Positions 1 to 64,000 of a stretch of 64,000 nucleotides of DNA are shown here, one piece after another. The stretch comes from Anaerococcus senegalensis JC48 (GTDB taxonomy: Bacteria; Bacillota; Clostridia; Tissierellales; Peptoniphilaceae). The notes under the pieces were generated by a model, which worked only from the letters and a program-made list of their open reading frames with translations, ran no database searches and was not told the origin of the DNA. Each line of letters opens with the position of its first letter. Position 1 is the stretch's first letter. The translations under genes and the position numbers were made by a program. The stretch is taken from NCBI RefSeq assembly GCF_000321005.1, contig NZ_HE578909.1:21404-85403 (forward strand). The letters run 5' to 3'.

Positions 1-474
1 CAAAACTGATTCATGATTTTTAAATCCTAAAATTAAATTTAATGATTCGAATTCATTTGGATTTTCTTTTATGTATTCTATTAAACCTTTTACAGGGCTT
101 ACTCCTGTACCACCAGCAATAACAATTACATTTTTACCTTTCAATTTATCAATTGGCCAACCATTTCCATATGGTCCTCTTAGATAAATTCTATCACCTG
201 GAGTTGATTTGAAAAGCTCAGATGTAACTTCACCAACATTTCTTATAGTCATTTCTACATAGCCTTCTCCCATTCCTGAAACAGAAATTGGAGCCTCACC
301 AATTTTGGCAAGAGATACTTGTAAAAATTGACCAGGTTCTACTTTTTTATCAAATTCTACTTTGAAAGTCCATTCATTATTTGTGTGTTTTTTGATATCC
401 AAAATTTCATAAGATTTTGGTAAAACATAATTTAAATAATCATCTGTTGATCTTTTTATTTCATTTTTTTGCAT
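1..474 (-). CDS. asrB: Anaerobic sulfite reductase subunit B, partial (C-terminus beyond window)
   Basis: The first 158 codons of a flavodoxin-reductase-like FAD/NAD(P)H subunit that feeds electrons to AsrA and AsrC for dissimilatory-type sulfite reduction in the cytoplasm. Visible are the FAD-binding core (RGPYGNGWP, about residues 101-109) and the start of the NAD(P)H-binding fold (VIAGGTGVSPVKGL, about 118-131). The ATG at 474 overlaps the asrA stop by one base (TAATG), so translation is probably coupled. The sequence runs off the left edge, so the C-terminal [2Fe-2S] cysteines cannot be checked. asrA immediately upstream makes the assignment firm. Confidence 0.9.
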   Translation of the reverse strand, partial: MQKNEIKRSTDDYLNYVLPKSYEILDIKKHTNNEWTFKVEFDKKVEPGQFLQVSLAKIGEAPISVSGMGEGYVEMTIRNVGEVTSELFKSTPGDRIYLRGPYGNGWPIDKLKGKNVIVIAGGTGVSPVKGLIEYIKENPNEFESLNLILGFKNHESVL

Positions 475-1514
475 TATTTTACCTCACTTCTTACTTTTTC
501 TAATTCTTTACTTACCTTGTTAATTGTTTCTGGATAAGAAATCAATTGTGGGCAGTGAGCTGAACATCTTCCACAACCTACGCACATTGGGCCATCGCCA
601 AATCTCTTGTTGTGAGCGTAGATTTTATGCATGATTTTATATCTGTATCTTTCTTTCAATTGGTTTCTAAAATGTCCACCACCAGCTACAAGATCAAAAT
701 CTTTAGTCATACAAGATGCATTTGTTCTTCTTCTTTCACCAACACGTCTATTTAAAGTATAAGTAACATCTCTTGTTGTAAAACATGTACAAGTTGAACA
801 AGAAGTTGTACATGATCCACATCCTATACATCTTGAATTATATTCATCCCAAATATCAGAATTTGCAATTAAATTTGCTTCTTTATCATCTTTTATTTGC
901 GGGAATATAACTTTTAATTCGTTTTCTTCTGGGAATTTCAAATCAAACTTTTTATTTGAAAATGCTGATAAGTCTAAATCATCTTCTACTTTTATATTCA
1001 TAGATCCATCATCATTAAATCTAAATGCATATGTATAATTATCTGTTTTGTTTGCATCACATGATACACAAAAACAATTTCTATCAAGGTCTGATTGGCA
1101 TTCTAATAGAGCGTAATGAACTTTATTTTTACGTCTTTTATAGAACATATCTTCGAATGGTCCATTTTTTATGAAAATATCATCTAAGTGTTTAATCGCA
1201 TTTATATCACAAGCTCTTGCAAAAACCAAAACTTCTTTTTTGTAAGGTTGTTTTGTTTCTGTATAATCATCTTCTGTAAAGTAAAATAAGTTTTCAGTCA
1301 TTGGAAGTAGAGCTTCCTTAGCTGAATATGTAGATTTTTCTTTATACTCTATTTCATCAAAACTTTGTACATTTTCGTACATTATTGTATCCATATTACA
1401 ATATCTTCCACCATTTTTTATTCTTTTTGGTGCAAAAATTGTGTATTTGGATTTTAGGATTTCAAATAAATCCTTGGCCTCATCTTTTTTGATAAGATAA
1501 TCTGTATAAGCCAT
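474..1514 (-). CDS. asrA: Anaerobic sulfite reductase subunit A (4Fe-4S protein)
   Basis: Iron-sulfur electron-transfer subunit of the cytoplasmic AsrABC sulfite reductase, 346 aa. The C-terminal third carries two ferredoxin-like cysteine groups, CIGCGSC with further Cys near residues 229-244 and MCVGCGRCSAHCP near 310-322; the N-terminal part is the usual AsrA/HycB-type domain with extra cysteines. The start at 1514 (MAYTDY) is chosen because TTTTAGGAGG sits a few bases upstream; a longer frame to 1592 has no ribosome site. It is the first gene of an asrAB operon reading out of the left edge. No close match to a regulator site was seen upstream. Confidence 0.9.
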   Translation of the reverse strand: MAYTDYLIKKDEAKDLFEILKSKYTIFAPKRIKNGGRYCNMDTIMYENVQSFDEIEYKEKSTYSAKEALLPMTENLFYFTEDDYTETKQPYKKEVLVFARACDINAIKHLDDIFIKNGPFEDMFYKRRKNKVHYALLECQSDLDRNCFCVSCDANKTDNYTYAFRFNDDGSMNIKVEDDLDLSAFSNKKFDLKFPEENELKVIFPQIKDDKEANLIANSDIWDEYNSRCIGCGSCTTSCSTCTCFTTRDVTYTLNRRVGERRRTNASCMTKDFDLVAGGGHFRNQLKERYRYKIMHKIYAHNKRFGDGPMCVGCGRCSAHCPQLISYPETINKVSKELEKVRSEVK

Positions 1515-1734
1515 ATATCCTCCTAAAAATAATTTAAGAAATTTGATAGCAAGTATCATCTTCCTATGAAACTTAAAAAATTTTATAGACACCTATAAAA
1601 TTTTTTAACAAACGTTATTTTATTACAAATTAAGTATATCATTAAATAATAGTTAATAAAAGTATATCAATAATAAATTTTGAATTATATATTTTTTTAA
1701 ATTAATTATTTGAAATTTCAATATTTATCAAATT

Positions 1735-1765
1735 AAAAAAGTCTAGTATAAAACTAGACTTTTTA
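1735..1765 (-). terminator. Rho-independent terminator of the lipoprotein gene
   Basis: A hairpin with arms AGTCTAG and CTAGACT around a short loop (1741-1760) is followed on the minus strand by a run of T. It lies directly after the stop codon of the SH3 lipoprotein gene and closes the leftward polysaccharide group. Confidence 0.85.
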
Positions 1766-2239
1766 TTATTGAATATCTGTTAATAATTCTGTTAAGATAT
1801 ATCCTTCATATTCTCCATAAGAAACTTTTGACCATTCACCACTAATTTCTGTCCTTTGTATTTCTACTCCAGGCTGAACAGTTGCTACAATTTCTGATTC
1901 TGTATCCATTTCTCTTCTTATATTTGAAATATCTTTTACAGTAAATATTCCTTGAGCATTTTCTTGATTATTTTCTTCTTTTGGATTTTCTACATTTTCA
2001 TTTTGATCATTAGAATTATTTTTTTCATTTTCAACCTTTTCCAATGACCCTTCTTGTGTATCAGAAGGTGTGCTTTCTTTTTTAGAATCATTATTTTTTT
2101 GATCTTTATAACTTACACTTGTTGATATTGGATTTGATTTTTTATTTTCATCTGGGTGTCTTTGTGATACATATTCATCTTTTTTGCATGCTGAAAGTGT
2201 CAAAGACAAGGCTAATATTAATAAAATTTTCTTTTTCAT
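1766..2239 (-). CDS. SH3-domain lipoprotein
   Basis: Predicted surface lipoprotein of 157 aa. It has a short signal peptide with lipobox LSAC, so Cys18 would be lipidated. A low-complexity Asn/Glu/Lys/Ser linker follows (about residues 20-95), then a bacterial SH3 domain (about 98-157; key residues NIRREMDTESEIVATV and GEWSKVSYGEYEGYI). Bacterial SH3 domains often bind cell-wall peptides, so a wall-associated role is likely. It is the last gene of the leftward group after the CpsC/CpsD-like pair, 9 bases from the ATPase gene. The exact function is not known. Confidence 0.75.
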   Translation of the reverse strand: MKKKILLILALSLTLSACKKDEYVSQRHPDENKKSNPISTSVSYKDQKNNDSKKESTPSDTQEGSLEKVENEKNNSNDQNENVENPKEENNQENAQGIFTVKDISNIRREMDTESEIVATVQPGVEIQRTEISGEWSKVSYGEYEGYILTELLTDIQ

Positions 2240-2248
2240 TTTTTCTCC

Positions 2249-2851
2249 TTAATTATCTGTAGTAATTATGCCAGATATTTCGCAATCCACATTTTCAAGC
2301 TTTCTGATTGATGAATTGAGTCTTTTTTTTCTAAAATCTTTTTTATTGGCTAAGACAATTACAAAATCTGAAAGGCTTGGATAAAAATTTGCATCATCGT
2401 AATTTTCGTTATTTGATGTATCCAAAAATATATAGTCATATTTTTCTTTTAATGAAGAAAATATACTTTCTATCCTCTCATAGTTCATAATGTTATGAAC
2501 ATCATCTCTTTTATTTGGAGCAAGAATTAAATCTAAATTTTTTTGAAAATGATCTTTTACTATAAAGTTTTCATATGGTTTTTCTTTTTCTAAAATATCA
2601 AAAAATCCTCTATCAAAATCAATATCGCAAAGCTCTCCAAGTACTGGATTTCTAAAATCAGCCTCAATTATTATTACTTTGTAATCATCTTTCGATAAAC
2701 TTCTTGCAAGATTTAAAATCAATGATGTTTTGTTAATCTTCTCGCTTGATGAAACAAATTGAACTAATGAATTTTTCTTTGTAATTTCCAAAAAATTTTT
2801 CTTTAACTTTTCAAAAGATTTGATTATTTCGTCATTTTTTTTGTTAAACAT
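2249..2851 (-). CDS. CpsD/BY-kinase-like ATPase with degenerate Walker A
   Basis: Cytoplasmic P-loop protein of 200 aa, like the tyrosine autokinase (CpsD/CapB) that controls capsule or exopolysaccharide chain length. The Walker A' strand (KVIIIEADFRNP, about residues 59-70) and Walker B (YDYIFLDTS, about 138-146) are recognisable. The P-loop itself reads SSSEKINKTSL: the glycines are gone and only the lysine remains. The C-terminal tyrosine cluster of BY-kinases is absent. It overlaps the start of the downstream reading of its membrane partner by 8 bases, so the two are probably translated together. It may be a pseudokinase, or an enzyme that phosphorylates the partner's tyrosine-rich tail (inference). 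Confidence 0.7.
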   Translation of the reverse strand: MFNKKNDEIIKSFEKLKKNFLEITKKNSLVQFVSSSEKINKTSLILNLARSLSKDDYKVIIIEADFRNPVLGELCDIDFDRGFFDILEKEKPYENFIVKDHFQKNLDLILAPNKRDDVHNIMNYERIESIFSSLKEKYDYIFLDTSNNENYDDANFYPSLSDFVIVLANKKDFRKKRLNSSIRKLENVDCEISGIITTDN

Positions 2852-3746
2852 CTATATCACCATCATCATATTTTGGAATATCTGCTATTATTGTATATTC
2901 TTTATTATTTTCTTTATTTTCGTAAATTTCTAAATCTTCTTCATCTTCATTAGCGCTATCTACATATTTAAAAGATTGGTCATAGTCAATTTTTTCTTCT
3001 TGAATTTCTTCATTATCATAATTATGGTCTTCTACTTGTTCATCTACATCATATTCTTTGACATATGAATCTTCAAAATTTTCTTCATTTATAACATCTT
3101 CGTATGAATCTTCTTCGTATTCATAATTATCTGTACCATCTTCTTCAAAAACCACTTTTCTAACAAGTCTTTGATCGGTATTATCTTCATCTTCATCAAT
3201 TTTAGAATTTCTAATAAATAATAATAGAGATCCAAAAATAAAATATGTTAAAAATCCTGCAAGACCCATTTTTAATACGTCTTTGTTGGTTGTTTTAACT
3301 AAAGTTGCATTTGGATAAGCATGATCAATTATAAATGAATCTGCCTTATACAATTCATTAATTACAGAAACTGTTATTTCTGCATATTCATCAGCTATAT
3401 CTTCTGCCCTAAGTTTTACAGAATCTTCCACATTTATATTTAAAATGTGAGTATTTGGTATAGCTTGTATTTGCACTTTTTTATCTAGATCTGCTTCATT
3501 TATATCTAGTTTTAAATTTTCTATTACTCTTTTTTTGATTGCATTAGAATTTACTGTCTCTGCATAAGTAAAGGTAGTCTTATCTTGATCTTTTATTTTT
3601 TCATTTGATGTTGTAAGTATTTTTGCTTGAGCCTTGTATTTTTTAAATCCAAAACGATCAGATAAAAAATAAAATCCAATCCCAAGTATAAGCCCAAAAA
3701 TTAAAGACTTTTGTATAACAACAAATATCGATTCTTTCTTTTTCAT
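2844..3746 (-). CDS. CpsC/Wzz-like polysaccharide co-polymerase with long Tyr-rich acidic tail
   Basis: Membrane protein of 300 aa in the Wzz chain-length family. There are two membrane spans (about residues 6-27 and 156-178) flanking an extracellular coiled region. A cytoplasmic tail of about 120 residues (180-300) is packed with Asp/Glu and about a dozen tyrosines in contexts such as YEYEEDSYED and YVKEYDVD. The start at 3746 is preferred because GGAGG lies 6 bases upstream; a start 12 bases earlier lacks one. The tail resembles the phosphorylatable tyrosine cluster normally found at the end of the kinase partner, here moved to the membrane protein. It lies next to a CpsD-like ATPase and two glycosyltransferases. 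Confidence 0.7.
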   Translation of the reverse strand: MKKKESIFVVIQKSLIFGLILGIGFYFLSDRFGFKKYKAQAKILTTSNEKIKDQDKTTFTYAETVNSNAIKKRVIENLKLDINEADLDKKVQIQAIPNTHILNINVEDSVKLRAEDIADEYAEITVSVINELYKADSFIIDHAYPNATLVKTTNKDVLKMGLAGFLTYFIFGSLLLFIRNSKIDEDEDNTDQRLVRKVVFEEDGTDNYEYEEDSYEDVINEENFEDSYVKEYDVDEQVEDHNYDNEEIQEEKIDYDQSFKYVDSANEDEEDLEIYENKENNKEYTIIADIPKYDDGDIDV

Positions 3747-3747
3747 C

Positions 3748-4527
3748 CTAACCTCCAAAATATTTTGCCCCTTCTAGCATTTTTTTTCTTGCTGTCTTTT
3801 TATCAATTTTTTCCATGAATTTTTCATGATTTTTCAAAAAATATTCTATATATAGCCTATAAGATTTTGGGAAAAGTGCTTTTGCAAGTTGACCTTTATC
3901 AAAAAACATTTTTTCATTATAGCCATTAAACCATGTAGAATTATCATTGTAAACTTTTGCTATAAGCTTTGTTGAAGTTCTAAATTTTAATTTATTTTTA
4001 AAACCATCTCTTATAAATAAGGAATCTTCACCGGACCCATTTTCAGTTCCTGCTCCAAAATATGTTGAAAATGACATATTATATTTTTCAATTTTTTCTC
4101 TTCTAAATACAAAATGAACAGATCCATATTTTAATGAATTAAAAAATTTCAACTCCCCATCGTTTTTCACCTTAATAATCTCTTTATTATCTTGATAAAT
4201 TATTGTTTTCATTATAAAAAAGTCAGTATCAGGATGGTTTTTAAATTCACTTTCTATCTTTTCAACATAGTCATCTTCAAATACTTCATCATCATCGCAC
4301 AAAACTATTAGATCAGCCTTAGAATTTAATAGCCCAAGATTTCTACTCCTACCAAGTCCCCTGGTATTTGTTGAAATCATTCTAATTTTATTTTCCTTAT
4401 CATAAATCTCTTCATAAGAATTATGATCTGTTTGATTTATAATAAGACAATCAGAGTTTATATTTAATTTTTTATAAAAATCTATGGATTTTTGTCCCAT
4501 AGTCGATACTAATACTTCTATTTTCAT
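3748..4527 (-). CDS. Family 2 glycosyltransferase
   Basis: Putative GT-A fold glycosyltransferase of 259 aa acting in surface polysaccharide synthesis. The nucleotide-sugar metal site is visible as LCDDDEVFEDDYVE (DxD around residue 77), and a later GTENGSGEDSLF segment carries the likely catalytic acidic residues. No membrane spans are evident, so it is probably cytosolic or peripheral. The start is set at 4527 (MKIEVLV), 1 base after the stop of the upstream glycosyltransferase gene; an earlier GTG at 4575 would force a long overlap. The substrate sugar cannot be told from sequence. Confidence 0.75.
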   Translation of the reverse strand: MKIEVLVSTMGQKSIDFYKKLNINSDCLIINQTDHNSYEEIYDKENKIRMISTNTRGLGRSRNLGLLNSKADLIVLCDDDEVFEDDYVEKIESEFKNHPDTDFFIMKTIIYQDNKEIIKVKNDGELKFFNSLKYGSVHFVFRREKIEKYNMSFSTYFGAGTENGSGEDSLFIRDGFKNKLKFRTSTKLIAKVYNDNSTWFNGYNEKMFFDKGQLAKALFPKSYRLYIEYFLKNHEKFMEKIDKKTARKKMLEGAKYFGG

Positions 4528-4528
4528 A

Positions 4529-5674
4529 TTATCTTGTTGATTCCGCCTTTTCCCAAGTTGGTTTTGACTTTCCACTTATCTCATTATAAGCTCCCTTAAT
4601 TTGAGCAAGCATCATAAGGCTATAATATAAGGGAAAATATAAAATTTTTGACTTTGAGTTTGTAATATGTCCCAAAAATGCCAAAAGATAAAATAAAATT
4701 TGTCCTAGCATTGTTATTTGATAAAAAATTCCACTTTTTACTAAAAATATATTTACAACAAATAAAACTATATGGAAAAATGCTTGTAAAAATCTTAAAG
4801 TTTTATGATTAAAATGGAAAAATGAAAACCAGCCATACTTAAATATATTTAGTCTTTTCAAATTTGTAAAAATATTGGTAAAGATTCTTCTTTGCATCCT
4901 TACTTTTCTTTTAAATTCATCTTTTGTTGTTGCTCCTGCTTTTTCTACAGCAATTGCATCCTTATTAAACAAGGCTCTTTTTTTATTTAGCCCTGCATAA
5001 AGAGGCATTTCATAATCATGAGATGAAACTAAATTATAATGTCTATAATCTTTTTTTCTACAAGCATAAATAGCACCATTTCCTGCTGCTATGGTAGAAA
5101 TTTTTGATTCAATCTCACGCATTCTAAGTTCTAAATCCCAATAAGTATTTTCTGCAACAACTGATGATATTTGATCATCTTTTTTATAAATTAAGGATCC
5201 ACAAACATATTCAACATCATCAGATGTAAAATATGATACCAATTCTTTAATTGCATCTTCCTTAAACATTGAATTTGCATCAGAAAATACAATAATTTCT
5301 CCATTAGCTACATGGACTGCCTCATCTTGAGCATTAGTTTTTCCAAAATGATCTTTTGCAGTATTAATTTTTATATCAAATTTCGGATGATCTTTAATAA
5401 ATTTTTCGCAAATTTCTACTGTCCTATCATCAGAACAATCATTTGCAATAATTATTTCTAGATTTTCATAATCTGATTTAATAATATTTTCAAGTTTTTT
5501 CTCAATTACCTTTTCTTCATTATAGGCAGATATAACCATTGATACCTTGGGCCTATAAGAATAATCTTTTTTATTTTTTCTTTTTAAAATTTTATCTAAA
5601 ACAATTAAAGTTAAAGGATAGCCAATCATTGCATAAAAAAGTGCAAAGGCTGAAATCCAAAACAAAATTTTCAT
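4529..5674 (-). CDS. Membrane family 2 glycosyltransferase (BcsA/NodC-like)
   Basis: Processive-type GT2 enzyme of 381 aa. There is an N-terminal membrane span, then the GT-A domain (MVISAYNEEKVIEKKL, IIIANDCSDDRT, VFSDANSMFKEDA with the metal-binding Asp), an RMQRRIF segment in place of the QxxRW motif, and C-terminal membrane spans (about residues 290-365). It probably adds or polymerises sugars on a lipid carrier or growing glycan at the membrane. The start at 5674 has AGAGGAATTT upstream; the ATG seven codons earlier has no better site. It is the first gene of the leftward glycan group 4529-1766 and lies next to uppP, the lipid carrier recycler. Confidence 0.8.
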   Translation of the reverse strand: MKILFWISAFALFYAMIGYPLTLIVLDKILKRKNKKDYSYRPKVSMVISAYNEEKVIEKKLENIIKSDYENLEIIIANDCSDDRTVEICEKFIKDHPKFDIKINTAKDHFGKTNAQDEAVHVANGEIIVFSDANSMFKEDAIKELVSYFTSDDVEYVCGSLIYKKDDQISSVVAENTYWDLELRMREIESKISTIAAGNGAIYACRKKDYRHYNLVSSHDYEMPLYAGLNKKRALFNKDAIAVEKAGATTKDEFKRKVRMQRRIFTNIFTNLKRLNIFKYGWFSFFHFNHKTLRFLQAFFHIVLFVVNIFLVKSGIFYQITMLGQILFYLLAFLGHITNSKSKILYFPLYYSLMMLAQIKGAYNEISGKSKPTWEKAESTR

Positions 5675-5751
5675 ATAAATTCCTCTTTTTTTCAAATTCT
5701 CATATTCTAATTTTACACTATAAGCTGATTTTTTTAAAGTTTTAGAAATTT

Positions 5752-5775
5752 AAAAAAGACGGTTTAAACCGCCTT
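5752..5775 (-). terminator. Terminator after uppP
   Basis: GGCGGTTTAAACCGTC hairpin followed on the minus strand by six T. It sits a few bases beyond the uppP stop and separates it from the glycosyltransferase group. Confidence 0.8.
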
Positions 5776-5785
5776 TTAAATTTTT

Positions 5786-6670
5786 TTATTTAATTATTAT
5801 AAAATATAAAAATACTATTATAGCAAGACCTATTCTATATTTTCCAAAAATTATAAAGTCATTTTTTTGAACATATGATATAAATTTCTTTATTACTATA
5901 TAAGCAACAATAAAACTTAATATCATTCCAATGATTATTAATATCCATTCATAACCTGTAAATCCTGATACATTTTTAATAACTTTTAATAAAGTTGCTC
6001 CAAGCATAGTTGGAATTGCCAAAAAGAATGAAAATTCTGCACTAGCTGATCTTGAAAGTCCCAAAATCATAGCACCAATTATTGTTGCAGCTGATCTTGA
6101 TGTTCCTGGAATCATAGCCAAAACTTGAAAACATCCTATGAAAAATGCTGTTTTATATGAAATTAAGGAAAGATTATCTATCCTTTTTTTGTTTTCATTT
6201 TTATTTTTCTTTTCAAGTAAAATTATTCCAATTCCCCACAAAAATAACATTAGGGCAACTACCATAGGATTAAATAAATAAGCATCTATTATATCATCTA
6301 ATAATAATCCCAAAACTCCTGCAGGAATTACACCAATTATTACTCTTTTCCAAAGATCCATTGTATCTTTATGTGGATGAGTTAATCTGTAATATATTTT
6401 TGATTGACCATTTAAATTTTCATAATTTTTCGGAAAATATTTTTGAGTCTTTTCAAAATCCCAAGGGTTTAATTTTCTAAAGTATAAAACTACTACTGAT
6501 AAAATTGCCCCTAATTGAATTATTACATTAAAAGCATTGGCAAACTTTTCTGGTTCAAGTTTTACAAATTCATTTACCAAAATTAAATGCCCAGTTGATG
6601 AAACTGGCAAAAATTCGGTGACCCCTTCTACAATTGAAAGGATAAATACTTTTATTAAATCTAAAATCAT
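5786..6670 (-). CDS. uppP: Undecaprenyl-diphosphatase
   Basis: Integral membrane phosphatase (BacA/UppP family, 294 aa) that regenerates undecaprenyl phosphate for wall and polysaccharide synthesis and gives bacitracin tolerance. Both catalytic signatures are present: EGVTEFLPVSSTGHLIL (about residues 15-31) and PGTSRSAATI (about 188-197). About eight hydrophobic spans fill the remainder. GGAGG precedes the ATG. The ATG overlaps the TGA of the extended ttcA-family frame as ATGA, which indicates translational coupling with that gene once its frameshift is taken into account. Confidence 0.95.
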   Translation of the reverse strand: MILDLIKVFILSIVEGVTEFLPVSSTGHLILVNEFVKLEPEKFANAFNVIIQLGAILSVVVLYFRKLNPWDFEKTQKYFPKNYENLNGQSKIYYRLTHPHKDTMDLWKRVIIGVIPAGVLGLLLDDIIDAYLFNPMVVALMLFLWGIGIILLEKKNKNENKKRIDNLSLISYKTAFFIGCFQVLAMIPGTSRSAATIIGAMILGLSRSASAEFSFFLAIPTMLGATLLKVIKNVSGFTGYEWILIIIGMILSFIVAYIVIKKFISYVQKNDFIIFGKYRIGLAIIVFLYFIIIK

Positions 6671-7475
6671 TTTTCAAATTCCTCCAAAAATGAATGTTTT
6701 TCACCATTTATTTGATATCCCAAAATCATATCGCAATTTACATTTTCTGCTGATCTTAGAATTGATTTTTCTATATTTGGTATGTCATCTTTTAATTCTT
6801 CAATAAGATTTTTTATTTTTTTCTTGTATAAGACTCACTTTTTTTTGTAACAGTGCAAGCACAATTTAGGGCATTTAATCCAATATAATCACGCCAAGCT
6901 ATTACATCTTTTTCTTCTATAAAATACATGGGTCTTATAAGTTCCATTCCATCAAAATTTTGCGCTAATAATTTTGGTTTCATTGTTTTAAAGTTTCCAG
7001 CATATAAAACATTCATAAGTGTTGTTTCTATTGCATCATTCATGTGATGACCCAAAGCTACTTTATTACATCCAAGCTCTTTTGCCTTGGCATACAAAAA
7101 TCCTCTTCTCATCCTAGCGCACATATAACAAGGATAATCTCCAGAAATTTTTTCGCTAATTTCGAAAACATCTGAATCGAAAATTTTAGCTGGAATATTT
7201 AAATATTTTAAATTTTTTTCCAAAAGATTTCTATTTTCCTCATCATAACCTGGATCCATACAGATATATTCAACTTCAAAATCTACATTTGAATGTTTGT
7301 GCAATTCTTCTACAAGTTTTGCAGTTAAAAGTGAATCTTTTCCTCCAGAAATTGCACAAGCAACCTTGTCTCCTTCATTTATTAATTCATATTTTTTTAC
7401 AGCCTTAATAAATTTTGACCATATTTCTTTTCTATATTTTTTTATTATTGATCTTTCTATTTCTACTAATTCCAT
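6667..7475 (-). CDS. TtcA-family tRNA thiolation PP-loop protein, interrupted by a -1 frameshift
   Basis: Adenylating PP-loop enzyme of the TtcA family (tRNA sulfur insertion). It shows the ATP-pyrophosphatase motif SGGKDS (about residues 44-49), a CYMC pair near 115-118 and a later CAC near 206, which would hold the Fe-S cluster. In the zero frame it stops at 6813 after TRKK (220 aa). One base back, across an A7 run (6816-6822), the frame continues with KNLIEELKDDIPNIEKSIL and ends in GYQINGEKHSFLEEFEK at 6667. That extension resembles the normal family C-terminus and overlaps the uppP ATG as ATGA. So the gene is either frameshifted by loss of one A, or uses -1 slippage. Its start overlaps the upstream stop (TAATG). 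Confidence 0.75.
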
Positions 7476-8266
7476 TATAACTCCACTATAGTTGAAGGTG
7501 CATGTCTTTTTGCAACTTCTAATTTTATATCTCTATTTGTATCTAGTCCACAAGATTTTAGGTAATTGTCTACTGTTATTTTACAAAGCTCTTTCGAATT
7601 ATTCGTTTCTGATAAATGGGCTAGAAAAATTTTTTCATTTTTTCCTTCTAAAGCATCTGCCAAAAATTTAGCTGATTGATCGTTTGATAAATGTCCCATT
7701 TTTCCCATAATCCTAATTTTCATAGGATATGTATAAGGTCCTCTTTTTAAAGCTTCCAAATCATGGTTTGCCTCAAAATAATACACATCAGATCCTTTTA
7801 TTTCATTTAAAATCCTATCATCAATTATTCCAGTATCGGTTAAAACAGTAATTTTTTTATTATCCAAATATAAAATGAAACCAACAGGCTCATTTGCATC
7901 ATGATGAATTGAAATTGGAAAAATATCAAAAGAATTAAAATTCAAAAATGAATTTGACTTAAATAATTTAATATTTTCTTCTTTCAATTTTCCACATCTT
8001 TTTATAAAAGAAAGCCAAGTTCCCTTATTTGCATAAATTGGAATATCATATCTTCTACTCATAACAGCAGCTCCTTTTACATGATCCGCATGTTCGTGAG
8101 TTAAAAAAATTGCATCTATATCGTTTGGCTTTTCACCGATTTGAGATAAAAGATTTTCAATTTTTCTTCCAGAAAATCCACAATCAATCAAAATCTTTGA
8201 ACCATTGTGTTCAACAAAAACAGAATTTCCTGAAGATCCTGAAGCTAGAGAACAAAATTTACTCAT
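7475..8266 (-). CDS. MBL-fold metallohydrolase, YycJ/WalJ-like
   Basis: Metallo-beta-lactamase-fold hydrolase of 263 aa. The metal motif THEHADHVKG (about residues 54-63) plus downstream Asp/His residues give a di-metal site. The N-terminus FCSLASGSSGNS is typical of the YycJ/WalJ group, which is linked to DNA processing and cell-wall coordination in Firmicutes. A walRK operon is not in this window, so the name is a family label only. Its stop overlaps the start of the ttcA-family gene by one base. Confidence 0.8.
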   Translation of the reverse strand: MSKFCSLASGSSGNSVFVEHNGSKILIDCGFSGRKIENLLSQIGEKPNDIDAIFLTHEHADHVKGAAVMSRRYDIPIYANKGTWLSFIKRCGKLKEENIKLFKSNSFLNFNSFDIFPISIHHDANEPVGFILYLDNKKITVLTDTGIIDDRILNEIKGSDVYYFEANHDLEALKRGPYTYPMKIRIMGKMGHLSNDQSAKFLADALEGKNEKIFLAHLSETNNSKELCKITVDNYLKSCGLDTNRDIKLEVAKRHAPSTIVEL

Positions 8267-8303
8267 AATACTTCCTATCTATTATTTTAAAAATATTTTA
8301 ACA

Positions 8304-8337
8304 TAAAAATATGTAAGATTTTAGAAAAATCTTACAT
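8304..8337 (-). terminator. Terminator after the HAD phosphatase gene
   Basis: Hairpin ATGTAAGATTT / AAAATCTTACAT (8311-8337) followed on the minus strand by ATTTTTATG. It ends the gene at 8380-9195 before the walJ-like gene. Confidence 0.75.
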
Positions 8338-8379
8338 AAATAACTAATCATATAATACTTTTTTTAAATTAACTTTCAA

Positions 8380-9195
8380 TCACTTGTCAAAAAATACTTT
8401 TTCCAAAATATCAAAAACTCCATCTTGGTCATTTGAATAATCTGAAACAATATCAACCATTTCTTTTACACTTTTTCTACCATTTGAGCAAGTTGCAGAA
8501 ATTCCTGCAATTTCAAGCATTGACTTATCATTATTAGAATCTCCAATAGCAAGAGTTGAATTAATATCAATATTTAAAATTTTACAAAGTCTCTCAAGAG
8601 CTTGCCCCTTGTCAGCTTCTTTATTTAAAACCTCAAAAACTTCCGGCACATTTCTTACAGTTTGATAAGTTTTCAAAAGATTTTTATTGTGATTTTTTTC
8701 AAATTCATCAACTATTTCCCTATCACCCATAATTGTAATTCTATCAACACTTTGATTTTTATTTTTCTCATCAAATTTTTCAATAGGCATTTTTAAAAGT
8801 TTTGATTCAAATTGAAAATGTTTATTTATATTGTCGCTATTATTGTACAAATTATATTTATTATAAATTCCAATTTGAAGCTTGTCATTTATTATTTTTT
8901 TAAGATTTAAATAATCATCTATATGAAGGATTTTCTTGGAAATATCTGATTTGTCCTTGTTTTTTATAACAAGAGATCCGGTATTGGTTATTGAATAATC
9001 ATCATTAGAAAATAAATTCAAACGATCAAGAATCCAAGAAAATCCACCCACAGGTCTTCCAGTTGCAATTACAACAAAAATCCCCTTATCTCTTAATTTT
9101 TTTATAATTTTAAAATTTTTCTCAGAAACATTTTTATCAGAACTCAAAAGCGTCCCATCAAGGTCGATAGCTACAAGTTTTATATTTTTATCCAT
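8380..9195 (-). CDS. Cof-type HAD hydrolase
   Basis: Haloacid-dehalogenase superfamily sugar or nucleotide phosphatase with a C2 cap, 271 aa. Motif I is VAIDLDGTLL (nucleophile Asp about residue 11), motif II is VIATGRPVGG, and motif IV is AIGDSNNDKSML near the C-terminus. Such enzymes are promiscuous phosphatases in the cytoplasm, and the substrate cannot be read from sequence. It is a single leftward gene with its own terminator. Confidence 0.85.
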   Translation of the reverse strand: MDKNIKLVAIDLDGTLLSSDKNVSEKNFKIIKKLRDKGIFVVIATGRPVGGFSWILDRLNLFSNDDYSITNTGSLVIKNKDKSDISKKILHIDDYLNLKKIINDKLQIGIYNKYNLYNNSDNINKHFQFESKLLKMPIEKFDEKNKNQSVDRITIMGDREIVDEFEKNHNKNLLKTYQTVRNVPEVFEVLNKEADKGQALERLCKILNIDINSTLAIGDSNNDKSMLEIAGISATCSNGRKSVKEMVDIVSDYSNDQDGVFDILEKVFFDK

Positions 9196-9253
9196 TTTTA
9201 CTCCTAACTTAAATCTATTTTTATTCTATCACATAAAATTATTTATTTTAAAA

Positions 9254-9286
9254 TATAAAAAATAAGCCCTATTATAAAGGCTTATT
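9254..9286 (-). terminator. Terminator overlapping the hemZ stop
   Basis: AATAAGCC / GGCTTATT hairpin with a T tract on the minus strand. The hemZ stop codon lies within the loop side of the hairpin. Confidence 0.75.
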
Positions 9287-10576
9287 AATAAAATTTTTTA
9301 TTAATTTATTCTTATCAGAAATTTCTTTTTCTATATTTTTATAATAATCTCTTAGATTTCTTTCGTTTCTATATTTTTTCCCATTCATTAATTTTGAATT
9401 TGCATTCATTCCAAGACCTATTATATTTTCTAGCTCTTCATTTATCAAAATATTATATCTTTGAGCGGTATTCCCTTTTTCGTAACCTACATTTTCCAAA
9501 TTTCCTATAATATTTTTTTGCCTATAAAGATAATAGGGTTCATATGAATTTTCTTTGGTAAATTTTTCTATATCTTTTGAAATTTTTATAGCATCATTAC
9601 TATTTCCATTTATATTTTCTTCAAAATATTTAGACCCAACTTTTTGAGCTAGAGCGTGAAAAGTTATATTATCAGGATTTAAATCCTTTAAAATTTCAAA
9701 ATTTTTCCTAAAACTTTCTCTACTTTCTCCAAAAAGACCAATTATAAAATCCATATTTATAATAAAACCCAAATCTTTAGCATACTCATAAATTTTTATA
9801 AAGTTTTCAAAATCAATCGGCCTATTTACATTTTCTAAAACATTTTTTGAAAAAGTTTGAGGATTTAGAGAAATTCTTCCTACATTTTTTTCCTTAAATA
9901 AGTCCAATTTTTCAAAATCTAAGGTATCTTCTCTGCCTGCTTCTAAGGTAAATTCGTCAAAAGTAAATTTTTCATTTAATAAAGATAAAATCTTATCCAA
10001 TTCTTTAACAGATAAATTTGAAGGAGTTCCTCCTCCTAAATAAATTGTATCCAATTTTTGATCTATCTTTATCCCTTTTATTTCTTTTAATAAAAAATCT
10101 ACATATTGATTTTTATCTACTGCCTTTGACACAATAGTAGGATAAGAACAGTACCTACACCTTTGAGGGCAAAAAGGAATATTTATATAAAGATTAAAAG
10201 ATTTTGGATTAAAATTTAGTCTATCCTGGCTTTCTTTTACACTTTTTAAAAGATTAATTTTTTCATCACTTACTTTATAAATATTTTTCAAATCTTCTAA
10301 ACTGTGATTTTTGAGAAGTTTTGATGGTTTTGACCCTGTCAAAATTCCCCAAGGAGAAGATTTTTTTGATTCATCTTTTAAAATTTCAAATAAAATTTCT
10401 TTTAATTTTAAATTAGAATCAAAAAAGTAAGACTTATCTTTTGTAGTAATAAGTCCATTTTTAATTGAAATATCACCATTTTCTTCTACAAAAGAAAAGT
10501 CTTTTTTATCATAAAAAATATTTAAAATATCATATACAATTTTTCTTAAATTTTCATTTTCTAAATATATTTTCAT
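9272..10576 (-). CDS. hemZ: Coproporphyrinogen III dehydrogenase-like radical SAM protein HemZ
   Basis: Radical SAM enzyme of 434 aa. The cluster motif CPQRCRYCSYP (Cx3Cx2C, about residues 167-177) is preceded by IPF, and the HemZ-type N-terminal segment WGILTGSKPSKLL is present (about 100-112). HemN/HemZ relatives oxidise coproporphyrinogen or transfer methyl/heme groups, and HemZ in low-GC Gram-positives is poorly characterised. No other haem genes are in the window, so its substrate is uncertain. Its start overlaps the end of the HAD-CpXC gene by 4 bases. Confidence 0.8.
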   Translation of the reverse strand: MKIYLENENLRKIVYDILNIFYDKKDFSFVEENGDISIKNGLITTKDKSYFFDSNLKLKEILFEILKDESKKSSPWGILTGSKPSKLLKNHSLEDLKNIYKVSDEKINLLKSVKESQDRLNFNPKSFNLYINIPFCPQRCRYCSYPTIVSKAVDKNQYVDFLLKEIKGIKIDQKLDTIYLGGGTPSNLSVKELDKILSLLNEKFTFDEFTLEAGREDTLDFEKLDLFKEKNVGRISLNPQTFSKNVLENVNRPIDFENFIKIYEYAKDLGFIINMDFIIGLFGESRESFRKNFEILKDLNPDNITFHALAQKVGSKYFEENINGNSNDAIKISKDIEKFTKENSYEPYYLYRQKNIIGNLENVGYEKGNTAQRYNILINEELENIIGLGMNANSKLMNGKKYRNERNLRDYYKNIEKEISDKNKLIKNFINKPL

Positions 10577-11850
10577 ATTTCTTTTACTATTTTCCTAGCC
10601 CAGTTTTGATCTATCACTTCTGTATTTTTTATATCTATGAAAGGAATATATTTTTCATACAAACTTTCATACAAATCGCTTATAAAGGGCATTTTAAATT
10701 TACCCTCTTTACTATTTATAATAAATTCATTATCTTTATAATAAATTTTTAAAATATCATCATTATTAAATTTAAAATCTGGACTTTGCATCAATACCAA
10801 TTTCATTATTTCAACTATATTATCAATTTTTCCATCATTAAAAATCGAAATTTTTTCTTTCAAATCATTATCATCTTGGCACATTCTTATCAAAAAATCA
10901 CTAGCCTTATTTTTATTAAACTTATCCAAAAGTTTCAAAGAAGACTTAAAAGCAAGCTGATTTCTTTTTTGACTAAATTTAGGATCATTTACAAACATTA
11001 ATTTTTTGTCATTATCTGTATAAACATACCTATAATTTAATTTAAATAATTTTTTACAAGAAGGACATTCGATAAGGCCAATATTTTCTAGAAAATCTTT
11101 AGCATTTATAGAAAAAACTGCAGTTGGCAAAGATTTTGTAAAATTTGCCCCACAAGATGGACATGATAATTTAAAATCTTTATTTCTATTATCTATTTTT
11201 TCATTATTTTTTATATATGATAAAAATTCATCAAGTGATGAAAAAACCAAGTCTGCTTGACTTTTAATAAGCTCAGATTCATCCAAATCAATTATTAAAA
11301 CGACTTTAGCGCCACTTTTTTTGGCTGCTTTTACTCCTGCCAAGGAGTCTTCAATAATATAAGTTTTATTTTTATCTGCACCAATTTTTTCCATTGCCAA
11401 ATTAAAAATTTGCGGATCAGGTTTTCCTTTTGTGATATCATCTGATGAAATTATTTCATCAAAATAATCTCTCACTCCTTCCCTATCAAGTAAAAAATCA
11501 ATTCTACTTTTTATAGAAGATGATGCAAGAGCAATATTTTTATTATTTTCTCTCAAATATAATAATAAATTCAAAAGTCCTGGTTTTTTTAAACTGTAAT
11601 CAAGCTCATTAAATTTTTTATCTCTCAATTCATTTAAATTTTTACGTATTCTAATAGCCTCTTTTTCATCCATGGAAAAATTTTCTACCATATAAGCTAT
11701 TGATTCATTGCTTTGTTTACCAGATAAACGAACTTTATCTTCTAATCCAAAAATAAATCCTTCTTTTTTTGCAATATCTAACCAAGTTTGATAATAAAAT
11801 TTTTCAGTATCAAAAATGGTTCCATCCATATCAAAAATAAAATTATCCAT
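10573..11850 (-). CDS. HAD phosphatase (beta-PGM-like) fused to a CpXC zinc domain
   Basis: Two-part protein of 425 aa. Residues 1-215 form a beta-phosphoglucomutase-like HAD domain (FDMDGTIFDTE nucleophile motif, ASSS motif II, KPDPQIF and EDSLAGVKAA motifs). The remaining half begins with SCPSCGANF and a second ECPSCKKLF pair, the layout of a CpXC zinc-binding domain, followed by an uncharacterised region. The start at 11850 (MDNFIF) is 1 base after the upstream stop; a TTG at 11862 would overlap that gene. The HAD half would dephosphorylate or isomerise a small sugar phosphate, and the role of the zinc half is unknown. Confidence 0.75.
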   Translation of the reverse strand: MDNFIFDMDGTIFDTEKFYYQTWLDIAKKEGFIFGLEDKVRLSGKQSNESIAYMVENFSMDEKEAIRIRKNLNELRDKKFNELDYSLKKPGLLNLLLYLRENNKNIALASSSIKSRIDFLLDREGVRDYFDEIISSDDITKGKPDPQIFNLAMEKIGADKNKTYIIEDSLAGVKAAKKSGAKVVLIIDLDESELIKSQADLVFSSLDEFLSYIKNNEKIDNRNKDFKLSCPSCGANFTKSLPTAVFSINAKDFLENIGLIECPSCKKLFKLNYRYVYTDNDKKLMFVNDPKFSQKRNQLAFKSSLKLLDKFNKNKASDFLIRMCQDDNDLKEKISIFNDGKIDNIVEIMKLVLMQSPDFKFNNDDILKIYYKDNEFIINSKEGKFKMPFISDLYESLYEKYIPFIDIKNTEVIDQNWARKIVKEI

Positions 11851-11851
11851 A

Positions 11852-12298
11852 TTAAAACTCAATTAAATTCAATCCCAATTCTTCATCAAATTTTCTATTG
11901 ATATCACCATCAATTATTGTTACAAAAATTTCTGCTGTCAAAGAAATTACAGCTTCATTTAGATGTCCTGCTATAGCGTCTCCAGAAATTCCTCCAGTTA
12001 GAGCATTGGTTTTCGCTTTTCCACAAGTAATGTGTAAATGAGTATAAAGTTTTCCATCTTTATTAGAAATATTTCCACAAAGATTTGCAATTTCTAAATC
12101 TTCTTCATATTTTTTTATTTTATAATCTTTAGTTTTTGGGTCAAAAAGTCCAAGATCAAGATTATCAGTTGCCCCAATTCCTGTCAAAAAACCTGCCTTA
12201 ACATTTTCTTTTTCAAGAATATTTCTAACAGATTCAACAAGCTTGTCGCCCTTTTTTAATCTAATAACTAATTTATCACCAAATCTTTTATAAATCAT
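11852..12298 (-). CDS. PPC/DUF296 domain protein
   Basis: Stand-alone PPC domain (the former DUF296) of 148 aa. Conserved TGIGA (about residues 40-44), THLHITCGK (about 86-94) and AGHL segments provide the metal-binding histidines and the trimer core. Bacterial single-domain members are sometimes annotated as DNA-binding, but there is no AT-hook here, so a metabolic or regulatory role remains open. It starts the leftward series running into the HAD-CpXC gene and hemZ, with almost no spacing. Confidence 0.75.
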   Translation of the reverse strand: MIYKRFGDKLVIRLKKGDKLVESVRNILEKENVKAGFLTGIGATDNLDLGLFDPKTKDYKIKKYEEDLEIANLCGNISNKDGKLYTHLHITCGKAKTNALTGGISGDAIAGHLNEAVISLTAEIFVTIIDGDINRKFDEELGLNLIEF

Positions 12299-12429
12299 AA
12301 AAAAATCCTTTCATTTTTCAATTTGAATTTCGCATTCTTTAAACATTATACCCAAACATAAGATAGTTGTTGATTTTTAAAATTAAATTTTTAATTTTTA
12401 TTTTTAAAATAAATTATTTTATTAAATTA

Positions 12430-12875
12430 ATACTTCGTAATGTTAGAGCGGAGGAAATGGGGGAGTTTCGATTCTCCCCCTTTTTTCTCCCCTTAACGAC
12501 CCCCTCTTTTTTGCCCCCCTGCAACCGACCATTGCATGGAGCTTTTCTTGTAAGAAGCTTCGCTTCTTTCAAGTTTTTAAAGTTTAATTGCTATTTAAAA
12601 ATAATTATGATTTCGGGTAAATTCTTAGAGAAATTTTTTTAACCTTAGTAGTTATTTTTTCTCTTTTAATGAACTTTGAATTTATTTTCGGTATTTATTT
12701 TTATTAAATTCGGATAATTAAATTAAAAAGTGAAAGAAACGTAAGTTTCTTTCTAATTTTTGCTCCCTGCAAGGGCCGGTTAAGGGGGTTCGTTAAAAGG
12801 GGTTTAAGGGGAAAAATTGTGGGGACAATCGGAAGTCCCCTAATCTGTCCCCTTAATAACGAAGAATTATATAAT
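12430..12875. repeat. GC-rich imperfect inverted repeat, two arms of about 120 bases
   Basis: This gap of about 640 bases (12299-12936) has no gene. It holds two related GC-rich blocks in opposite orientation. The left arm has a hairpin GGGGGAG...CTCCCCC at 12459-12480, a run of CCCC blocks, TGCATGGAGC, and an AAGAAGC/GCTTCTT hairpin ending near 12570. The right arm, read backwards, has the same order: the GGGGACAATCGGAAGTCCCC hairpin at 12821-12840, CCCC blocks, GCAGGGAGC, and a GAAAGAAAC/GTTTCTTTC hairpin (12732-12753). Similarity continues outward through a CTTCGTNAT motif. It looks like a paired degenerate repetitive element. Confidence 0.6.
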
Positions 12876-12921
12876 TACGAAAATAAAATATAAGATTAAA
12901 AAATCAAAAAAATCAGCATTT

Positions 12922-12943
12922 AAAAAAGGACTATTTCTAGTCC
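12922..12943 (-). terminator. Terminator overlapping the ECF gene stop
   Basis: GGACTAGAAATAGTCC hairpin followed by six T on the minus strand. The first arm contains the stop codon of the ECF transporter gene. Confidence 0.85.
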
Positions 12944-13479
12944 ATTTTTACTCTTTTTGCTACTGCAATTGCAAATATACTTGCAACTATTACAGAAATT
13001 ATTCCGTTTATTGAGGAAACTCCCAGTTTTTGCAAAACTTCTACCATATTTGCTTCAAATGATAAGCCCATAGCTATTTTATTTTTTATAAATGTGTACA
13101 ATAAATAAAGAATTATATATGTTACTTGCCCACAAAATCCAGCAAGGGCTGCTTTTAATTTTTCGTTTTTAATTTTTACTTTTTTAAAGACTAGACCTGC
13201 AACAAAACCCATCATAAATTTATTTATGAAAGTAAATGGAGCTGATGCAAAATAAAGTGGATTTGTTAAATCAAAAATTGCAGAACCTATTCCTGCAGCA
13301 AGTCCACCAAGTCCTGGTCCTAAAATTATTCCTCCTAAAAGACAAAATACATTTCCCAAATGAAATCTTGTATCTCCCATTGGTGTTTTTAGTGGAATTT
13401 GAAAAAATGCTGAAAAAATAAATACCAAGGCTATAAAAAGTCCTGTGTATGTAATTTTTTTTGTAGTTAATTTATTCAT
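12937..13479 (-). CDS. ECF transporter substrate-binding (S) component
   Basis: Small membrane protein of 180 aa with about six hydrophobic spans. The N-terminal KKITYTGLFIALVFIFSAFF and the LGGIILGPGLGGLAAGIG loop are typical of vitamin-type ECF S components. It would bind a cofactor precursor and work with a shared EcfA/A'/T energising module encoded elsewhere. The vitamin cannot be assigned. No riboswitch fold was recognised in the 218 bases upstream. The start at 13479 is backed by GGGAGGATTT immediately upstream. Confidence 0.8.
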   Translation of the reverse strand: MNKLTTKKITYTGLFIALVFIFSAFFQIPLKTPMGDTRFHLGNVFCLLGGIILGPGLGGLAAGIGSAIFDLTNPLYFASAPFTFINKFMMGFVAGLVFKKVKIKNEKLKAALAGFCGQVTYIILYLLYTFIKNKIAMGLSFEANMVEVLQKLGVSSINGIISVIVASIFAIAVAKRVKMD

Positions 13480-13625
13480 AAATCCTCCCAATAAATTTAT
13501 TATTACTAATCAATTATATATTATATTTTAAATTGTGTAAATATTTCATTTTCTCTTATAAATTTTTATAAATATTCAAAATTTACTTTCTTTAATTTCT
13601 TAAATTTTATCGTAAAATATTAGAA

Positions 13626-13668
13626 TGTAACATGGGTTACAGAATTTTATTTATTTTTTTAATATAAT
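13626..13668 (+). promoter_or_regulatory. Promoter with TGTAAC-N4-GTTACA operator-like palindrome
   Basis: TATAAT at 13663-13668 lies about 30 bases before the ATG of the next gene. A perfect palindrome TGTAAC-ATGG-GTTACA (13626-13641) occupies the -35 area. The location suggests binding by a dimeric regulator; the factor is not identified. Confidence 0.5.
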
Positions 13669-13697
13669 GAATTTAAAATAGTTTAAAGGAGTTTTAA

Positions 13698-14354
13698 ATG
13701 AGTGAATTTTTAGGACCAATACATTTTATGATGTATGATAAGATAAAGTTTCAAGATAAAATAACAAATTTTATTTTGGATGGAAATACAAAAGAAATCG
13801 ATGAAAAAATTTCCCCTGTTTCAACAGATAATTTGGAAAATTTAATCGACCAAGAAAATATTCACGGTTGGCTTGATTCAAAAATTGATGTTGTTGAAAA
13901 TAGACTTGCCTATGCAATAAAAAATAGTCAAGACACAAAAGAAAAGTTATTTGAATTTGGAAAAAAACAAGCAGATGGAAAAAATTTCTCTAATTATAAT
14001 GAAATTTTTGAGGATTTAAATACAATGATGCTTGATGGAATGCCTTGTGATAACGGACTTTCTGCAACAATCGATGAAAATGGAGATTTATTTTTAATTA
14101 CAAATGTAAATACTCACGAAAAATATTTCAAAGATTTTATAAATCCAGATGATTCTCTTTCAAATACTTGTGAAGGAGGCCACAGTCACGATCACCACGA
14201 AGCTTTTGAAATTAATAAAAATGGTTTTGAATTAAAAGAAGAAAAATCCCCATACCATGAATTTAGATATGAATTTTTGAAGGGATATTTCCATAATTCC
14301 CCTTATGGAGTAGACCTTGTTGGTGGAATTAATTATAGGATTTACAAAAAATAA
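13698..14354 (+). CDS. Conserved-looking hypothetical protein with His-rich loop
   Basis: Soluble protein of 218 aa that I cannot assign to a family with confidence. It begins MSEFLGPIHFMMYDKIKFQD, has a central CDNG segment and a histidine-rich stretch CEGGHSHDHHEAFE (about residues 158-171) that could bind a transition metal. It ends in HEFRYEFLKGYFHNSPY. There is no signal peptide or membrane span. The ribosome site AAAGGAGTTTTAA is strong. It is monocistronic, with a palindrome over its promoter and a bidirectional terminator after it, so it is probably regulated on its own. Confidence 0.7.
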   Translation: MSEFLGPIHFMMYDKIKFQDKITNFILDGNTKEIDEKISPVSTDNLENLIDQENIHGWLDSKIDVVENRLAYAIKNSQDTKEKLFEFGKKQADGKNFSNYNEIFEDLNTMMLDGMPCDNGLSATIDENGDLFLITNVNTHEKYFKDFINPDDSLSNTCEGGHSHDHHEAFEINKNGFELKEEKSPYHEFRYEFLKGYFHNSPYGVDLVGGINYRIYKK

Positions 14355-14366
14355 ATCAGAGTTTAA

Positions 14367-14396
14367 AAAGAGCAAGAATAAACTTGCTCTTTTTTA
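14367..14396. terminator. Bidirectional terminator between convergent genes
   Basis: AAAGAGCAAG / CTTGCTCTTT hairpin with T on one side and A on the other. It serves both the rightward hypothetical gene and the leftward ABC permease gene. Confidence 0.85.
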
Positions 14397-15623
14397 TCTA
14401 TTATTTTTTATTTTTTTAATTTTTAATTTTTTTCCTCTTCCAAATAATTTGTTTGTTGAATAATTTAGAATGTTTTTCTTATATACTCTTGCAGCAACTA
14501 TATACATTAGAATTATTCCAAGCAATAAAATTACTAGGGAAATCATTCCTTGGAAAAGACTTGCATTTTCGTAAATCAATCTCATTGGCATGAAAAATGT
14601 TGATAAGAATGGAATATATGAAAGTATTTTTATAAATAAATTTGGTTCGCTTCCTACAAATGATGTTGAAATAAAATAGCAAAACATTATTATTAGCATA
14701 ATTGGTGTTGCCATTTTTCCAGCGTCTTCTTGTTTTTGTACCAAAGATCCAAGCATGGCTGAAAGGATTATATATAAAATCAATCCCAAAACCATAAATA
14801 AAACTATTTCAATAACCAAGTTTGTGTTTATTCCCTTGAATAAATCAGAAATATTTAAATCTAACATTGAACTTATCTTATCATAAAAACCTGTAAATTT
14901 AATTATAGCAAATCCTACAAGTCCCAAAATTAAATATATGCCAAAATGAACGAGCATGGCAAGGATAGTTCCAAAAATTTTTCCTGCCATATAAGTTCCT
15001 GCCCTTACTGATGAGAAAATAAATTCAAGCATTTTTGATCCCTTTTCTATTGCTATATCTTGCATTATTATTTGTGAATAAAAAATTAATACAAAATACA
15101 TAACAAAAATTGTAGCAAATAGAGCAACCATATTTCCAGGATTTTTTAGATTATCTTTTATTTCATGAAGCTTAACTTGAGGTTTTTGGCTAATTATTGC
15201 ATTTTGCTTGGCATTTATATTTGAATTTTTCAAGTTTTCTTTTCTTTGCATGGACTCTGCCAAAGAATTTATAACAAGCATTGGGGTTTTTGCTGTTGTA
15301 TCTCCATAATAATCAAAATTTAAAAGTCCATCTTTATTTTTCACTTCAAGGTAAGCTGAAATTTCCTTATCATCAAGGGCTTTTTTGGCCTCATTTTTTT
15401 CCTTAAATTCAAAATCTACCATAGGATTATTTTGGAAATTTTCCTTATATTTCTCCTCACTTACAATAGCAATTGTGTCAGGAGTCTTGGTTGAATAGGA
15501 AATATAAGAAACTATTCCAATAATTACTGCCATTATAAAAGGCATAAGAACCATAACCCAAAAAGAACCAGATTTTAGATGTTTTTTTAAGGTATCAATA
15601 GATACAGTCATAAATCTATTCAT
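14394..15623 (-). CDS. ABC-2 type exporter permease, NatB-like
   Basis: Membrane permease of 409 aa. There is one N-terminal span (about residues 22-45), a large extracellular loop with Lys/Asn-rich sequence (about 50-165), and five to six C-terminal spans. This is the ABC2_membrane_3 layout seen in NatB-type Na+ or drug/peptide exporters. The start at 15623 is used because GGTGGAAGAAA precedes it, and it overlaps the ATPase gene end by 8 bases, so the pair is coupled. The substrate is unknown. Confidence 0.8.
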   Translation of the reverse strand: MNRFMTVSIDTLKKHLKSGSFWVMVLMPFIMAVIIGIVSYISYSTKTPDTIAIVSEEKYKENFQNNPMVDFEFKEKNEAKKALDDKEISAYLEVKNKDGLLNFDYYGDTTAKTPMLVINSLAESMQRKENLKNSNINAKQNAIISQKPQVKLHEIKDNLKNPGNMVALFATIFVMYFVLIFYSQIIMQDIAIEKGSKMLEFIFSSVRAGTYMAGKIFGTILAMLVHFGIYLILGLVGFAIIKFTGFYDKISSMLDLNISDLFKGINTNLVIEIVLFMVLGLILYIILSAMLGSLVQKQEDAGKMATPIMLIIMFCYFISTSFVGSEPNLFIKILSYIPFLSTFFMPMRLIYENASLFQGMISLVILLLGIILMYIVAARVYKKNILNYSTNKLFGRGKKLKIKKIKNNR

Positions 15624-16506
15624 TTTCTTCCACCTTTCTTGCAAAAATTTCATTTAATGTTGGAGGTGATTGGTCAAAATATGGAACAAAACCTATACTA
15701 TCGACAATTTTTTTGAAAATTATCTTAGCATAATCCTCTTCTTTTAAAATAAAAGTCCATTTATCTCCATCTTGTGAAATCATTTCAATATTTTCGTCAT
15801 TTAGGAAAAACAAATCCTCGCTTGATTCAACAACTAATTTATTCCTTTCATAAGAATTTCTGATTTCTTGAGGAGATCCGTTTAAAACTATATTTCCTTT
15901 TTTTAACATGATTAATTTTTTGCAAAGACTTTCCACATTTTCCATATTGTGAGATGAGAACATAATTGTTGTTCCTTCTTTGTTTACATCTTTAATTATT
16001 TTTTCCAAAAGTCTAATATTATATGGATCAAGACCTGAAAATGGCTCATCCAAAATAACAAATTCTGGTTTATAAATTAAAGCACATAGAAGTTGAACTT
16101 TTTGTTGGTTTCCTTTGGAAAGCTCTTTTATTTTTGATGATAATTTTCCATCAATTTCAAAATAATCAAACCATTCTTTTAATTTTTGATCTGAAATTTT
16201 TTCCATTTTATTTAATTTTGCAAAATATCTAATTTGATCTTCAACTTTTCTTTTAGGATCTAAAGATCTTTCCTCTGGCAAAAAACCAATTTTTTCTAAA
16301 GGAACTTTTGAAAATTTCTTGCCATTATAAGTAATATTACCTTCATATTTTGTATAAAAGTTCATTATACATCTAAATAGGGTCGATTTTCCTGCACCAT
16401 TTTGGCCTATAACTCCAAAAAGTTCCCCATCTTTTACTTCAAAATCTACTCTTTTTAAAGCATCAAGATCGCCAAAACTTTTACTTAGCTTATCTACTTT
16501 TAGCAT
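15616..16506 (-). CDS. ABC transporter ATP-binding protein, NatA-like
   Basis: Cytoplasmic ATPase of 296 aa that powers the permease at 14394. It has Walker A GQNGAGKST (about residues 34-42), Q-loop GFLPEERSLD, signature LSKGNQQKVQ, Walker B FVILDEPFSGLDP and the H-loop SSHNME. The extra C-terminal 80 residues match the DUF4162-like extension common in this exporter class. It is the first gene of a two-gene operon. Confidence 0.9.
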   Translation of the reverse strand: MLKVDKLSKSFGDLDALKRVDFEVKDGELFGVIGQNGAGKSTLFRCIMNFYTKYEGNITYNGKKFSKVPLEKIGFLPEERSLDPKRKVEDQIRYFAKLNKMEKISDQKLKEWFDYFEIDGKLSSKIKELSKGNQQKVQLLCALIYKPEFVILDEPFSGLDPYNIRLLEKIIKDVNKEGTTIMFSSHNMENVESLCKKLIMLKKGNIVLNGSPQEIRNSYERNKLVVESSEDLFFLNDENIEMISQDGDKWTFILKEEDYAKIIFKKIVDSIGFVPYFDQSPPTLNEIFARKVEENE

Positions 16507-16564
16507 AAATGCTCCTTAATTTTGTAAAAACCTATTCATGATTATTTTAACATACAAATTGTAA

Positions 16565-16596
16565 TAAAAAAAGATAAGAAATTATTCCTTATCTTT
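16565..16596 (-). terminator. Terminator overlapping the FUSC gene stop
   Basis: AAAGATAAG / CTTATCTTT hairpin followed by a T run on the minus strand. The stop codon of the FUSC gene lies in one arm. Confidence 0.75.
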
Positions 16597-17100
16597 CTGT
16601 TTTTCAAACTTTATAAATTTTAAAATTTCAAAATCTATTGAATTAACTAAAATGGCAACTAAAACTCCGACCAAGGTATCAAAAACCCTGTTTACTGCAA
16701 AATCAATTGCCCCAAAATTTTCTCCTGCATGATTAATTGACACCGATGCCAAGACTATACACATTATAGAAATTGCATTAGGTTTTTCTAATGAAGAAAC
16801 TAGCCAAATTAAAAATGCCATAATTACAGAGAGCAAAAAATACTCTTCTATTTCATTTGTAAGATTTTTCTTTACAAACAAAAGATATAAAAAACCAACA
16901 AAACCACCAATAAAAGTCCCCAAAATTCTATTTAGCCCAATATCAATAGAATCTGTCACATCATTTTTAGTACAAATTATTGCAGCAATAGCTGAGTAAA
17001 ATGGAAGAGCACTAGCTGACCTAAAATGCGAAATAGTAAATGACAAAAAAACTGCTAAAGAAGTTTTAAAAATTCTTTGTCCAGGTCTTTTAAAATTCAT
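16582..17100 (-). CDS. FUSC/aromatic-acid exporter family membrane protein
   Basis: Short integral membrane protein of 172 aa with five to six spans. It opens RPGQRIFKTSLAVFLSF and continues with NRILGTFIGGFVGFLY, the signature of the ArAE_1/DUF939 half of fusaric-acid-resistance-type proteins. The cytoplasmic half found in longer members is missing, as is usual for the short Firmicutes form. It is cotranscribed with the nucleoside hydrolase gene, overlapping by 4 bases. The substrate is unknown. Confidence 0.75.
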   Translation of the reverse strand: MNFKRPGQRIFKTSLAVFLSFTISHFRSASALPFYSAIAAIICTKNDVTDSIDIGLNRILGTFIGGFVGFLYLLFVKKNLTNEIEEYFLLSVIMAFLIWLVSSLEKPNAISIMCIVLASVSINHAGENFGAIDFAVNRVFDTLVGVLVAILVNSIDFEILKFIKFEKQKDKE

Positions 17101-17957
17101 ATTTCTAACCTATTTAATAAAAAGTCAAAGAATGTTTGATCATTTACTCTATTTGCCACGTATTTTTTATTTTTAGAATTTATTTCACTAATAGCTCCCC
17201 TATCAAACTCTTCGTTTACATTGATAGATTTTTCTTCAAAAATAAAGGCTTGAGGTTTTACTACCATGTAAAGCAAAATAGCTGCCTTCAATTCCCTTTC
17301 ATTTTTTGGATACATCTTATAAATTTCTTTTATTTTATTTAAAACTGAATCAGAATATGTTTTTTTCAAAATCTTATCTGGCAAAGACAAAGAATTTGAA
17401 AGATCTATTGGCAAAATAAAAGTATCAATGTTTTCTTTTAAAACAATATTTGCAGCCTTTGGATCTGTAAAAAAATTAAATTCTGAAGATTTAGTAATAT
17501 CACCAGATGAAAAATTTGATCCTAAAATAAAAATATGGTCTATATAATCTACAAAATCATCATATTTTTCTATAGCTTTTCCTATATTTGTAAGAGGACC
17601 TGTTGCAATAATATCAAGCCTTCCGCAATCTCTTGCTAAATTATAAAGAAAATCTTCAGGATCTTCTTCTGACAAGTAGTCATCTTCTTTATCAAAAATC
17701 ACAGAATTTTCTCCCCTAGTCAAAATTTCTTGATTTTTCAAATTAGAAGATGACCCCTCACAAATTGGTAAAATTAAATCTTCCATACAAGTCATAGACA
17801 AGATATTTAAAGCGGCACTTTTTGCATCCATGAAAGAATTTACGCTAGAAATCCCAACAATCTCAAACTCATTAGAATTAAAAGCAAGCTTTAACATCAA
17901 AATTTCTGATAAACTAAAATTAGTATCTATATAAACAAATGGTTTTTCCTTTTCCAT
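17097..17957 (-). CDS. Nucleoside-hydrolase-fold protein with altered Ca-binding motif
   Basis: Protein of 286 aa with the inosine-uridine nucleoside hydrolase fold: ATGPLTNIGKAIEK and FNFFTDPKAANIVL segments are well kept. The N-terminal signature normally reads DxDxGxDD and holds the catalytic calcium. Here it is DTNFSLSE (about residues 11-18), so three of the acidic residues have changed. The protein may bind ribosides without hydrolysis or use another metal set. It is first in a two-gene unit with the FUSC gene. Confidence 0.7.
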   Translation of the reverse strand: MEKEKPFVYIDTNFSLSEILMLKLAFNSNEFEIVGISSVNSFMDAKSAALNILSMTCMEDLILPICEGSSSNLKNQEILTRGENSVIFDKEDDYLSEEDPEDFLYNLARDCGRLDIIATGPLTNIGKAIEKYDDFVDYIDHIFILGSNFSSGDITKSSEFNFFTDPKAANIVLKENIDTFILPIDLSNSLSLPDKILKKTYSDSVLNKIKEIYKMYPKNERELKAAILLYMVVKPQAFIFEEKSINVNEEFDRGAISEINSKNKKYVANRVNDQTFFDFLLNRLEI

Positions 17958-18020
17958 AATTCACTTCCTTTAATAAAAATTATACTAATATAAAGGAATT
18001 TTTCTATTGATAAAATTTAA

Positions 18021-18700
18021 GGATTAAAGAAATAAAAAAATTATTTGAATTACTAAAGAAATCAAAAATTAAAAAAATAAACTAAACAAAAGAGATCTCT
18101 CCACAAGGTCAAGATGGGTAATACGTAAATATGATTTAAGCTAAAGTTTGAATTGTAGGATTAGATTTTCTTAAATATTTAAATCAGTAATTAATAAAAA
18201 TATAAAATTTTAAAATTTAAATAATCAAAAAAAACATCCTTCAGAAATAAACTCATTCCTAAAGTCACCCATCTCGAGCCAAGCCGAGAGATCTCATTGC
18301 TTAAGTAATGCGAATAATTCAAAAATTCATTGGAATTACTAAAGAAATCAAAAATTAAAATATAAACCAAACAAAAGAAATCTCTCCACTCACTTCGTTC
18401 GGTCGAAATGGGGGATTTGTATATATAGTTTTAAGCTAAAGTTTAAATTATTCGGTTTATTTTTCTTACATATTTAAAGTCAATAAATACAAAAAGATTT
18501 TAATAAATCAATCAAAACATTCTTCAAAACTAAACCCAAGAGCAAATTACCCATCTTGAGCCGATAAATATGCTCTGATTTGCCACATTTATCCCTAAAA
18601 CTATTGGAAAATACGAAAAATTTTGCAAAGCAAATGGGTTTTAGTAGCCGAGAGATCTCATAGCTTAAATTTATAAGATAAATTCTGTAACTTAGATAAA
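18021..18700. repeat. Degenerate tandem duplication of a palindromic intergenic repeat
   Basis: The 777-base gap 17958-18734 has no gene. It contains two diverged direct copies with a period of about 286 bases; for example GAATTACTAAAGAAATCAAA starts at 18047 and again at 18333. Each copy holds an outward GAGATCTCTCC...GATGGG block and a matching inverted CCCATCT...GAGAGATCTC block, plus AAGCTAAAGTTT. Related GAGATCTC/GGTCGAAA sequence occurs inside the mobile elements at 28931 and 37173. Confidence 0.65.
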
Positions 18701-18701
18701 T

Positions 18702-18728
18702 AAAAAATAGGCTAATAAACTTAGCCTA
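18702..18728 (-). terminator. Terminator after the M20 peptidase gene
   Basis: TAGGCTA / TAGCCTA hairpin (18708-18728) followed on the minus strand by T6, directly after the stop codon. Confidence 0.8.
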
Positions 18729-18734
18729 TAAAAA

Positions 18735-19898
18735 TTAATTATTATTTAACCAATTAATAGCACTTGTCAAAAATAAACCTACACCTATTGGCATGGCATC
18801 CTCTGAAAAATCTACTTTTGGACTGTGGTGAGAATAATCATTTCCTGGAACTTTTGAATTTAGTAGGAAATAAACTGTAGGAACTTTTCTTGAAACAAAG
18901 GCCATATCCTCACTTGCCATTAGTCTTTCTCCAGAAATCATTTCAATATCAGATGATTTTTCTACATATTCAACAAGCTCTTTTGTAAGGTCTGGATCTG
19001 AATAAAGTGAAGGAACTGAGGCAAAATATTCCAAATTAACTTCACATTCACTTGCCTTTGAAACTCCTTCTACAATTTCATCAATTCTTTTTAATAATTT
19101 TTCCCTAATTTCTGGGTCATAAGTTCTCATAGTTCCTTGTAAAATTGCTGTATCAGGAATAATATTTGAATTTGAACCTGAAGAAAATTGTCCAAATGTT
19201 AAAGTTGTATGTTTTGAAGGATTTGCATCACGACTTATAAGTTGATTAAATTGTTGATAAATCATAACTCCTGCATTAATAGGATCTTTTGTTGTGTGAG
19301 GATAACCACCATGTCCTCCTTGACCCTTAATTGTAACTTTAAAATTATCACAACTTGTTGCCATATATCCTTCATAATAAGAAACTGATCCAGCCTCATG
19401 AGTTAGGTTTGTGTGAAGGGCAAGTGCAACATCAACCCCATCAAGTACACCTTCTTCAATCATCATCTTTGATCCCTTAAAAATTTCTTCAGCAGGTTGA
19501 AACATAAATCTTACCTCGCCCTTAAAATCTTTTTTGTGTTTTGCTAGTAATTTTGCACTAATAAGGCCAATAGATGTATGAAGATCATGTCCACAAGTGT
19601 GGGCTACCCCCTTATTTTTTGATGAAAAATCTAGGCCGCTTTCTTCATCCATTGGAAGAGCGTCCATATCTGCCCTAATTAAAATTCTTTTACCAGGACC
19701 CTTTTCTCCTTTGATAGTAGCTTGAACCCCACTTTCTCCAACCTCTTTTATTTCAGCCCCGATTTCTTTTAAATTTTTTATTACAAATTCCTTAGTTTGA
19801 GGTAAGGCTAAACCCAATTCTGGATTTTCATGTATATGTCTACGATTTTTAACTAATTCATTTTTGAATTCTTCTGCTTCTTTAAAATAATTTGTCAT
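18735..19898 (-). CDS. M20 family amidohydrolase (N-acyl-amino-acid deacylase type)
   Basis: Zinc-dependent cytosolic amidohydrolase of 387 aa in the M20D group that removes acyl or aminoacyl groups from amino acids and small peptides. Metal ligands are visible in AHTCGHDLHTS (about residues 98-108), QPAEE (about 134-138) and a late HHSPKVDF. RRHIHENPELG near the N-terminus is diagnostic. The start at 19898 was chosen because AAAGGATG lies 7 bases upstream; an ATG at 19907 lies inside that site. It is monocistronic. The substrate is not determinable. Confidence 0.85.
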   Translation of the reverse strand: MTNYFKEAEEFKNELVKNRRHIHENPELGLALPQTKEFVIKNLKEIGAEIKEVGESGVQATIKGEKGPGKRILIRADMDALPMDEESGLDFSSKNKGVAHTCGHDLHTSIGLISAKLLAKHKKDFKGEVRFMFQPAEEIFKGSKMMIEEGVLDGVDVALALHTNLTHEAGSVSYYEGYMATSCDNFKVTIKGQGGHGGYPHTTKDPINAGVMIYQQFNQLISRDANPSKHTTLTFGQFSSGSNSNIIPDTAILQGTMRTYDPEIREKLLKRIDEIVEGVSKASECEVNLEYFASVPSLYSDPDLTKELVEYVEKSSDIEMISGERLMASEDMAFVSRKVPTVYFLLNSKVPGNDYSHHSPKVDFSEDAMPIGVGLFLTSAINWLNNN

Positions 19899-20200
19899 AA
19901 ATATCATCCTTTCTTTTCTTTTAAAATACAAAAAGCTTTTTTAAAAGACTTTTTGTTAGCAATAAAAAAGACATAATAATGAGATTTTTATTCCTTAATA
20001 TTTATACCCTATTTTTATCTTTAAATAAAAAAAACTATTAGCTTAATTTTTCCCATTATTTTAATATAGTTTGTCCACATAATAGTTTGATAAAATACAA
20101 ATTATCTAAATATTTATAAAAAAATAGACAAATTTCACGAATATTTACAAATATTTATTTATAATATAAAATTGTATTTAAAGAATTTTAGGAGGGAGAA
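19899..20200. other. Divergent intergenic region, no feature recognised
   Basis: About 300 bases separate the leftward M20 gene and the rightward PTS gene. The region is AT-rich and must hold both promoters, but no -35/-10 pair with good spacing stood out. Only the strong AGGAGGGAGAA ribosome site before 20201 is clear. Confidence 0.4.
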
Positions 20201-21223
20201 ATGAAAAAATTTTTAAAAAGAAAAGGAATAAGTTTATCGGCAAAAGTTTATTTTATTGATGCCTTAGGATCAATGGCCTTTGGACTTTTCGCAACACTTT
20301 TGGTAGGGACAATATTAAATACAATTGGAAACTCCTTTGGAATTGACTTTTTATCTAAAACTATCTGGCCCCTTGCCCAAGAAGCAACCGGCCCTGCAAT
20401 AGCAGTTTCGATTGCCTACGCCCTAAATGCTGACAGATTAATTTTATTTTCATCAACAATAGTAGGACTTGCCGCAAATAAATTGGGCGGCCCCATGGGA
20501 GTTTTTATAGCGACCTTAATTTCTGTAGAAATTGCAAAAATAATTTCAAAAGAAACAAAAATTGACATAGTACTAACCCCAATTGTTACAGTTTTAGTTG
20601 GAGTATTTATAGCAAATTTAGTTGGACCTTTTATCCAAGCTCTAATGACAAAAATCGGAATTATAATAATGGATGCAACCAAACAAAAACCCTTTATCAT
20701 GGGAATAATTGTTTCAGTAATTGTAGGAATAGCTTTAACCTTTCCAATTTCATCAGCTGCTCTTTGTATGACCATAAGCCTTTCAGGTCTTGCTGCAGGA
20801 GCTGCAACAGTTGGTTGCTGTTGCCAAATGATTGGCTTTGCAGTAACTTCATTTAAAGAAAACAAAACCCAAGGCTTAATTGCCCAAGGACTTGGAACAA
20901 GCATGTTACAAATGCCAAATATAATGAGAAATCCAAAAATATTAATCCCACCAACCCTCGCATCAGCAATACTTGGACCATTTTCAACAATAATATTTAA
21001 ACTTGAAAATTCCCCAATAGGAGCTGGCATGGGAACATGCGGTTTGGTAGGACAAATTTCAACCTTCACAGCAATGAGCTCCATCCCATTTTTTAAATTA
21101 TTATCAACAATAATAATCATGCATATAATTTTACCAGCCCTAGTTTCATTAATAATTTATTATTTCGTTAAAAAAATAGGCTGGATAAAAGATGGGGATA
21201 TGAAATTGGATTTTTCTAAATAA
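20201..21223 (+). CDS. PTS sugar transporter subunit IIC (EIIC_2 type)
   Basis: Integral membrane protein of 340 aa with nine to ten hydrophobic spans and frequent small-residue helices (GLFATLLVGTILNTIGNSFG, LGGPMGVFIATLISVEIAK). It resembles the PTS_EIIC_2 family found as single genes in Gram-positives. No IIA or IIB domain, HPr or regulator gene is nearby, so it is an orphan and its sugar, if any, is unknown. A strong AGGAGGGAG ribosome site precedes the ATG. It ends at a bidirectional terminator. Confidence 0.75.
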   Translation: MKKFLKRKGISLSAKVYFIDALGSMAFGLFATLLVGTILNTIGNSFGIDFLSKTIWPLAQEATGPAIAVSIAYALNADRLILFSSTIVGLAANKLGGPMGVFIATLISVEIAKIISKETKIDIVLTPIVTVLVGVFIANLVGPFIQALMTKIGIIIMDATKQKPFIMGIIVSVIVGIALTFPISSAALCMTISLSGLAAGAATVGCCCQMIGFAVTSFKENKTQGLIAQGLGTSMLQMPNIMRNPKILIPPTLASAILGPFSTIIFKLENSPIGAGMGTCGLVGQISTFTAMSSIPFFKLLSTIIIMHIILPALVSLIIYYFVKKIGWIKDGDMKLDFSK

Positions 21224-21245
21224 ACATTCAAATACTTTATCAAAT

Positions 21246-21289
21246 TTAAAAATGGACTATGCATATAATTTACATAGTCCATTTTTTTA
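21246..21289. terminator. Bidirectional terminator
   Basis: Perfect 10-base arms ATGGACTATG / CATAGTCCAT (21252-21282) with T7 to the right and A-rich sequence to the left. It serves the PTS gene and the small leftward gene at 21287. Confidence 0.85.
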
Positions 21290-21487
21290 TTTGTCATCTT
21301 CTATATTATTTATTAAATTATTTACATCAGAAAAATCTAAAAATATTACAAAATTTAATATATTTGCAACAAATTTTGATATTTTATATTTTAAAGTCTT
21401 TTTACTTTTTTTCTTATTTTTTTCAGCTTGGTAAGCTACAAATAAAACTGAAAATACAGTCAAAATAATAAAAATTAAATCTATCAT
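21287..21487 (-). CDS. Small membrane protein, hypothetical
   Basis: A 66-aa protein with one N-terminal membrane span (about residues 2-19, LIFIILTVFSVLFVAY), a Lys-rich stretch, a second hydrophobic patch (39-50) and an acidic end. I do not recognise a family. It starts 3 bases after the stop of the 58-aa gene at 21491, and its stop falls next to a terminator, so the two form a small operon. AGAGAT serves as a weak ribosome site. Function unknown. Confidence 0.5.
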   Translation of the reverse strand: MIDLIFIILTVFSVLFVAYQAEKNKKKSKKTLKYKISKFVANILNFVIFLDFSDVNNLINNIEDDK

Positions 21488-21490
21488 AGA

Positions 21491-21667
21491 TTAATCTCTA
21501 TTTTTTCCTGTAAATTTTTTTATACAAAAATATACAATAGCAAAAGCAAAGTAACTTATACTTGCATTTGTGTTATAAAAATCAATATCTAAGATTAGAT
21601 TTAAAATTAAAGTTATTAGAAAAACTCCACCCATTACTGTTAATGTTTCATTTAAAGGATTTTTCAT
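21491..21667 (-). CDS. Very small membrane protein, hypothetical (58 aa)
   Basis: A short frame read directly from the sequence. It begins MKNPLNETLTVMGGVFLITL and ends FTGKNRD. Two hydrophobic spans (about residues 10-27 and 36-52) suggest a membrane hairpin. A GGAGAT ribosome site lies 8 bases upstream of the ATG, supporting translation. It is followed after three bases by the 66-aa membrane protein gene. No family recognised. Confidence 0.5.
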   Translation of the reverse strand: MKNPLNETLTVMGGVFLITLILNLILDIDFYNTNASISYFAFAIVYFCIKKFTGKNRD

Positions 21668-21842
21668 AAAATAGTCATCTCCTTTATTTTCTATAAAATA
21701 ATCTCAAAATTATTTTACCGTAACAACATCCTATTAAAGACTTACCCGATATAAGATTGTTCAAACGTTTAATATTTTTTAGATAAGTAATTTATCTTTT
21801 ATTTTTAAAAATTTTCTTCTTTTCTTTAGTCTGAGGGGTAAA

Positions 21843-22130
21843 TATTAAAATAGTGCTACTGGCATATTTTTAAGCTAATTTACACGCTAAATTAACATTC
21901 ATTTTTTAATAAATTAGCTTATTACTTTGTTTTTCTTAATTTATTTCTTCGTTTTTCTCCGTAGGATAAATATTAAAAACGTCCATATAGGGACCTTTTT
22001 AAGCTATTTATCTGCTAATTATCATTCTTTTTGTAATGATTTAGCATATTATTTTATTTTGCTTTTTGTAATTCTCTGTTTGACTCCGCGGGGTAATTAT
22101 TAAAAACGTGCAACTGGCACGTTTTTAATA
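21843..22130. repeat. Three tandem terminator-like repeat units, period 127-128 bases
   Basis: The gap 21668-22135 has no gene. TATTAAAA-hairpin-TTTTTAA blocks start at 21843, 21971 and 22098. Each is preceded by a GNGGGGTAAATA-like or CCGNNGG box, and the first two are followed by AAGCTAATT-like sequence and an AT-rich spacer. The hairpins decay from right to left: ACGTGC-AACTG-GCACGT (22104-22120) is perfect, CGTCC...GGACC is weaker, and TGCTACTGGCA is weakest. The rightmost copy is placed to terminate the sigma-factor gene. Confidence 0.65.
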
Positions 22131-22135
22131 TTTAT

Positions 22136-23137
22136 CTAATCTTGATCGCTGTATTGTTTTAGTTTTCCTAGGGCTTGGTTTTCTATTTGTCTGATTCTTT
22201 CTCTAGATAGATTGTATATTGTTCCTATTTCTTCCAATGTTTTTGGTTTTTCGCTATCTAGTCCGTATCTATAGATTATTATTTGTTTTTCTCTATCTGA
22301 TAATTGGTCTAGAGCCTTCATTAGGAAATCTTCCATATCTTTTTTTAGGATTTGATCGTCTACTGGGATTGAATCATCTCCTACCATATCCATTAGCTCA
22401 TCACCTGTTGAGTCTTCTGAGTCTAAATTTATATTTAGGCTTGTTGAATTTACTTGATTTCTGTTTATTAGGAATAAATCATCAGCTTGTTTTTTGTCTA
22501 TTCCTTCTTGTTTTAAAATCTTGTATAATTCTTCTTCACTTGCTTCTGGATTTGCTTTTAATATTTGTTTTAATTTGTTTAATTTCAAATATTTTCCAGC
22601 TGGTATTCTTATTGTATGCCCTTCTTTATTGATTGCTTTTCTTATTGCCTTGTCAATCCACTTGTAGGCGTAGGTTGTAAATTTGTATCCCAAGCTTAAA
22701 TCAAATTTTTCTGCAGCTCTTATCATTCCAAGCATTCCAGATTGAACTAAGTCTTCTAGTTCAAGATCGTTTCCATGTGAACGATAAAAGTATGAGGCTC
22801 TACTTCTTACAAGTCCTTGGTTTTTATCTACCAAGGCCCCAAGGGCGTTTTGATTTCCTTGTTGAAATTGTTCTACAATTTGCTCATTTGACAAATCAGA
22901 AAGCCTAATTATATCACTTCTTTTTTTTGCCACTAGGGAATTTTTTATTTTTTGTATATTTTCTTCTTCGTTTTCTTCTAATTTTTCGTCTTCTAAGTAT
23001 TGATCAAATTCTTCTTTTTCATCTTCTGTTAGGCCTTTATATAATTTTTCAGCCCCTTTTTGATCAATATCTTCTTCGTCAAAGAAATCTTTAAATTTTT
23101 CAAAGATTTCTTCATCATTAAAATTTATTTTATCCAT
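22136..23137 (-). CDS. RNA polymerase sigma-70 factor, RpoD-like (group 2 type)
   Basis: Sigma factor of 333 aa. It has an acidic N-terminal stretch (1-80), region 2 (about 90-165: VDKNQGLVRSRASYFY, DLEDLVQSG-like LELEDLVQSGMLGMIRAAEKFD, TYAYKWIDKAIRKAI), region 3 (HTIRIPAGKYLKLNKL onward) and region 4 (about 265-330: REKQIIIYRYGLD, TLEEIGTIYNLSRERIRQIE). The region 2.4 sequence YAYKWID lacks the WW pair of primary sigma factors. It is last in gltX-cysS-rlmB-yacP, the place where Firmicutes usually carry sigH. The true rpoD should be elsewhere. Confidence 0.8.
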   Translation of the reverse strand: MDKINFNDEEIFEKFKDFFDEEDIDQKGAEKLYKGLTEDEKEEFDQYLEDEKLEENEEENIQKIKNSLVAKKRSDIIRLSDLSNEQIVEQFQQGNQNALGALVDKNQGLVRSRASYFYRSHGNDLELEDLVQSGMLGMIRAAEKFDLSLGYKFTTYAYKWIDKAIRKAINKEGHTIRIPAGKYLKLNKLKQILKANPEASEEELYKILKQEGIDKKQADDLFLINRNQVNSTSLNINLDSEDSTGDELMDMVGDDSIPVDDQILKKDMEDFLMKALDQLSDREKQIIIYRYGLDSEKPKTLEEIGTIYNLSRERIRQIENQALGKLKQYSDQD

Positions 23138-23228
23138 ATAACCACCATAAATTTGGTCTGCCTAAGCAGCCAAGTTCTTATAAAAATGATTTGAATTTTT
23201 ATAAATTGAATTTATCTACCTTTACCAT

Positions 23229-23753
23229 TTATTTTTCCAAGTCTTTTTTTATATCGTCAAGTTTTTTTATTATATTATCTGATAAGGGAAATTGCTTGAA
23301 ATTATTTGAAAAGTCTTTTTTTTGACTTCTTTTTATTTTTACCCTTTTATTTAAAAGATCATTCCTAAGCTCAAGGGCAGTAATCCTACTTGCTCCTCTT
23401 TCAAAGGCAAGTGATTGGACTTGCCCATCGTCGGTTACAACTTTTACATTGTGGCGACGGGCGTATTGGTTGGTCATTTTTTCGATGTAGGTGTCAGCCG
23501 TTTGAAATTTTTTGGTATAGACAATCTCTACTCCTAATTTTTCAAATATATTTTCTTTTTCACCATCAGAATTGTAGGCATCAAAAACTACGACCACTTT
23601 TTCGTTTGAAAGAGAGGCATATTCTGCCATCTCGTCTATTAATTTTTCACGAGCAAGCTCTAGGGAATTTTCTTTTATATGATTTAAGTCAGGCCAAGAG
23701 TTTATTATGTTATAGCCATCAACATAGGTTATATTTTTTTTAGTTAAAGCCAT
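23229..23753 (-). CDS. yacP: NYN-domain ribonuclease, YacP/Rae1 family
   Basis: PIN/NYN-fold protein of 174 aa. YVDGYNIINSWPDL near the N-terminus, VVVVFDAYNSDG and VVTDDGQVQSLAF carry the conserved acidic residues of the nuclease site. In Bacillus the homologue Rae1 is a ribosome-associated endoribonuclease acting on mRNA. It overlaps the end of rlmB by 14 bases and belongs to the gltX operon. Confidence 0.85.
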   Translation of the reverse strand: MALTKKNITYVDGYNIINSWPDLNHIKENSLELAREKLIDEMAEYASLSNEKVVVVFDAYNSDGEKENIFEKLGVEIVYTKKFQTADTYIEKMTNQYARRHNVKVVTDDGQVQSLAFERGASRITALELRNDLLNKRVKIKRSQKKDFSNNFKQFPLSDNIIKKLDDIKKDLEK

Positions 23754-24453
23754 TTTGTCTTAGACTTTCATAGATTGCGATTGCACTTGCTACCGATGCG
23801 TTTAATGAATTTATTTTGCCAAGCATGGGTATTTTTATTAGTCCATCGCAATTTTCTCTTACAAGTCTTGAAAGTCCCTTTCCTTCATTACCAACAACTA
23901 GGGCGATTTTTCCTGTAAGATCTGTTTGGGTAATATCGCCATCAGCTTCTCCAGCTAATCCATAAACCCAAAAATTTTCTTCTTTTATTTCTTTTATGGC
24001 CCTATTTATATTTTTAACCATGGCTATGTCTATGTTGTTGATTGCTCCAGCACTTGTCTTATATACTGTTGAATTTACTTTGGCAGATCTTCTTTCTGAA
24101 ATAACTATTCCATCAAAACCAAAGGCCTCTGCACTTCTAATTATTGCACCAAGATTGTGTGGATCTTCTATTTGATCTAAAATCATTAGCCTTTTTTTAT
24201 CTTTTAAATCATCCAGGTCCTTGTATTTGTAATCTTCTACTTCGATTTCTACACCTTGGTGGTTGCCAGAAATTCTTGAAAAATAATCCTTGTCCTCATA
24301 AAATATTGGCACATTTTTATCTTCTAATTTATTTATAATCTTATCAATTAACTTGTGATTTTTACCCTTGTTATCAAGGATGTGGGCTTTTTTTATATTT
24401 TCCCCTGCATCAATGGTTTCAAGTACAGATTTTCTTCCATATATGCTTGCCAT
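23740..24453 (-). CDS. rlmB: 23S rRNA (guanosine-2'-O)-methyltransferase RlmB family
   Basis: SPOUT-class TrmH family group 3 enzyme of 237 aa that uses S-adenosylmethionine to 2'-O-methylate rRNA. It has an N-terminal substrate-binding domain (IYGRKSVLETI), followed by the knot motifs DQIEDPHNLGAIIRSAEAFG, VVGNEGKGLSRLV and IPMLGKINSLNASVASAIA. Its ATG overlaps the cysS stop (TAATG). The mini-RNase III gene mrnC that usually lies between cysS and rlmB is absent here. Confidence 0.9.
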   Translation of the reverse strand: MASIYGRKSVLETIDAGENIKKAHILDNKGKNHKLIDKIINKLEDKNVPIFYEDKDYFSRISGNHQGVEIEVEDYKYKDLDDLKDKKRLMILDQIEDPHNLGAIIRSAEAFGFDGIVISERRSAKVNSTVYKTSAGAINNIDIAMVKNINRAIKEIKEENFWVYGLAGEADGDITQTDLTGKIALVVGNEGKGLSRLVRENCDGLIKIPMLGKINSLNASVASAIAIYESLRQNGFN

Positions 24454-25871
24454 TATTTAAGCTCCCACTTGGTTCCTTCTCTGGTATCCTTAATTATAAT
24501 TCCCATATCAGAAAGTTTGTCACGAATCTCATCAGCCTTTGCAAAATCTTTTGCTTTTTTTGCTTCTTTTCTTTGATCAATTAATTCATTTATCAAATCT
24601 TCATCAAGGGAATCGTCTGTTTTTTTCCTATTTTCTATCCCAAGCACATCTTCAAGTTTTATGAATAAATCTCTTGTTTTTTCTACAAATTCTTTTGAAG
24701 AATTTGAATCTAGTTTGGTATTGGCAAATTTTGAAATTTCAAATAAAACTGTAAAGGCATCTGCAGTGTTTAAATCATCATCCATTACTTTTCTAAAATT
24801 ATTTTCAAAATTATCAAGCTCTTTTAGCAAATCTTTTTCTTCATCTTTTAAATTTCCACTTGCCTTTTCTAAAAGATCATCCATCCTAAATTTGGCATTG
24901 TTTAATCTTTCTAGGGAATTTTTTGCTTGCTCTATTATTTCTCTTGTGAAATTTATTGGAAGTCTATAACCTGCAGATAATAGCCAAAATCTTACAACCA
25001 TTAGGTCATATTCTTTTTTGATATCGTGGAGGGTAAAGAAATTGCCCAAAGATTTGCTCATTTTTGTTCCATCAACTTGGATCATTCCGTTGTGCATCCA
25101 ATAATTTGCAAATTTTTTGCCTGATCTTGTTTCTGATTGGGCAATTTCATTTTCGTGGTGAGGAAATTGTAAATCTTCTCCACCAGCGTGAAGGTCGATT
25201 GTCTCTCCCAATAATTTTTTGCTCATGGTTGAACATTCTATATGCCAGCCCGGTCTACCCTTGCCCCAAGGAGAATCCCAAGAAATTTCTCCTTCTTTTT
25301 TTGCTTTTTTCCAAAGGGTAAAATCCATAGGATTTCTTTTTTTGCCCTTATCCTTATCATCTAATCTATTTGATGCGCCTTCTCTTAAATCTTCAATGTT
25401 TTTTCCTGAAAGATGGCCATAGTCTTTTGCTTTTGAAATATCAAAATAAACATCTCCATCAGATTCATAGGCACAATCCTTATCTACCAATTCTTTTACA
25501 AATTCTATAATATCATCCATAGTTTCTGTAGCTTTTGGGTGGATAGTATCCTCTTCATCAAGATTTAAGTCTTTTGCATCTTCCATATAAGCTTTTATAT
25601 ACTTATCTGTAACTTCTTTAGTTGATATATTATCTTTTATGGCCTTGTTTATAATTTTATCATCAACATCTGTAAAATTTACTACGTATTTTACATCATT
25701 TCCTAGATATTTTAAATATCTTCTCATTGTATCAAAAATTACCAAAGGACGGGCATTTCCTATGTGCATATAATCATAAACTGTTGGGCCGCATACATAC
25801 ATTCTTACCTTATTTTCATCGATTGTTTTGAAATCTTCTTTTTGTCTTGTGAATGTATTATATATTTTCAT
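24453..25871 (-). CDS. cysS: Cysteinyl-tRNA synthetase
   Basis: Class I aminoacyl-tRNA synthetase of 472 aa. The zinc ligand and HIGH segment is CGPTVYDYMHIGNARP (about residues 28-43), with further Zn ligands in WHIECS and HHENE, and the KMSKS loop is in KMSKSLGNF. It charges tRNA-Cys in the cytoplasm. It starts 1 base after the gltX stop and overlaps rlmB by one base. Confidence 0.97.
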   Translation of the reverse strand: MKIYNTFTRQKEDFKTIDENKVRMYVCGPTVYDYMHIGNARPLVIFDTMRRYLKYLGNDVKYVVNFTDVDDKIINKAIKDNISTKEVTDKYIKAYMEDAKDLNLDEEDTIHPKATETMDDIIEFVKELVDKDCAYESDGDVYFDISKAKDYGHLSGKNIEDLREGASNRLDDKDKGKKRNPMDFTLWKKAKKEGEISWDSPWGKGRPGWHIECSTMSKKLLGETIDLHAGGEDLQFPHHENEIAQSETRSGKKFANYWMHNGMIQVDGTKMSKSLGNFFTLHDIKKEYDLMVVRFWLLSAGYRLPINFTREIIEQAKNSLERLNNAKFRMDDLLEKASGNLKDEEKDLLKELDNFENNFRKVMDDDLNTADAFTVLFEISKFANTKLDSNSSKEFVEKTRDLFIKLEDVLGIENRKKTDDSLDEDLINELIDQRKEAKKAKDFAKADEIRDKLSDMGIIIKDTREGTKWELK

Positions 25872-25872
25872 C

Positions 25873-27354
25873 TTAAAAATTTTCCTTAACGTAATTTAAT
25901 CTTTCGATCATTTTTTCCTTGCCCATAATAACAAAGGCATTTACAAGTTCTGGGCCATGAACATTTCCTGTAAGTCCTGCCCTAACTGGGAACCATAAAT
26001 TCTTTCCTTTTATTCCTGTTTCTTTTTGGATTGATTTCATTATGGTTTTTGCAAAATCTAGACTAACTTCATCAACTTCTTCAAGTTTTCCAATAAAGGC
26101 ATCAAATAAAGTTTTAGCCTCATCTGTCTTTATAGCTTCAACTGCTTCATCAGTCCATTTCATATCTTTATCATCTACATAATAAACATAAGCTTCATCC
26201 TTGATATCAGAAAATTTATCAATTGCTGATTGCCAAGTAGCTGCAAGTAGATTTAATTTTTCTTCTGGATAATCTTCTGTGAAAAATCCTGCTTCAATAC
26301 AATATGGTTTAATTGCAGCTGCCAAATCTTCAACGCTCATTTCCCTTACATAATGACCGTTAACCCAATCAAGTTTTCTTACATCAAAAACTGCTCCTGT
26401 TTTATTTACCCTATCAAAAGTAAATTGGTCAGCAAGTTCTTCCATTGTAAAAATTTCTTCTTCACTATCAGGTGACCAACCCAAAAGAGCCAAATAATTT
26501 ATAAGTCCTTCTGGTAAATATCCTCTTTCGATGAAATCTTCAACCATTCCATCTCCATTTCTCTTAGAATATTTTTTGTGATCTTTATTTAAAACTGTAG
26601 GAAGGTGGATATATTCTGGAGCTTCCCATCCAAAAGCTTGGTATAAAAATACGTGTTTTGGAGTTGAAGAAATCCATTCATCCCCTCTTACAACGTGGGT
26701 AATTCCCATTTCGTGATCATCAACAATTACTGCAAAGTGATATGTTGGATACCCGTCTTCTTTTATCAAAACTTGGTCGTCCATATCATTTGTATTAAAG
26801 GTGATTTTCCCTTTAATTCTATCTTCAAAAGTAATATCTGTATCTTTTGGAAGTTTTAATCTTACAGTATATTTTTCACCATTTGCAATTTTTTCTTTTG
26901 CTTCTTCCAATGTAAGTGAACGGCAAAGTCCATCATATTTTGGTGTAAGACCATCAGCTTTTTGTCTTGCTCTTAAATTATCAAGTCTTTCCTTTGAGCA
27001 GAAGCAATAATAAGCCTTGCCTTCTTCAATTAATTTTTCTATATATTTATCATAAATTCCAGCCTTAACCCTATCAGATTGGATATAAGGACCAAAGTCT
27101 CCTTTTTCAGTAACTTCCCCATTTTCATCAAGCATAACGCCTTCGTCAATTTCAATTCCTGACCATTTTAAAGTCTTCAATAAATTTTCCAAGGCTCCTT
27201 CAACAAATCTTGTTCTATCTGTATCTTCAATTCTTAAAAGCATTTTTCCACCAGTATGTCTTGCATAAAGGTAATTAAAAAGTGCTGTTCTAAGTCCACC
27301 TATGTGGAGGTAACCTGTTGGTGATGGTGCAAATCTAACTCTTGTTTCTGTCAT
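25873..27354 (-). CDS. gltX: Glutamyl-tRNA synthetase
   Basis: Class I synthetase of 493 aa that charges tRNA-Glu and possibly tRNA-Gln. The HIGH region is RFAPSPTGYLHIGGLRTALF (about residues 6-25), the zinc region CFCSKERL is present (about 117-124), and the signature lysine loop is KYSKRNGDG in place of KMSKR. It is the first gene of the five-gene operon that ends with the sigma factor. A clear promoter and hairpin leader lie upstream. Confidence 0.97.
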   Translation of the reverse strand: MTETRVRFAPSPTGYLHIGGLRTALFNYLYARHTGGKMLLRIEDTDRTRFVEGALENLLKTLKWSGIEIDEGVMLDENGEVTEKGDFGPYIQSDRVKAGIYDKYIEKLIEEGKAYYCFCSKERLDNLRARQKADGLTPKYDGLCRSLTLEEAKEKIANGEKYTVRLKLPKDTDITFEDRIKGKITFNTNDMDDQVLIKEDGYPTYHFAVIVDDHEMGITHVVRGDEWISSTPKHVFLYQAFGWEAPEYIHLPTVLNKDHKKYSKRNGDGMVEDFIERGYLPEGLINYLALLGWSPDSEEEIFTMEELADQFTFDRVNKTGAVFDVRKLDWVNGHYVREMSVEDLAAAIKPYCIEAGFFTEDYPEEKLNLLAATWQSAIDKFSDIKDEAYVYYVDDKDMKWTDEAVEAIKTDEAKTLFDAFIGKLEEVDEVSLDFAKTIMKSIQKETGIKGKNLWFPVRAGLTGNVHGPELVNAFVIMGKEKMIERLNYVKENF

Positions 27355-27454
27355 AAGTCCTCCTTAAAAATATTAATTTTATTATATAATATCTTGACTA
27401 ATTTATAAACTTATATTTTTTTAAACTTTTCATAAATTTATCTAAAAATAACGA

Positions 27455-27529
27455 AAAGTAAAGGGAGTGCAAAACTCACTCCCTCCCAAATACTGCTTTT
27501 ATTTTAGCATAAAATATATTTTTTTTCAA
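27455..27529 (-). promoter_or_regulatory. gltX promoter and leader hairpin
   Basis: On the minus strand TTGAAA (27524-27529) and TAAAAT (27501-27506) are 17 bases apart. About 20 bases downstream the leader folds into GGGAGTGAGTTTTGCACTCCC (27463-27483) followed by TTTACTTTT, shaped like an attenuator. A leader of about 100 bases then precedes the AAGGAGG ribosome site. No T-box sequence was found here. Confidence 0.6.
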
Positions 27530-27611
27530 GATTTATTATCAATTACAAAGATTTATATTTTAAAAATTTTATTTTTAAATTTTATTTCAATTTTTTCCTC
27601 TAATATATTTA

Positions 27612-27620
27612 TGTTATAAT
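27612..27620 (+). promoter_or_regulatory. Extended -10 promoter of the small ABC operon
   Basis: TGT-TATAAT at 27612-27620 is an extended -10 element about 50 bases upstream of the ATG at 27669. No convincing -35 is seen. Confidence 0.5.
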
Positions 27621-27668
27621 ACGAGAAAGTGTTTCTGCTTATTCAAATAAAATTATAAGGAAAATATC

Positions 27669-28349
27669 ATGTTAAAATCGCTAATAAAATTCAACTTCAA
27701 GATAATTTTTAAAGACAAAATTTCTATATTTTGGTCAATAATTCTTCCCCTAGTTTTTTTGCTTATTAATTCTCACAAAAAAATTGATATCAATGAAGCT
27801 TTAATCTATTGTGCCTATATAATAGTAACTTCCTATATTTATGGGGTGGGATTAAGGGCCCTAAGACAAAGAGAAAGTGGTATGTGTAAATTTATTTTCG
27901 GCCTAAATTATCAAAAAACAAAATATTTTGGGGCTCTTCTAATATCACAAATTATTTATGCAAGTCTTTGCAGCCTAATATTTTGCATCGGCGCAAGCTT
28001 TGTTCTTAAAATAAGTTTTTTAAAACTTTTTTCCTACGATATGGTATTAGTTTTTCTTTTGATAAATATAGGATTTTTATCTTATAACCTAACTCTTTTA
28101 AAAGATGTCCACGTAAATTCTATTTCAACTATAACCGATATTTGCGTATTTGTCGGAGTTTTTCTTTTAAATAGCCCTTCAAAAATCAATCTTATAAATC
28201 CTTTTTATCAAATATTTTTATTGATAAATGCCCTAATAGATAAAAATTTTTCCTATATAGGAATTTATATTTTAATATTTGTCTTAACTAGTGTTTTATC
28301 CCTATATTCAATAAAAAATTTCAGTCCATTTTCAAAGGAGCGTAGATGA
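27669..28349 (+). CDS. Small ABC-2-like membrane permease
   Basis: Membrane protein of 226 aa with about six spans and no large outer loop. It resembles the short permease of peptide-immunity or bacteriocin-type ABC exporters, but I cannot name the family. It precedes an ABC ATPase gene by a 4-base overlap, so the two form one transporter. The ribosome site is ATAAGGAAAA. No bacteriocin precursor or modification gene is visible nearby. Confidence 0.65.
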   Translation: MLKSLIKFNFKIIFKDKISIFWSIILPLVFLLINSHKKIDINEALIYCAYIIVTSYIYGVGLRALRQRESGMCKFIFGLNYQKTKYFGALLISQIIYASLCSLIFCIGASFVLKISFLKLFSYDMVLVFLLINIGFLSYNLTLLKDVHVNSISTITDICVFVGVFLLNSPSKINLINPFYQIFLLINALIDKNFSYIGIYILIFVLTSVLSLYSIKNFSPFSKERR

Positions 28350-28924
28350 TGTTTAGTGTTTTTAATATAGAAACTTTGATTTTCAAAATAAATAGAATAG
28401 ATTTTTCAGATAAAATAAATTATATTTGCGACAAAAATGGTTCAGGAAAAACTCTTTTTTTGGATAGCCTTTATTTTGATAATAAGGTTAGGATAGAACC
28501 TCATATAGACAAAAAAGATATAATCTATCTAAGCCAACATTTTTCTTTTTATGAAAGAGTAAAAGTAAAAGATTTTGTGGAATTTTTTGACCAAATAAAT
28601 AATGAAAATCTTCTAGAAAAAATAAGAAAAAATTCTTACATAAATAATTTTATAAATGAAAATTTCGATAAAACCCTCTACCACCTATCAGGTGGAGAAT
28701 TTAAATTTTTATATTTGATTTTACTTCTATTTACTGATAAAAAATTATACTTATTAGATGAACCCTTTAATGAACTTGATAAAGAAAAAGCAAAATACAT
28801 AGCAAATTTAATCAAAGATTTAAACAAAAATGGCAAAAAAATAATAATAACCAACCACTATGATTTGGGATTATTTGAAGAAAAAGATATAAAAAAAATA
28901 AGGCTATTAGACCATACAGTCTAA
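28346..28924 (+). CDS. Short ABC transporter ATPase
   Basis: ATPase of only 192 aa. Walker A is CDKNGSGKT (about residues 28-36), the signature is LSGGEF, Walker B is LYLLDEPFNELD, and the H-loop is TNHYD. The Q-loop region reads IIYLSQHFSF. The short length and degenerate N-terminus suggest a minimal exporter ATPase working with the permease at 27669. It ends in a terminator hairpin that abuts the mobile element at 28931. Confidence 0.8.
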   Translation: MMFSVFNIETLIFKINRIDFSDKINYICDKNGSGKTLFLDSLYFDNKVRIEPHIDKKDIIYLSQHFSFYERVKVKDFVEFFDQINNENLLEKIRKNSYINNFINENFDKTLYHLSGGEFKFLYLILLLFTDKKLYLLDEPFNELDKEKAKYIANLIKDLNKNGKKIIITNHYDLGLFEEKDIKKIRLLDHTV

Positions 28925-28931
28925 ATAGTCC
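28902..28931 (+). terminator. Terminator-like hairpin at the left flank of the mobile element
   Basis: GGCTATTAGAC...GTCTAAATAGTCC covers the stop codon of the ABC ATPase gene. The right flank of the element (29091-29120) carries a direct, slightly diverged copy, 25 of 30 bases identical. Confidence 0.6.
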
Positions 28932-29089
28932 AGAGTATAGACAAAGTCAGTTTACTAATTCAAAAATAGAATTAAGCTAAAACCCATCTCGACTAAGTGA
29001 GTGAAACGAACGCATGGAGAGATCTCATTAGATTTCTCCGTTCGTTTTACTCGGTCGAAACTGGCAGATTTTAGTTTGTCAACAGTCTG
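28931..29089. mobile_element. MITE-like element, copy A (about 159 bases)
   Basis: Non-coding element with imperfect terminal inverted repeats: left end CAGAGTATAGACAAA, right end read inward CAGACTGTTGACAAA (12 of 15 identical). The interior holds AAGCTAAAACCCATCTCGAC, GAGAGATCTCA and CTCGGTCGAAA and is itself palindromic. It is flanked by direct copies of a terminator hairpin. Copy B at 37173 is strongly similar throughout. Confidence 0.65.
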
Positions 29090-29090
29090 A

Positions 29091-29120
29091 GGCTATTAAA
29101 CCCTAGAGTTTAAATAGCCC
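29091..29120 (-). terminator. Terminator of the radical SAM gene, right flank of the element
   Basis: GGCTATTAAAC...GTTTAAATAGCC hairpin overlapping the end of the radical SAM gene. It is a direct copy of the hairpin at 28902-28931. Confidence 0.6.
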
Positions 29121-29991
29121 TGCCAATATTTTTTGAATCTAGGATTTTTTCGTCTAGATTTTCTATGACGTCTTCTAATTTTTTTATCATTTTTTCTTTG
29201 TTTCTCATGTGAGATGTTACTTTTACAAGATTTACTATGTGGCCTGATGAGTAGAGGACATTTCCCGGAACTTCTAGATTTTTTAATAATTCTATTTGTT
29301 CTTCTAGATTTTCTCTGTTTGTTGTTTCTTTAAAATCTCCTTCTTCTCTCATTTCATATAATTTTGACCCTCTTTGGACGTCTGTACTCATTATAAAAAT
29401 TCCTATTGGTGGATAAAGGTTTAAAAATTTTGCAGTTTCTCTTGCGTTTTCTATTGAATTTCCATTTCCTGCAACTCCTTGCATTACTATGGCATTGTAG
29501 GTCATATTGGCATATTTCATTTTCTCTATGCCTTTTTTATAATCATCAAGGTCAGCTCCCTTATCAAGCCAATCTAAAACTTTTTGATTTCCCGTTTCTA
29601 CCCCAAACCAAAGCTCATTATAGCCTTTTTCTCTTAAGAGTTTTAAATCTTCCTTTGTTTTATTTTTTAAATTATAAAAACTCGCGTAGGATGTTATGGT
29701 TTTTACTTCTGGGATATATTTGTGGATCAAATCGGCAATTTCTACCAATTTTTGAGTCGAAAGAACAAAAGGATCTCCATTTAATAAATAAATTCTTTCA
29801 ATTTGCCTTGGATAGGTCATGGAAATTTCTAAAATATCACTTTCTATATCCTTTAAAGGAGAAATTCCAAAATTTGTCATATGATACATAGTACAAAAGG
29901 CACACTTGTTGTGGGAACAGCCGTAAGTTACTTCCAAAAGTGGTGTGTAGGCCTCAAGTGGTGGTCTATAAACTTGTCCTGTGTAATGCAT
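29110..29991 (-). CDS. Radical SAM protein (Cx4Cx2C type)
   Basis: Radical SAM enzyme of 293 aa with the cluster motif GCSHNKCAFC (about residues 24-33), so the spacing is Cx4Cx2C instead of Cx3Cx2C. Such spacing is seen in a widespread uncharacterised clostridial subgroup whose proteins begin Y-G-x-V-Y-R-P-P. NGDPFVL, ELWFGVETG and GVAGNGNS mark the SAM-binding barrel. It follows the threonine aldolase gene by 4 bases, so the two are probably cotranscribed. Reaction unknown. Confidence 0.8.
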   Translation of the reverse strand: MHYTGQVYRPPLEAYTPLLEVTYGCSHNKCAFCTMYHMTNFGISPLKDIESDILEISMTYPRQIERIYLLNGDPFVLSTQKLVEIADLIHKYIPEVKTITSYASFYNLKNKTKEDLKLLREKGYNELWFGVETGNQKVLDWLDKGADLDDYKKGIEKMKYANMTYNAIVMQGVAGNGNSIENARETAKFLNLYPPIGIFIMSTDVQRGSKLYEMREEGDFKETTNRENLEEQIELLKNLEVPGNVLYSSGHIVNLVKVTSHMRNKEKMIKKLEDVIENLDEKILDSKNIGRAI

Positions 29992-29995
29992 AATA

Positions 29996-31006
29996 CTAAA
30001 TCCTTTCTAAAAATTCTTCTATTTCTTTTTCTTGGCTTTTGTAAGTTGTTACAAATCTTGCTACGAATTTATCTGCTCTTTTTTCTCCAACTTCAAAATA
30101 GGTAAATTCTTCCCATTTTTTTATATCTTCTTTTGAAATTTCTACGAAAACTTGGTTTGATTCAAATTCATAAGCGAGCTTGTAGCCTTTTTCTTCAAAG
30201 CCTTGAGCTAATTTTTCTGCCATTTTGTAGGCTTTTTTTGCTCCTTTTATATACAAATCATCTTGGAAGAGCCTTTCAAACATCATTCCTGTTACAAATC
30301 CTTTGGCAAGCATGGCTCCCTTTTGTTTTTGTAAATTTCTAAAATTTTTCTTCAAATTATCATTTACAATTACAAGGGCTTCGCCAAACATCAGACCGTT
30401 TTTGGTTCCTCCAAAATAAAATATATCGCAAAGTTTGGTCAAATCTTTAAATTTCAAATCTGATTTTTCATTTGCAATTGCATGAGCAAGCCTTGCCCCG
30501 TCCATAAATAAATATAAGTCATGTTTTTTACAAAAATCGTAAATTTCTTCCAAATCTTTTTTACTATAAAGAGTACCAACTTCTGTTGTGTTTGATATAT
30601 AAACTTTTCTTGGAACTGTGTGGTGTTCGTTGGTAAAAGATTTATATTTTTCTTCCAATAATTTTTTTGTAATTTTACCGTCATCTGTTGGAATTGTTTC
30701 AATTTTTATTCCACAAGCCTCGATTGCTCCTGATTCTTGGTCTTCGATATGGCCACTTGTTGCAGAAATTATGGATTCTTGTGCCATCATTCCTACACTT
30801 GCTCCAAGAATATTTGCTCCTGTTCCTCCGTGAATAAAATATATATCTACATTTTCATCTTCTAATTTTTCTTTGATTAATCTCTCAGCGTTTTTGCTGT
30901 GATCATCAACCCCATAGCCTGGATTTATTTGGTCAAGATTTTCTTTTATATAATCTAAAATTTCTGGATAACAAATATCAGAATAGTCATTTCTAAAATT
31001 AAACAT
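29996..31006 (-). CDS. Low-specificity L-threonine aldolase
   Basis: PLP-dependent fold-type I enzyme of 336 aa that splits L-threonine or L-allo-threonine to glycine and acetaldehyde. The PLP lysine is in YFGGTKNGLMFGEA (about residues 196-209), and the conserved SATSGHIEDQESGA and FMDGARLAHA segments are present. It feeds glycine and carbon metabolism in the cytoplasm. It is followed 4 bases later by a radical SAM gene, which may modify a related amino acid (inference). Confidence 0.88.
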   Translation of the reverse strand: MFNFRNDYSDICYPEILDYIKENLDQINPGYGVDDHSKNAERLIKEKLEDENVDIYFIHGGTGANILGASVGMMAQESIISATSGHIEDQESGAIEACGIKIETIPTDDGKITKKLLEEKYKSFTNEHHTVPRKVYISNTTEVGTLYSKKDLEEIYDFCKKHDLYLFMDGARLAHAIANEKSDLKFKDLTKLCDIFYFGGTKNGLMFGEALVIVNDNLKKNFRNLQKQKGAMLAKGFVTGMMFERLFQDDLYIKGAKKAYKMAEKLAQGFEEKGYKLAYEFESNQVFVEISKEDIKKWEEFTYFEVGEKRADKFVARFVTTYKSQEKEIEEFLERI

Positions 31007-31173
31007 ATCTTCTCCTTATAAAAAACGATTTTCTTATTTCTACCATACATTTTTCATAGTTTTTTTCCATTCTTTAAATTTTTAATAATGATAAGGGAGA
31101 TAATTAAGATAATTTCATTTAGAATAATCCATTTAATTTATTTATAAAATCAATATATTAAATTTTCCCAAAG

Positions 31174-31201
31174 AAAAAACCAAAGTATTAAACTTTGGTT
31201 T
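31174..31201 (-). terminator. Terminator after the P-type ATPase gene
   Basis: AAACCAAAG / CTTTGGTTT hairpin followed by TTTTTC on the minus strand; the ATPase stop codon abuts it. Confidence 0.8.
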
Positions 31202-33273
31202 TAAAATTTGTATTTTTTCATATTATCGCTTGCTATTGCAACTGTAGATATATTGTGCAAGAGGGCTGATTGGGTATTTGTTATAAATGAACCCAAGCCT
31301 AGTCCGATTAATAGGGTATTGAAAGCTATTATTCTTTCATAATCCTTTCTAACTCTTTTATCTACACTTTTTGAAAGTTTTACAAGGTCAACTAATTCTT
31401 TTAATGAATCAGTTTTTATGGAAACATCGGAAATTTCTTTTGCAAGGTCTGCTCCTTTAGACATTGAAATTCCTACATCAGCTTGGGATAGGGCGATTGA
31501 ATCATTAACTCCATCTCCTATCATAATTACTTTTCTTCCCATATCTTTCATTTTTTTGATATATTCTTCCTTATCTTCTGGAAGAACTTGAGATTTGTAA
31601 AAGTCTAGGTCAAGTTTCTTGCTTACAGCTCTTGCAGAATTTTCATTATCTCCTGTTAGCATTGCGATATGAGTAAAGCCTAATTTTCTAAGCTTTGAAA
31701 CAGTTTCTTTTGCATCTTTTCTAATTGGATCATCAACACATAAGACTGCCAACAATTTATTGTCAAAGGCCATAAATAAAAGTGAATATTCTTCTTTTAA
31801 AGAATTAATCAAATCGCCTTGGTCAGGGCTTATTTTTATTTTTTCATCTTCCAAAATAAAATGTTCGCTTCCAATTAAGGCTGGTTTTCCATCAATTGTA
31901 GATTTTATTCCATGAGCCATTACATATTCTGGCTTAGAGTGCATTTCTTCATGGTGAAGATTTTTCTCTTTTGCTTTTTTTACAACTGCCCTTGCTATAG
32001 AATGTGGGAAATGTTCTTCAAGACAAGCAGCAATTCTTAAGGCCTCATCTTCATCAATATCAAAAGAAATTACTCTTTTAACTTCAGGTTCTGACTTGGT
32101 CAAAGTTCCAGTTTTATCAAAAATAATGGTATCTGCCTTTGCTATACTTTCAAAATATTTTCCACCCTTTACAAGGATATTTTCATCTCCTGCTTGGCTT
32201 ATAGCCTTCATATAAGCTATAGGAATTGTAAGTTTTAGGGCGCAAGAATAATCAACCATTAAAAATGATTTTGCTTTTATAAAATTACGAGTTAATAAAT
32301 ATGTTAAACCTGCCCCAATAAAGGAATATTTTACCAAAGAATCTGCCATAGACTCAGCCTTTATTTGTGCCAAGGATTTATTTTTCTCACTATCTTCAAT
32401 CAATTTTATAATATGGTTTAATCTAGAATCATCATATTTTTTCTTACTTCTTACAAGAAGGTCTCCCTCTTCAAGGACTGTTCCTGCAAAAACAGATGAT
32501 TTTTCATTTTTTTCTACAGCCTTGGATTCTCCTGTAAATGAAGATTCATTAACCATACCAAAACCTTCAACAACTTCTCCATCAACAGGAATTGTTGTTC
32601 CCATAGAAACATAAATCAAATCACCAATTTCAACTTCTTTTAGGTGTTTAAAGACTTTTTTGCCCCCATCTTTTACTAAAACTTGATCAATATTTAGGGC
32701 TAGTGAAGATTTTAAATTTAACCTTGATTTTTTCAAAGTATAATCTTCAAGCTCTTCTCCCAAAGATAAAAGGGCCATAATGCTTGCAGCATCTGCAAAT
32801 TGACCTGTTACAATTGAAACTGAAATTGCACTCGCATCCAAAAGAGCCACATCCATTTTTCTATTTTTTAAAGATTTTAACCCTTCTTTTACGAAAGGAT
32901 AAGCCCTTAAAATTGTAAAAAATGGCCTAAGTGGCATTGGCATAATTTTTCCAAAAATTATCCTCTTGTATGCTGCATTTCTTAGTATATGAAAAATTGA
33001 CTTATCAACTTGTGGGATAAAGTCTGCATCATCAATTTCAAAATCATCCAAAGATTTTAGATCAAAGTCAAGAATAAATCTTGCTATTTCTCCAATATAA
33101 TCCTCATCATAATTTATTATAATAGATTTTGAAATTGTAGAGATTTGACAAAATTTTACACCTTTAACTTTTTCGATTTTGTACTTTAATTTATTAACGT
33201 TAGAATCTTTAAGATAGTCTTCAAACAAAAACCTAGATCTACCGAGGGTTCTAGCCTTTATAGACGCTCTCAT
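31201..33273 (-). CDS. P1B-type heavy-metal ATPase with SCA in place of CPC
   Basis: Integral membrane cation ATPase of 690 aa. The N-terminal part (about residues 25-90) has an HMA-like fold without a CxxC pair. Core motifs are SFTGESKAVEK, FDKTGTLTKSEPEV (phosphorylated Asp), MLTGDNENSA and MIGDGVNDSIALSQADVGIS. The transmembrane metal site that normally reads CPC is DYSCALK, so one Cys remains and the proline is lost; the transported metal is therefore uncertain. An HP dipeptide (EEHFPHSIA) typical of P1B proteins is present. It is cotranscribed with the small gene at 33275. Confidence 0.85.
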   Translation of the reverse strand: MRASIKARTLGRSRFLFEDYLKDSNVNKLKYKIEKVKGVKFCQISTISKSIIINYDEDYIGEIARFILDFDLKSLDDFEIDDADFIPQVDKSIFHILRNAAYKRIIFGKIMPMPLRPFFTILRAYPFVKEGLKSLKNRKMDVALLDASAISVSIVTGQFADAASIMALLSLGEELEDYTLKKSRLNLKSSLALNIDQVLVKDGGKKVFKHLKEVEIGDLIYVSMGTTIPVDGEVVEGFGMVNESSFTGESKAVEKNEKSSVFAGTVLEEGDLLVRSKKKYDDSRLNHIIKLIEDSEKNKSLAQIKAESMADSLVKYSFIGAGLTYLLTRNFIKAKSFLMVDYSCALKLTIPIAYMKAISQAGDENILVKGGKYFESIAKADTIIFDKTGTLTKSEPEVKRVISFDIDEDEALRIAACLEEHFPHSIARAVVKKAKEKNLHHEEMHSKPEYVMAHGIKSTIDGKPALIGSEHFILEDEKIKISPDQGDLINSLKEEYSLLFMAFDNKLLAVLCVDDPIRKDAKETVSKLRKLGFTHIAMLTGDNENSARAVSKKLDLDFYKSQVLPEDKEEYIKKMKDMGRKVIMIGDGVNDSIALSQADVGISMSKGADLAKEISDVSIKTDSLKELVDLVKLSKSVDKRVRKDYERIIAFNTLLIGLGLGSFITNTQSALLHNISTVAIASDNMKKYKF

Positions 33274-33274
33274 C

Positions 33275-33616
33275 CTAATCCTCTTTAGCTTCTTCTTTTA
33301 ACTCTTCCTTTACTTCTTCTTTAATTTTTTCTTCAGCTTCTTTTTTAGCTACATTTTCAATATCAAGATTTGCCTTTGCTTCAGCTTCAAGTCTTTCTTC
33401 AATTTCATTTTTAACCTTAGCTTCTGCAACAATATCATCAGTTGTAAGCTTAATATTTTCTACAGTTTTATCGACTGCTCCCTTAGCCTTTAGTCCTTGT
33501 TGAACTGTAGCTACTGCAGCTTTTTTTGCAAATTTTGATGTAAGAATTTTTCCACCAATTGCTCCTGCTAATACTCCTGCGCCTGCACTTAAAATTTTCT
33601 TGTTTACTTTAATCAT
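33275..33616 (-). CDS. DUF6110-like small protein, partner of metal ATPase
   Basis: A 113-aa protein with one N-terminal glycine-rich hydrophobic segment (about residues 9-25, AGAGVLAGAIGGKILTS), followed by a long charged Lys/Glu helix (65-113). It resembles the DUF6110 family, whose members commonly sit next to P1B ATPases; the family name is from memory and should be checked. It lies 1 base upstream of the ATPase gene, so a membrane-anchored accessory role is likely. Confidence 0.6.
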   Translation of the reverse strand: MIKVNKKILSAGAGVLAGAIGGKILTSKFAKKAAVATVQQGLKAKGAVDKTVENIKLTTDDIVAEAKVKNEIEERLEAEAKANLDIENVAKKEAEEKIKEEVKEELKEEAKED

Positions 33617-33741
33617 CTCTTCCTCCTATGATTTAAAATTATATCAGTATTATTCTAGCAAAATTTTTTATATTTTAAAAGTTAAAATTTCTGTAGTTAT
33701 TAAAGGCAAAAATACAAAAAATCTTGAGAATTTTATATTCT

Positions 33742-33788
33742 AAAAGGAAGACCCTCGCAAATTTATTTTTTGCAAAAGTCCTCCTTTT
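33742..33788 (-). terminator. Terminator of the feo operon
   Basis: AAAAGGAGGAC / GTCTTCCTTTT arms with a TTTGCAAAAAATAAATTTGC inner region form a long hairpin downstream of the Cys-rich protein gene on the minus strand. Confidence 0.7.
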
Positions 33789-33797
33789 AAAAAACAA

Positions 33798-33989
33798 TCA
33801 GTCACAATATGGGCATGATTTCTTTTTTGTTTTTTCTTTTTTGCTATGGCAAGTAGTTGATGAACAAGAACTTTTTTGTGCACAATCCTTGCATCCAAAA
33901 TTTGATCCTTCTTTTATAAATCTTGTATAGATTATATAAGAGCAAATGCCCAATATTACTAGCAAAAATATCCATGATTGTAAGTTCAT
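33798..33989 (-). CDS. FeoB-associated Cys-rich membrane protein
   Basis: A 63-aa protein with one N-terminal membrane span (about residues 5-24) and a cytosolic tail holding seven cysteines (CKDCAQKSSC, TTCHS, SCPYC). This is the pattern of the small FeoB-linked proteins that may play the FeoC-like role. It follows feoB by 24 bases and precedes the operon terminator. Cysteines may bind iron or a cluster (inference from family). Confidence 0.8.
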   Translation of the reverse strand: MNLQSWIFLLVILGICSYIIYTRFIKEGSNFGCKDCAQKSSCSSTTCHSKKEKTKKKSCPYCD

Positions 33990-34013
33990 AAAATCATCCC
34001 TTTCTATTTTTTA

Positions 34014-36164
34014 CTATTTTCTAGCTAAATTTAATTTATAAGTTCTCTTTTCTTCTTTATATTTAACAGGTCTAAATATTAAGTATAAGATTGCTGCTAA
34101 AACAATTAAAGAAAGTATTGTCATAATTGAAAATTCTTTATAAACAAAGAAGTTTGCTAAATGATAGAAAACAAAGGCAATAGCATAGGCATATGTCATT
34201 TGATATCCTATTGCAATTAAAGTCCATCTATTGTTGTTCATTTCTGTTTTTATAGCTCCAACTGCTGCGAAACATGGCATACAAAGCATATTGAAAAGTA
34301 AGAATGAATATCCAGCAACTGGTGTTCCTATGGCTTGGTTGAAAGCTGTAATTAATTGTCTATTTGTTTCATCAAGATCTGCTCCAATTCCAAGAACAAC
34401 ACCCATTGTTGAAACTACATTTTCTTTTGCAACGAATCCTGTAATTGTTGCTACTGCTGATTGCCATTGTCCAAATCCTAATGGTTTAAATAAAACTGCT
34501 ATATATCCACCCAAAACTGCAAGTATTGAGTTTTCTGATTCAGCTTCTACCAATTTAAATGAGAAGTCGAAGTTTGATAAGAACCAAATAATTATTGATG
34601 ATACTAAAATTATTGTTCCTGCTCTTTTTACAAAGGCCATTCCTTTATTAAACATATCTCTTAAAACTGAAGTAACTCTTGGTGCGTGATATGGTGGAAG
34701 TTCCATAACAAATGGAGCTGGATCTGATGCAAATTCTTTAAATTTCTTTAAAATAATTCCAGAAATTATTACAGAAACTATTCCAATTATATAAAATGAA
34801 AATGTCACCAAAGCTTGGTTTTCTTTGAAAAATGCTCCAGCGATTAAAGCTATTACTGGAAGTTTTGCAGAACATGGCATAAAAGATGTAGTTATAATTG
34901 TAATTCTTCTATCTCTTTCATTTTCGATTGTTCTTGATGATTGGATTCCAGGAACTGAACATCCTGTACCTATCATAACTGGTATAAATGATTTTCCAGA
35001 AAGTCCAAATCTTCTAAATACCCTATCCATTACAAAGGCAACTCTTGCCATGTATCCTATATCTTCAAGAATTGAAAGTTGGGCAAATAATACTAACATT
35101 TGTGGTAAGAATCCTAATACTGCACCAACTCCTGATATAATTCCGTCTGTTGCAAGACTAACTAAAACGTCACTGATTCCAATATTTGTTAGAAAATCTG
35201 CAACAGCAGGTGTCATTGTATCTTCAAAAAATCCATTTACGGCATCAGTCGCCCCAGTTCCTATAGTTGAAATTGCTATATAATAAATAACAAACATTAC
35301 AAGGGCAAAAATTGGAAGTCCCAAAATCCTATTTGTAACTATCTTATCGATTTTATCAGTTGTTGAAAGCTTTGGTGGAGCTTTTTTAAGAACTTTTTCT
35401 CCAACTTCTCCAAGAGCTTCATATCTTTCAGTAGTTACAATACCTTCAGCTACGTCATCTTCTATTTTTTCAAAATCTTCTCTTATCTTATTAATATTTT
35501 CTTTCTTATCAGCTGATAAAGAAATATTTTCAAACATATCTTCATCATTTTCAAAGGCCTTGATTGACAAATATCTTTCAAGTTTAGAATCAACAGATCC
35601 AGAAATTTCACTAGAAATTTTTTCCAAAGCTTCTTCTAATTCTCCAGAATATTTTAAAGGATTTGGTAAAGATAATTTATTTTCTGATTTTACAATCTCA
35701 TTTATTAAGTCCTTTGTACCTTGTTTTTTGTTAGCAACAATTTCTACAACAGGACAATCTAAAATTTTAGAAAGATTATCTTTATCAATAACATCGCCGT
35801 TTGATTTAACTATATCCATCATATTCAAGGCAATAATTGTTGGAATTCCAAGTTCAATTAATTGGCTTGTAAGATATAAGTTTCTTATAAGATTTGATCC
35901 ATCAACAAGATTTACAATAAGATCAGGTCTTTGGTCAACCAAATATCCTCTTGAAACAACTTCTTCCATTGTATAAGGGGAAAGTGAATAAATTCCTGGT
36001 AAATCTTGGATAATAATATCCTTGTGTCCTTTTAATTTTCCTTCTTTTTTATCAACTGTAACTCCTGGCCAGTTTCCTACTCTTTGGCTTGAACCTGTAA
36101 GTTCATTAAAAAGAGTGGTTTTTCCTGAATTAGGGTTACCAGCTAAAGCAACCGTATAAGTCAT
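34014..36164 (-). CDS. feoB: Ferrous iron transporter FeoB
   Basis: Fe(II) uptake protein of 716 aa. The N-terminal G domain has G1 ALAGNPNSGKTT (about residues 6-17), G3 DLPG and G4 NMMD. A helical GDI-like region follows (about 190-265). The membrane part has two gate-type repeats with GTGCSVPGIQSSRTI and MPCSAKLPVIALIAG. It starts directly after the second feoA. Its expression is probably iron-responsive given the operator-like boxes upstream of the first feoA. Confidence 0.97.
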   Translation of the reverse strand: MTYTVALAGNPNSGKTTLFNELTGSSQRVGNWPGVTVDKKEGKLKGHKDIIIQDLPGIYSLSPYTMEEVVSRGYLVDQRPDLIVNLVDGSNLIRNLYLTSQLIELGIPTIIALNMMDIVKSNGDVIDKDNLSKILDCPVVEIVANKKQGTKDLINEIVKSENKLSLPNPLKYSGELEEALEKISSEISGSVDSKLERYLSIKAFENDEDMFENISLSADKKENINKIREDFEKIEDDVAEGIVTTERYEALGEVGEKVLKKAPPKLSTTDKIDKIVTNRILGLPIFALVMFVIYYIAISTIGTGATDAVNGFFEDTMTPAVADFLTNIGISDVLVSLATDGIISGVGAVLGFLPQMLVLFAQLSILEDIGYMARVAFVMDRVFRRFGLSGKSFIPVMIGTGCSVPGIQSSRTIENERDRRITIITTSFMPCSAKLPVIALIAGAFFKENQALVTFSFYIIGIVSVIISGIILKKFKEFASDPAPFVMELPPYHAPRVTSVLRDMFNKGMAFVKRAGTIILVSSIIIWFLSNFDFSFKLVEAESENSILAVLGGYIAVLFKPLGFGQWQSAVATITGFVAKENVVSTMGVVLGIGADLDETNRQLITAFNQAIGTPVAGYSFLLFNMLCMPCFAAVGAIKTEMNNNRWTLIAIGYQMTYAYAIAFVFYHLANFFVYKEFSIMTILSLIVLAAILYLIFRPVKYKEEKRTYKLNLARK

Positions 36165-36389
36165 CTATTCCTCCACTATTATGTTTTTTGCATCTTCTTT
36201 TCTAAGAGTCAATTCATAACCACGTAAATTAACTTGGATAGGATCTCCTAATGGGGCAATTTTTCTTACATAAATCTCAGTTTTTTTTGTAATCCCCATA
36301 TCCATAATTCTTCTTATGGTAGCTCCATCTCCTTTAATTTTTTTAATAACAGCACTTTCTCCTACTGCTACATCTTTTAAAGATTTCAT
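36165..36389 (-). CDS. feoA: FeoA family protein (second copy)
   Basis: SH3-like FeoA domain protein of 74 aa that assists FeoB in the cytoplasm. GDGATIRRIMDMGITKKTEIYV and GDPIQVNLRGYELTLRKEDA are characteristic. It abuts feoB with no gap and overlaps the first feoA by one base (TAATG). Confidence 0.92.
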   Translation of the reverse strand: MKSLKDVAVGESAVIKKIKGDGATIRRIMDMGITKKTEIYVRKIAPLGDPIQVNLRGYELTLRKEDAKNIIVEE

Positions 36390-36610
36390 TAATTTATCTC
36401 CTTAACATATATTCTCTTAGCTAAATCTTTGTTTAGTGCATATTTACTATTATCAACCATAATAATATAATTTACTCCATCAAAGAAAAATAATTTAATT
36501 GTCTTTCCCTTTACAAAACCTAGATTTGATAAGTGAGTTTTTATCTCATCATCTCCTTTGATTTTTATAACTTCTGCTTCTTGTCCATTATTTAATAAGG
36601 TAATTGGCAT
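36389..36610 (-). CDS. feoA: FeoA family protein (first copy)
   Basis: FeoA-domain protein of 73 aa, more diverged than its neighbour: KGDDEIKTHLSNLGFVKGKT is kept, but the second half reads FFFDGVNYIIMVDNSKYALN. It is the first gene of feoA-feoA-feoB-Cys-rich. The tandem feoA arrangement is common in clostridia. AGAAAGAAGGAACAG provides the ribosome site. Confidence 0.88.
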   Translation of the reverse strand: MPITLLNNGQEAEVIKIKGDDEIKTHLSNLGFVKGKTIKLFFFDGVNYIIMVDNSKYALNKDLAKRIYVKEIN

Positions 36611-36720
36611 CTGTTCCTTCTTTCTATAATTAATTAGTTCGACTATTACTATAACAAATTTGAATTAATGGCTTATAAATGTGATTTTTTTATAATAATA
36701 TTCAATATCAACAATCTCTC

Positions 36721-36751
36721 AAAAAAAGAAAACCAGCTTAAGCTAAACTGG
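36721..36751 (-). terminator. Attenuator-like hairpin in the feo leader
   Basis: On the minus strand CCAGTTT-AGCTT-AAGCTGG (36733-36751) is followed by TTTTCTTTTTTT. It lies between the predicted feo promoter and feoA, so it could act as leader attenuation. Confidence 0.5.
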
Positions 36752-36795
36752 GCAATTATTATATTTGAGTTAATAATAGTTTATGTAAAAAACAA

Positions 36796-36858
36796 TGATA
36801 AAAATTATCACTATCTTCATTTACGATTATACAACCAATTTATGATAGTGAATATCAT
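36796..36858 (-). promoter_or_regulatory. Predicted feo promoter flanked by two metal-regulator-like palindromes
   Basis: TATAAT on the minus strand (36826-36831) is bracketed by two palindromes. ATGATAGTGAATATCAT (36842-36858) overlaps the -35 area, and TGATAAAAATTATCA (36796-36810) lies just past the start. Both resemble Fur or DtxR-type operators in AT-rich genomes. The regulator is not identified. Confidence 0.5.
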
Positions 36859-37152
36859 TATATTGGCTTTCTTTTTTAATTTTACAAATATTTATAAAAA
36901 ATTTCTGTTTTTTTCTTTGTTTGGAAAAATTTGTATAGCTTTACCCTTTAAAAATAAGCCTTATTAATAATATTTAAAAAAATAAGGCCTTTATTGTATT
37001 TTATGTTTATTACAATTTTTTATCATAATCTTTCAATTAAAAAATTACTTTATAAAATTTTTTTTATTTTTAAAATAAAAGAAAAGAGGTCTTAGTGAAA
37101 ATTTACTTCTTGTATAAAACCATTTAATAATTTCCCATTTAAATAAGATAAA
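36859..37152. other. Intergenic stretch, one weak hairpin only
   Basis: AT-rich sequence with no credible gene. GCCTTATT / AATAAGGC (36958-36988) could be a weak terminator on either strand. Nothing else was recognised. Confidence 0.35.
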
Positions 37153-37172
37153 AAAAGCCTCCTAAAGCTTTT

Positions 37173-37344
37173 CAGAGCGTAGACAAAGTCAGTTTAATAA
37201 TTAATTAATGATTCAAAAAATAAAATTACGCTAAAACCCATCTCGACTAAGTGAGTGAAACGAACGCATGGAGAGATCTCAAGAGATTTCTCCGCCCGTT
37301 GCACTCGGTCGAAATGAGAAAATTTTTAGTTTGTCAACAGTCTG
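37173..37344. mobile_element. MITE-like element, copy B (about 172 bases)
   Basis: Closely similar to copy A at 28931. The ends are CAGAGCGTAGACAAA and, inward from the right, CAGACTGTTGACAAA, and the interior again has CCCATCTCGACTAAG, GGAGAGATCTCA and CTCGGTCGAAA. It is flanked by direct copies of AAAAGCCTCCTAARGCTTTT at 37153-37172 and 37345-37364, which is itself a small hairpin with a T tail. No open frame. Confidence 0.7.
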
Positions 37345-37364
37345 AAAAGCCTCCTAAGGCTTTT

Positions 37365-37636
37365 TATTCCAATTTATCTTAATTATTATCGAGAAATCTC
37401 AAAACTTTTTCATAGCTCTTTAAATTCACCTAAAAGCTTAAACTTTCTGTGCTTTTGTAATAATTTTAAGGATGCTTATGCCATATCAAACACAATCACC
37501 CAGTTAAGATAGTTTTTAGCCTAATTTTTTATAAATAAATTAAAAACTAACTTTTCTATACTAGCTACTTATATTTCAATTTTTTTTCAATTTTTTTGGC
37601 ATTTTAAAATTTTTTCAGCTTATATAGGCTAGAAAT
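37365..37636. other. Intergenic stretch, nothing recognised
   Basis: About 270 bases between the mobile element and the degV stop. AT-rich, without a gene, terminator or repeat that I can support. Confidence 0.35.
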
Positions 37637-38503
37637 TTATTTTATTGGAAATACTGAGCAAAATACTACCCCATCTCCCAAGTGAACTCCTATTACTGGG
37701 GTTACGTCTATTATTTTAAAGTCTAGGGCTTTTTTAATTTCTTTTTCTAGTCCTTCTTTTAATATTTCTATTTCATCTTCACTGTCTGCCCCGCCTATTA
37801 TTATTTGGTAGGAGTCGTATTTTTTACATAATTTTTGTATGTATTTTATTAATTCCTTGTAAGATTTCTTTTTCCCTGTCACTTTTTTTCTTAATTTTAT
37901 TTCCCCATCTTCTATGCACAAGACAGGTGAAAATGAAATTAAATTTGCAAGTTTAACTAGGGTTTTGGGCAGTCTTCCCCCTCTTTGCAAGGCATCTAGG
38001 TTTTTTACAACTCCTGTTACATTTGCATATTTTAGGTTATCTAGGCTTTTTTTGTAGATTTCATCAAGTCCTAGACCATTTTTTGCATATTCTGAGGCTT
38101 TTATTACTGGATAAATCGCTGCAATTGTTGCTGTATATGAGTCTATTACTTTAACTTTCGCATCTTTTCTTTTTTCTAGAAACTCATCTTTCATAAGTTC
38201 CATCATTTGGTTCATTCCTGAAAATTTTTTACTTATCGAAAAAACCAGAAAATTCCTATAGCCTTTTTGGTATTCATTTTCTAGTAAGTTTAAAAATTCT
38301 CCCGGTCCTGGCGTTGATGTTGTTACTCTTTCCTTACTTTCTTTGTATTTTTTTAAGAATTCTTCCCTACTTAATTCGTAAAGGTCTGTATAGGACTTGT
38401 CTTTGAAATTTATTTTAAAAGGAAGAATTGATATATCGTATTCTTTTGCCATTTCAAGGTCTATATTGCACCCTGAATCTGCTATTATTTTTACTTTTTC
38501 CAT
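37637..38503 (-). CDS. DegV family fatty-acid-binding protein
   Basis: Protein of 288 aa in the DegV/FakB family. Its members bind a fatty acid and hand it to a FakA-type kinase for phospholipid synthesis. DSGCNIDLEMAKEYDISILP, VTTSTPGPGEFLNLL and LQRGGRLPKTLVKLANLI match the family, including the Ser/Thr of the lipid head pocket. No fakA is present in the window. It is monocistronic. Confidence 0.88.
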   Translation of the reverse strand: MEKVKIIADSGCNIDLEMAKEYDISILPFKINFKDKSYTDLYELSREEFLKKYKESKERVTTSTPGPGEFLNLLENEYQKGYRNFLVFSISKKFSGMNQMMELMKDEFLEKRKDAKVKVIDSYTATIAAIYPVIKASEYAKNGLGLDEIYKKSLDNLKYANVTGVVKNLDALQRGGRLPKTLVKLANLISFSPVLCIEDGEIKLRKKVTGKKKSYKELIKYIQKLCKKYDSYQIIIGGADSEDEIEILKEGLEKEIKKALDFKIIDVTPVIGVHLGDGVVFCSVFPIK

Positions 38504-38733
38504 TACTTCTCCATTTTTTTCTTTTCAAATTCTCAATTTTTCTAAACTATACTGTTTCAAATTTTTAAAACAATTTTATTAAGAATATTTTACTTAATTT
38601 TTGCATAATTTTAAAAATAAATGCTTGATTTTTCATAAATCTATAGTATTACAAAATTATAAAGCTATGATGTGGAAAAGTAAGCTAGATGAATTTTTAG
38701 AGAGACATTGGCTGGTGAAAAATGTTAAGGATT

Positions 38734-40251
38734 CTAGTATGAAAAATCACAAGCTCCTAAGGATTTTGAAAGCTTTATGTAGTCAATATTTTCCTCCATA
38801 TTAGTTCCCGAAAACCTGTCATTATATAAAAGATGTTGCCATTGTCTTACCATGCCCAAAGTCTTATTGTTCATAACAACGGTTATAACTTTTATATTGT
38901 TATTTACTGCTGTAATAATTTCATTGAAATTCATATTAAAAGACCCATCTCCCGTTATCAAAACAACATTTCTATCAGGATTTCCAACTTTAGCTCCCAT
39001 GGCTGCCCCATAACCAAATCCCATAGTTCCAAGTCCACCACTTGTCAAAAAAGACCTTGGTTTTGTTCTTCCACAATATTGGGCTGTCCACATTTGGTGC
39101 TGGCCAACATCTGTTACAAAAATCATATCTTCTCCTAAAGTTTTGGAAATATATTTTATAACTTGGTGGGGTTTTATCTTATACTCACTATCTTCCGGCC
39201 TATAATCTTCTTTTCTAAGCTAATTTATATAATCAAGCCAGTCACGTCTTTCTTTTTTTTCAATTTTTGGTAAAAGAGCATTCAAAACTTCCTTAACATC
39301 TCCCACAAGTTTATAGTCTGCATAAATATTTTTATCAATTTCTGACTTATCAATGTCGATATGGATTATTTTTGCATTTTTTGCAAATTTTTTGGTATTT
39401 AGGGCAACCCTGTCAGAAAACCTAACTCCACAAGCTATCAACAAATCACATTCATTAATGGCATTGTTGGTGGAATATTTCCCATGTATTCCAAGCATGC
39501 CAAGATTTAATTCATCCTCATATCCCAAAACTCCAATTCCCATAATTGTGTTACAGGCAGGAATATTTGAAAGCTTGATTAATTTTCTCAATTCCTTGAA
39601 ACTTTCTGATGCAGTAACTCCACCACCTGAATAAATGATTGGTTTTTTTGAAGAATTTATACACTTTGCAATTTCTAAAATCTCATCTTCATTGACTAGC
39701 TCTTTTTTTTCTTCTTTCAAACTTTCCTTTTTTTCATAGTTACAAAGCTCTGCCATGATATCGCTTGGGATATCAATCAAAACTGGTCCCTTTCTTCCAG
39801 AATTTGCAATCATAAAGGCCCTTCTTATAGTATCTTGGAGAAATTTTACATCCCTTACTATAAAATTATGCTTGGTAATTGGCATTGTTATTCCCATTAT
39901 GTCAATTTCTTGGAAAGAATCCTTGCCCAAAAGTTTTCTTCCAGCATTTCCTGTTATACAAACCAGGGGAATTGAATCCATAAAAGCTGTTGCAATTCTT
40001 GTTACAATATTTGTAGCTTCAGGTCCTGATGTAGCCAAAACTAGGCCAACTTTTCCAGTCGATCTAGCATAGCCATCAGCTGCGTGGGCTGCCCCTTGCT
40101 CGTGACTTGTCCTTACAAGTTTTAACTTATCTTTATAATCGTAAAGAGCATCAAAAACTTGGATAACAGAGCCACCAGGGTAGCCAAAAATTGTATCAAC
40201 ACCTTCATCAATCAAGGTTTTTACTATTATTTCTGCCCCTCGTATTTTCAT
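38734..40251 (-). pseudogene. ilvB: Acetolactate synthase large subunit, broken (in-frame stop and lost C-terminus)
   Basis: ThDP-dependent enzyme of branched-chain amino acid synthesis, no longer intact. Codons from 40251 encode the N-terminal and central domains (GYPGGSVIQVFDALYD, SHEQGAAHAADGYAR, SGPEATN) up to DWLDYIN. A TAG stop at 39222-39220 interrupts. The same frame then continues LRKEDYRPEDSEYKIKPHQV into the ThDP domain (GGLGTMGFGYGAAMG, GDGSFNMN with NNKTLGMVRQWQ). The frame ends at 38734 after KSLGACDFSY, roughly 100 residues before a normal C-terminus. So there is one nonsense change plus a 3' deletion. It lies behind an intact-looking T-box leader. Confidence 0.85.
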
Positions 40252-40320
40252 AAAAGCTATTCCTTTCTAAAATTTCTAACACATTTGTAAAACTAACTTA
40301 CCCCTTTTAAAAAACCCAAT

Positions 40321-40570
40321 AAAAAAAGTCCCTTGTCTAATGACAAAGGACGAATTATCGCGGTACCACCTTTTTTCTTATTTTTTTGTATAAAAATAAG
40401 CTCTCAAACATCTAACAATGCAGGGTTACGATAACGCCAACCACGGCGGCAAATCTTACTTTAAGTTCAGATTAACATAAGAAAAAGGATTTTCAAGCTC
40501 ATTTTAAATGTAGGTTTCCACCAACCGCCTACTCTCTGTGATTCTCCATGACTTTACTCTTTTTGAAATT
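40321..40570 (-). ncRNA. T-box riboswitch leader upstream of the ilvB pseudogene
   Basis: On the minus strand the T-box sequence GGTGGTACCGCG (40359-40370) is followed by a terminator GTCCTTTGTC / GACAAGGGAC with T7 (40321-40352). Stem I starts AAAAAG-AGTA near 40564-40555 and includes GAGAGTAGGCGGTTGGTGG. Its 3' side carries GAAAATC just before CTTTTT. That places the specifier at ATC (Ile, plus-strand 40488-40490) or, one register earlier, AAT. With ilvB downstream, Ile is more likely. The leader senses uncharged tRNA. Confidence 0.85.
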
Positions 40571-40649
40571 TTGTCAAATCTTTTTTGAAATTTTTACGAA
40601 TATTTTCTATAATTATTGAAAATTAGAATTCTAAAATACAAAATAATAT

Positions 40650-40713
40650 GTAAAATTAAAATCCTCATGCAAAAAGATAGAAAAAATTTAATTCTAAATT
40701 TTCATGAGGATTT
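40650..40713 (-). terminator. Terminator after the AI-2E family gene
   Basis: AAATCCTCATG (40658-40668) pairs with CATGAGGATTT (40703-40713) around a long AT loop, with TTAATTTTA following on the minus strand. Confidence 0.6.
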
Positions 40714-40718
40714 ATAGA

Positions 40719-41231
40719 TTAAGATTTTTTATCTTCTATTTTTTCATCTTGATTTTTTTCAAATTCAAAAGCCTTCCTAACTTCCAAAAAAGTTCCAATC
40801 ATCATTGAAACTATTGGCCCTACAAGAGCTCCAAGGCCCGGAGATAGGAAAATCATAAAAGCTATGGTTATTAAAATTGTCAAAAATGGATTAAGACCGA
40901 TTGTTCTTCCCAAAATTATTGGCTCTATAATTTGTTTGATTATAAAGGTTAGGGCAAATAAAATCCCAAGAGAGAAGCCAAGTTTCATATTTCCCATAAA
41001 AATTTCTATAATAGCCCAGGGAATCATAACCATGCCCGCTCCTAAAACTGGAAGTAGGTCCACAAAAGCTATTAAAATGGCGATTAAAATAAAATATTTT
41101 ATTTTCAAAATCCCAAGTCCAATAGCCAAAACTACAAAATTTATTATCGATGAAATTAAAAGAGCCCTTAGCATATCTTTTAGACCAAGGCCTGTCTCTT
41201 TTAAATATTTTTTCAAAAATTCTTTTTTCAT
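40719..41231 (-). CDS. AI-2E family transporter, half-length
   Basis: Membrane protein of 170 aa matching the C-terminal half of the AI-2E/YtvI transporter family (usually near 350 aa). FVDLLPVLGAGMVMIPWAII and IIEPIILGRTIGLNPFLTIL are the conserved segments. About five spans are present. AAAGGAATAAT before the ATG shows it has its own ribosome site, so it is either a short functional form or a decayed gene still translated. The substrate is unknown. Confidence 0.65.
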   Translation of the reverse strand: MKKEFLKKYLKETGLGLKDMLRALLISSIINFVVLAIGLGILKIKYFILIAILIAFVDLLPVLGAGMVMIPWAIIEIFMGNMKLGFSLGILFALTFIIKQIIEPIILGRTIGLNPFLTILITIAFMIFLSPGLGALVGPIVSMMIGTFLEVRKAFEFEKNQDEKIEDKKS

Positions 41232-41286
41232 ATTATTCCTTTCAAATACTTCAAATTGGGTATTTATATTATACTAATAATAAAAA

Positions 41287-41305
41287 TTTGAACAATTTGT
41301 TCAAA
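41287..41305 (+). promoter_or_regulatory. Operator-like 19-base palindrome
   Basis: TTTGAACAATTTGTTCAAA has perfect 9-base arms around one central base. It lies between the divergent AI-2E-like and endonuclease/phosphatase-family genes and 13 bases before the latter's ATG, a position suited to a TetR-type repressor. No such regulator is encoded nearby. Confidence 0.5.
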
Positions 41306-41317
41306 AAAGAGGTGTGT

Positions 41318-42364
41318 ATGAAAAAAATTTTGAAAATTTTCCTAATCCTAATAGGAGTTTTTTTATTAGGATTTTTGATTCTTTTATCCTATCTTTGGAT
41401 TAGAGAATATAGGCCAGAAAAAATTGAGGATGTAAAAGTATATGGTAAGGGAGAAGATATTCCTGAAATTGGCAAAAATTATAGGGCTATGACTTGGAAT
41501 ATAGGCTATGGAGGCCTTGATAAGGATACGGACTTTTTTATGGATGGGGGTCAAATGGTTTTTCCCATAAATAAAAATCACGTAGAAAAATCAATCGACC
41601 ATATAATTTCTACCAGCAAAAATATAGATGCTGATATAAAATTATTTCAAGAAGTAGACTATGATTCTAAAAGGTCTTTTCACATAAATCAAGTGGAAAA
41701 ATTAAGGGAAAATCTCTTGGGATCATCAACTTTTGCCCTAAACTTTAAAACAGATTTTATCCCCTACCCAATCCCACCAATGGGAAAAGTCCAATCGGGC
41801 ATAATGACTCAAACTGCTTTTGAAATAAAAAAATCGAAAAGATACCAACAAGAAATCCCCCACAAATTTCCAACAAGACTTGTAAACTTAAAAAGAGCCT
41901 TTAATCCATCCTATATTGATATCAAAAACTCGGACAAGAAACTTGTAATAGTAAATGTTCACCTTGATGCCTACGAATCAGGAAATAAGGGAAGAGTTGC
42001 CCAAACAAAAGAAATAATAGATTTTATAAACAAGGAATATAAAAAAGGAAATTACCTTATCGTTGGAGGAGATTTTAACCAAGAACTTTCAGGAAAATTC
42101 AAAAAACTCCCAGAAGGAATTTGGAACCCAAGTCCCTTCCCAAAAGAAATGTTGACAAAAAATATAAAACTTTACTATGACAAAAATGGAAAAACATCTG
42201 TAGTAAATGACAAACCCTACACAGGAAAAAATGCCTACCTTTCAACTATAGATGGATTTTTGGCAACAGATAATATCAAGATAAAAACCATAAAAACCCA
42301 AACAAAAGAAAATTTCCAATACTCCGACCACAATCCAGTTGTAATGGAATTTGTATTAAAATAA
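41318..42364 (+). CDS. Endonuclease/exonuclease/phosphatase family protein
   Basis: EEP-fold metal-dependent hydrolase of 348 aa with an N-terminal membrane anchor (about residues 4-24). Active-site motifs are MTWNIGYGG, FQEVDYDS, NVHLDAYE, GGDFNQE and SDHNPV. Anchored EEP proteins may act on phospholipids, nucleotides or DNA outside the membrane; the substrate is unknown. The start at 41318 is supported by AGAGGTGTGT and leads straight into the anchor; a longer frame upstream would run through the promoter region. Confidence 0.82.
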   Translation: MKKILKIFLILIGVFLLGFLILLSYLWIREYRPEKIEDVKVYGKGEDIPEIGKNYRAMTWNIGYGGLDKDTDFFMDGGQMVFPINKNHVEKSIDHIISTSKNIDADIKLFQEVDYDSKRSFHINQVEKLRENLLGSSTFALNFKTDFIPYPIPPMGKVQSGIMTQTAFEIKKSKRYQQEIPHKFPTRLVNLKRAFNPSYIDIKNSDKKLVIVNVHLDAYESGNKGRVAQTKEIIDFINKEYKKGNYLIVGGDFNQELSGKFKKLPEGIWNPSPFPKEMLTKNIKLYYDKNGKTSVVNDKPYTGKNAYLSTIDGFLATDNIKIKTIKTQTKENFQYSDHNPVVMEFVLK

Positions 42365-42374
42365 AAGATAATAT

Positions 42375-42406
42375 AAAAGCCTTGATAATTTCTATCAAGG
42401 CTTTTA
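42375..42406. terminator. Bidirectional terminator
   Basis: AAAAGCCTTGATA / TATCAAGGCTTTT hairpin between convergent genes, with A and T runs at its ends. Confidence 0.85.
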
Positions 42407-42412
42407 AAAATT

Positions 42413-43192
42413 CTAAATTATCCCCTTATCTTTCAAATAATAATAAATCCCATCATCATCAACGCTTTTACAAATATCGTAGGAAACTTTTTTCAAATCT
42501 CTTGACCCATTTTCCATACAAATTCCATATCCAACAGCCTCAAACATCTCCAAATCATTATTGCCATCACCAAAAGCAAGGCACTCATCCTTTTTAATAT
42601 TATAATAAGATAAAATCTCCTCAACTCCCTTGCCCTTGCCGCCATTTTTGGGAATCAAATCAACAGCCCTATCCCACCAAGCTGCAATTTTTGTAGAAGA
42701 AATATTTTCCATTGCCCTCTCATATTCATTTTCCCTAATAGGCAAAATCGCTTGAAAAATATCATCATTTTCAATAATATCTTCAAATTCATCATAAACT
42801 TTAGGCTGACTGCCACCAAAAGAAAAATACTCCTTTAAATCAAAATTTGTCCCATTGCAGGCATAAAGATCCCTAGTAGCAATTGCCATCGGCTTATCCA
42901 TGGCCTTAGCATTTTCCATCAAGGTGAAAATATCATCCTTAGAAAGAGGATTTTTAAAAATATCTTCCTTATCATTAAAAATCAAAGACCCATTAAAACT
43001 CAAATAAGCATCAAAGGAAATTCCAGAAAAATCAGGAAGTTGAATAGGAGACCTGCCCGTTGCCACACAAATTTTTATCCCATTTTCCTTAAGTTTTCTC
43101 AAAGAAAGAGCAGTTTTTTCAGAAATCCCCTCCTTATCCAAAGAAATCATAGTCCCATCAATATCAAAAAATACCATCTTTATTCTTTTCAT
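42413..43192 (-). CDS. Cof-type HAD hydrolase
   Basis: C2-capped HAD phosphatase of 259 aa. The motifs are VFFDIDGTMISLD (nucleophile Asp about residue 9), VATGRSPIQ and AFGDGNNDLEMFE. Probably a cytosolic sugar-phosphate or nucleotide phosphatase. It is monocistronic, and is the second Cof-type gene in the window but not a close duplicate of the one at 8380. Confidence 0.88.
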   Translation of the reverse strand: MKRIKMVFFDIDGTMISLDKEGISEKTALSLRKLKENGIKICVATGRSPIQLPDFSGISFDAYLSFNGSLIFNDKEDIFKNPLSKDDIFTLMENAKAMDKPMAIATRDLYACNGTNFDLKEYFSFGGSQPKVYDEFEDIIENDDIFQAILPIRENEYERAMENISSTKIAAWWDRAVDLIPKNGGKGKGVEEILSYYNIKKDECLAFGDGNNDLEMFEAVGYGICMENGSRDLKKVSYDICKSVDDDGIYYYLKDKGII

Positions 43193-43293
43193 TATTTCTC
43201 CTAACTTTTTTAAAATAAAAATACACCCAAAATATTTATTATATTAAAATTTCAAAAATCAAAATATGGTCTAAACACCTATATAATAACATA

Positions 43294-43327
43294 TAAAAAA
43301 AGACATAGGATACAAATCCTACATCTT
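43294..43327 (-). terminator. Terminator after the nitroreductase gene
   Basis: ATGTAGGAT / ATCCTATGT hairpin followed by CTTTTTTTAT on the minus strand. Confidence 0.8.
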
Positions 43328-43338
43328 CAAATAAAAAA

Positions 43339-43851
43339 TTAAATAAACTTAACAGTTTCATCAAGATCTTTTTTCTTAAAATGTTTTTCCAAAGGCTTTA
43401 CCCCATCATTTGCATAACCCAAATCAATCATGGCAAGGACTTTTTCATTTTCAGGCAAAGAAAATTTCTCACTCGCCTTATCAGGATCAAAAAAATTAAC
43501 CCAACAAGAATCAACTCCAAGACTTGCTGCAGCCAAAATCATATGACTTGCAACAATAGAAGCATCCTCAGCCCCAGAATTATATTTTCCACCAGGATAA
43601 ACAAAAGCCTCACTCTCATCATAGGCCACAAGAAGAACAAGAGGAGCCTTGTACCTACACGGAGTTAAATCATCGACCTTTAAAAGCGCCTCATCAGACT
43701 TACAAACATAAATTCTTTGAATTTGCTTATTCTTAGCAGTAGGAGCAAACCTCCCAGCCTCAAGAATAAGATCAAGCTTCTCATCTTCTACCTTCTTATC
43801 AGAAAAATTTTTACAAGAAAAACGATTCTTAACAAGTTCAATAAATTCCAT
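43339..43851 (-). CDS. Nitroreductase family protein
   Basis: FMN-dependent oxidoreductase of 170 aa. NRFSCKNFSDKKVEDEKLD, AGRFAPTAKN and the late GVDSCWVNFFDP segment follow the short nitroreductase pattern (RxSxR replaced by RFSCK). It reduces nitro- or quinone-type compounds with NAD(P)H. It is monocistronic, next to the CRISPR array trailer. Confidence 0.88.
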   Translation of the reverse strand: MEFIELVKNRFSCKNFSDKKVEDEKLDLILEAGRFAPTAKNKQIQRIYVCKSDEALLKVDDLTPCRYKAPLVLLVAYDESEAFVYPGGKYNSGAEDASIVASHMILAAASLGVDSCWVNFFDPDKASEKFSLPENEKVLAMIDLGYANDGVKPLEKHFKKKDLDETVKFI

Positions 43852-44004
43852 AATACCCCTTTCTTATAATTACATTAATATCAAAAATTTAAGATTCAAA
43901 CTAATCTTATATTTTTATATTTTCTAATACTAGAACAACTTAAATAACTAATCTCATGAAATGAGTAAGCTAATCCAAAATTTCACCTAAAGACAAAGAT
44001 TTCG

Positions 44005-45678
44005 ATTTCAATATACACTCCCGCAAAGAGAGTGACATAATTTTTGATGGGCTTATTTCTCCTCTAAATACCATTTCAATCCACACTCCCGCGAAGGGAG
44101 TGACCAAAAAGACGTGCTTATATGCAAACAATTAGTAAAATTTCAATCCACACTCCCACGAAGGGAGTGACCGAAAGTAATTGCTATTGACAGTAAAACT
44201 TTTAAGATTTCAATCCACACTCCCGCGAAGGGAGTGACTTGATAAGTATAAAAACAATCGTTGGCGATTTTAAAATTTCAATCCACACTCCCGCGAAGGG
44301 AGTGACCTTCGTCCATTATCTCGTAAGCTTCCTCAATCCATAGAATTTCAATCCACACTCCCGCGAAGGGAGTGACATAATTAAATTGATTAATAACATG
44401 ATATGTATTATTTCAATCCACACTCCCGCGAAGGGAGTGACATATGGAGGTCTTTAGCGAGCTTACTGGCACAATCATTTCAATCCACACTCCCGCGAAG
44501 GGAGTGACAACTTTTATTTTAAATTTCCCAGAAGATGTTTGGGGAATTTCAATCCACACTCCCGCGAAGGGAGTGACTAATAGGAAATTTAACACACGAT
44601 CTAAAAATAACAATTTCAATCCACACTCCCGCGAAGGGAGTGACGAAATAGGATGTATAATGGTAGTGTGAAAGTAAGCGAATTTCAATCCACACTCCCG
44701 CGAAGGGAGTGACTTAAAAAATACCAAGCAAACACCAATATTTTACAAGATTTCAATCCACACTCCCGCGAAGGGAGTGACCAAAGGATTGTATATGCCG
44801 GTAATAAATCGCTGGCTGAAATTTCAATCCACACTCCCGCGAAGGGAGTGACCTTTAGAACAAAAAACAGACCAAGACTGGACAAGATTGATTTCAATCC
44901 ACACTCCCGCGAAGGGAGTGACTGGTTTTATATCAACAGCTAAAAATAGGTCAGTTTTAAATTTCAATCCACACTCCCGCGAAGGGAGTGACTCAAAAAT
45001 TTTTAATTATCAAAACGTACAGGAAAACATATTTCAATCCACACTCCCGCGAAGGGAGTGACGTCATAATAATTGTAGGAGTGTCGATGGAAGTTATCAT
45101 TTCAATCCACACTCCCGCGAAGGGAGTGACAATTATTTAATTAGGAGGAAATTATGGCAGTATTAATTTCAATCCACACTCCCGCGAAGGGAGTGACTTA
45201 AATCTTCAAGTATAGGATCTAATTCATTTCCTAATTAATTTCAATCCACACTCCCGCGAAGGGAGTGACCGTCAAGCAAGTATTTTAGGACTTAATATAA
45301 ATCATTTCAATCCACACTCCCGCGAAGGGAGTGACTCAAACTATTATTAATGGATTTAATTTAGATACTATTTCAATCCACACTCCCGCGAAGGGAGTGA
45401 CTGCAACACGCCCATTTTTTATGCAAAAAAGACGCTATTTCAATCCACACTCCCGCGAAGGGAGTGACGCTTGTCTTGTTTTACTTACTACAGCAGACCA
45501 CATAATTTCAATCCACACTCCCGCGAAGGGAGTGACTTGATCGATATAAAGTGCAGGCAAAGAATATTGATTTTATTTCAATCCACACTCCCGCGAAGGG
45601 AGTGACCTTGTAGTAGACTTCCAATGCCTATCAACCTTTAGCCTATATTTCAATCCACACTCCCGCGAAGGGAGTGAC
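44005..45678 (-). CRISPR. Type I-C CRISPR array, 25 repeats and 24 spacers
   Basis: A 32-base repeat recurs from 44005 to 45678. On the plus strand it begins ATTTCAATCCACACTCCC and ends GAAGGGAGTGAC. Spacers are 33-40 bases. Transcription is leftward: read on the minus strand each repeat ends in TGGATTGAAAT, the type I-C handle, after the CACTCCC / GGGAGTG stem. The leftmost repeat (44005-44036) is degenerate and the repeat at 44140 has one change, so the left end is the old trailer end and the leader is at 45679, beside cas2. Several spacers contain AGGAGG...ATG, as expected from phage gene starts. Confidence 0.98.
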
Positions 45679-45800
45679 TGCAAATTTTGAGTCTTTGCAA
45701 GACTTTTTTTTAAGATTATACTTATATTTTTACGAATTTTTATCTAATTTTTATCAAATATATGAGATAGGTGAACTTATTATATGTTCAAACAGGTATC
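45679..45800 (-). promoter_or_regulatory. CRISPR leader
   Basis: AT-rich stretch of 122 bases between the first repeat and the cas2 stop. A minus-strand TATAAT is at 45715-45720, followed by AGTCTT-GCA-AAGACT just before the first repeat. Nearer cas2, GAGATAGGTGAAC...GTTCA...GTATCTC forms a long imperfect inverted repeat without a T tail. Confidence 0.65.
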
Positions 45801-46094
45801 TCAAATAATTAATAAATCTTTTTCAGGGTTGTATGTTTCATCTTTACCTAATGATTCTACCCTTCTCTCCCAATTTTTCCCTAAATTATATATTCTTATG
45901 CTATCCTCTTCTAAATCTATAACTTTTTTTAATTGAGATTTTATTTTAACTAAATCCGAAGGATATATATTCAATTCAAAAACCGAATTTTGTACTCTTT
46001 GTCCATAATTCGTGCATATTTTTGCTACTTGCCTCAATCTTTTATTTCCTGTTTTACTTGATGTCTTTACATCATAGGTGATTAATACTTGCAT
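45801..46094 (-). CDS. cas2: CRISPR-associated Cas2
   Basis: A 97-aa ferredoxin-fold protein that joins Cas1 in the spacer-integration complex. VLITYDVKT with the conserved Asp at residue 8 and GQRVQNSVFELNIYPSD are diagnostic. It is the last gene of the cas operon, 3 bases after cas1, next to the leader. Confidence 0.96.
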   Translation of the reverse strand: MQVLITYDVKTSSKTGNKRLRQVAKICTNYGQRVQNSVFELNIYPSDLVKIKSQLKKVIDLEEDSIRIYNLGKNWERRVESLGKDETYNPEKDLLII

Positions 46095-46097
46095 TTA

Positions 46098-47126
46098 TCA
46101 CTTCCTTAGATATGGTGGATAGGATTCTATATCTTCTCTTAAATAGCTATTTAAAAGCTGTGCTTGGATATGTGGTAAAAGTCCTATTGGTATTTTTTCT
46201 TCAATAAAGGGATGATATATTTCTTCGTGGCACTTATCGTTCCAGTAATTTAAAACTATATTTCTACCTTTATCATTTAATAGGGTGGCATTATTTTCTT
46301 TTACTTCAAACTTGTTTTTATCTAGTCTATTTAAATTTATAAGACTGAGGACAAATTTATCTACTATTGGAGCTCTCATTTCCTCAATAATGTCTAATGC
46401 CATACTAACTCTTCCCGGTCTATCGGTATGAAAAAATCCTGCATATGAATCTATCCCCACCCCTTCTAATGCTTGAGCTATATTATTTGCTAAAATGCTA
46501 TACATAAACGACAATAAGGCATTAACCCTGTCAAGTGGAGGTCTTTTGTTTCTTCCATTAAAATAAAAATCTTCTCTTTGTTTTACAATAAGTTCATCGA
46601 ATACAGAAAAATATTCCGATGCGATTTTCCCCTCTATTCCTCTAAGTTCATCTTTAGATTTTGATCTTGGAATTTCTAGCATTAAGTTTTTTATTCTATA
46701 TATTGCTTTTTCCATTTTCTCTAAGTTTATTTTATCTTTATGATCTAGTTTTCCTCTGATTAATAATTTTCTAGAATTATATGCCTTTGCATAAATTATA
46801 TTTTTTGAAAAATCCAAAGATTTATCACTTTCACTGATTTTGTATTGTTTTTTTCTAGTATAGATATTTCCATAACTTTTGCCAACAACTCTTCCGCAAA
46901 AATTTCCATGCGGATCATAAAAACTTATACTTACATTTGATTTCATGCAAAGCTTCATTAGAGAAGGACTAACACCCATATAATTAAAACAAATAATTTG
47001 ACTTAAGATATGGATAGGATATCTTTTTATACATCTTCCATCTATAAATATAAGTATATTTTCTCCTTCTCTTTTTAAATAAGCATCTGGATTTGTTATA
47101 TACAAAGTATTTAATAGTTTTTTCAT
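46098..47126 (-). CDS. cas1: CRISPR-associated Cas1 (type I-C)
   Basis: Integrase of 342 aa that inserts new spacers. GKIASEYFSVFD carries the catalytic Glu, FHTDRPGRVSMALDIIEEMR carries the His and the last acidic residues. Type I-C length is normal. It overlaps the cas4 stop as ATGA, so it is translationally coupled. Confidence 0.97.
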   Translation of the reverse strand: MKKLLNTLYITNPDAYLKREGENILIFIDGRCIKRYPIHILSQIICFNYMGVSPSLMKLCMKSNVSISFYDPHGNFCGRVVGKSYGNIYTRKKQYKISESDKSLDFSKNIIYAKAYNSRKLLIRGKLDHKDKINLEKMEKAIYRIKNLMLEIPRSKSKDELRGIEGKIASEYFSVFDELIVKQREDFYFNGRNKRPPLDRVNALLSFMYSILANNIAQALEGVGIDSYAGFFHTDRPGRVSMALDIIEEMRAPIVDKFVLSLINLNRLDKNKFEVKENNATLLNDKGRNIVLNYWNDKCHEEIYHPFIEEKIPIGLLPHIQAQLLNSYLREDIESYPPYLRK

Positions 47127-47776
47127 AAATCTTCTCCATACAAATAATTGTGAATGCTTTTAGGTTTTTTTGTAAGCCTTGGATTACATACTTCATATAG
47201 TGAGCATAATTTACATTTTCTATAAAATTCAGCTTTAGGAATGATTTTTTTATTGTAGTATTGGTGCATAAGTTTTGCAGTTTCTATGGTCAGCTTTCTT
47301 AATTTATCTTCAAAAATTATCTTTTCTCTAGTATCGGTTTTTCCATAATAAATGTATCCATATTCTAGATTTACGCCAAATTCTTCTTCTAAACAAATAG
47401 CCTCTGCCATAAGTTGACAATCGTCATAGGAGTATTTTTTCTTTTTTCCTCTTTTATACTCAATTATAGTTGCTTTCCACTTGCCATTTTTCCCTTTTAT
47501 ACTTATACCATCTTCTGATTTTTCAAATTCTATAACATCTAAAATACCACTTAAACCTAAAGTTTTTGAACTTATTGGCATAGCTCTTGATATTATTTTA
47601 TTTTTTCTTTTTTCTTTTATGAATGGTTTGTCAGCCTTTGAATGAAGAATTTCCCCTTCACTTGTGTATATATTTTCTTCCCATAAATTTTCAATATGAA
47701 TCAAAGCCCATTGTCTTTTACAAAATAAGAAGTGTTGGATGCCACTTAACATTAAATAATCATCTATACCATACAT
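47123..47776 (-). CDS. cas4: CRISPR-associated Cas4
   Basis: RecB-like exonuclease of 217 aa that trims prespacers and helps choose the PAM. The first cluster cysteine is in FLFCKRQWALIHIE and the last three are in CKLCSLYEVCNP, giving the 4Fe-4S site. The nuclease core is in GILDVIEFE and ATIIEYKRGKKK. It lies 0 bases after cas7. Confidence 0.95.
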   Translation of the reverse strand: MYGIDDYLMLSGIQHFLFCKRQWALIHIENLWEENIYTSEGEILHSKADKPFIKEKRKNKIISRAMPISSKTLGLSGILDVIEFEKSEDGISIKGKNGKWKATIIEYKRGKKKKYSYDDCQLMAEAICLEEEFGVNLEYGYIYYGKTDTREKIIFEDKLRKLTIETAKLMHQYYNKKIIPKAEFYRKCKLCSLYEVCNPRLTKKPKSIHNYLYGEDL

Positions 47777-48640
47777 TTATAATCCTGAAAAATGTTCTAC
47801 TTCTATACCTAATTCTTCATATTCTTTAAGTTTTTCATCATCAAGTCTAATATTATATTCCTTATAACTTCTTTTCAATTTTATTTCATCGCTTATATCG
47901 TAAATCAATAAATCTTTTAATTTACCACTTGATACATTTCCTATTTTAGAATTATGTTTTATCCAGTAAATATCTTTAACTTCCATTGATCCATCTGGTC
48001 TTGCTGATGAAATATCGTTTATAAATAAGGTTCTTATAGCTTCTTTCAAAACTTCTAAGTCTTTTTCATCAAATCCAGTTTTTTCAGCAAAATATGCATT
48101 TACACTTCCATTGACCACATATATTCCATAGTCTACATAACTTTTTGATCCTATAGTATCGGAGCTTCTTTTTCCACTTTTTTCTTCTTTTCCATTTACA
48201 CTTTTAGTTATTTGCATAGTTGTTATATCAACTGTATCTATAGACTTTGCGATTGAAATTGATACTGGACCCCTAATTCCCATAGCTCTATTTTCCATAT
48301 AGGTTATAACTTGTCCAAATGATCTTACATCAAGCCAATATTGACATGCTTTTTCTTCTATTTCTCTATTTGTAGATTTTTTATCTTTTTTATCAAATTT
48401 AGATAAAAACCTAGATTCTAATGAATTGAAACCATCATCACTTCTATAATCAGATTTCACAAATATTTCATGACCCATATCTTGCATTCTATTTCTGATT
48501 TTTCTTTTTATACATACATCGCTTATTTCTCCAAAACCATTTGTATCGATTCTAGGCATATTTCCAGCCAAAGGATCTCCATTAGGATTTGCACCTTCCA
48601 CTTTTATTGTAAATATGAAATCTATTTTGTTATTAATCAT
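47777..48640 (-). CDS. cas7: Cas7 (Csd2), type I-C backbone subunit
   Basis: Backbone subunit of the I-C effector, 287 aa, that polymerises along the crRNA and makes the protein thumb insert that displaces every sixth base. The N-terminal FIFTIKVEGANPNGDPLAGNMP and SFGQVITYMENRAMGIRGPV are Csd2 hallmarks. It overlaps the cas8c stop by 8 bases. Confidence 0.95.
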   Translation of the reverse strand: MINNKIDFIFTIKVEGANPNGDPLAGNMPRIDTNGFGEISDVCIKRKIRNRMQDMGHEIFVKSDYRSDDGFNSLESRFLSKFDKKDKKSTNREIEEKACQYWLDVRSFGQVITYMENRAMGIRGPVSISIAKSIDTVDITTMQITKSVNGKEEKSGKRSSDTIGSKSYVDYGIYVVNGSVNAYFAEKTGFDEKDLEVLKEAIRTLFINDISSARPDGSMEVKDIYWIKHNSKIGNVSSGKLKDLLIYDISDEIKLKRSYKEYNIRLDDEKLKEYEELGIEVEHFSGL

Positions 48641-50522
48641 CTATTTGCTCCTTATTATCTTTTTTTGTAAATATATCTTGAATTTGTCCTTCATATCCAA
48701 ATATAAATCCTGAACTTAATGCTTTTCTATTTTCTTCTTTTCTATAATCATAATTATCAGCGATAAGATTTGTTACTTCGTTAATTTGATTTTTTATTTT
48801 AAAGTATATTCTTTTTTTATTTTCATTTGCAGCTAATTTTCTTTCATATGGCTTTATAGCATCTCTTAATCTTAAATTAATTGTAACTGGATTATTTATA
48901 AAGCTTGTCCAATATTTTTCTGCATTTGTTATTCTAGTAATCTGATTATCTTTATCTTTAGTCTCAAAACATAATTTTTCAACTCTTTCGTATAAAGCTA
49001 ACAATCTACCATAAAGGTAAGACCTATCCAAATTTTCTTTATCTAACATATTATCTTTAATCCCCCATTTATATCTTAAAATTGACAAAGAAGTATTTTT
49101 TACTGTATTCCAAGTATCTTTATACTTAATTCTTGATTTTATATTTTTTTCTAAAGATTTTACAATATTATCACCTATATCTTTACCTTCAATGATACAA
49201 GATATGATATTTTGCATTTGACTTCTCAAAATTTTTTTATTATCAAGCGATATCTTTCCACTTCTTTCAACTCCGTATGATACAAGTGTAATAGTATAAG
49301 GACTTGGAGTATATATTATTTCATCATTTATTTTTTTATTAAATCCATACCAAAAATATTTATTTTGCCATTTTTGAAGATTTTCTTTTAAAATTGAAAC
49401 ATCTAACTCTTTAAAATATTTTGCTGCTGTTCTTCCATTGCTAATTTTATCAAAAATTCCAACATAATACTTTGAATCATCCGAAAATAAAATCTTTCCT
49501 TTTAAAAATGATTCTCCAACTTCTTTATTTTTCTCTCCACCTATTGTGTTTGAAATATTATTTCTAATCTTATAAATTCTCGAATTCAAATTTATACAAG
49601 TCTCATTTTTTATATCATCTGAAAACCAATTTACTAAATATGTATTATCTCCTAGCCACACGCTAGTATTTTCTGATGATAAAAGATACTTTGCCATAAG
49701 ATGAATTTCTTGACTAGTATTTGCACCTATTTTAATAGTTTCATCTGGACTTTTAAATCTACCATAAAAATTTTCATTATTTGCCGTGATTTGTGATATT
49801 AACCTAGCTGTAGCCATTAAAGGTCTATGCTTTGTACACAAATAATCTTCTTTCCCACTTATATTACAAATTATTTTTTCTCTTTGAGAATCTTTTTTAT
49901 TTAAATGATTAATGTATTGTAAATATATTTCGTGTAATTTATGATTTTTATTTAAAGACATGTCTTTAAGTCCATCATAATCTTCTATAGTAAAAGTGAA
50001 AAAAATTTTAGAAAAATCTATATCCTTTTTATTGTTATTTTTACTATTCGGATCATCTATACTTATTGTTAAATTTCCTTTAATTTCATAATCTACATAT
50101 AAATTATCTATAATTTCTAAAAATGATTTTGAATTAGATAAGAATTTATAAACTATGTTTAAAAAATCATCACCACTATAATCTAGCCAATCTTTCAACT
50201 GATTCATATATGCAACATTTTTCTTTGAACCTATATCAAATAAATATGATCCATTGTCTACTAAAGGATGTGGACTAGCTCCACTTGACCTAGCAACAGA
50301 ATCCTCAGTTACTGGAAATATTATATTATCATCCTTGTTCAAAAAATATGCATCAACAAGGTTAGAATCTTTATTAATTTTCAAAGAAACTATGTTTTTA
50401 CCATTAGACTTTTTATTATCGTGGTATAAAGGAAGAATTACGTCATTAGAATCATACTTATCAATCATATTATTATTTTTTGCATATTCATATGAATTAT
50501 AAAGTGCTTGAAGTAGGCTCAT
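48633..50522 (-). CDS. cas8c: Cas8c (Csd1), type I-C large subunit
   Basis: Large effector subunit of 629 aa that recognises the PAM and bridges to Cas3. MSLLQALYNSYEYAKNNNMI and YLLSSENTSVWLGDNTYLVN are typical of Csd1. An internal start in type I-C cas8c often gives the small subunit Cas11c; none was pinned down here. It overlaps cas5 by 4 bases (ATGA). Confidence 0.93.
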   Translation of the reverse strand: MSLLQALYNSYEYAKNNNMIDKYDSNDVILPLYHDNKKSNGKNIVSLKINKDSNLVDAYFLNKDDNIIFPVTEDSVARSSGASPHPLVDNGSYLFDIGSKKNVAYMNQLKDWLDYSGDDFLNIVYKFLSNSKSFLEIIDNLYVDYEIKGNLTISIDDPNSKNNNKKDIDFSKIFFTFTIEDYDGLKDMSLNKNHKLHEIYLQYINHLNKKDSQREKIICNISGKEDYLCTKHRPLMATARLISQITANNENFYGRFKSPDETIKIGANTSQEIHLMAKYLLSSENTSVWLGDNTYLVNWFSDDIKNETCINLNSRIYKIRNNISNTIGGEKNKEVGESFLKGKILFSDDSKYYVGIFDKISNGRTAAKYFKELDVSILKENLQKWQNKYFWYGFNKKINDEIIYTPSPYTITLVSYGVERSGKISLDNKKILRSQMQNIISCIIEGKDIGDNIVKSLEKNIKSRIKYKDTWNTVKNTSLSILRYKWGIKDNMLDKENLDRSYLYGRLLALYERVEKLCFETKDKDNQITRITNAEKYWTSFINNPVTINLRLRDAIKPYERKLAANENKKRIYFKIKNQINEVTNLIADNYDYRKEENRKALSSGFIFGYEGQIQDIFTKKDNKEQIDD

Positions 50523-51235
50523 ATTTTTCTCCCATATTCACTTAATTCCTCATCTACACTTTTTATTTTGTTTGAGATTTTAAAGTTGTACCCATTCAAC
50601 TCATTAATAATTTTACATTCTTCCGCTTTTATAAAACTAATTCTCCCTTCTTTCATCTCTATATGAGTAAATGTAGATTTTAGTTTCTCTTTATTTTCAT
50701 TGGGATATATAAAACCATTAAACATAAGACCGAAAGATAAGTTAGTTTCATCATAGTAACCGATATCGTTTTCATATTCATTTTTATTTAATTTTTCTAT
50801 ATATCCCATACATTCACTTACTCCCAAAAATATAGGTCTTCTTCCACCTCTTTTTAAGGATCTTTCAGTTATTTCTTCATGCTTTCTCATATTTCTATCA
50901 TTTTTTAAATCTTCCCTATTATAATTCCATTCAAAATGAAATTTTACATAATAACAAACATCTGTTAAATAGGTATAATTACTTAGATCTGAAGAATTTC
51001 CGTTTATTAATAGCCTTGTTCCAACTGAGTAAGTTTCGATTTTTTTCATAATCCTAATCTCATCAATTTCATTTTTTATTGTTGGTTTAAAATAATTTGC
51101 ATCTATTATTCCTCTTAAAGCTTCTCTAGTAGGAACTTGATATGTAAGCTTCTCACCTCCTCCTTTTGATTCTGGACTCGTCCACAAGGCTCTGGGGCCA
51201 TAAACTTTGGCATAAAAATATTTTGATTTTTCCAT
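50519..51235 (-). CDS. cas5c: Cas5 (Cas5c/Cas5d), crRNA-processing subunit
   Basis: Type I-C Cas5 of 238 aa that replaces Cas6: it cuts the repeat RNA at the 3' base of the hairpin, leaving an 11-base handle, and then stays in the effector. YFYAKVYGPRALWTSPES, YQVPTREALRGIIDANY and GGRRPIFLGVSECMGY are conserved. The start at 51235 has GGAGGAGAA upstream; the ATG at 51256 lies before that site. It is the first gene of the operon cas5-8c-7-4-1-2, whose promoter lies in the cas3-cas5 gap. Confidence 0.94.
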   Translation of the reverse strand: MEKSKYFYAKVYGPRALWTSPESKGGGEKLTYQVPTREALRGIIDANYFKPTIKNEIDEIRIMKKIETYSVGTRLLINGNSSDLSNYTYLTDVCYYVKFHFEWNYNREDLKNDRNMRKHEEITERSLKRGGRRPIFLGVSECMGYIEKLNKNEYENDIGYYDETNLSFGLMFNGFIYPNENKEKLKSTFTHIEMKEGRISFIKAEECKIINELNGYNFKISNKIKSVDEELSEYGRKI

Positions 51236-51251
51236 TTCTCCTCCTTTCATC

Positions 51252-51300
51252 TTCATGTTATTATTAGTGTATTATATTTTGAAAATAAAATCAAATTCAA
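51252..51300 (-). promoter_or_regulatory. cas5 operon promoter overlapping a PAM plus pseudo-protospacer
   Basis: On the minus strand TTGAAT (51295-51300) and TATAAT (51271-51276) are 18 bases apart, with the likely start near 51264. On the plus strand TTC at 51252-51254 is followed by ATGTTATTATTAGTGTA (51255-51271). This matches the crRNA-like spacer at 51350 in 15 of 17 positions, mismatching only at positions 6 and 12. An effector bound here would cover the -10 and the start site. Confidence 0.75.
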
Positions 51301-51307
51301 TATTTTC

Positions 51308-51316
51308 TGGTATAAT
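51308..51316 (+). promoter_or_regulatory. Extended -10 promoter of the crRNA-like RNA
   Basis: TGG-TATAAT on the plus strand, divergent from the cas5 promoter and just outside the stretch an effector would cover. The RNA would start near 51323, immediately before the repeat-like hairpin. No good -35 is seen, as expected for an extended -10. Confidence 0.6.
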
Positions 51317-51390
51317 TTATATATCAGAGTAAGCTCTGTGGATTGAAAAATGTTTTTATTTGTGTAAGGAGCAAAATATGTGCTCCTTTT
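51317..51390 (+). ncRNA. Solitary crRNA-like RNA (CreR-type candidate regulator of cas5-8c-7-4-1-2)
   Basis: A hairpin CAGAG-TAAG-CTCTG (51325-51338) is followed at once by TGGATTGAAAA (51339-51349), the array handle with one change at the last base. The hairpin-plus-handle order equals that of the array repeat in its transcribed sense, so Cas5 should cut it. The pseudo-spacer starts at 51350 (ATGTTTTTATTTGTGTAAGG) and runs into a terminator hairpin (51366-51388), with no second repeat. Its first 17 bases pair with the cas5 promoter next to TTC, except at positions 6 and 12. Known CreR RNAs use such limited pairing to make the effector repress its own genes without cutting. That this one works the same way is inferred. 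Confidence 0.75.
51366..51390. terminator. Terminator shared by the crRNA-like RNA and cas3
   Basis: AAGGAGCA / TGCTCCTT arms around a 7-base loop, with TTTT on the plus side ending at the cas3 stop codon. It is a good terminator for the plus-strand RNA and a weaker one for cas3. Confidence 0.75.
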
Positions 51391-53908
51391 AAATTATAAA
51401 TATATCTGAATTTTCAAATTCTACTCCTGTTTTTTTATTGTAAAATTCTTCTTCTAAAATATAAACTCTTCCATCCATTATTTTTTCACATGATTTTAGA
51501 TTTGAGTTATTAATATTAACACTATATGGATTTAATTTTCTAATTATTATTTTTATATCCTTTAAAATATTTATATTATAACTTTGATAAAATTCACTTT
51601 CTAAATTCCTTAATTTACTTATATATTCTTTTGTATCTTCACATTCTACAATTGCTATGTTTTGATTTTCATCTATCAAATTAAAATTATCATAGACTTC
51701 TTTAAAACTCTGATACATATCAATATTTATATTATTAAAATATTCTAGATACTTTTCTTCAATTTTATTTATATTATTTATCATTTCTATATTTGTCGAC
51801 AATAATTCAATTAAATTACTATTTTTTATTTTAAAACACAACCTTTGGTAAGGTAAATTTTCATAAAGTTTATTAAAATATAATTCTACTATATCATTTA
51901 TTTCTTGATTATTTGCCAGTCGATCTAATGCGTATTTTCCAGCAAATTTTCTTTCTTTTAAGCTAATGATATGGTCTAAATTTTCAATTTGTCTTGATAA
52001 ATTTATAAGATATACTATCCCAATTTTTCTTTTACCTTCTCTGTTGCACCTACCCATTGATTGAATTATTGAGTCAATACCTGTAAAAGATCTTATGACT
52101 ATCTCAAAATCTACATCAACTCCTGCCTCTATTAGCTGGGTACTTATTACTACGATATTTTCATCATTTTTTAATTTATTCTTTATTTTCTCTATAATTC
52201 TAAGCCTATCTACTGAATGCAAATTTGTTGTCAAATAATACAATTTATCTTCATCTATAATATTTTTTAATGATTCATAAGTGTTTTTTACAGCTTTTTT
52301 TGTGTTTAGTATAGTCAAAACTGATTTGTTGGAGTTTTCTATAATTAGTTTTTTTAAATCTTCAAGATTAGATTCCTTTCCATTACTATAAATTTTAACT
52401 TTAGTTCTCTTAAATACCTCTTCTTTATCCTTACTTAAGTTTACTAAATCTACATTTTTTTCTTCAAAATCTCCATAGTTCAATTTGTAAACCAGGTTAT
52501 TATAATCAAAAGTAGGTTGGGTTGCTGTCGATAAAATTATATTCGCTTTCATCACTACCTTCATAAAATTAAGGATTAAATTTGTTGGATATAAGACATC
52601 TACTGGAAGCGACTGTAATTCATCTAGTATAATTACAGAGTTTATCATCGATTTAAACCTTCTTATATTTGAAGACTTACCTTTAAAAAGGGTATTGTAA
52701 AATTGAACCATAGTCGTCAAAACAATTGGTTTTGTCCAATCATCTAGTAAATATTGTCTTTTCATTTGATAAAAACTATCACCATTTTCATCATTGTTTT
52801 CTGAAGAATCGCCTTCATTTTCATCATTAATTACATTAGAATGATGCTCTAAAATATAAGCATCATTTCCTAAAATATCTTTCATGACCTTAGCATTTTG
52901 CTCAAGAACTGAAAGATAAGAAGTTATATAAAAAAATCTTTTTTTATCCTTAAATTTTAATTGATTTACTCCATACCTCAAGGACAAGAGTGTTTTTCCA
53001 GACCCCGTTGGCAAATCCATCTTATATATGCCGCTACCGTCTTCAATAGATCTTTTTAAAATTTGATTTGATATATCATTTCTAGCTAAATTTATAGGTG
53101 ATTTTTTCTTAGAAAAAGATTTATATTTTTTGTCTATATTCTCAACAAAAGAATGTATCACTTTTTTATTCTCATCATATTTCTCATCTTCTATTATTTT
53201 TTCGTAAGAATTGATAGTATCTTTCACGTCAGCAGATTTTAAAATAGACAAAATTAGTCTAGTAAGCATAGAATTATAAAATTGGATTGCCCTATATGAA
53301 TTTTCTTGGTCTTTAATGCTAGCTGAAAATTCGTTTAATTTTTTAATTATGCAATCATATTCAAAAAAAGCTTTTTTAAATATTTCACAAATATCTATTT
53401 TTTCTTCTAATAAATATTTATTTACCTTTTCATATAAATCTTGGTATAAACCATAACTTTCTTCTAAGTTTACCATTCTATCAATGGATGTGAATACGTA
53501 ATTATTTTCTTTATTTTTTCTAACCATATTATATTGGCCGTGGTGAGATAAAATTGAATAAATAATAATATTACAAAAATCATTAAATTGATAATTCATA
53601 TCCTCATCTTTTAATAGACTAGAAAATTCTATCTCTTTTTTTAGTTTTTTTACTAACATATGTATAAAAATTCCACCTAAGCTTGAATGATCCACATGCT
53701 TATTTGAATTATTTTTTATCTTTTCTTGAAATTCCTTCCTTATTTTTCCTATATCATGAAATAATCCAACTATAAAAGATATATTTTCTATTCCTATTTC
53801 TTTGCCCATATTCTTAGAATCAAAAGCTGTGTTAATCAAATGGTCAAAAAGTTCCTGTTTCCTATTACTATTATTTTGATCTATGTGAGCGTATGTATTT
53901 TCAAACAT
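51389..53908 (-). CDS. cas3: CRISPR-associated helicase-nuclease Cas3
   Basis: Effector nuclease-helicase of 839 aa recruited by DNA-bound Cascade. The N-terminal HD nuclease has LFHDIGKIRKEF (about residues 49-60) and SHHGQYN. The superfamily 2 helicase has Walker A LPTGSGKT (about 297-304), DEAD-type box DELQ in VIILDELQSLP, STATQP, and QSMGRCNREGKR as motif VI. AAAGGATAATAA precedes the ATG. It is transcribed separately from cas5, with the crRNA-like RNA gene in between, convergent to it. Confidence 0.96.
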   Translation of the reverse strand: MFENTYAHIDQNNSNRKQELFDHLINTAFDSKNMGKEIGIENISFIVGLFHDIGKIRKEFQEKIKNNSNKHVDHSSLGGIFIHMLVKKLKKEIEFSSLLKDEDMNYQFNDFCNIIIYSILSHHGQYNMVRKNKENNYVFTSIDRMVNLEESYGLYQDLYEKVNKYLLEEKIDICEIFKKAFFEYDCIIKKLNEFSASIKDQENSYRAIQFYNSMLTRLILSILKSADVKDTINSYEKIIEDEKYDENKKVIHSFVENIDKKYKSFSKKKSPINLARNDISNQILKRSIEDGSGIYKMDLPTGSGKTLLSLRYGVNQLKFKDKKRFFYITSYLSVLEQNAKVMKDILGNDAYILEHHSNVINDENEGDSSENNDENGDSFYQMKRQYLLDDWTKPIVLTTMVQFYNTLFKGKSSNIRRFKSMINSVIILDELQSLPVDVLYPTNLILNFMKVVMKANIILSTATQPTFDYNNLVYKLNYGDFEEKNVDLVNLSKDKEEVFKRTKVKIYSNGKESNLEDLKKLIIENSNKSVLTILNTKKAVKNTYESLKNIIDEDKLYYLTTNLHSVDRLRIIEKIKNKLKNDENIVVISTQLIEAGVDVDFEIVIRSFTGIDSIIQSMGRCNREGKRKIGIVYLINLSRQIENLDHIISLKERKFAGKYALDRLANNQEINDIVELYFNKLYENLPYQRLCFKIKNSNLIELLSTNIEMINNINKIEEKYLEYFNNINIDMYQSFKEVYDNFNLIDENQNIAIVECEDTKEYISKLRNLESEFYQSYNINILKDIKIIIRKLNPYSVNINNSNLKSCEKIMDGRVYILEEEFYNKKTGVEFENSDIFII

Positions 53909-53977
53909 TTATTATCCTTTAATTAATATTTTATATATAATTTACCCGATTAAATAGCCTCTAATATAATTAAATAC

Positions 53978-54023
53978 AAAAAAGCTGTTGCAAAATTATG
54001 AACAATCATACTTGTGCAACAGC
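53978..54023 (-). terminator. Terminator of the hydrogenase operon
   Basis: GCTGTTGCA (53984-53992) pairs with TGCAACAGC (54015-54023), followed by TTTTTTG on the minus strand. It insulates cas3 from the hydrogenase genes. Confidence 0.85.
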
Positions 54024-54031
54024 CGATTTTC

Positions 54032-55765
54032 TTACAACTTAGGCCTAGCCTTGTAGCTTGTGTGTAGTAATTCTTTTGCTTTTTCGCTTCCTACTTCTCC
54101 CAAGTATTCTTGATAAAGTTTTTTAATGTATGGGTTTTGGTAGGATTTTCTTAGTTTTTTGTTTTCATCTATTTGGTAGAGACCCTTTGATCTTTCTTTT
54201 AGTATGGATATTTTTCCATTGTGGTAAGGTTGACCTCCTCCTCCTATACATCCTCCTGGGCATGCCATTACTTCTATAGCGTCTAATTCTATTTCTTTAT
54301 CTCTTAATTTTTCTAATAATCTTCTTGTGTTTCCAAGTCCGTTTGCTACTGCTATTTTTATTTCCCTGCCATTTATGTCAACTTTTGCTTGTTTTATTCC
54401 TTTTAGCCCTCTTAAGTCTTCGAATTCTACTTTTTCTAATTCTTCTCCTGTTATGGTATCGTAGGCTGTTCTTATGGTTGCTTCTATTACGCCACCACTT
54501 GTTCCAAATATATCTCCAGCTCCGGTGGACTCTCCCATTGGATTGTCAAAGTCAGATTTTTCTAGCTTGTTAAAGTCTATTACTGCTTCTTTTATCATAG
54601 CCCCAAGTTCTCTGGTTGTAAGTACTATGTCTACGTCTGAATATCCTTCGTTTTCTAGTTCATCTCTTTTTGCCTCGTATTTTTTGGATATACATGGCAT
54701 AACTGATACTACTTTGATATCCTCTTGTTTTTTGCCGATTTTTTCTGCATAGTATGTTTTTGCTATTGCTCCAAACATTTCGTGTGGGCTTTTGCATGAT
54801 GATGGTATGTCTATTAGGTCTGAGAATTGTTGTTCCATAAAGTTTACCCAGCCTGGACAGCAGGATGTTAGGATTGGGAGCTTCCCTTTTCCATTTAGTC
54901 TTTGAACAAATTCGTTTGCTTCTTCCATTATGGTTAAGTCTGCTGCAAAGTTTGTATCAAATACTTTGTCAAAGCCTAGGTTTCTTAGGGCTGTTACCAT
55001 TTCTCCTTCTACAGATTCTCCTGGTTTTCTTCCAAACATTTCTCCAAGGGCAACCCTTACTGCAGGAGCTACTTGGACTATTAGGTGCTTGTCGGATTCT
55101 AATAGTTTCCAAACTTCTTTTATATTTGATTTTTCTGTCAAGGCTCCTGTTGGACAAACTGACAAACATTGGCCACAAAATGTGCAGGTTGTTTCAAACA
55201 TGGACCTATTAAAGGTTGATCCGACATGGGTGTTAAATCCTCTTCCAACTTCTGCTAAGGCCCCTACTGTTTGGACAGTATTACACATGGTTTCACATCT
55301 TCTACAAAGTATACATTTGTTTGGATCTCTTACTAGAGAATAGGAGTTGTCATCTATTGGGAGATTTCTCATTTCTCCTGTATATTTTATTTCCCTAATA
55401 TTTAAATCGTGGGCTAATTTTTGCAGTTGGCAATTTAAATTTTTGGCACATTTTAAACAATCATTTGGGTGGTCTGATAAAAGTAGTTCTACTATGGTTC
55501 TTCTCGCCTTTATTACTTCTTGGCTATCTGTTCTTATATTCATTCCTTCTTTTACAAAGGTTGCACATGAGGGAATAAATTTTCCCTTATCCAAATCTTC
55601 TACTAAACAAACCCTACATGATGCCAATTTGTTTACAAATTTTATATCGTGAAGGTCCATATGGCAAAGGGTTGGTATATTTATATTTAAACTTCTTGCT
55701 GCATCAAGGACAGTTGTAGCTTCAGAAACTTCTACATTTTTTCCATTTATTGTTAAATTAATCAT
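54032..55765 (-). CDS. hydA: [FeFe] hydrogenase catalytic subunit
   Basis: Catalytic subunit of 577 aa that makes or uses H2. Order of domains: N-terminal [2Fe-2S] (about residues 30-75), HC3-type cluster (HPNDCLKCAKNLNC), two 4Fe-4S clusters (CILCRRCETMC, CTFCGQCLSVCP), then the H-cluster domain with TSCCPGWVNFMEQ, MPCISKKYEAKR and MACPGGCIGGGGQPY, and the small-subunit-like tail. It works with the NuoF- and NuoE-like genes upstream as an NAD-linked, possibly bifurcating, cytosolic hydrogenase. No maturation genes hydEFG are in the window. Confidence 0.95.
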   Translation of the reverse strand: MINLTINGKNVEVSEATTVLDAARSLNINIPTLCHMDLHDIKFVNKLASCRVCLVEDLDKGKFIPSCATFVKEGMNIRTDSQEVIKARRTIVELLLSDHPNDCLKCAKNLNCQLQKLAHDLNIREIKYTGEMRNLPIDDNSYSLVRDPNKCILCRRCETMCNTVQTVGALAEVGRGFNTHVGSTFNRSMFETTCTFCGQCLSVCPTGALTEKSNIKEVWKLLESDKHLIVQVAPAVRVALGEMFGRKPGESVEGEMVTALRNLGFDKVFDTNFAADLTIMEEANEFVQRLNGKGKLPILTSCCPGWVNFMEQQFSDLIDIPSSCKSPHEMFGAIAKTYYAEKIGKKQEDIKVVSVMPCISKKYEAKRDELENEGYSDVDIVLTTRELGAMIKEAVIDFNKLEKSDFDNPMGESTGAGDIFGTSGGVIEATIRTAYDTITGEELEKVEFEDLRGLKGIKQAKVDINGREIKIAVANGLGNTRRLLEKLRDKEIELDAIEVMACPGGCIGGGGQPYHNGKISILKERSKGLYQIDENKKLRKSYQNPYIKKLYQEYLGEVGSEKAKELLHTSYKARPKL

Positions 55766-55774
55766 GAAAACCTC

Positions 55775-57355
55775 CTAAACTAAGGCTATTGCCTCAATTG
55801 GGCAATTTTCCATACATTGACCACATTTTATACACTTATTATGGTCAATTTCATGCCTATTTCTTTTTCCACCACTTATGGCTCCCACTGGACAAAGCAT
55901 TTTACACTTGCCACATCCTATACATTTTTCTCCAATTAAATATGATAAAAGAGACCTACATCTTTTTGCAGGGCAAGTTTTATTTTCTCCAATGTGGGCT
56001 TGGTATTCATCTTTAAAATAGTACATGGTAGAAATTATTGGGTTTGGACTTGATTGGCCTAGTCCACAAAGAGATGTTTCTGAAACTATTTTTGATAATC
56101 CTTCTAATTTTTCCAAAGTTTCTTCATTTGCTTTTCCCTTGGTCAAATCGTCAAGCATTTCAAATAATCTTTTGTTTCCAATCCTGCATGGGGTACATTT
56201 TCCACAAGATTCGTCTACGGAAAATTCTAGGAAAAATCTTGCAACGTCAACCATACAATCATCTTCATCCATTACAACCATTCCACCAGATCCCATGATT
56301 GAACCAATTTCTTTTAAGGATTCAAAGTCACAAGCAGTATCAAATAATTTTGTTGGAATACATCCTCCAGAAGGTCCTCCTGTTTGAACTGCCTTTGCCT
56401 TTTTATCGCTTTGAATTCCAAGTCCAATATCATAAACAATTTTATTTATGCTAGTTCCCATTTCTACTTCTACAAGTCCAGATTCTTTTACTTTTCCAAC
56501 TAGGGCAAATACTTTTGTTCCAGGAGATTTTTCTGTTCCAAATGACCTAAACCAGGAAGAACCCTTGTTTATAATTTGGGAAATATTAGCAAAAGTTTCT
56601 ACGTTATTTATTACTGTAGGTTTTCCCCAAAGTCCCTTGACCGTTGTTCTAAACTCTTTATTTCTTGGCATTCCTCTTTTGCCTTCGATTGATTCCATTA
56701 GGGCTGTTCCTTCACCACAAACAAAGGCCCCTGCTCCAAGTCTTAAATCTATGTCAAAAGAAAAATCTGATCCCATTATATTTTCTCCCAAAAGATTATA
56801 TTCTCTTGCTTGTTTGATTGCATTTTTCAAAGATTTTACAGCTTTTGGGTATTCTGCCCTTACATAAATATATCCTTGTTTTGATCCGATTGCTATTGCA
56901 CAAATTGTCATAGCTTCTAAAACTGAATGAGGATCAAATTCCAAAATAGACCTATCCATAAAAGCTCCCGGATCTCCTTCATCCGCATTACAAATTATGT
57001 ATTTTGTGTCTGTATCTTGATTAAAAGCAGCTTCCCATTTTCTTCCAGTTGGAAAACCTGCTCCCCCTCTTCCTCTTAGGCCAGAATCTTTTATTATGTC
57101 AATTATTTCTTTTCTATCAAGATCGAAAATCGCCTTATTTAGGGCAAAATATCCATCTTGGCTTATGTATTCGTCTATATTGTTTGGATCAATAATTCCA
57201 CAATTTTTTAAAACTAATCTAGTTTGATTTTCGTAAAATTTTCCCTTTAATTTAAAATTTCCATCCTTATCTTCATATACTTTTTCGTAATCTAGGCGAT
57301 TTTTTAATTCTTCTAGAGATTTTTCTTTAATATGTAATAATTTATCCTTATTCAT
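55775..57355 (-). CDS. hydB: NAD-dependent hydrogenase flavoprotein subunit (NuoF-like)
   Basis: FMN and Fe-S subunit of 526 aa that reacts with NAD(H). The NADH site is GLRGRGGAGFPTGRKW (about residues 91-106), the FMN site is GAGAFVCGEGTALMESIEGK, an N3-type 4Fe-4S is CGKCTPCRIGN, and the C-terminus adds CIGCGKCKMLCP and CIKCGQCMENCP. The start at 57355 has AAGGAGATGGATC upstream and overlaps the nuoE-like stop by 8 bases; a longer frame to 57433 lies inside that gene. Confidence 0.93.
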   Translation of the reverse strand: MNKDKLLHIKEKSLEELKNRLDYEKVYEDKDGNFKLKGKFYENQTRLVLKNCGIIDPNNIDEYISQDGYFALNKAIFDLDRKEIIDIIKDSGLRGRGGAGFPTGRKWEAAFNQDTDTKYIICNADEGDPGAFMDRSILEFDPHSVLEAMTICAIAIGSKQGYIYVRAEYPKAVKSLKNAIKQAREYNLLGENIMGSDFSFDIDLRLGAGAFVCGEGTALMESIEGKRGMPRNKEFRTTVKGLWGKPTVINNVETFANISQIINKGSSWFRSFGTEKSPGTKVFALVGKVKESGLVEVEMGTSINKIVYDIGLGIQSDKKAKAVQTGGPSGGCIPTKLFDTACDFESLKEIGSIMGSGGMVVMDEDDCMVDVARFFLEFSVDESCGKCTPCRIGNKRLFEMLDDLTKGKANEETLEKLEGLSKIVSETSLCGLGQSSPNPIISTMYYFKDEYQAHIGENKTCPAKRCRSLLSYLIGEKCIGCGKCKMLCPVGAISGGKRNRHEIDHNKCIKCGQCMENCPIEAIALV

Positions 57356-57845
57356 GATCCATCTCCTTAGCTTTAGAAATAATTTTATGAACATCAGCGC
57401 TAGATACATTTCCAATATCAAGATTTCCATCAATACTTACTACCGGAGCAATTCCACATTGACCAATACATCTTGCTTCAGCCAGGGAAATTTTTCCATC
57501 TTCTGTTGTATCTCCTACTTCAATTCCAAGTTCATCTGACAATGATTTTAAGATTTTATCGCTTCCTTTTACATAACAAGCAGTTCCTAAACAAACACAA
57601 ATTTCATGCTCTCCTTTTGGTTTTAAGGAAAATTGCGAATAAAAAGTTGCAACTCCATAAATCTCACTTGATGAAACCCCAAGTTTTAAAGCCATCAAAT
57701 CAACTATTTCTTCTGGAATATAGGAAAAAAGATTTTGGCATTTTTGTAAAACGGGCATTACTGCACCTTTTTTGCCAATATTTTCATCCAAAAATTCACA
57801 AAATTCATCAAACTTATCCTTGTTTAAATTATAACAAAAGCTCAT
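57348..57845 (-). CDS. hydC: NAD-dependent hydrogenase [2Fe-2S] subunit (NuoE-like)
   Basis: Thioredoxin-fold [2Fe-2S] subunit of 165 aa. The cluster cysteines are in CLGTACYVKG and EARCIGQCGIAPV. It passes electrons between the flavoprotein and the hydrogenase. It is the first gene of the trimeric hydrogenase operon and is preceded by a strong GGAGGAGG ribosome site. Confidence 0.93.
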   Translation of the reverse strand: MSFCYNLNKDKFDEFCEFLDENIGKKGAVMPVLQKCQNLFSYIPEEIVDLMALKLGVSSSEIYGVATFYSQFSLKPKGEHEICVCLGTACYVKGSDKILKSLSDELGIEVGDTTEDGKISLAEARCIGQCGIAPVVSIDGNLDIGNVSSADVHKIISKAKEMDHE

Positions 57846-57896
57846 AGCCTCCTCCTTTTAAATTATTATTTTACAATTAGATGATTAAATTTAATT

Positions 57897-57939
57897 TTGT
57901 GAAAACGTAATCATATTCTTTAAAAAATTTTTTTCACAA
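57897..57939 (-). promoter_or_regulatory. Hydrogenase promoter with two TTGTGAA half-sites
   Basis: On the minus strand TTGTGA (57934-57939) and TATGAT (57910-57915) are 18 bases apart. TTGTGAA half-sites occur inverted at 57897-57903 (plus) and 57933-57939 (minus). They resemble the redox repressor Rex half-site, but the 29-base gap does not match the normal close-spaced site, so this is tentative. Confidence 0.4.
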
Positions 57940-58093
57940 CAATTAAATTTTTTTTAATAAATATCTTTAATTAAATTATAACAAATATTTTTGGAATCTG
58001 AAATTAATAAATTTTAATTTACTTATAAAGTTTTATCTTATATTTAAATAATATAAATAATTTTACAAAAAATAAGATTATCTAATTAAAACA

Positions 58094-58290
58094 TTGTTAA
58101 ATTTATAATTATACCTTATAATACTTGTAGAGATAGTATTTAAGTTTTTAAAACTATACTCTTTTACACCATTATATTTTAAATTTAAAAAATGAGCTTA
58201 TATATCTAATGAGACTCAAAATAATTTGTTACTTATGCAAGGATTTTGGTTTTTTTATATAAACTTTTTTCCTTGCTTATTTTTTTAGGA
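58094..58290 (+). promoter_or_regulatory. panD promoter and structured leader
   Basis: TTGTTA (58094-58099) and TATAAT (58117-58122) are exactly 17 bases apart. A leader of about 168 bases follows. It contains AGAGATAGT...ACTATACTCT (58130-58163) and, just before the ribosome site, GCAAGGA (58237-58243) pairing with TCCTTGC (58270-58276) followed by TTATTTTTTT. The second hairpin has the form of an attenuator terminator. Confidence 0.55.
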
Positions 58291-58296
58291 GATTTT

Positions 58297-58680
58297 ATGA
58301 ATATAGAAATGTTAGAAGGAAAAATTCATAGGGCAACTGTAACTCAAGCTGAACTTAACTATGTAGGATCAATCACAGTCGATGAAGCTTTGCTTGAAGC
58401 TTCTGGAATTAGAGAGTATCAGAAAGTACAAGTTGTAAATATTAATAACGGTCAAAGACTTGAAACTTATACTATAGCCGGAGAAAAAGATAGTGGAATT
58501 ATTTGTTTAAATGGTGCTGCTGCTAGACTTTGTTCTAAGGGTGATATGGTAATTATTATGGCTTATGCCTCATATAATGAGAAAGATTTGGAAAATTATA
58601 GGCCAAAGGTTGTTTTTGTAGACGATAAAAATAAGATTAGTAAAATTTCATCTTACGAAAAACACGGAAAATTGGCATAA
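58297..58680 (+). CDS. panD: Aspartate 1-decarboxylase
   Basis: Pyruvoyl enzyme of 127 aa that makes beta-alanine for pantothenate. Self-cleavage is expected between Gly24 and Ser25 in [10 protein letters not shown], and the catalytic segment [10 protein letters not shown] is present. The start at 58297 gives the family-standard N-terminus and has TAGGAGATTTT upstream. It is the first gene of panD-panC-BASS. panB and panE are not in the operon. Confidence 0.95.
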
Positions 58681-58736
58681 ATAATTTTTAGTGGTGTATT
58701 AGGCTATCTCTAAATATTTTTTTAGAGGAGAAGAAA

Positions 58737-59576
58737 ATGAAAGTTATCAAAAAAATTGATGAATTGAGAGAAATTTTAAAAGATTTCAAAAAAGAGGGAA
58801 AATCCATAGGTCTTGTTCCAACCATGGGATTTTTGCACAAGGGACATGCAAGCTTAATTAAAAAAGCAGTTTCAGAAAATGATATAGTTGTCGTTTCTGA
58901 TTTTGTAAACCCTATTCAATTTGGACCAAACGAAGATTTGGAAGCTTATCCTAGAGATATAAATGCTGACAGCAAATTGTGTGAAGACTTGGGTGCTAAT
59001 TTTATTTTTAATCCTGAGCCTAGTGAAATGTATCATGACAAAAAAGCCTTTGTTGATATAGAAGGTCTTTCTGATAATTTGTGTGGAGCAAGAAGAGAAG
59101 GGCATTTTAGAGGAGTTTGTACAGTTTGTACAAAATTATTTAATATTGTAGGCCCTAACAGAGCATATTTTGGACAAAAAGATGCCCAACAACTTGCAAT
59201 TATCAAAAAATTGGTTTTCGATTTAAATATCCCAGTTGAAATTGTTGCCTGCCCAATAGTAAGAGAAGATGATGGACTTGCCATGTCTTCAAGAAATACT
59301 TATCTTTCAAATGACGAAAGAAAAGCTGCCCTTTGTCTTTTAAAAGCAATTTTTGAGGGAGAAAAAATGGCAAATAATGGAGCAAGCGTAAAAGAAGTTT
59401 TGAGAAAAATGGAAGAAATAATTTCAGCAGAAAAACTTGCAAAAATTGACTACATCAGTGCAGTTGACCTCGAAACAATCGAAGACGTAGATAATTTCAA
59501 CAAAGATACCTTGGTTGCCATAGCGGTTTTCATTGGAAAAACTAGATTAATTGATAATTTTATTTATAGGGTTTAA
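58737..59576 (+). CDS. panC: Pantothenate synthetase (pantoate-beta-alanine ligase)
   Basis: Enzyme of 279 aa that joins pantoate and beta-alanine using ATP. It has VPTMGFLHKGHASLIKKA (HIGH-like HKGH), NPIQFGPNEDLEAYPR, YFGQKDAQQLAII and the KMSKS-like MSSRNTYL. It lies 56 bases after panD with TTAGAGGAGAAGAAA as ribosome site. The final stop is 1 base before the BASS transporter ATG. Confidence 0.96.
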   Translation: MKVIKKIDELREILKDFKKEGKSIGLVPTMGFLHKGHASLIKKAVSENDIVVVSDFVNPIQFGPNEDLEAYPRDINADSKLCEDLGANFIFNPEPSEMYHDKKAFVDIEGLSDNLCGARREGHFRGVCTVCTKLFNIVGPNRAYFGQKDAQQLAIIKKLVFDLNIPVEIVACPIVREDDGLAMSSRNTYLSNDERKAALCLLKAIFEGEKMANNGASVKEVLRKMEEIISAEKLAKIDYISAVDLETIEDVDNFNKDTLVAIAVFIGKTRLIDNFIYRV

Positions 59577-59577
59577 T

Positions 59578-60534
59578 ATGGAAAAAATTTCAAGAATTTC
59601 AGAAAAAATAACTCAAAATATCGGTTTAATTATTGTAATATTTTCTGTTACAGCCTATTTTGCCCCTGATTATTTTTCTTGGATGACAAATTACACCACA
59701 ATTTTTCTTGCTCTTGCCATGTTTGGAATGGGAACTTCAATCGAAGCTGATGCTTTTAAGAAAATTTTAAAAAATCCTAAGGAAGTTTTTATAGGTTCTT
59801 TGGCACAATTTACAATAATGCCCTTGATTGCATGGTTTTTAGCTATTGCTTTTAATGTAAATAAAGATATTGCCTTGGGAATAATTCTAGTAGGATCATG
59901 TCCAGGAGGAACTGCATCAAACGTAATAACTCATATTGCAGGAGGAAATGTTTCAATGTCAGTTTCCATGACAATTTTATCAACTCTTCTTGCTCCAATT
60001 GTTACACCATTTTTAGTTTATCTTTTGGCAGGACGATGGGTTGAAGTTTCAATCTTAGCCATGTTTAAATCAGTTGTTACAGTAGTTTTAATACCAGTTT
60101 TGATGGGAATTTTTGCAAAAAAATTAAGCCCTGAAAAAATGGAAAAATCAAAATCAATTTTTCCATTAATATCATCACTTGCAATTATTTTAATAATTTC
60201 AGGAATAATCGGAGCAAACTCAGAAAAAATTGCCAAATCTGGTCTAATCGTCTTGTTGATAGTAATGATCCACAATGCTTTGGGACTTTTATTAGGACTT
60301 GGCGTTTCCAAATTATTTAAAATGGATTACGACAAGCAAACAGCCTTATCAATCGAAGTTGGCATGCAAAATTCAGGTCTTGCCATCCAACTTGCAACAG
60401 CAAATTTTGCCCTAAACCCACTAGCAACCCTCCCAGGAGCAATTTTTTCAATCTGGCACAATATTTCAGGTTCAATATTTGCATCAATTAGAAGAAAAGA
60501 CGTAAAAGATCTTGCCCTTGCTAGAGAAAAATAA
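59578..60534 (+). CDS. BASS-family transporter, probable pantoate/ketopantoate carrier
   Basis: Bile acid:Na+ symporter-family membrane protein of 318 aa with about nine to ten spans. TTIFLALAMFGMGTSIE, SCPGGTASNVITHIAGGN and EVGMQNSGLAIQLATANF are the conserved crossover segments. The start at 59578 is 1 base after the panC stop. In Salmonella the BASS protein PanS imports ketopantoate; the operon position here suggests the same kind of role, replacing the missing panB-panE steps. That is an inference. Confidence 0.85.
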   Translation: MEKISRISEKITQNIGLIIVIFSVTAYFAPDYFSWMTNYTTIFLALAMFGMGTSIEADAFKKILKNPKEVFIGSLAQFTIMPLIAWFLAIAFNVNKDIALGIILVGSCPGGTASNVITHIAGGNVSMSVSMTILSTLLAPIVTPFLVYLLAGRWVEVSILAMFKSVVTVVLIPVLMGIFAKKLSPEKMEKSKSIFPLISSLAIILIISGIIGANSEKIAKSGLIVLLIVMIHNALGLLLGLGVSKLFKMDYDKQTALSIEVGMQNSGLAIQLATANFALNPLATLPGAIFSIWHNISGSIFASIRRKDVKDLALAREK

Positions 60535-60535
60535 T

Positions 60536-60570
60536 AAAAAAAGATGAGGAAATTAATCCTCATCTTTTTA
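60536..60570 (+). terminator. Terminator of the pan operon
   Basis: AAAAGATGAGGA / TCCTCATCTTTT hairpin followed by a T run. Confidence 0.85.
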
Positions 60571-60616
60571 TTTTATATTTCTTGTCTTTGAGAGTTTCCT
60601 CTTATATAAACTTATA

Positions 60617-60721
60617 TTATTTTTCAAGCTCATCATTTCTGTAGCCGTAAAAATAATTTGTTAGCTTTGCTGTTGAGCATGAGTGGTTTGGAATTATTTG
60701 GATTCTTTGTCCAACTATAAA
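60617..60721 (-). pseudogene. C-terminal remnant of a DSD1-like PLP aldolase/dehydratase
   Basis: A minus-strand frame without a start reads VGQRIQIIPNHSCSTAKLTN and ends YGYRNDELEK before TAA. IPNHSC is the zinc-binding HxC region near the end of D-threonine aldolase or D-serine dehydratase-like proteins (alanine racemase fold). A stop lies only three codons upstream of the conserved part, so just about 35 codons remain. This is a decayed gene tail, not a functional protein. Confidence 0.6.
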
Positions 60722-60776
60722 TCACTTTTATATTAATTTATTAAATAATTAAGATTTAAAATAAAAAGGATTTTTT

Positions 60777-62141
60777 TTATTTCTTCTTAGCCTTATCCCA
60801 AATTTCAAGATAAGATTTGTAGAAAGAAAGGTCTTGGACAGTTTCCAATGCTCCCAAATAATTTTCGTTTTTATCCCTAACTGCATAATAGGTCACTGCG
60901 TGGTCGTGGCCCTTTATGTTTTTTATAATTTGGAATTTATCCTTGCTTCCTTCTTTAAATTCACCAATAAGTCTTCTTACAATTGGTTCAACTTGGGGTG
61001 GGTGGCATGAATAAACTTCTCTTCCCAGGGATGTTTTTGCCCTTTTAAAAATCTTTTCACCCTTTATATCATTATAATAAGAATTTATATCATTTTTATC
61101 AACAAAAGTTATCTCAATTTCTAAAGTATCTAGAAGGGCCTCAAGTTCATCGATTTTCATCTTTCCCTTAGAAAAATTAATATATCCATCCAAAGAATTT
61201 TTTTCATCTTTAAGATTTTCTCCCTCATCCCAAATCTCTTTTTTGATTATATCATCAGGATAAGCCTTCAAATCCTCATAAAGACCTAAAAAATCTTCAT
61301 TAGAAATCACATCTTCCATCAAAGGAAACAAGATATTTTCTTCCTTATAAGTCATCTCTCTTGCTCTTTCAAATACCTTTTTGATCTCATCAAAATCAGA
61401 TTTTTTGAAAGCTTTTTTGAAATTTTTAGAAATTTCTATATCCACGCCCCACATAATTTCAGATGGACCTGGCTTTTTATAATTTTCCTTTAACAAAGGA
61501 TATATCAAGTCTCCCTTTTTCCTATAATGGGAAGTAATTTTATTGGAAATATCCTTAATTTTTTCCAAATCTTGACTGTTTTCTCCTAAATCTATTAACT
61601 TTTTAATTTCTTCATTTTCCAAAAAGAAAAATCTAAGGGGATGGCCAGAAATATTTATTAATTTCAAATCTTTTCCATCTTCATTTTCAGTTTTTCCATG
61701 AAAAAGTGAAGAATGAACATCACAAAGTCTTTGAACATCAGCCCTATCAACTCCTCCTTCAAGAAGAGCCTCTTCAGCATCCATAATTTCAGAAGATGAA
61801 ACATTTTCGAAATTTTTTACAAAATCCTTTCTAACACTTTCAAGATCTTCTCCTTCTGATAGTCTTTTTACATAAGATTTAATAAGATTTCTTCTATTTT
61901 TAACCTCTAGATCATCATAAGAATTAATAATTTCATAACCCAAATCTTCTAATTTTTTCTCAATATTATCAATTCCAACCATCTTAGCTCCACGCCTAAT
62001 AGACATTTTCTTGCCTATAGTTTTGAGCATAAGAGGATTAGAAAGATTTTTAAAACCAAGACCTATAAGATCTTTTTTTAATTTATCATCATGATTAACC
62101 AAATCATAAATTTCTTTATTAATATCAACTTTTTTAGTCAT
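60777..62141 (-). CDS. DUF438 domain protein with hemerythrin-like and PAS-like parts
   Basis: Protein of 454 aa. The N-terminus (about residues 5-60) is a DUF1858-like helical domain. DUF438 follows (about 75-145: EEALLEGGVDRADVQRLCDV). A hemerythrin-type region holds the spaced HPLRFFFLENEE, SHYRKKGDLIYPLL, IMWGVDIE and EENILFPLM segments. A PAS-like C-terminus ends FQIIKNIKGHDHAVTYYAV. Such proteins are thought to sense oxygen or redox state through a di-iron site. The start at 62141 has TTGGAGGGTAAT upstream; the frame to 62177 does not. Confidence 0.85.
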   Translation of the reverse strand: MTKKVDINKEIYDLVNHDDKLKKDLIGLGFKNLSNPLMLKTIGKKMSIRRGAKMVGIDNIEKKLEDLGYEIINSYDDLEVKNRRNLIKSYVKRLSEGEDLESVRKDFVKNFENVSSSEIMDAEEALLEGGVDRADVQRLCDVHSSLFHGKTENEDGKDLKLINISGHPLRFFFLENEEIKKLIDLGENSQDLEKIKDISNKITSHYRKKGDLIYPLLKENYKKPGPSEIMWGVDIEISKNFKKAFKKSDFDEIKKVFERAREMTYKEENILFPLMEDVISNEDFLGLYEDLKAYPDDIIKKEIWDEGENLKDEKNSLDGYINFSKGKMKIDELEALLDTLEIEITFVDKNDINSYYNDIKGEKIFKRAKTSLGREVYSCHPPQVEPIVRRLIGEFKEGSKDKFQIIKNIKGHDHAVTYYAVRDKNENYLGALETVQDLSFYKSYLEIWDKAKKK

Positions 62142-62193
62142 ATTACCCTCCAATTTTATTATACATCTAAAATGCAAAGTGTTCCCCTTGTTA

Positions 62194-62202
62194 TGTTATA
62201 CT
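62194..62202 (+). promoter_or_regulatory. Extended -10 directly before citG (leaderless transcript likely)
   Basis: TGT-TATACT ends 7 bases before the citG ATG at 62209, so transcription would start at or within a base or two of the start codon. No Shine-Dalgarno sequence is present. Confidence 0.5.
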
Positions 62203-62208
62203 TTTAAT

Positions 62209-62973
62209 ATGAGAGATATAAAAATATATACTAACGCTTTAAAAAATTCAATAAAAAAAGAATTATCCCGCTCTTTTGGTTTTGGTTGTGTGAATTATTT
62301 TAGCCAAGGATCACATGATGATATGGATTGGAAATTATTTGAAAAGTCAGCTAAATCTATAATTTTATCTTTTAACAACATAGATTGGTATAATATTAAA
62401 GATTTTTACGATTTAAAAAAAGTCGGTATAGATATTGAAAAAAAAATGTTTTTAGCTACAAATAATATTAATACACATAAGGGTTTAATTTTTTTACAGC
62501 TATTTTTAGCCTATGCCTATGTACATAATATAAATTGGAATGAGATAGAAAATTTTACTATAAACTTTTCTAAACCTCTAAAAAAAGATTATATAAAGAA
62601 TTTTAATGCAATGAATTGGAATAAAAATGACTTAAAAGATATAAGATTTTACCCTCTTACAGGATTTAAAAAAATATTACACATAGTAGATGATATTTAT
62701 CTAAAAAATATAAGTGATACAGATCTTACACTTTTACTTATTTCTATTGTTGATGATACTACTACTTTTCATAGGTCCAACCTTAAATTATTGAGGAAAG
62801 TTCAAAACGATGCTCTTACTATTATTAAAAATAAAAATAGTATTGATTATAAAAATAATATAAAAAAATTAAATGACTTTTATGTTAAAAATCATTTATC
62901 ATCAGGTGGAGTTGCAGATTTGTTTACAACTATTAGAACATTGGAAGCTTTAAAGGAGGACTTTTGTGATTAA
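62209..62973 (+). CDS. citG: Triphosphoribosyl-dephospho-CoA synthase
   Basis: Enzyme of 254 aa that makes the prosthetic-group precursor of citrate lyase from ATP and dephospho-CoA. INTHKGLIFLQLFLAY matches the NTHKG motif of CitG/MdcB, and SSGGVADLFTTI the GG-ADL motif. The start at 62209 (MRDIKIY) is chosen because a promoter lies immediately before it; an ATG at 62179 would overlap that promoter. It overlaps citC by 8 bases, so the pair opens a citrate-lyase operon. Confidence 0.8.
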   Translation: MRDIKIYTNALKNSIKKELSRSFGFGCVNYFSQGSHDDMDWKLFEKSAKSIILSFNNIDWYNIKDFYDLKKVGIDIEKKMFLATNNINTHKGLIFLQLFLAYAYVHNINWNEIENFTINFSKPLKKDYIKNFNAMNWNKNDLKDIRFYPLTGFKKILHIVDDIYLKNISDTDLTLLLISIVDDTTTFHRSNLKLLRKVQNDALTIIKNKNSIDYKNNIKKLNDFYVKNHLSSGGVADLFTTIRTLEALKEDFCD

Positions 62974-63967
62974 AATTTACCCTAAAGAAATAAGTAAAGA
63001 CAAAAATGATGTAATAGATCTTCTTAAAAGTCAATCTATAAATTTTGAAGAAAATATTGATTCTACTTTTGGAGAGTATAGAAATGAAAAACTTATAGCT
63101 ACAGCTTCTATCTATAAAAATATAATAAAATGTATAGCGATAGAAGATGGCTACAAGGGTGGTTCAATTTTTAATTCTTTAATGACAGAGCTATTAAATG
63201 AAATTGATTCAAAAAATTTTGATGGTGCCTTCGTTTATACTAAACCTATATATGAAAATTCTTTTTCAGCAATTCGATTTAAGAAAATAGAAAGCGTTAT
63301 TCCTGATCTTATATTCATGCAAAGATCTCATAACGGTTTTGATAAATACCTAAAAAATTTAGAAGAAAAAAAAGTTCAAGCCAATACTATTGGAGCTGTA
63401 GTTTTAAATGCTAATCCCTTTACCTTAGGTCATAGATATTTAATAGAATATGCACTTAATAATTCAGATCACCTACATATATTTGTTGTAAGCGAGGATG
63501 AATCCTATTTTAAAGCTAAAGATAGATATAATATGGTAAAACTTGGAGTAAGCGATTTAAAAAATATTTCCTTACATAGCACAGAAAATTACATTGTTTC
63601 TTCTGCAACTTTTCCATCCTATTTTATAGATGAAAATAAGTCTATTACAAAAATACATGCAAAACTTGATGCAAGAATTTTTAAAAATTATATTGCTAAA
63701 ACTCTGGATATAAATAAAAGATTTGTAGGAGAGGAACCATATGATATGGCAACTAAGGTATATAATGAAACTATGAAAGAAACTTTTTTAGAAGATAATG
63801 ATATTGACCTTATAGAAATACCTAGAAAAAAAGTTTGTAAGGATATAATATCAGCCTCTAAAGTTAGATACTTAATTAAAAATAATGATATAAAGAAAAC
63901 TAAGAGTTTTCTTCCAAAAACTAGTTATAACTACATCAATGAATTAATAAAAAATAGTTCTATATAA
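62966..63967 (+). CDS. citC: [Citrate (pro-3S)-lyase] ligase
   Basis: Acetylates the citrate lyase acyl-carrier prosthetic group with ATP; 333 aa. There is an N-terminal GNAT-like region (about residues 1-110) and a cytidylyltransferase-type domain starting at VVLNANPFTLGHRYLIEYAL (about 144-163), with the HxGH-like signature replaced by TLGH. The start is GTG at 62966, preceded by AAGGAGGAC. Genes citDEF should follow to the right; an AAAGGAG site is visible at 63971 but the next gene is outside the window. Confidence 0.9.
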   Translation: MIKIYPKEISKDKNDVIDLLKSQSINFEENIDSTFGEYRNEKLIATASIYKNIIKCIAIEDGYKGGSIFNSLMTELLNEIDSKNFDGAFVYTKPIYENSFSAIRFKKIESVIPDLIFMQRSHNGFDKYLKNLEEKKVQANTIGAVVLNANPFTLGHRYLIEYALNNSDHLHIFVVSEDESYFKAKDRYNMVKLGVSDLKNISLHSTENYIVSSATFPSYFIDENKSITKIHAKLDARIFKNYIAKTLDINKRFVGEEPYDMATKVYNETMKETFLEDNDIDLIEIPRKKVCKDIISASKVRYLIKNNDIKKTKSFLPKTSYNYINELIKNSSI

Positions 63968-64000
63968 TAAAGGAGTATTTACCCTTTTTACTTAATATTA

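Follow-up and report, generated by a model that had tools for sequence, protein, structure and literature searches.

Liu et al. 2023 (Cell Host Microbe) reportedly described CreR, a cas-regulating RNA. Isolated repeats whose spacers pair in part with cas promoters are said to have been described by Shmakov et al. 2023 (NAR), who reportedly also proposed that mini-arrays in phages reduce the expression of the effector; the use of such RNAs by phages has thus reportedly been proposed in print. Autorepression of Cas9 by the long-form tracrRNA, in which the effector represses its own promoter via a short natural guide, was reportedly the work of Workman et al. 2021. In a passage of PMC13131331, CreR is named for types I-B, I-E and V-A, and in PMC12737573 it is treated for type I generally, with the term 'I-C' absent from the main text.

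In the locus analysed here, a small crRNA-like gene lies in front of a type I-C cas operon, and we consider it highly probable that its RNA would direct the type I-C Cascade of the cell to the cas5 promoter and repress the cas5-8c-7-4-1-2 operon. With this gene, type I-C would gain a cas-regulating RNA for which many naturally evolved guide-target pairs are available.

The small gene between cas3 and cas5

On its minus strand, the window, a stretch of 64,000 nucleotides from Anaerococcus senegalensis JC48, has a type I-C locus that is complete and in which profile matches give the order cas3, cas5c-cas8c-cas7-cas4-cas1-cas2 and array. The features are listed below.

51389..53908, minus strand: cas3 (TIGR01587 and TIGR01596), upstream of the putative CreR gene and outside the operon aimed at
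51366..51388, plus strand: terminator-like hairpin, immediately 3' of the guide at the place of a second repeat (from the fold)
51350..51366, plus strand: 17-nt guide ATGTTTTTATTTGTGTA, matching 51255-51271 at 15 of 17 positions
51339..51349, plus strand: 11-nt crRNA handle TGGATTGAAAA, array version TGGATTGAAAT (from the sequence)
51325..51338, plus strand: degenerate repeat stem-loop CAGAG-TAAG-CTCTG (from the fold, compared with the array repeat)
51308..51316, plus strand: predicted extended -10 of the putative CreR gene, TGGTATAAT (read from the sequence)
51271..51300, minus strand: predicted cas5 operon promoter, -35 TTGAAT at 51300-51295 and -10 TATAAT at 51276-51271 (consensus match only)
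51255..51271, plus strand: target (protospacer) in the cas5 promoter and leader, ATGTTATTATTAGTGTA from 51255 (sequence and match counts)
51252..51254, plus strand: TTC PAM (from the sequence)
50519..51238, minus strand: cas5c (TIGR01876; scan from 51256, start by eye at 51238)
48633..50522, minus strand: cas8c (TIGR01863)
47777..48640, minus strand: cas7c (TIGR02589)
47123..47776, minus strand: cas4 (TIGR00372)
46098..47126, minus strand: cas1c (TIGR03640)
45801..46094, minus strand: cas2 (TIGR01573)
44005..45678, minus strand: CRISPR array of 25 repeats and 24 spacers

The operon aimed at comprises the Cascade and adaptation genes without cas3, and its first start codon, that of cas5, appears best placed at 51238, after GGAGG, rather than at 51256.

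On the plus strand of the gap between cas3 and cas5, a lone degenerate repeat is followed by a handle, a guide and a hairpin, forming a small gene at about 51322-51393. The repeat lies outside the array and consists of one stem-loop and the 11-nt handle, as is the case for a CreR, and the hairpin directly 3' of the guide occupies the place of the longer spacer and next repeat in a normal crRNA. The array repeat, which as RNA reads GTCACTCCCTTCGCGGGAGTGTGGATTGAAAT, has TGGATTGAAAT as its 3' end, indicating that the 11-nt handle and the guide register are correct, with the handle at 51339-51349 and spacer position 1 at 51350 as the sequence-only reading had placed them. The RNA of the small gene is predicted to fold into two hairpins with handle and guide unpaired between them (-15.5 kcal/mol, z -2.15; at least as stable in 11 of 200 shuffles). 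It would be transcribed from the extended -10, which did not appear in the promoter scan, there being no fitting -35; a TATAAT-like box precedes the repeat in relatives. The hairpin after the guide did not appear in the terminator scan, its T-run being too short, and promoter and terminator were assigned by eye and from the fold. No Rfam match was found in 44-54 kb of the window. The gene sits between cas3 and cas5 and not in a virus or mobile element, which is the location of a Racr; it very probably encodes a cas-regulating RNA of the CreR kind in a type I-C system, for which repression is the predicted activity.

When the guide is laid against the plus strand from 51255, positions 1-5, 7-11 and 13-17 are identical and mismatches occur at 6, 12 and then 18-22, while TTC at 51252-51254 immediately precedes the protospacer, exactly as had been claimed from the sequence. 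The matching stops at 17, a length probably too short for cleavage, as in a CreR. Of the further claim that the target covers the -10 and the start site of the cas5 operon, the part on the predicted start site stood, and the match also overlaps the leader; the -10 (51276-51271) is touched at its last base only, although Cascade bound there would probably extend over its other bases.

An agreement by chance had been called very unlikely, and the counts agree. All 127,966 17-mers of both strands of the window were compared with the 21 TTC-flanked sites on both strands of 51050-51500, with the 15 non-flip positions scored. Twenty-two 17-mers matched some site at all 15 positions, 21 of them being the sites themselves and the remaining one 51350; a chance match was rejected, since 1 of 127,945 non-self 17-mers fits. 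None of the 24 array spacers scored above 10 of 15 against TTC sites near cas5. The 1.8-Mb genome has a single instance of TTC directly before ATGTTNTTATT, and this sole site is the cas5 promoter and not a toxin promoter as in CreTA.

In the proposed mechanism, Cas5c would cut the degenerate repeat and leave the 11-nt handle, and Cascade would load the small RNA and bind 51252-51271. Pairing would comprise three 5-nt segments, probably too short to recruit Cas3 for cleavage, and bound Cascade would only obstruct RNA polymerase. This would amount to negative feedback, in which a rise in free Cascade lowers cas transcription, and abundant array crRNAs or an anti-CRISPR would relieve the repression.

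Covariation and mismatch footprint in relatives

In Peptoniphilaceae, a family that includes Anaerococcus, Peptoniphilus and Murdochiella, a Cas5c match was found in 27 of 130 genomes. A CreR-type gene was observed upstream of cas5 in 16 of these 27, and the guides of all 16 match the cas5 promoter of their own genome, next to TTC in 13, TTT in 2 and TAC in 1. The guides vary widely (ATTCTTTTATT, ACTTACTATTA, AATGTACTAAT, GTTATTTTAGA), each matching its own promoter. A comparison of orthologous loci had been suggested by the sequence-only reading, and guide and promoter covary in every one of the 16 genomes with an upstream pseudo-repeat; relatives that keep the RNA and lose the match were also sought, with no instance among the 16. 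In the other 11 genomes no gene was seen upstream of cas5, the region upstream of cas3 having been inspected in few; among these 11, G072 has a weaker gene (12/17) farther upstream (L048), and G068 stops at a contig edge. Further pattern matches across the family were rejected as cas-locus CreRs, those read, all but G041 C5, resembling coding sequence by eye.

The wider survey covered 80 named loci from at least 575 relatives, obtained by an alignment-based search (a single-protein query gave none), and a guide was counted when it matched at 13 or more of 17 positions beside TTC, TTT, TAC or CTC. A matching guide, in front of either cas5 or a cas3-sized ORF, was found in 24 of the 80 named type I-C loci, including those of Streptococcus, Peptoniphilus, Murdochiella, Paenibacillus, Cohnella, Domibacillus, Lachnospiraceae, Treponema, Spirochaetaceae and one deltaproteobacterial bin. 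In 17 of the 24, the cas5 match begins 22-361 nt downstream of the target; in the other 7, the target is found 12-326 nt upstream of an ORF of 740-817 aa, cas3-sized by length. Since the gene was not seen upstream of cas5 in 11 of the 27 family genomes and was found in only 24 of the 80 named loci, it is dispensable for type I-C. At 14 or more of 17 positions, matches were obtained for 45 of 122 non-array handles and for 1 of 1,220 random-offset controls, with overlapping loci counted repeatedly. In the clostridial loci L064, L095, L100, L103, L105, L108 and L053, the guide aims upstream of the cas3-sized ORF, as if tracking the lead gene of the operon.

The guide occurs on either strand and has the sense of the operon in 11 of the 24 named loci, indicating that antisense pairing with mRNA is unlikely as a general mechanism. 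In the window itself, the guide could base-pair with the coding strand of cas5 near the ribosome site, as would be expected of an ordinary antisense sRNA that needs no Cascade and stops translation by annealing to the 5' leader of the cas5 mRNA; yet most of the pairing would fall on or before the predicted start site, and such an sRNA, which we regard as very improbable, gives no reason for the TTC PAM, for the crRNA handle or for the freedom of positions 6 and 12.

Type I effectors flip out every sixth guide base. The mismatch footprint was compiled from 32 distinct guide-target pairs (TTC only, at least 13 of 17, unweighted), a cut-off that caps the number of mismatches and has no position bias; the pair of L078 is probably the wrong site (an alternative matches at 14 of 15 non-flip positions) and was retained in the count. 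Mismatches were observed at 2/160 for positions 1-5, 24/32 for position 6, 8/160 for positions 7-11, 23/32 for position 12, 7/128 for positions 13-16, 14/32 for position 17 and 24/32 for position 18, and beyond it they ranged from 59 to 78%, against the 63% expected from composition. Positions 6 and 12 together gave 47/64 and the remaining positions of 1-17 gave 31/480 (Fisher p 1e-32 assuming independence, which is untrue for related species). The six-base periodicity claimed for the single pair in the window is therefore found across the 32 pairs, with 6 and 12 free and background mismatch from 18. From evolution alone, the profile reads positions 1-5, 7-11 and 13-16 or 17 as paired and positions 6, 12 and 18 as unpaired. 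In these pairs, the evolutionary record shows the flipping of each sixth base and the use of about three segments.

Cognate guides and targets agree at a mean of 14.0 of 15 positions and non-cognate ones at 6.0, and for 32 of 32 guides the own target is the best. A functionless remnant, left by a decaying array or by a spacer acquired from the cell's own DNA, would account for a degenerate repeat and for a self-match beside a PAM, which is the expected trace of mis-acquisition. Guide and promoter covary, however, while positions 1-5, 7-11 and 13-16 remain paired and the layout remains constant, and repeat and handle have been retained across several phyla; very little credence is given to such a relic, which was rejected.

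Related genes in prophages

In the genome of the window (G000), a whole-genome search found a second gene of this plan, aimed at the same site, at C1:718560-718594, with an extended -10 (TGCTATAAT), the stem CAAGG...CCTTG, the handle GCGGATTGAAAT, the guide ATGTTTTTATTAGTGTT and a terminator-like hairpin. It is located in a prophage of about 40.5 kb (C1:717302-757870) whose two ends, at 717302 and 757853, are marked by an 18-bp direct repeat (L141, L142, L149, L150) and which has terminase, tape-measure and endolysin genes, the RNA gene lying about 1.3 kb from the left end. The same prophage gene is present in a 40,025-bp contig classed as viral by IMG/VR (1,557 bases read). The location in a virus is that of a Racr, and a guide matching the promoter has been kept.

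In the window array, 8 of the 24 spacers match this prophage with 1-3 mismatches (shuffled spacers, 0 of 72), next to TTC in six cases, TTT in one and TAA in one. Because of these matches, a use of the gene by the prophage to silence the operon is likely, and the prophage RNA would likely hold the cas operon down via the host site. Six of the eight cas2-proximal spacers (spacers 1-8 of the window array) match the resident prophage with mismatches, a pattern that would fit primed adaptation by related phages.

Three more prophages of the family carry similar genes (in G036, G006 and G004). In G036, which is of the same genus and has no Cas5c match, the gene is 94% identical and adjoins the terminase and capsid region; it also occurs in an IMG/VR contig. 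The prophage of G006 (Peptoniphilus rachelemmaiella, L035) has a mini-array with short guides and four degenerate repeats, near lysis and baseplate genes (L242 at about 9339-9630 on C11; L257 and L258 on C20). G004, also without a Cas5c match, has a two-repeat version by an endolysin gene (L251 9318-9460 on C19), which is found in an IMG/VR contig as well (L255). Near all four prophage RNA genes there is a homologous ORF of 143-148 aa (L002 1605-2036; L214, L242, L251), the other three being 39%, 45% and 82% identical to that of G000; its C-terminus hints at an Arc/CopG-like regulator in two of the three scanned, and it could be an anti-CRISPR-associated regulator.

G006 has 98 spacers, of which 22 fit the prophage region of this genome with at most 7 mismatches, five of them perfectly and with TTC (four distinct sites). 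The ORFs of cas3, cas5, cas8c and cas7 are full-length, and cas1 is split into two ORFs. Perfect self-spacers together with full-length interference genes indicate that some inhibitor is likely. Self-targeting could also be tolerated because an unrecognised protein anti-CRISPR or escape mutations in the prophage, and not the RNA, keep the lysogens alive, an explanation to which we give slightly less than even weight. Five of the six TTC-flanked matches to the G000 prophage carry mismatches within positions 1-11, indicating that mutational escape is partly involved, and the small ORFs beside the RNA genes mostly have no family assignment. In contrast, spacer 21 is mismatched with the G000 prophage at 21, 26 and 29 only, G006 retains its perfect spacers, and Pfam and NCBIfam name no anti-CRISPR among the 10 small prophage ORFs scanned.

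The fit of the prophage guides to host promoters bears on a further explanation, in which the prophage copy is a Racr, that is, a repeat mimic tying up Cas proteins, and its guide is incidental. The guides of the G006 prophage fit their own host promoter partly (best 11/15, with a mismatch at position 2), and anti-CRISPR activity has been published for solitary type I-C repeats carried by phages (RacrIC1; excerpts of PMC10651486). An incidental guide is nevertheless hard to reconcile with the G000 prophage, whose guide matches the cas5 promoter at 10/10 of the seed and 14/15 overall and fits better at position 12 than the host CreR, or with the first guide of the G004 prophage, which matches the G006 promoter at 10/10 of the seed and 13/15 overall, and we consider the Racr explanation rather unlikely. 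The case for silencing through the host site is strong for G000 and suggestive for G004 against a G006-like host, as judged from these matches.

Taken as a general statement, it is on balance probable that temperate phages of Peptoniphilaceae carry RNA anti-CRISPRs whose CreR-site guides would make the host Cascade shut its own cas operon; the versions with two or four guides perhaps serve several hosts. Silencing by the phage, if true, would explain the survival of lysogens despite arrays that target their own prophage, and it turns the puzzle of lysogens keeping anti-prophage spacers into a testable model via the host feedback site.

Phage mimics were also sought elsewhere. With Streptococcus guides, IMG/VR gave 2 matches without a stem before the handle, a second search gave none, and a third gave 17 matches, of which 2 passed the stem screen and were rejected by eye as having no CreR layout; the five Streptococcus genomes tested each hold one copy of the pattern. 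The Peptoniphilus-type pattern gave 46 IMG/VR matches, of which 6 passed a loose stem screen and none had the CreR layout by eye. In two further IMG/VR searches, one of three matches has the layout (L143), and one of four (L255). In INPHARED, blastn with the prophage gene returned 11 records with short partial matches only. A search for the CAGC stem gave seven matches that were read by eye. On two IMG/VR contigs of 96 and 128 kb (L234 2885-2955 and L236 3500-3565), no more than about 20 nt lie between a hairpin CAGCC..GGCTGTGGATTGAAAC and a subsequent repeat AATTTCTACT..GTAGAT, which by eye we take to be type I-C-like and Cas12a-like, respectively; these are possibly tandem RNA anti-CRISPRs against two CRISPR types.

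Comparison with described systems

Among the titles and abstracts returned by a literature search, a CreR of type I-C was the subject of none; the search did not reach Liu 2023 and Shmakov 2023, and absence from print is not claimed. The CreR principle is already known, and the prophage carrying a second such gene was beyond the view of the sequence-only reading.

The long-form tracrRNA belongs to a type II system, acts with Cas9 and is tracrRNA-derived, whereas the window gene is of type I-C. CreTA, as excerpted in PMC8501985 and PMC9458426, shares with it a crRNA-like guide, degenerate repeats and repression via a short seed match, but the window guide aims at cas genes, and there is no toxin gene at its target. 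The prophage copy resembles Racr in being a phage-borne solitary type I-C repeat gene, and differs in that Racr, according to the excerpts of PMC10651486, is a repeat mimic producing aberrant Cas subcomplexes, while the prophage copy keeps a guide for the cas promoter. With CreR itself, as it appears in the excerpts of PMC13131331 and PMC12737573, the window gene has in common an ectopic crRNA-like RNA, partial complementarity to a cas promoter and autorepression by the effector, the last of which is predicted here. Most published mini-CRISPRs have a second repeat, which the window gene does not; compared with CreR, it is distinguished by its type I-C setting, by one degenerate repeat with a terminator-like hairpin, by a target promoter that lies behind cas3, and by the mismatch footprint at positions 6, 12 and 18.
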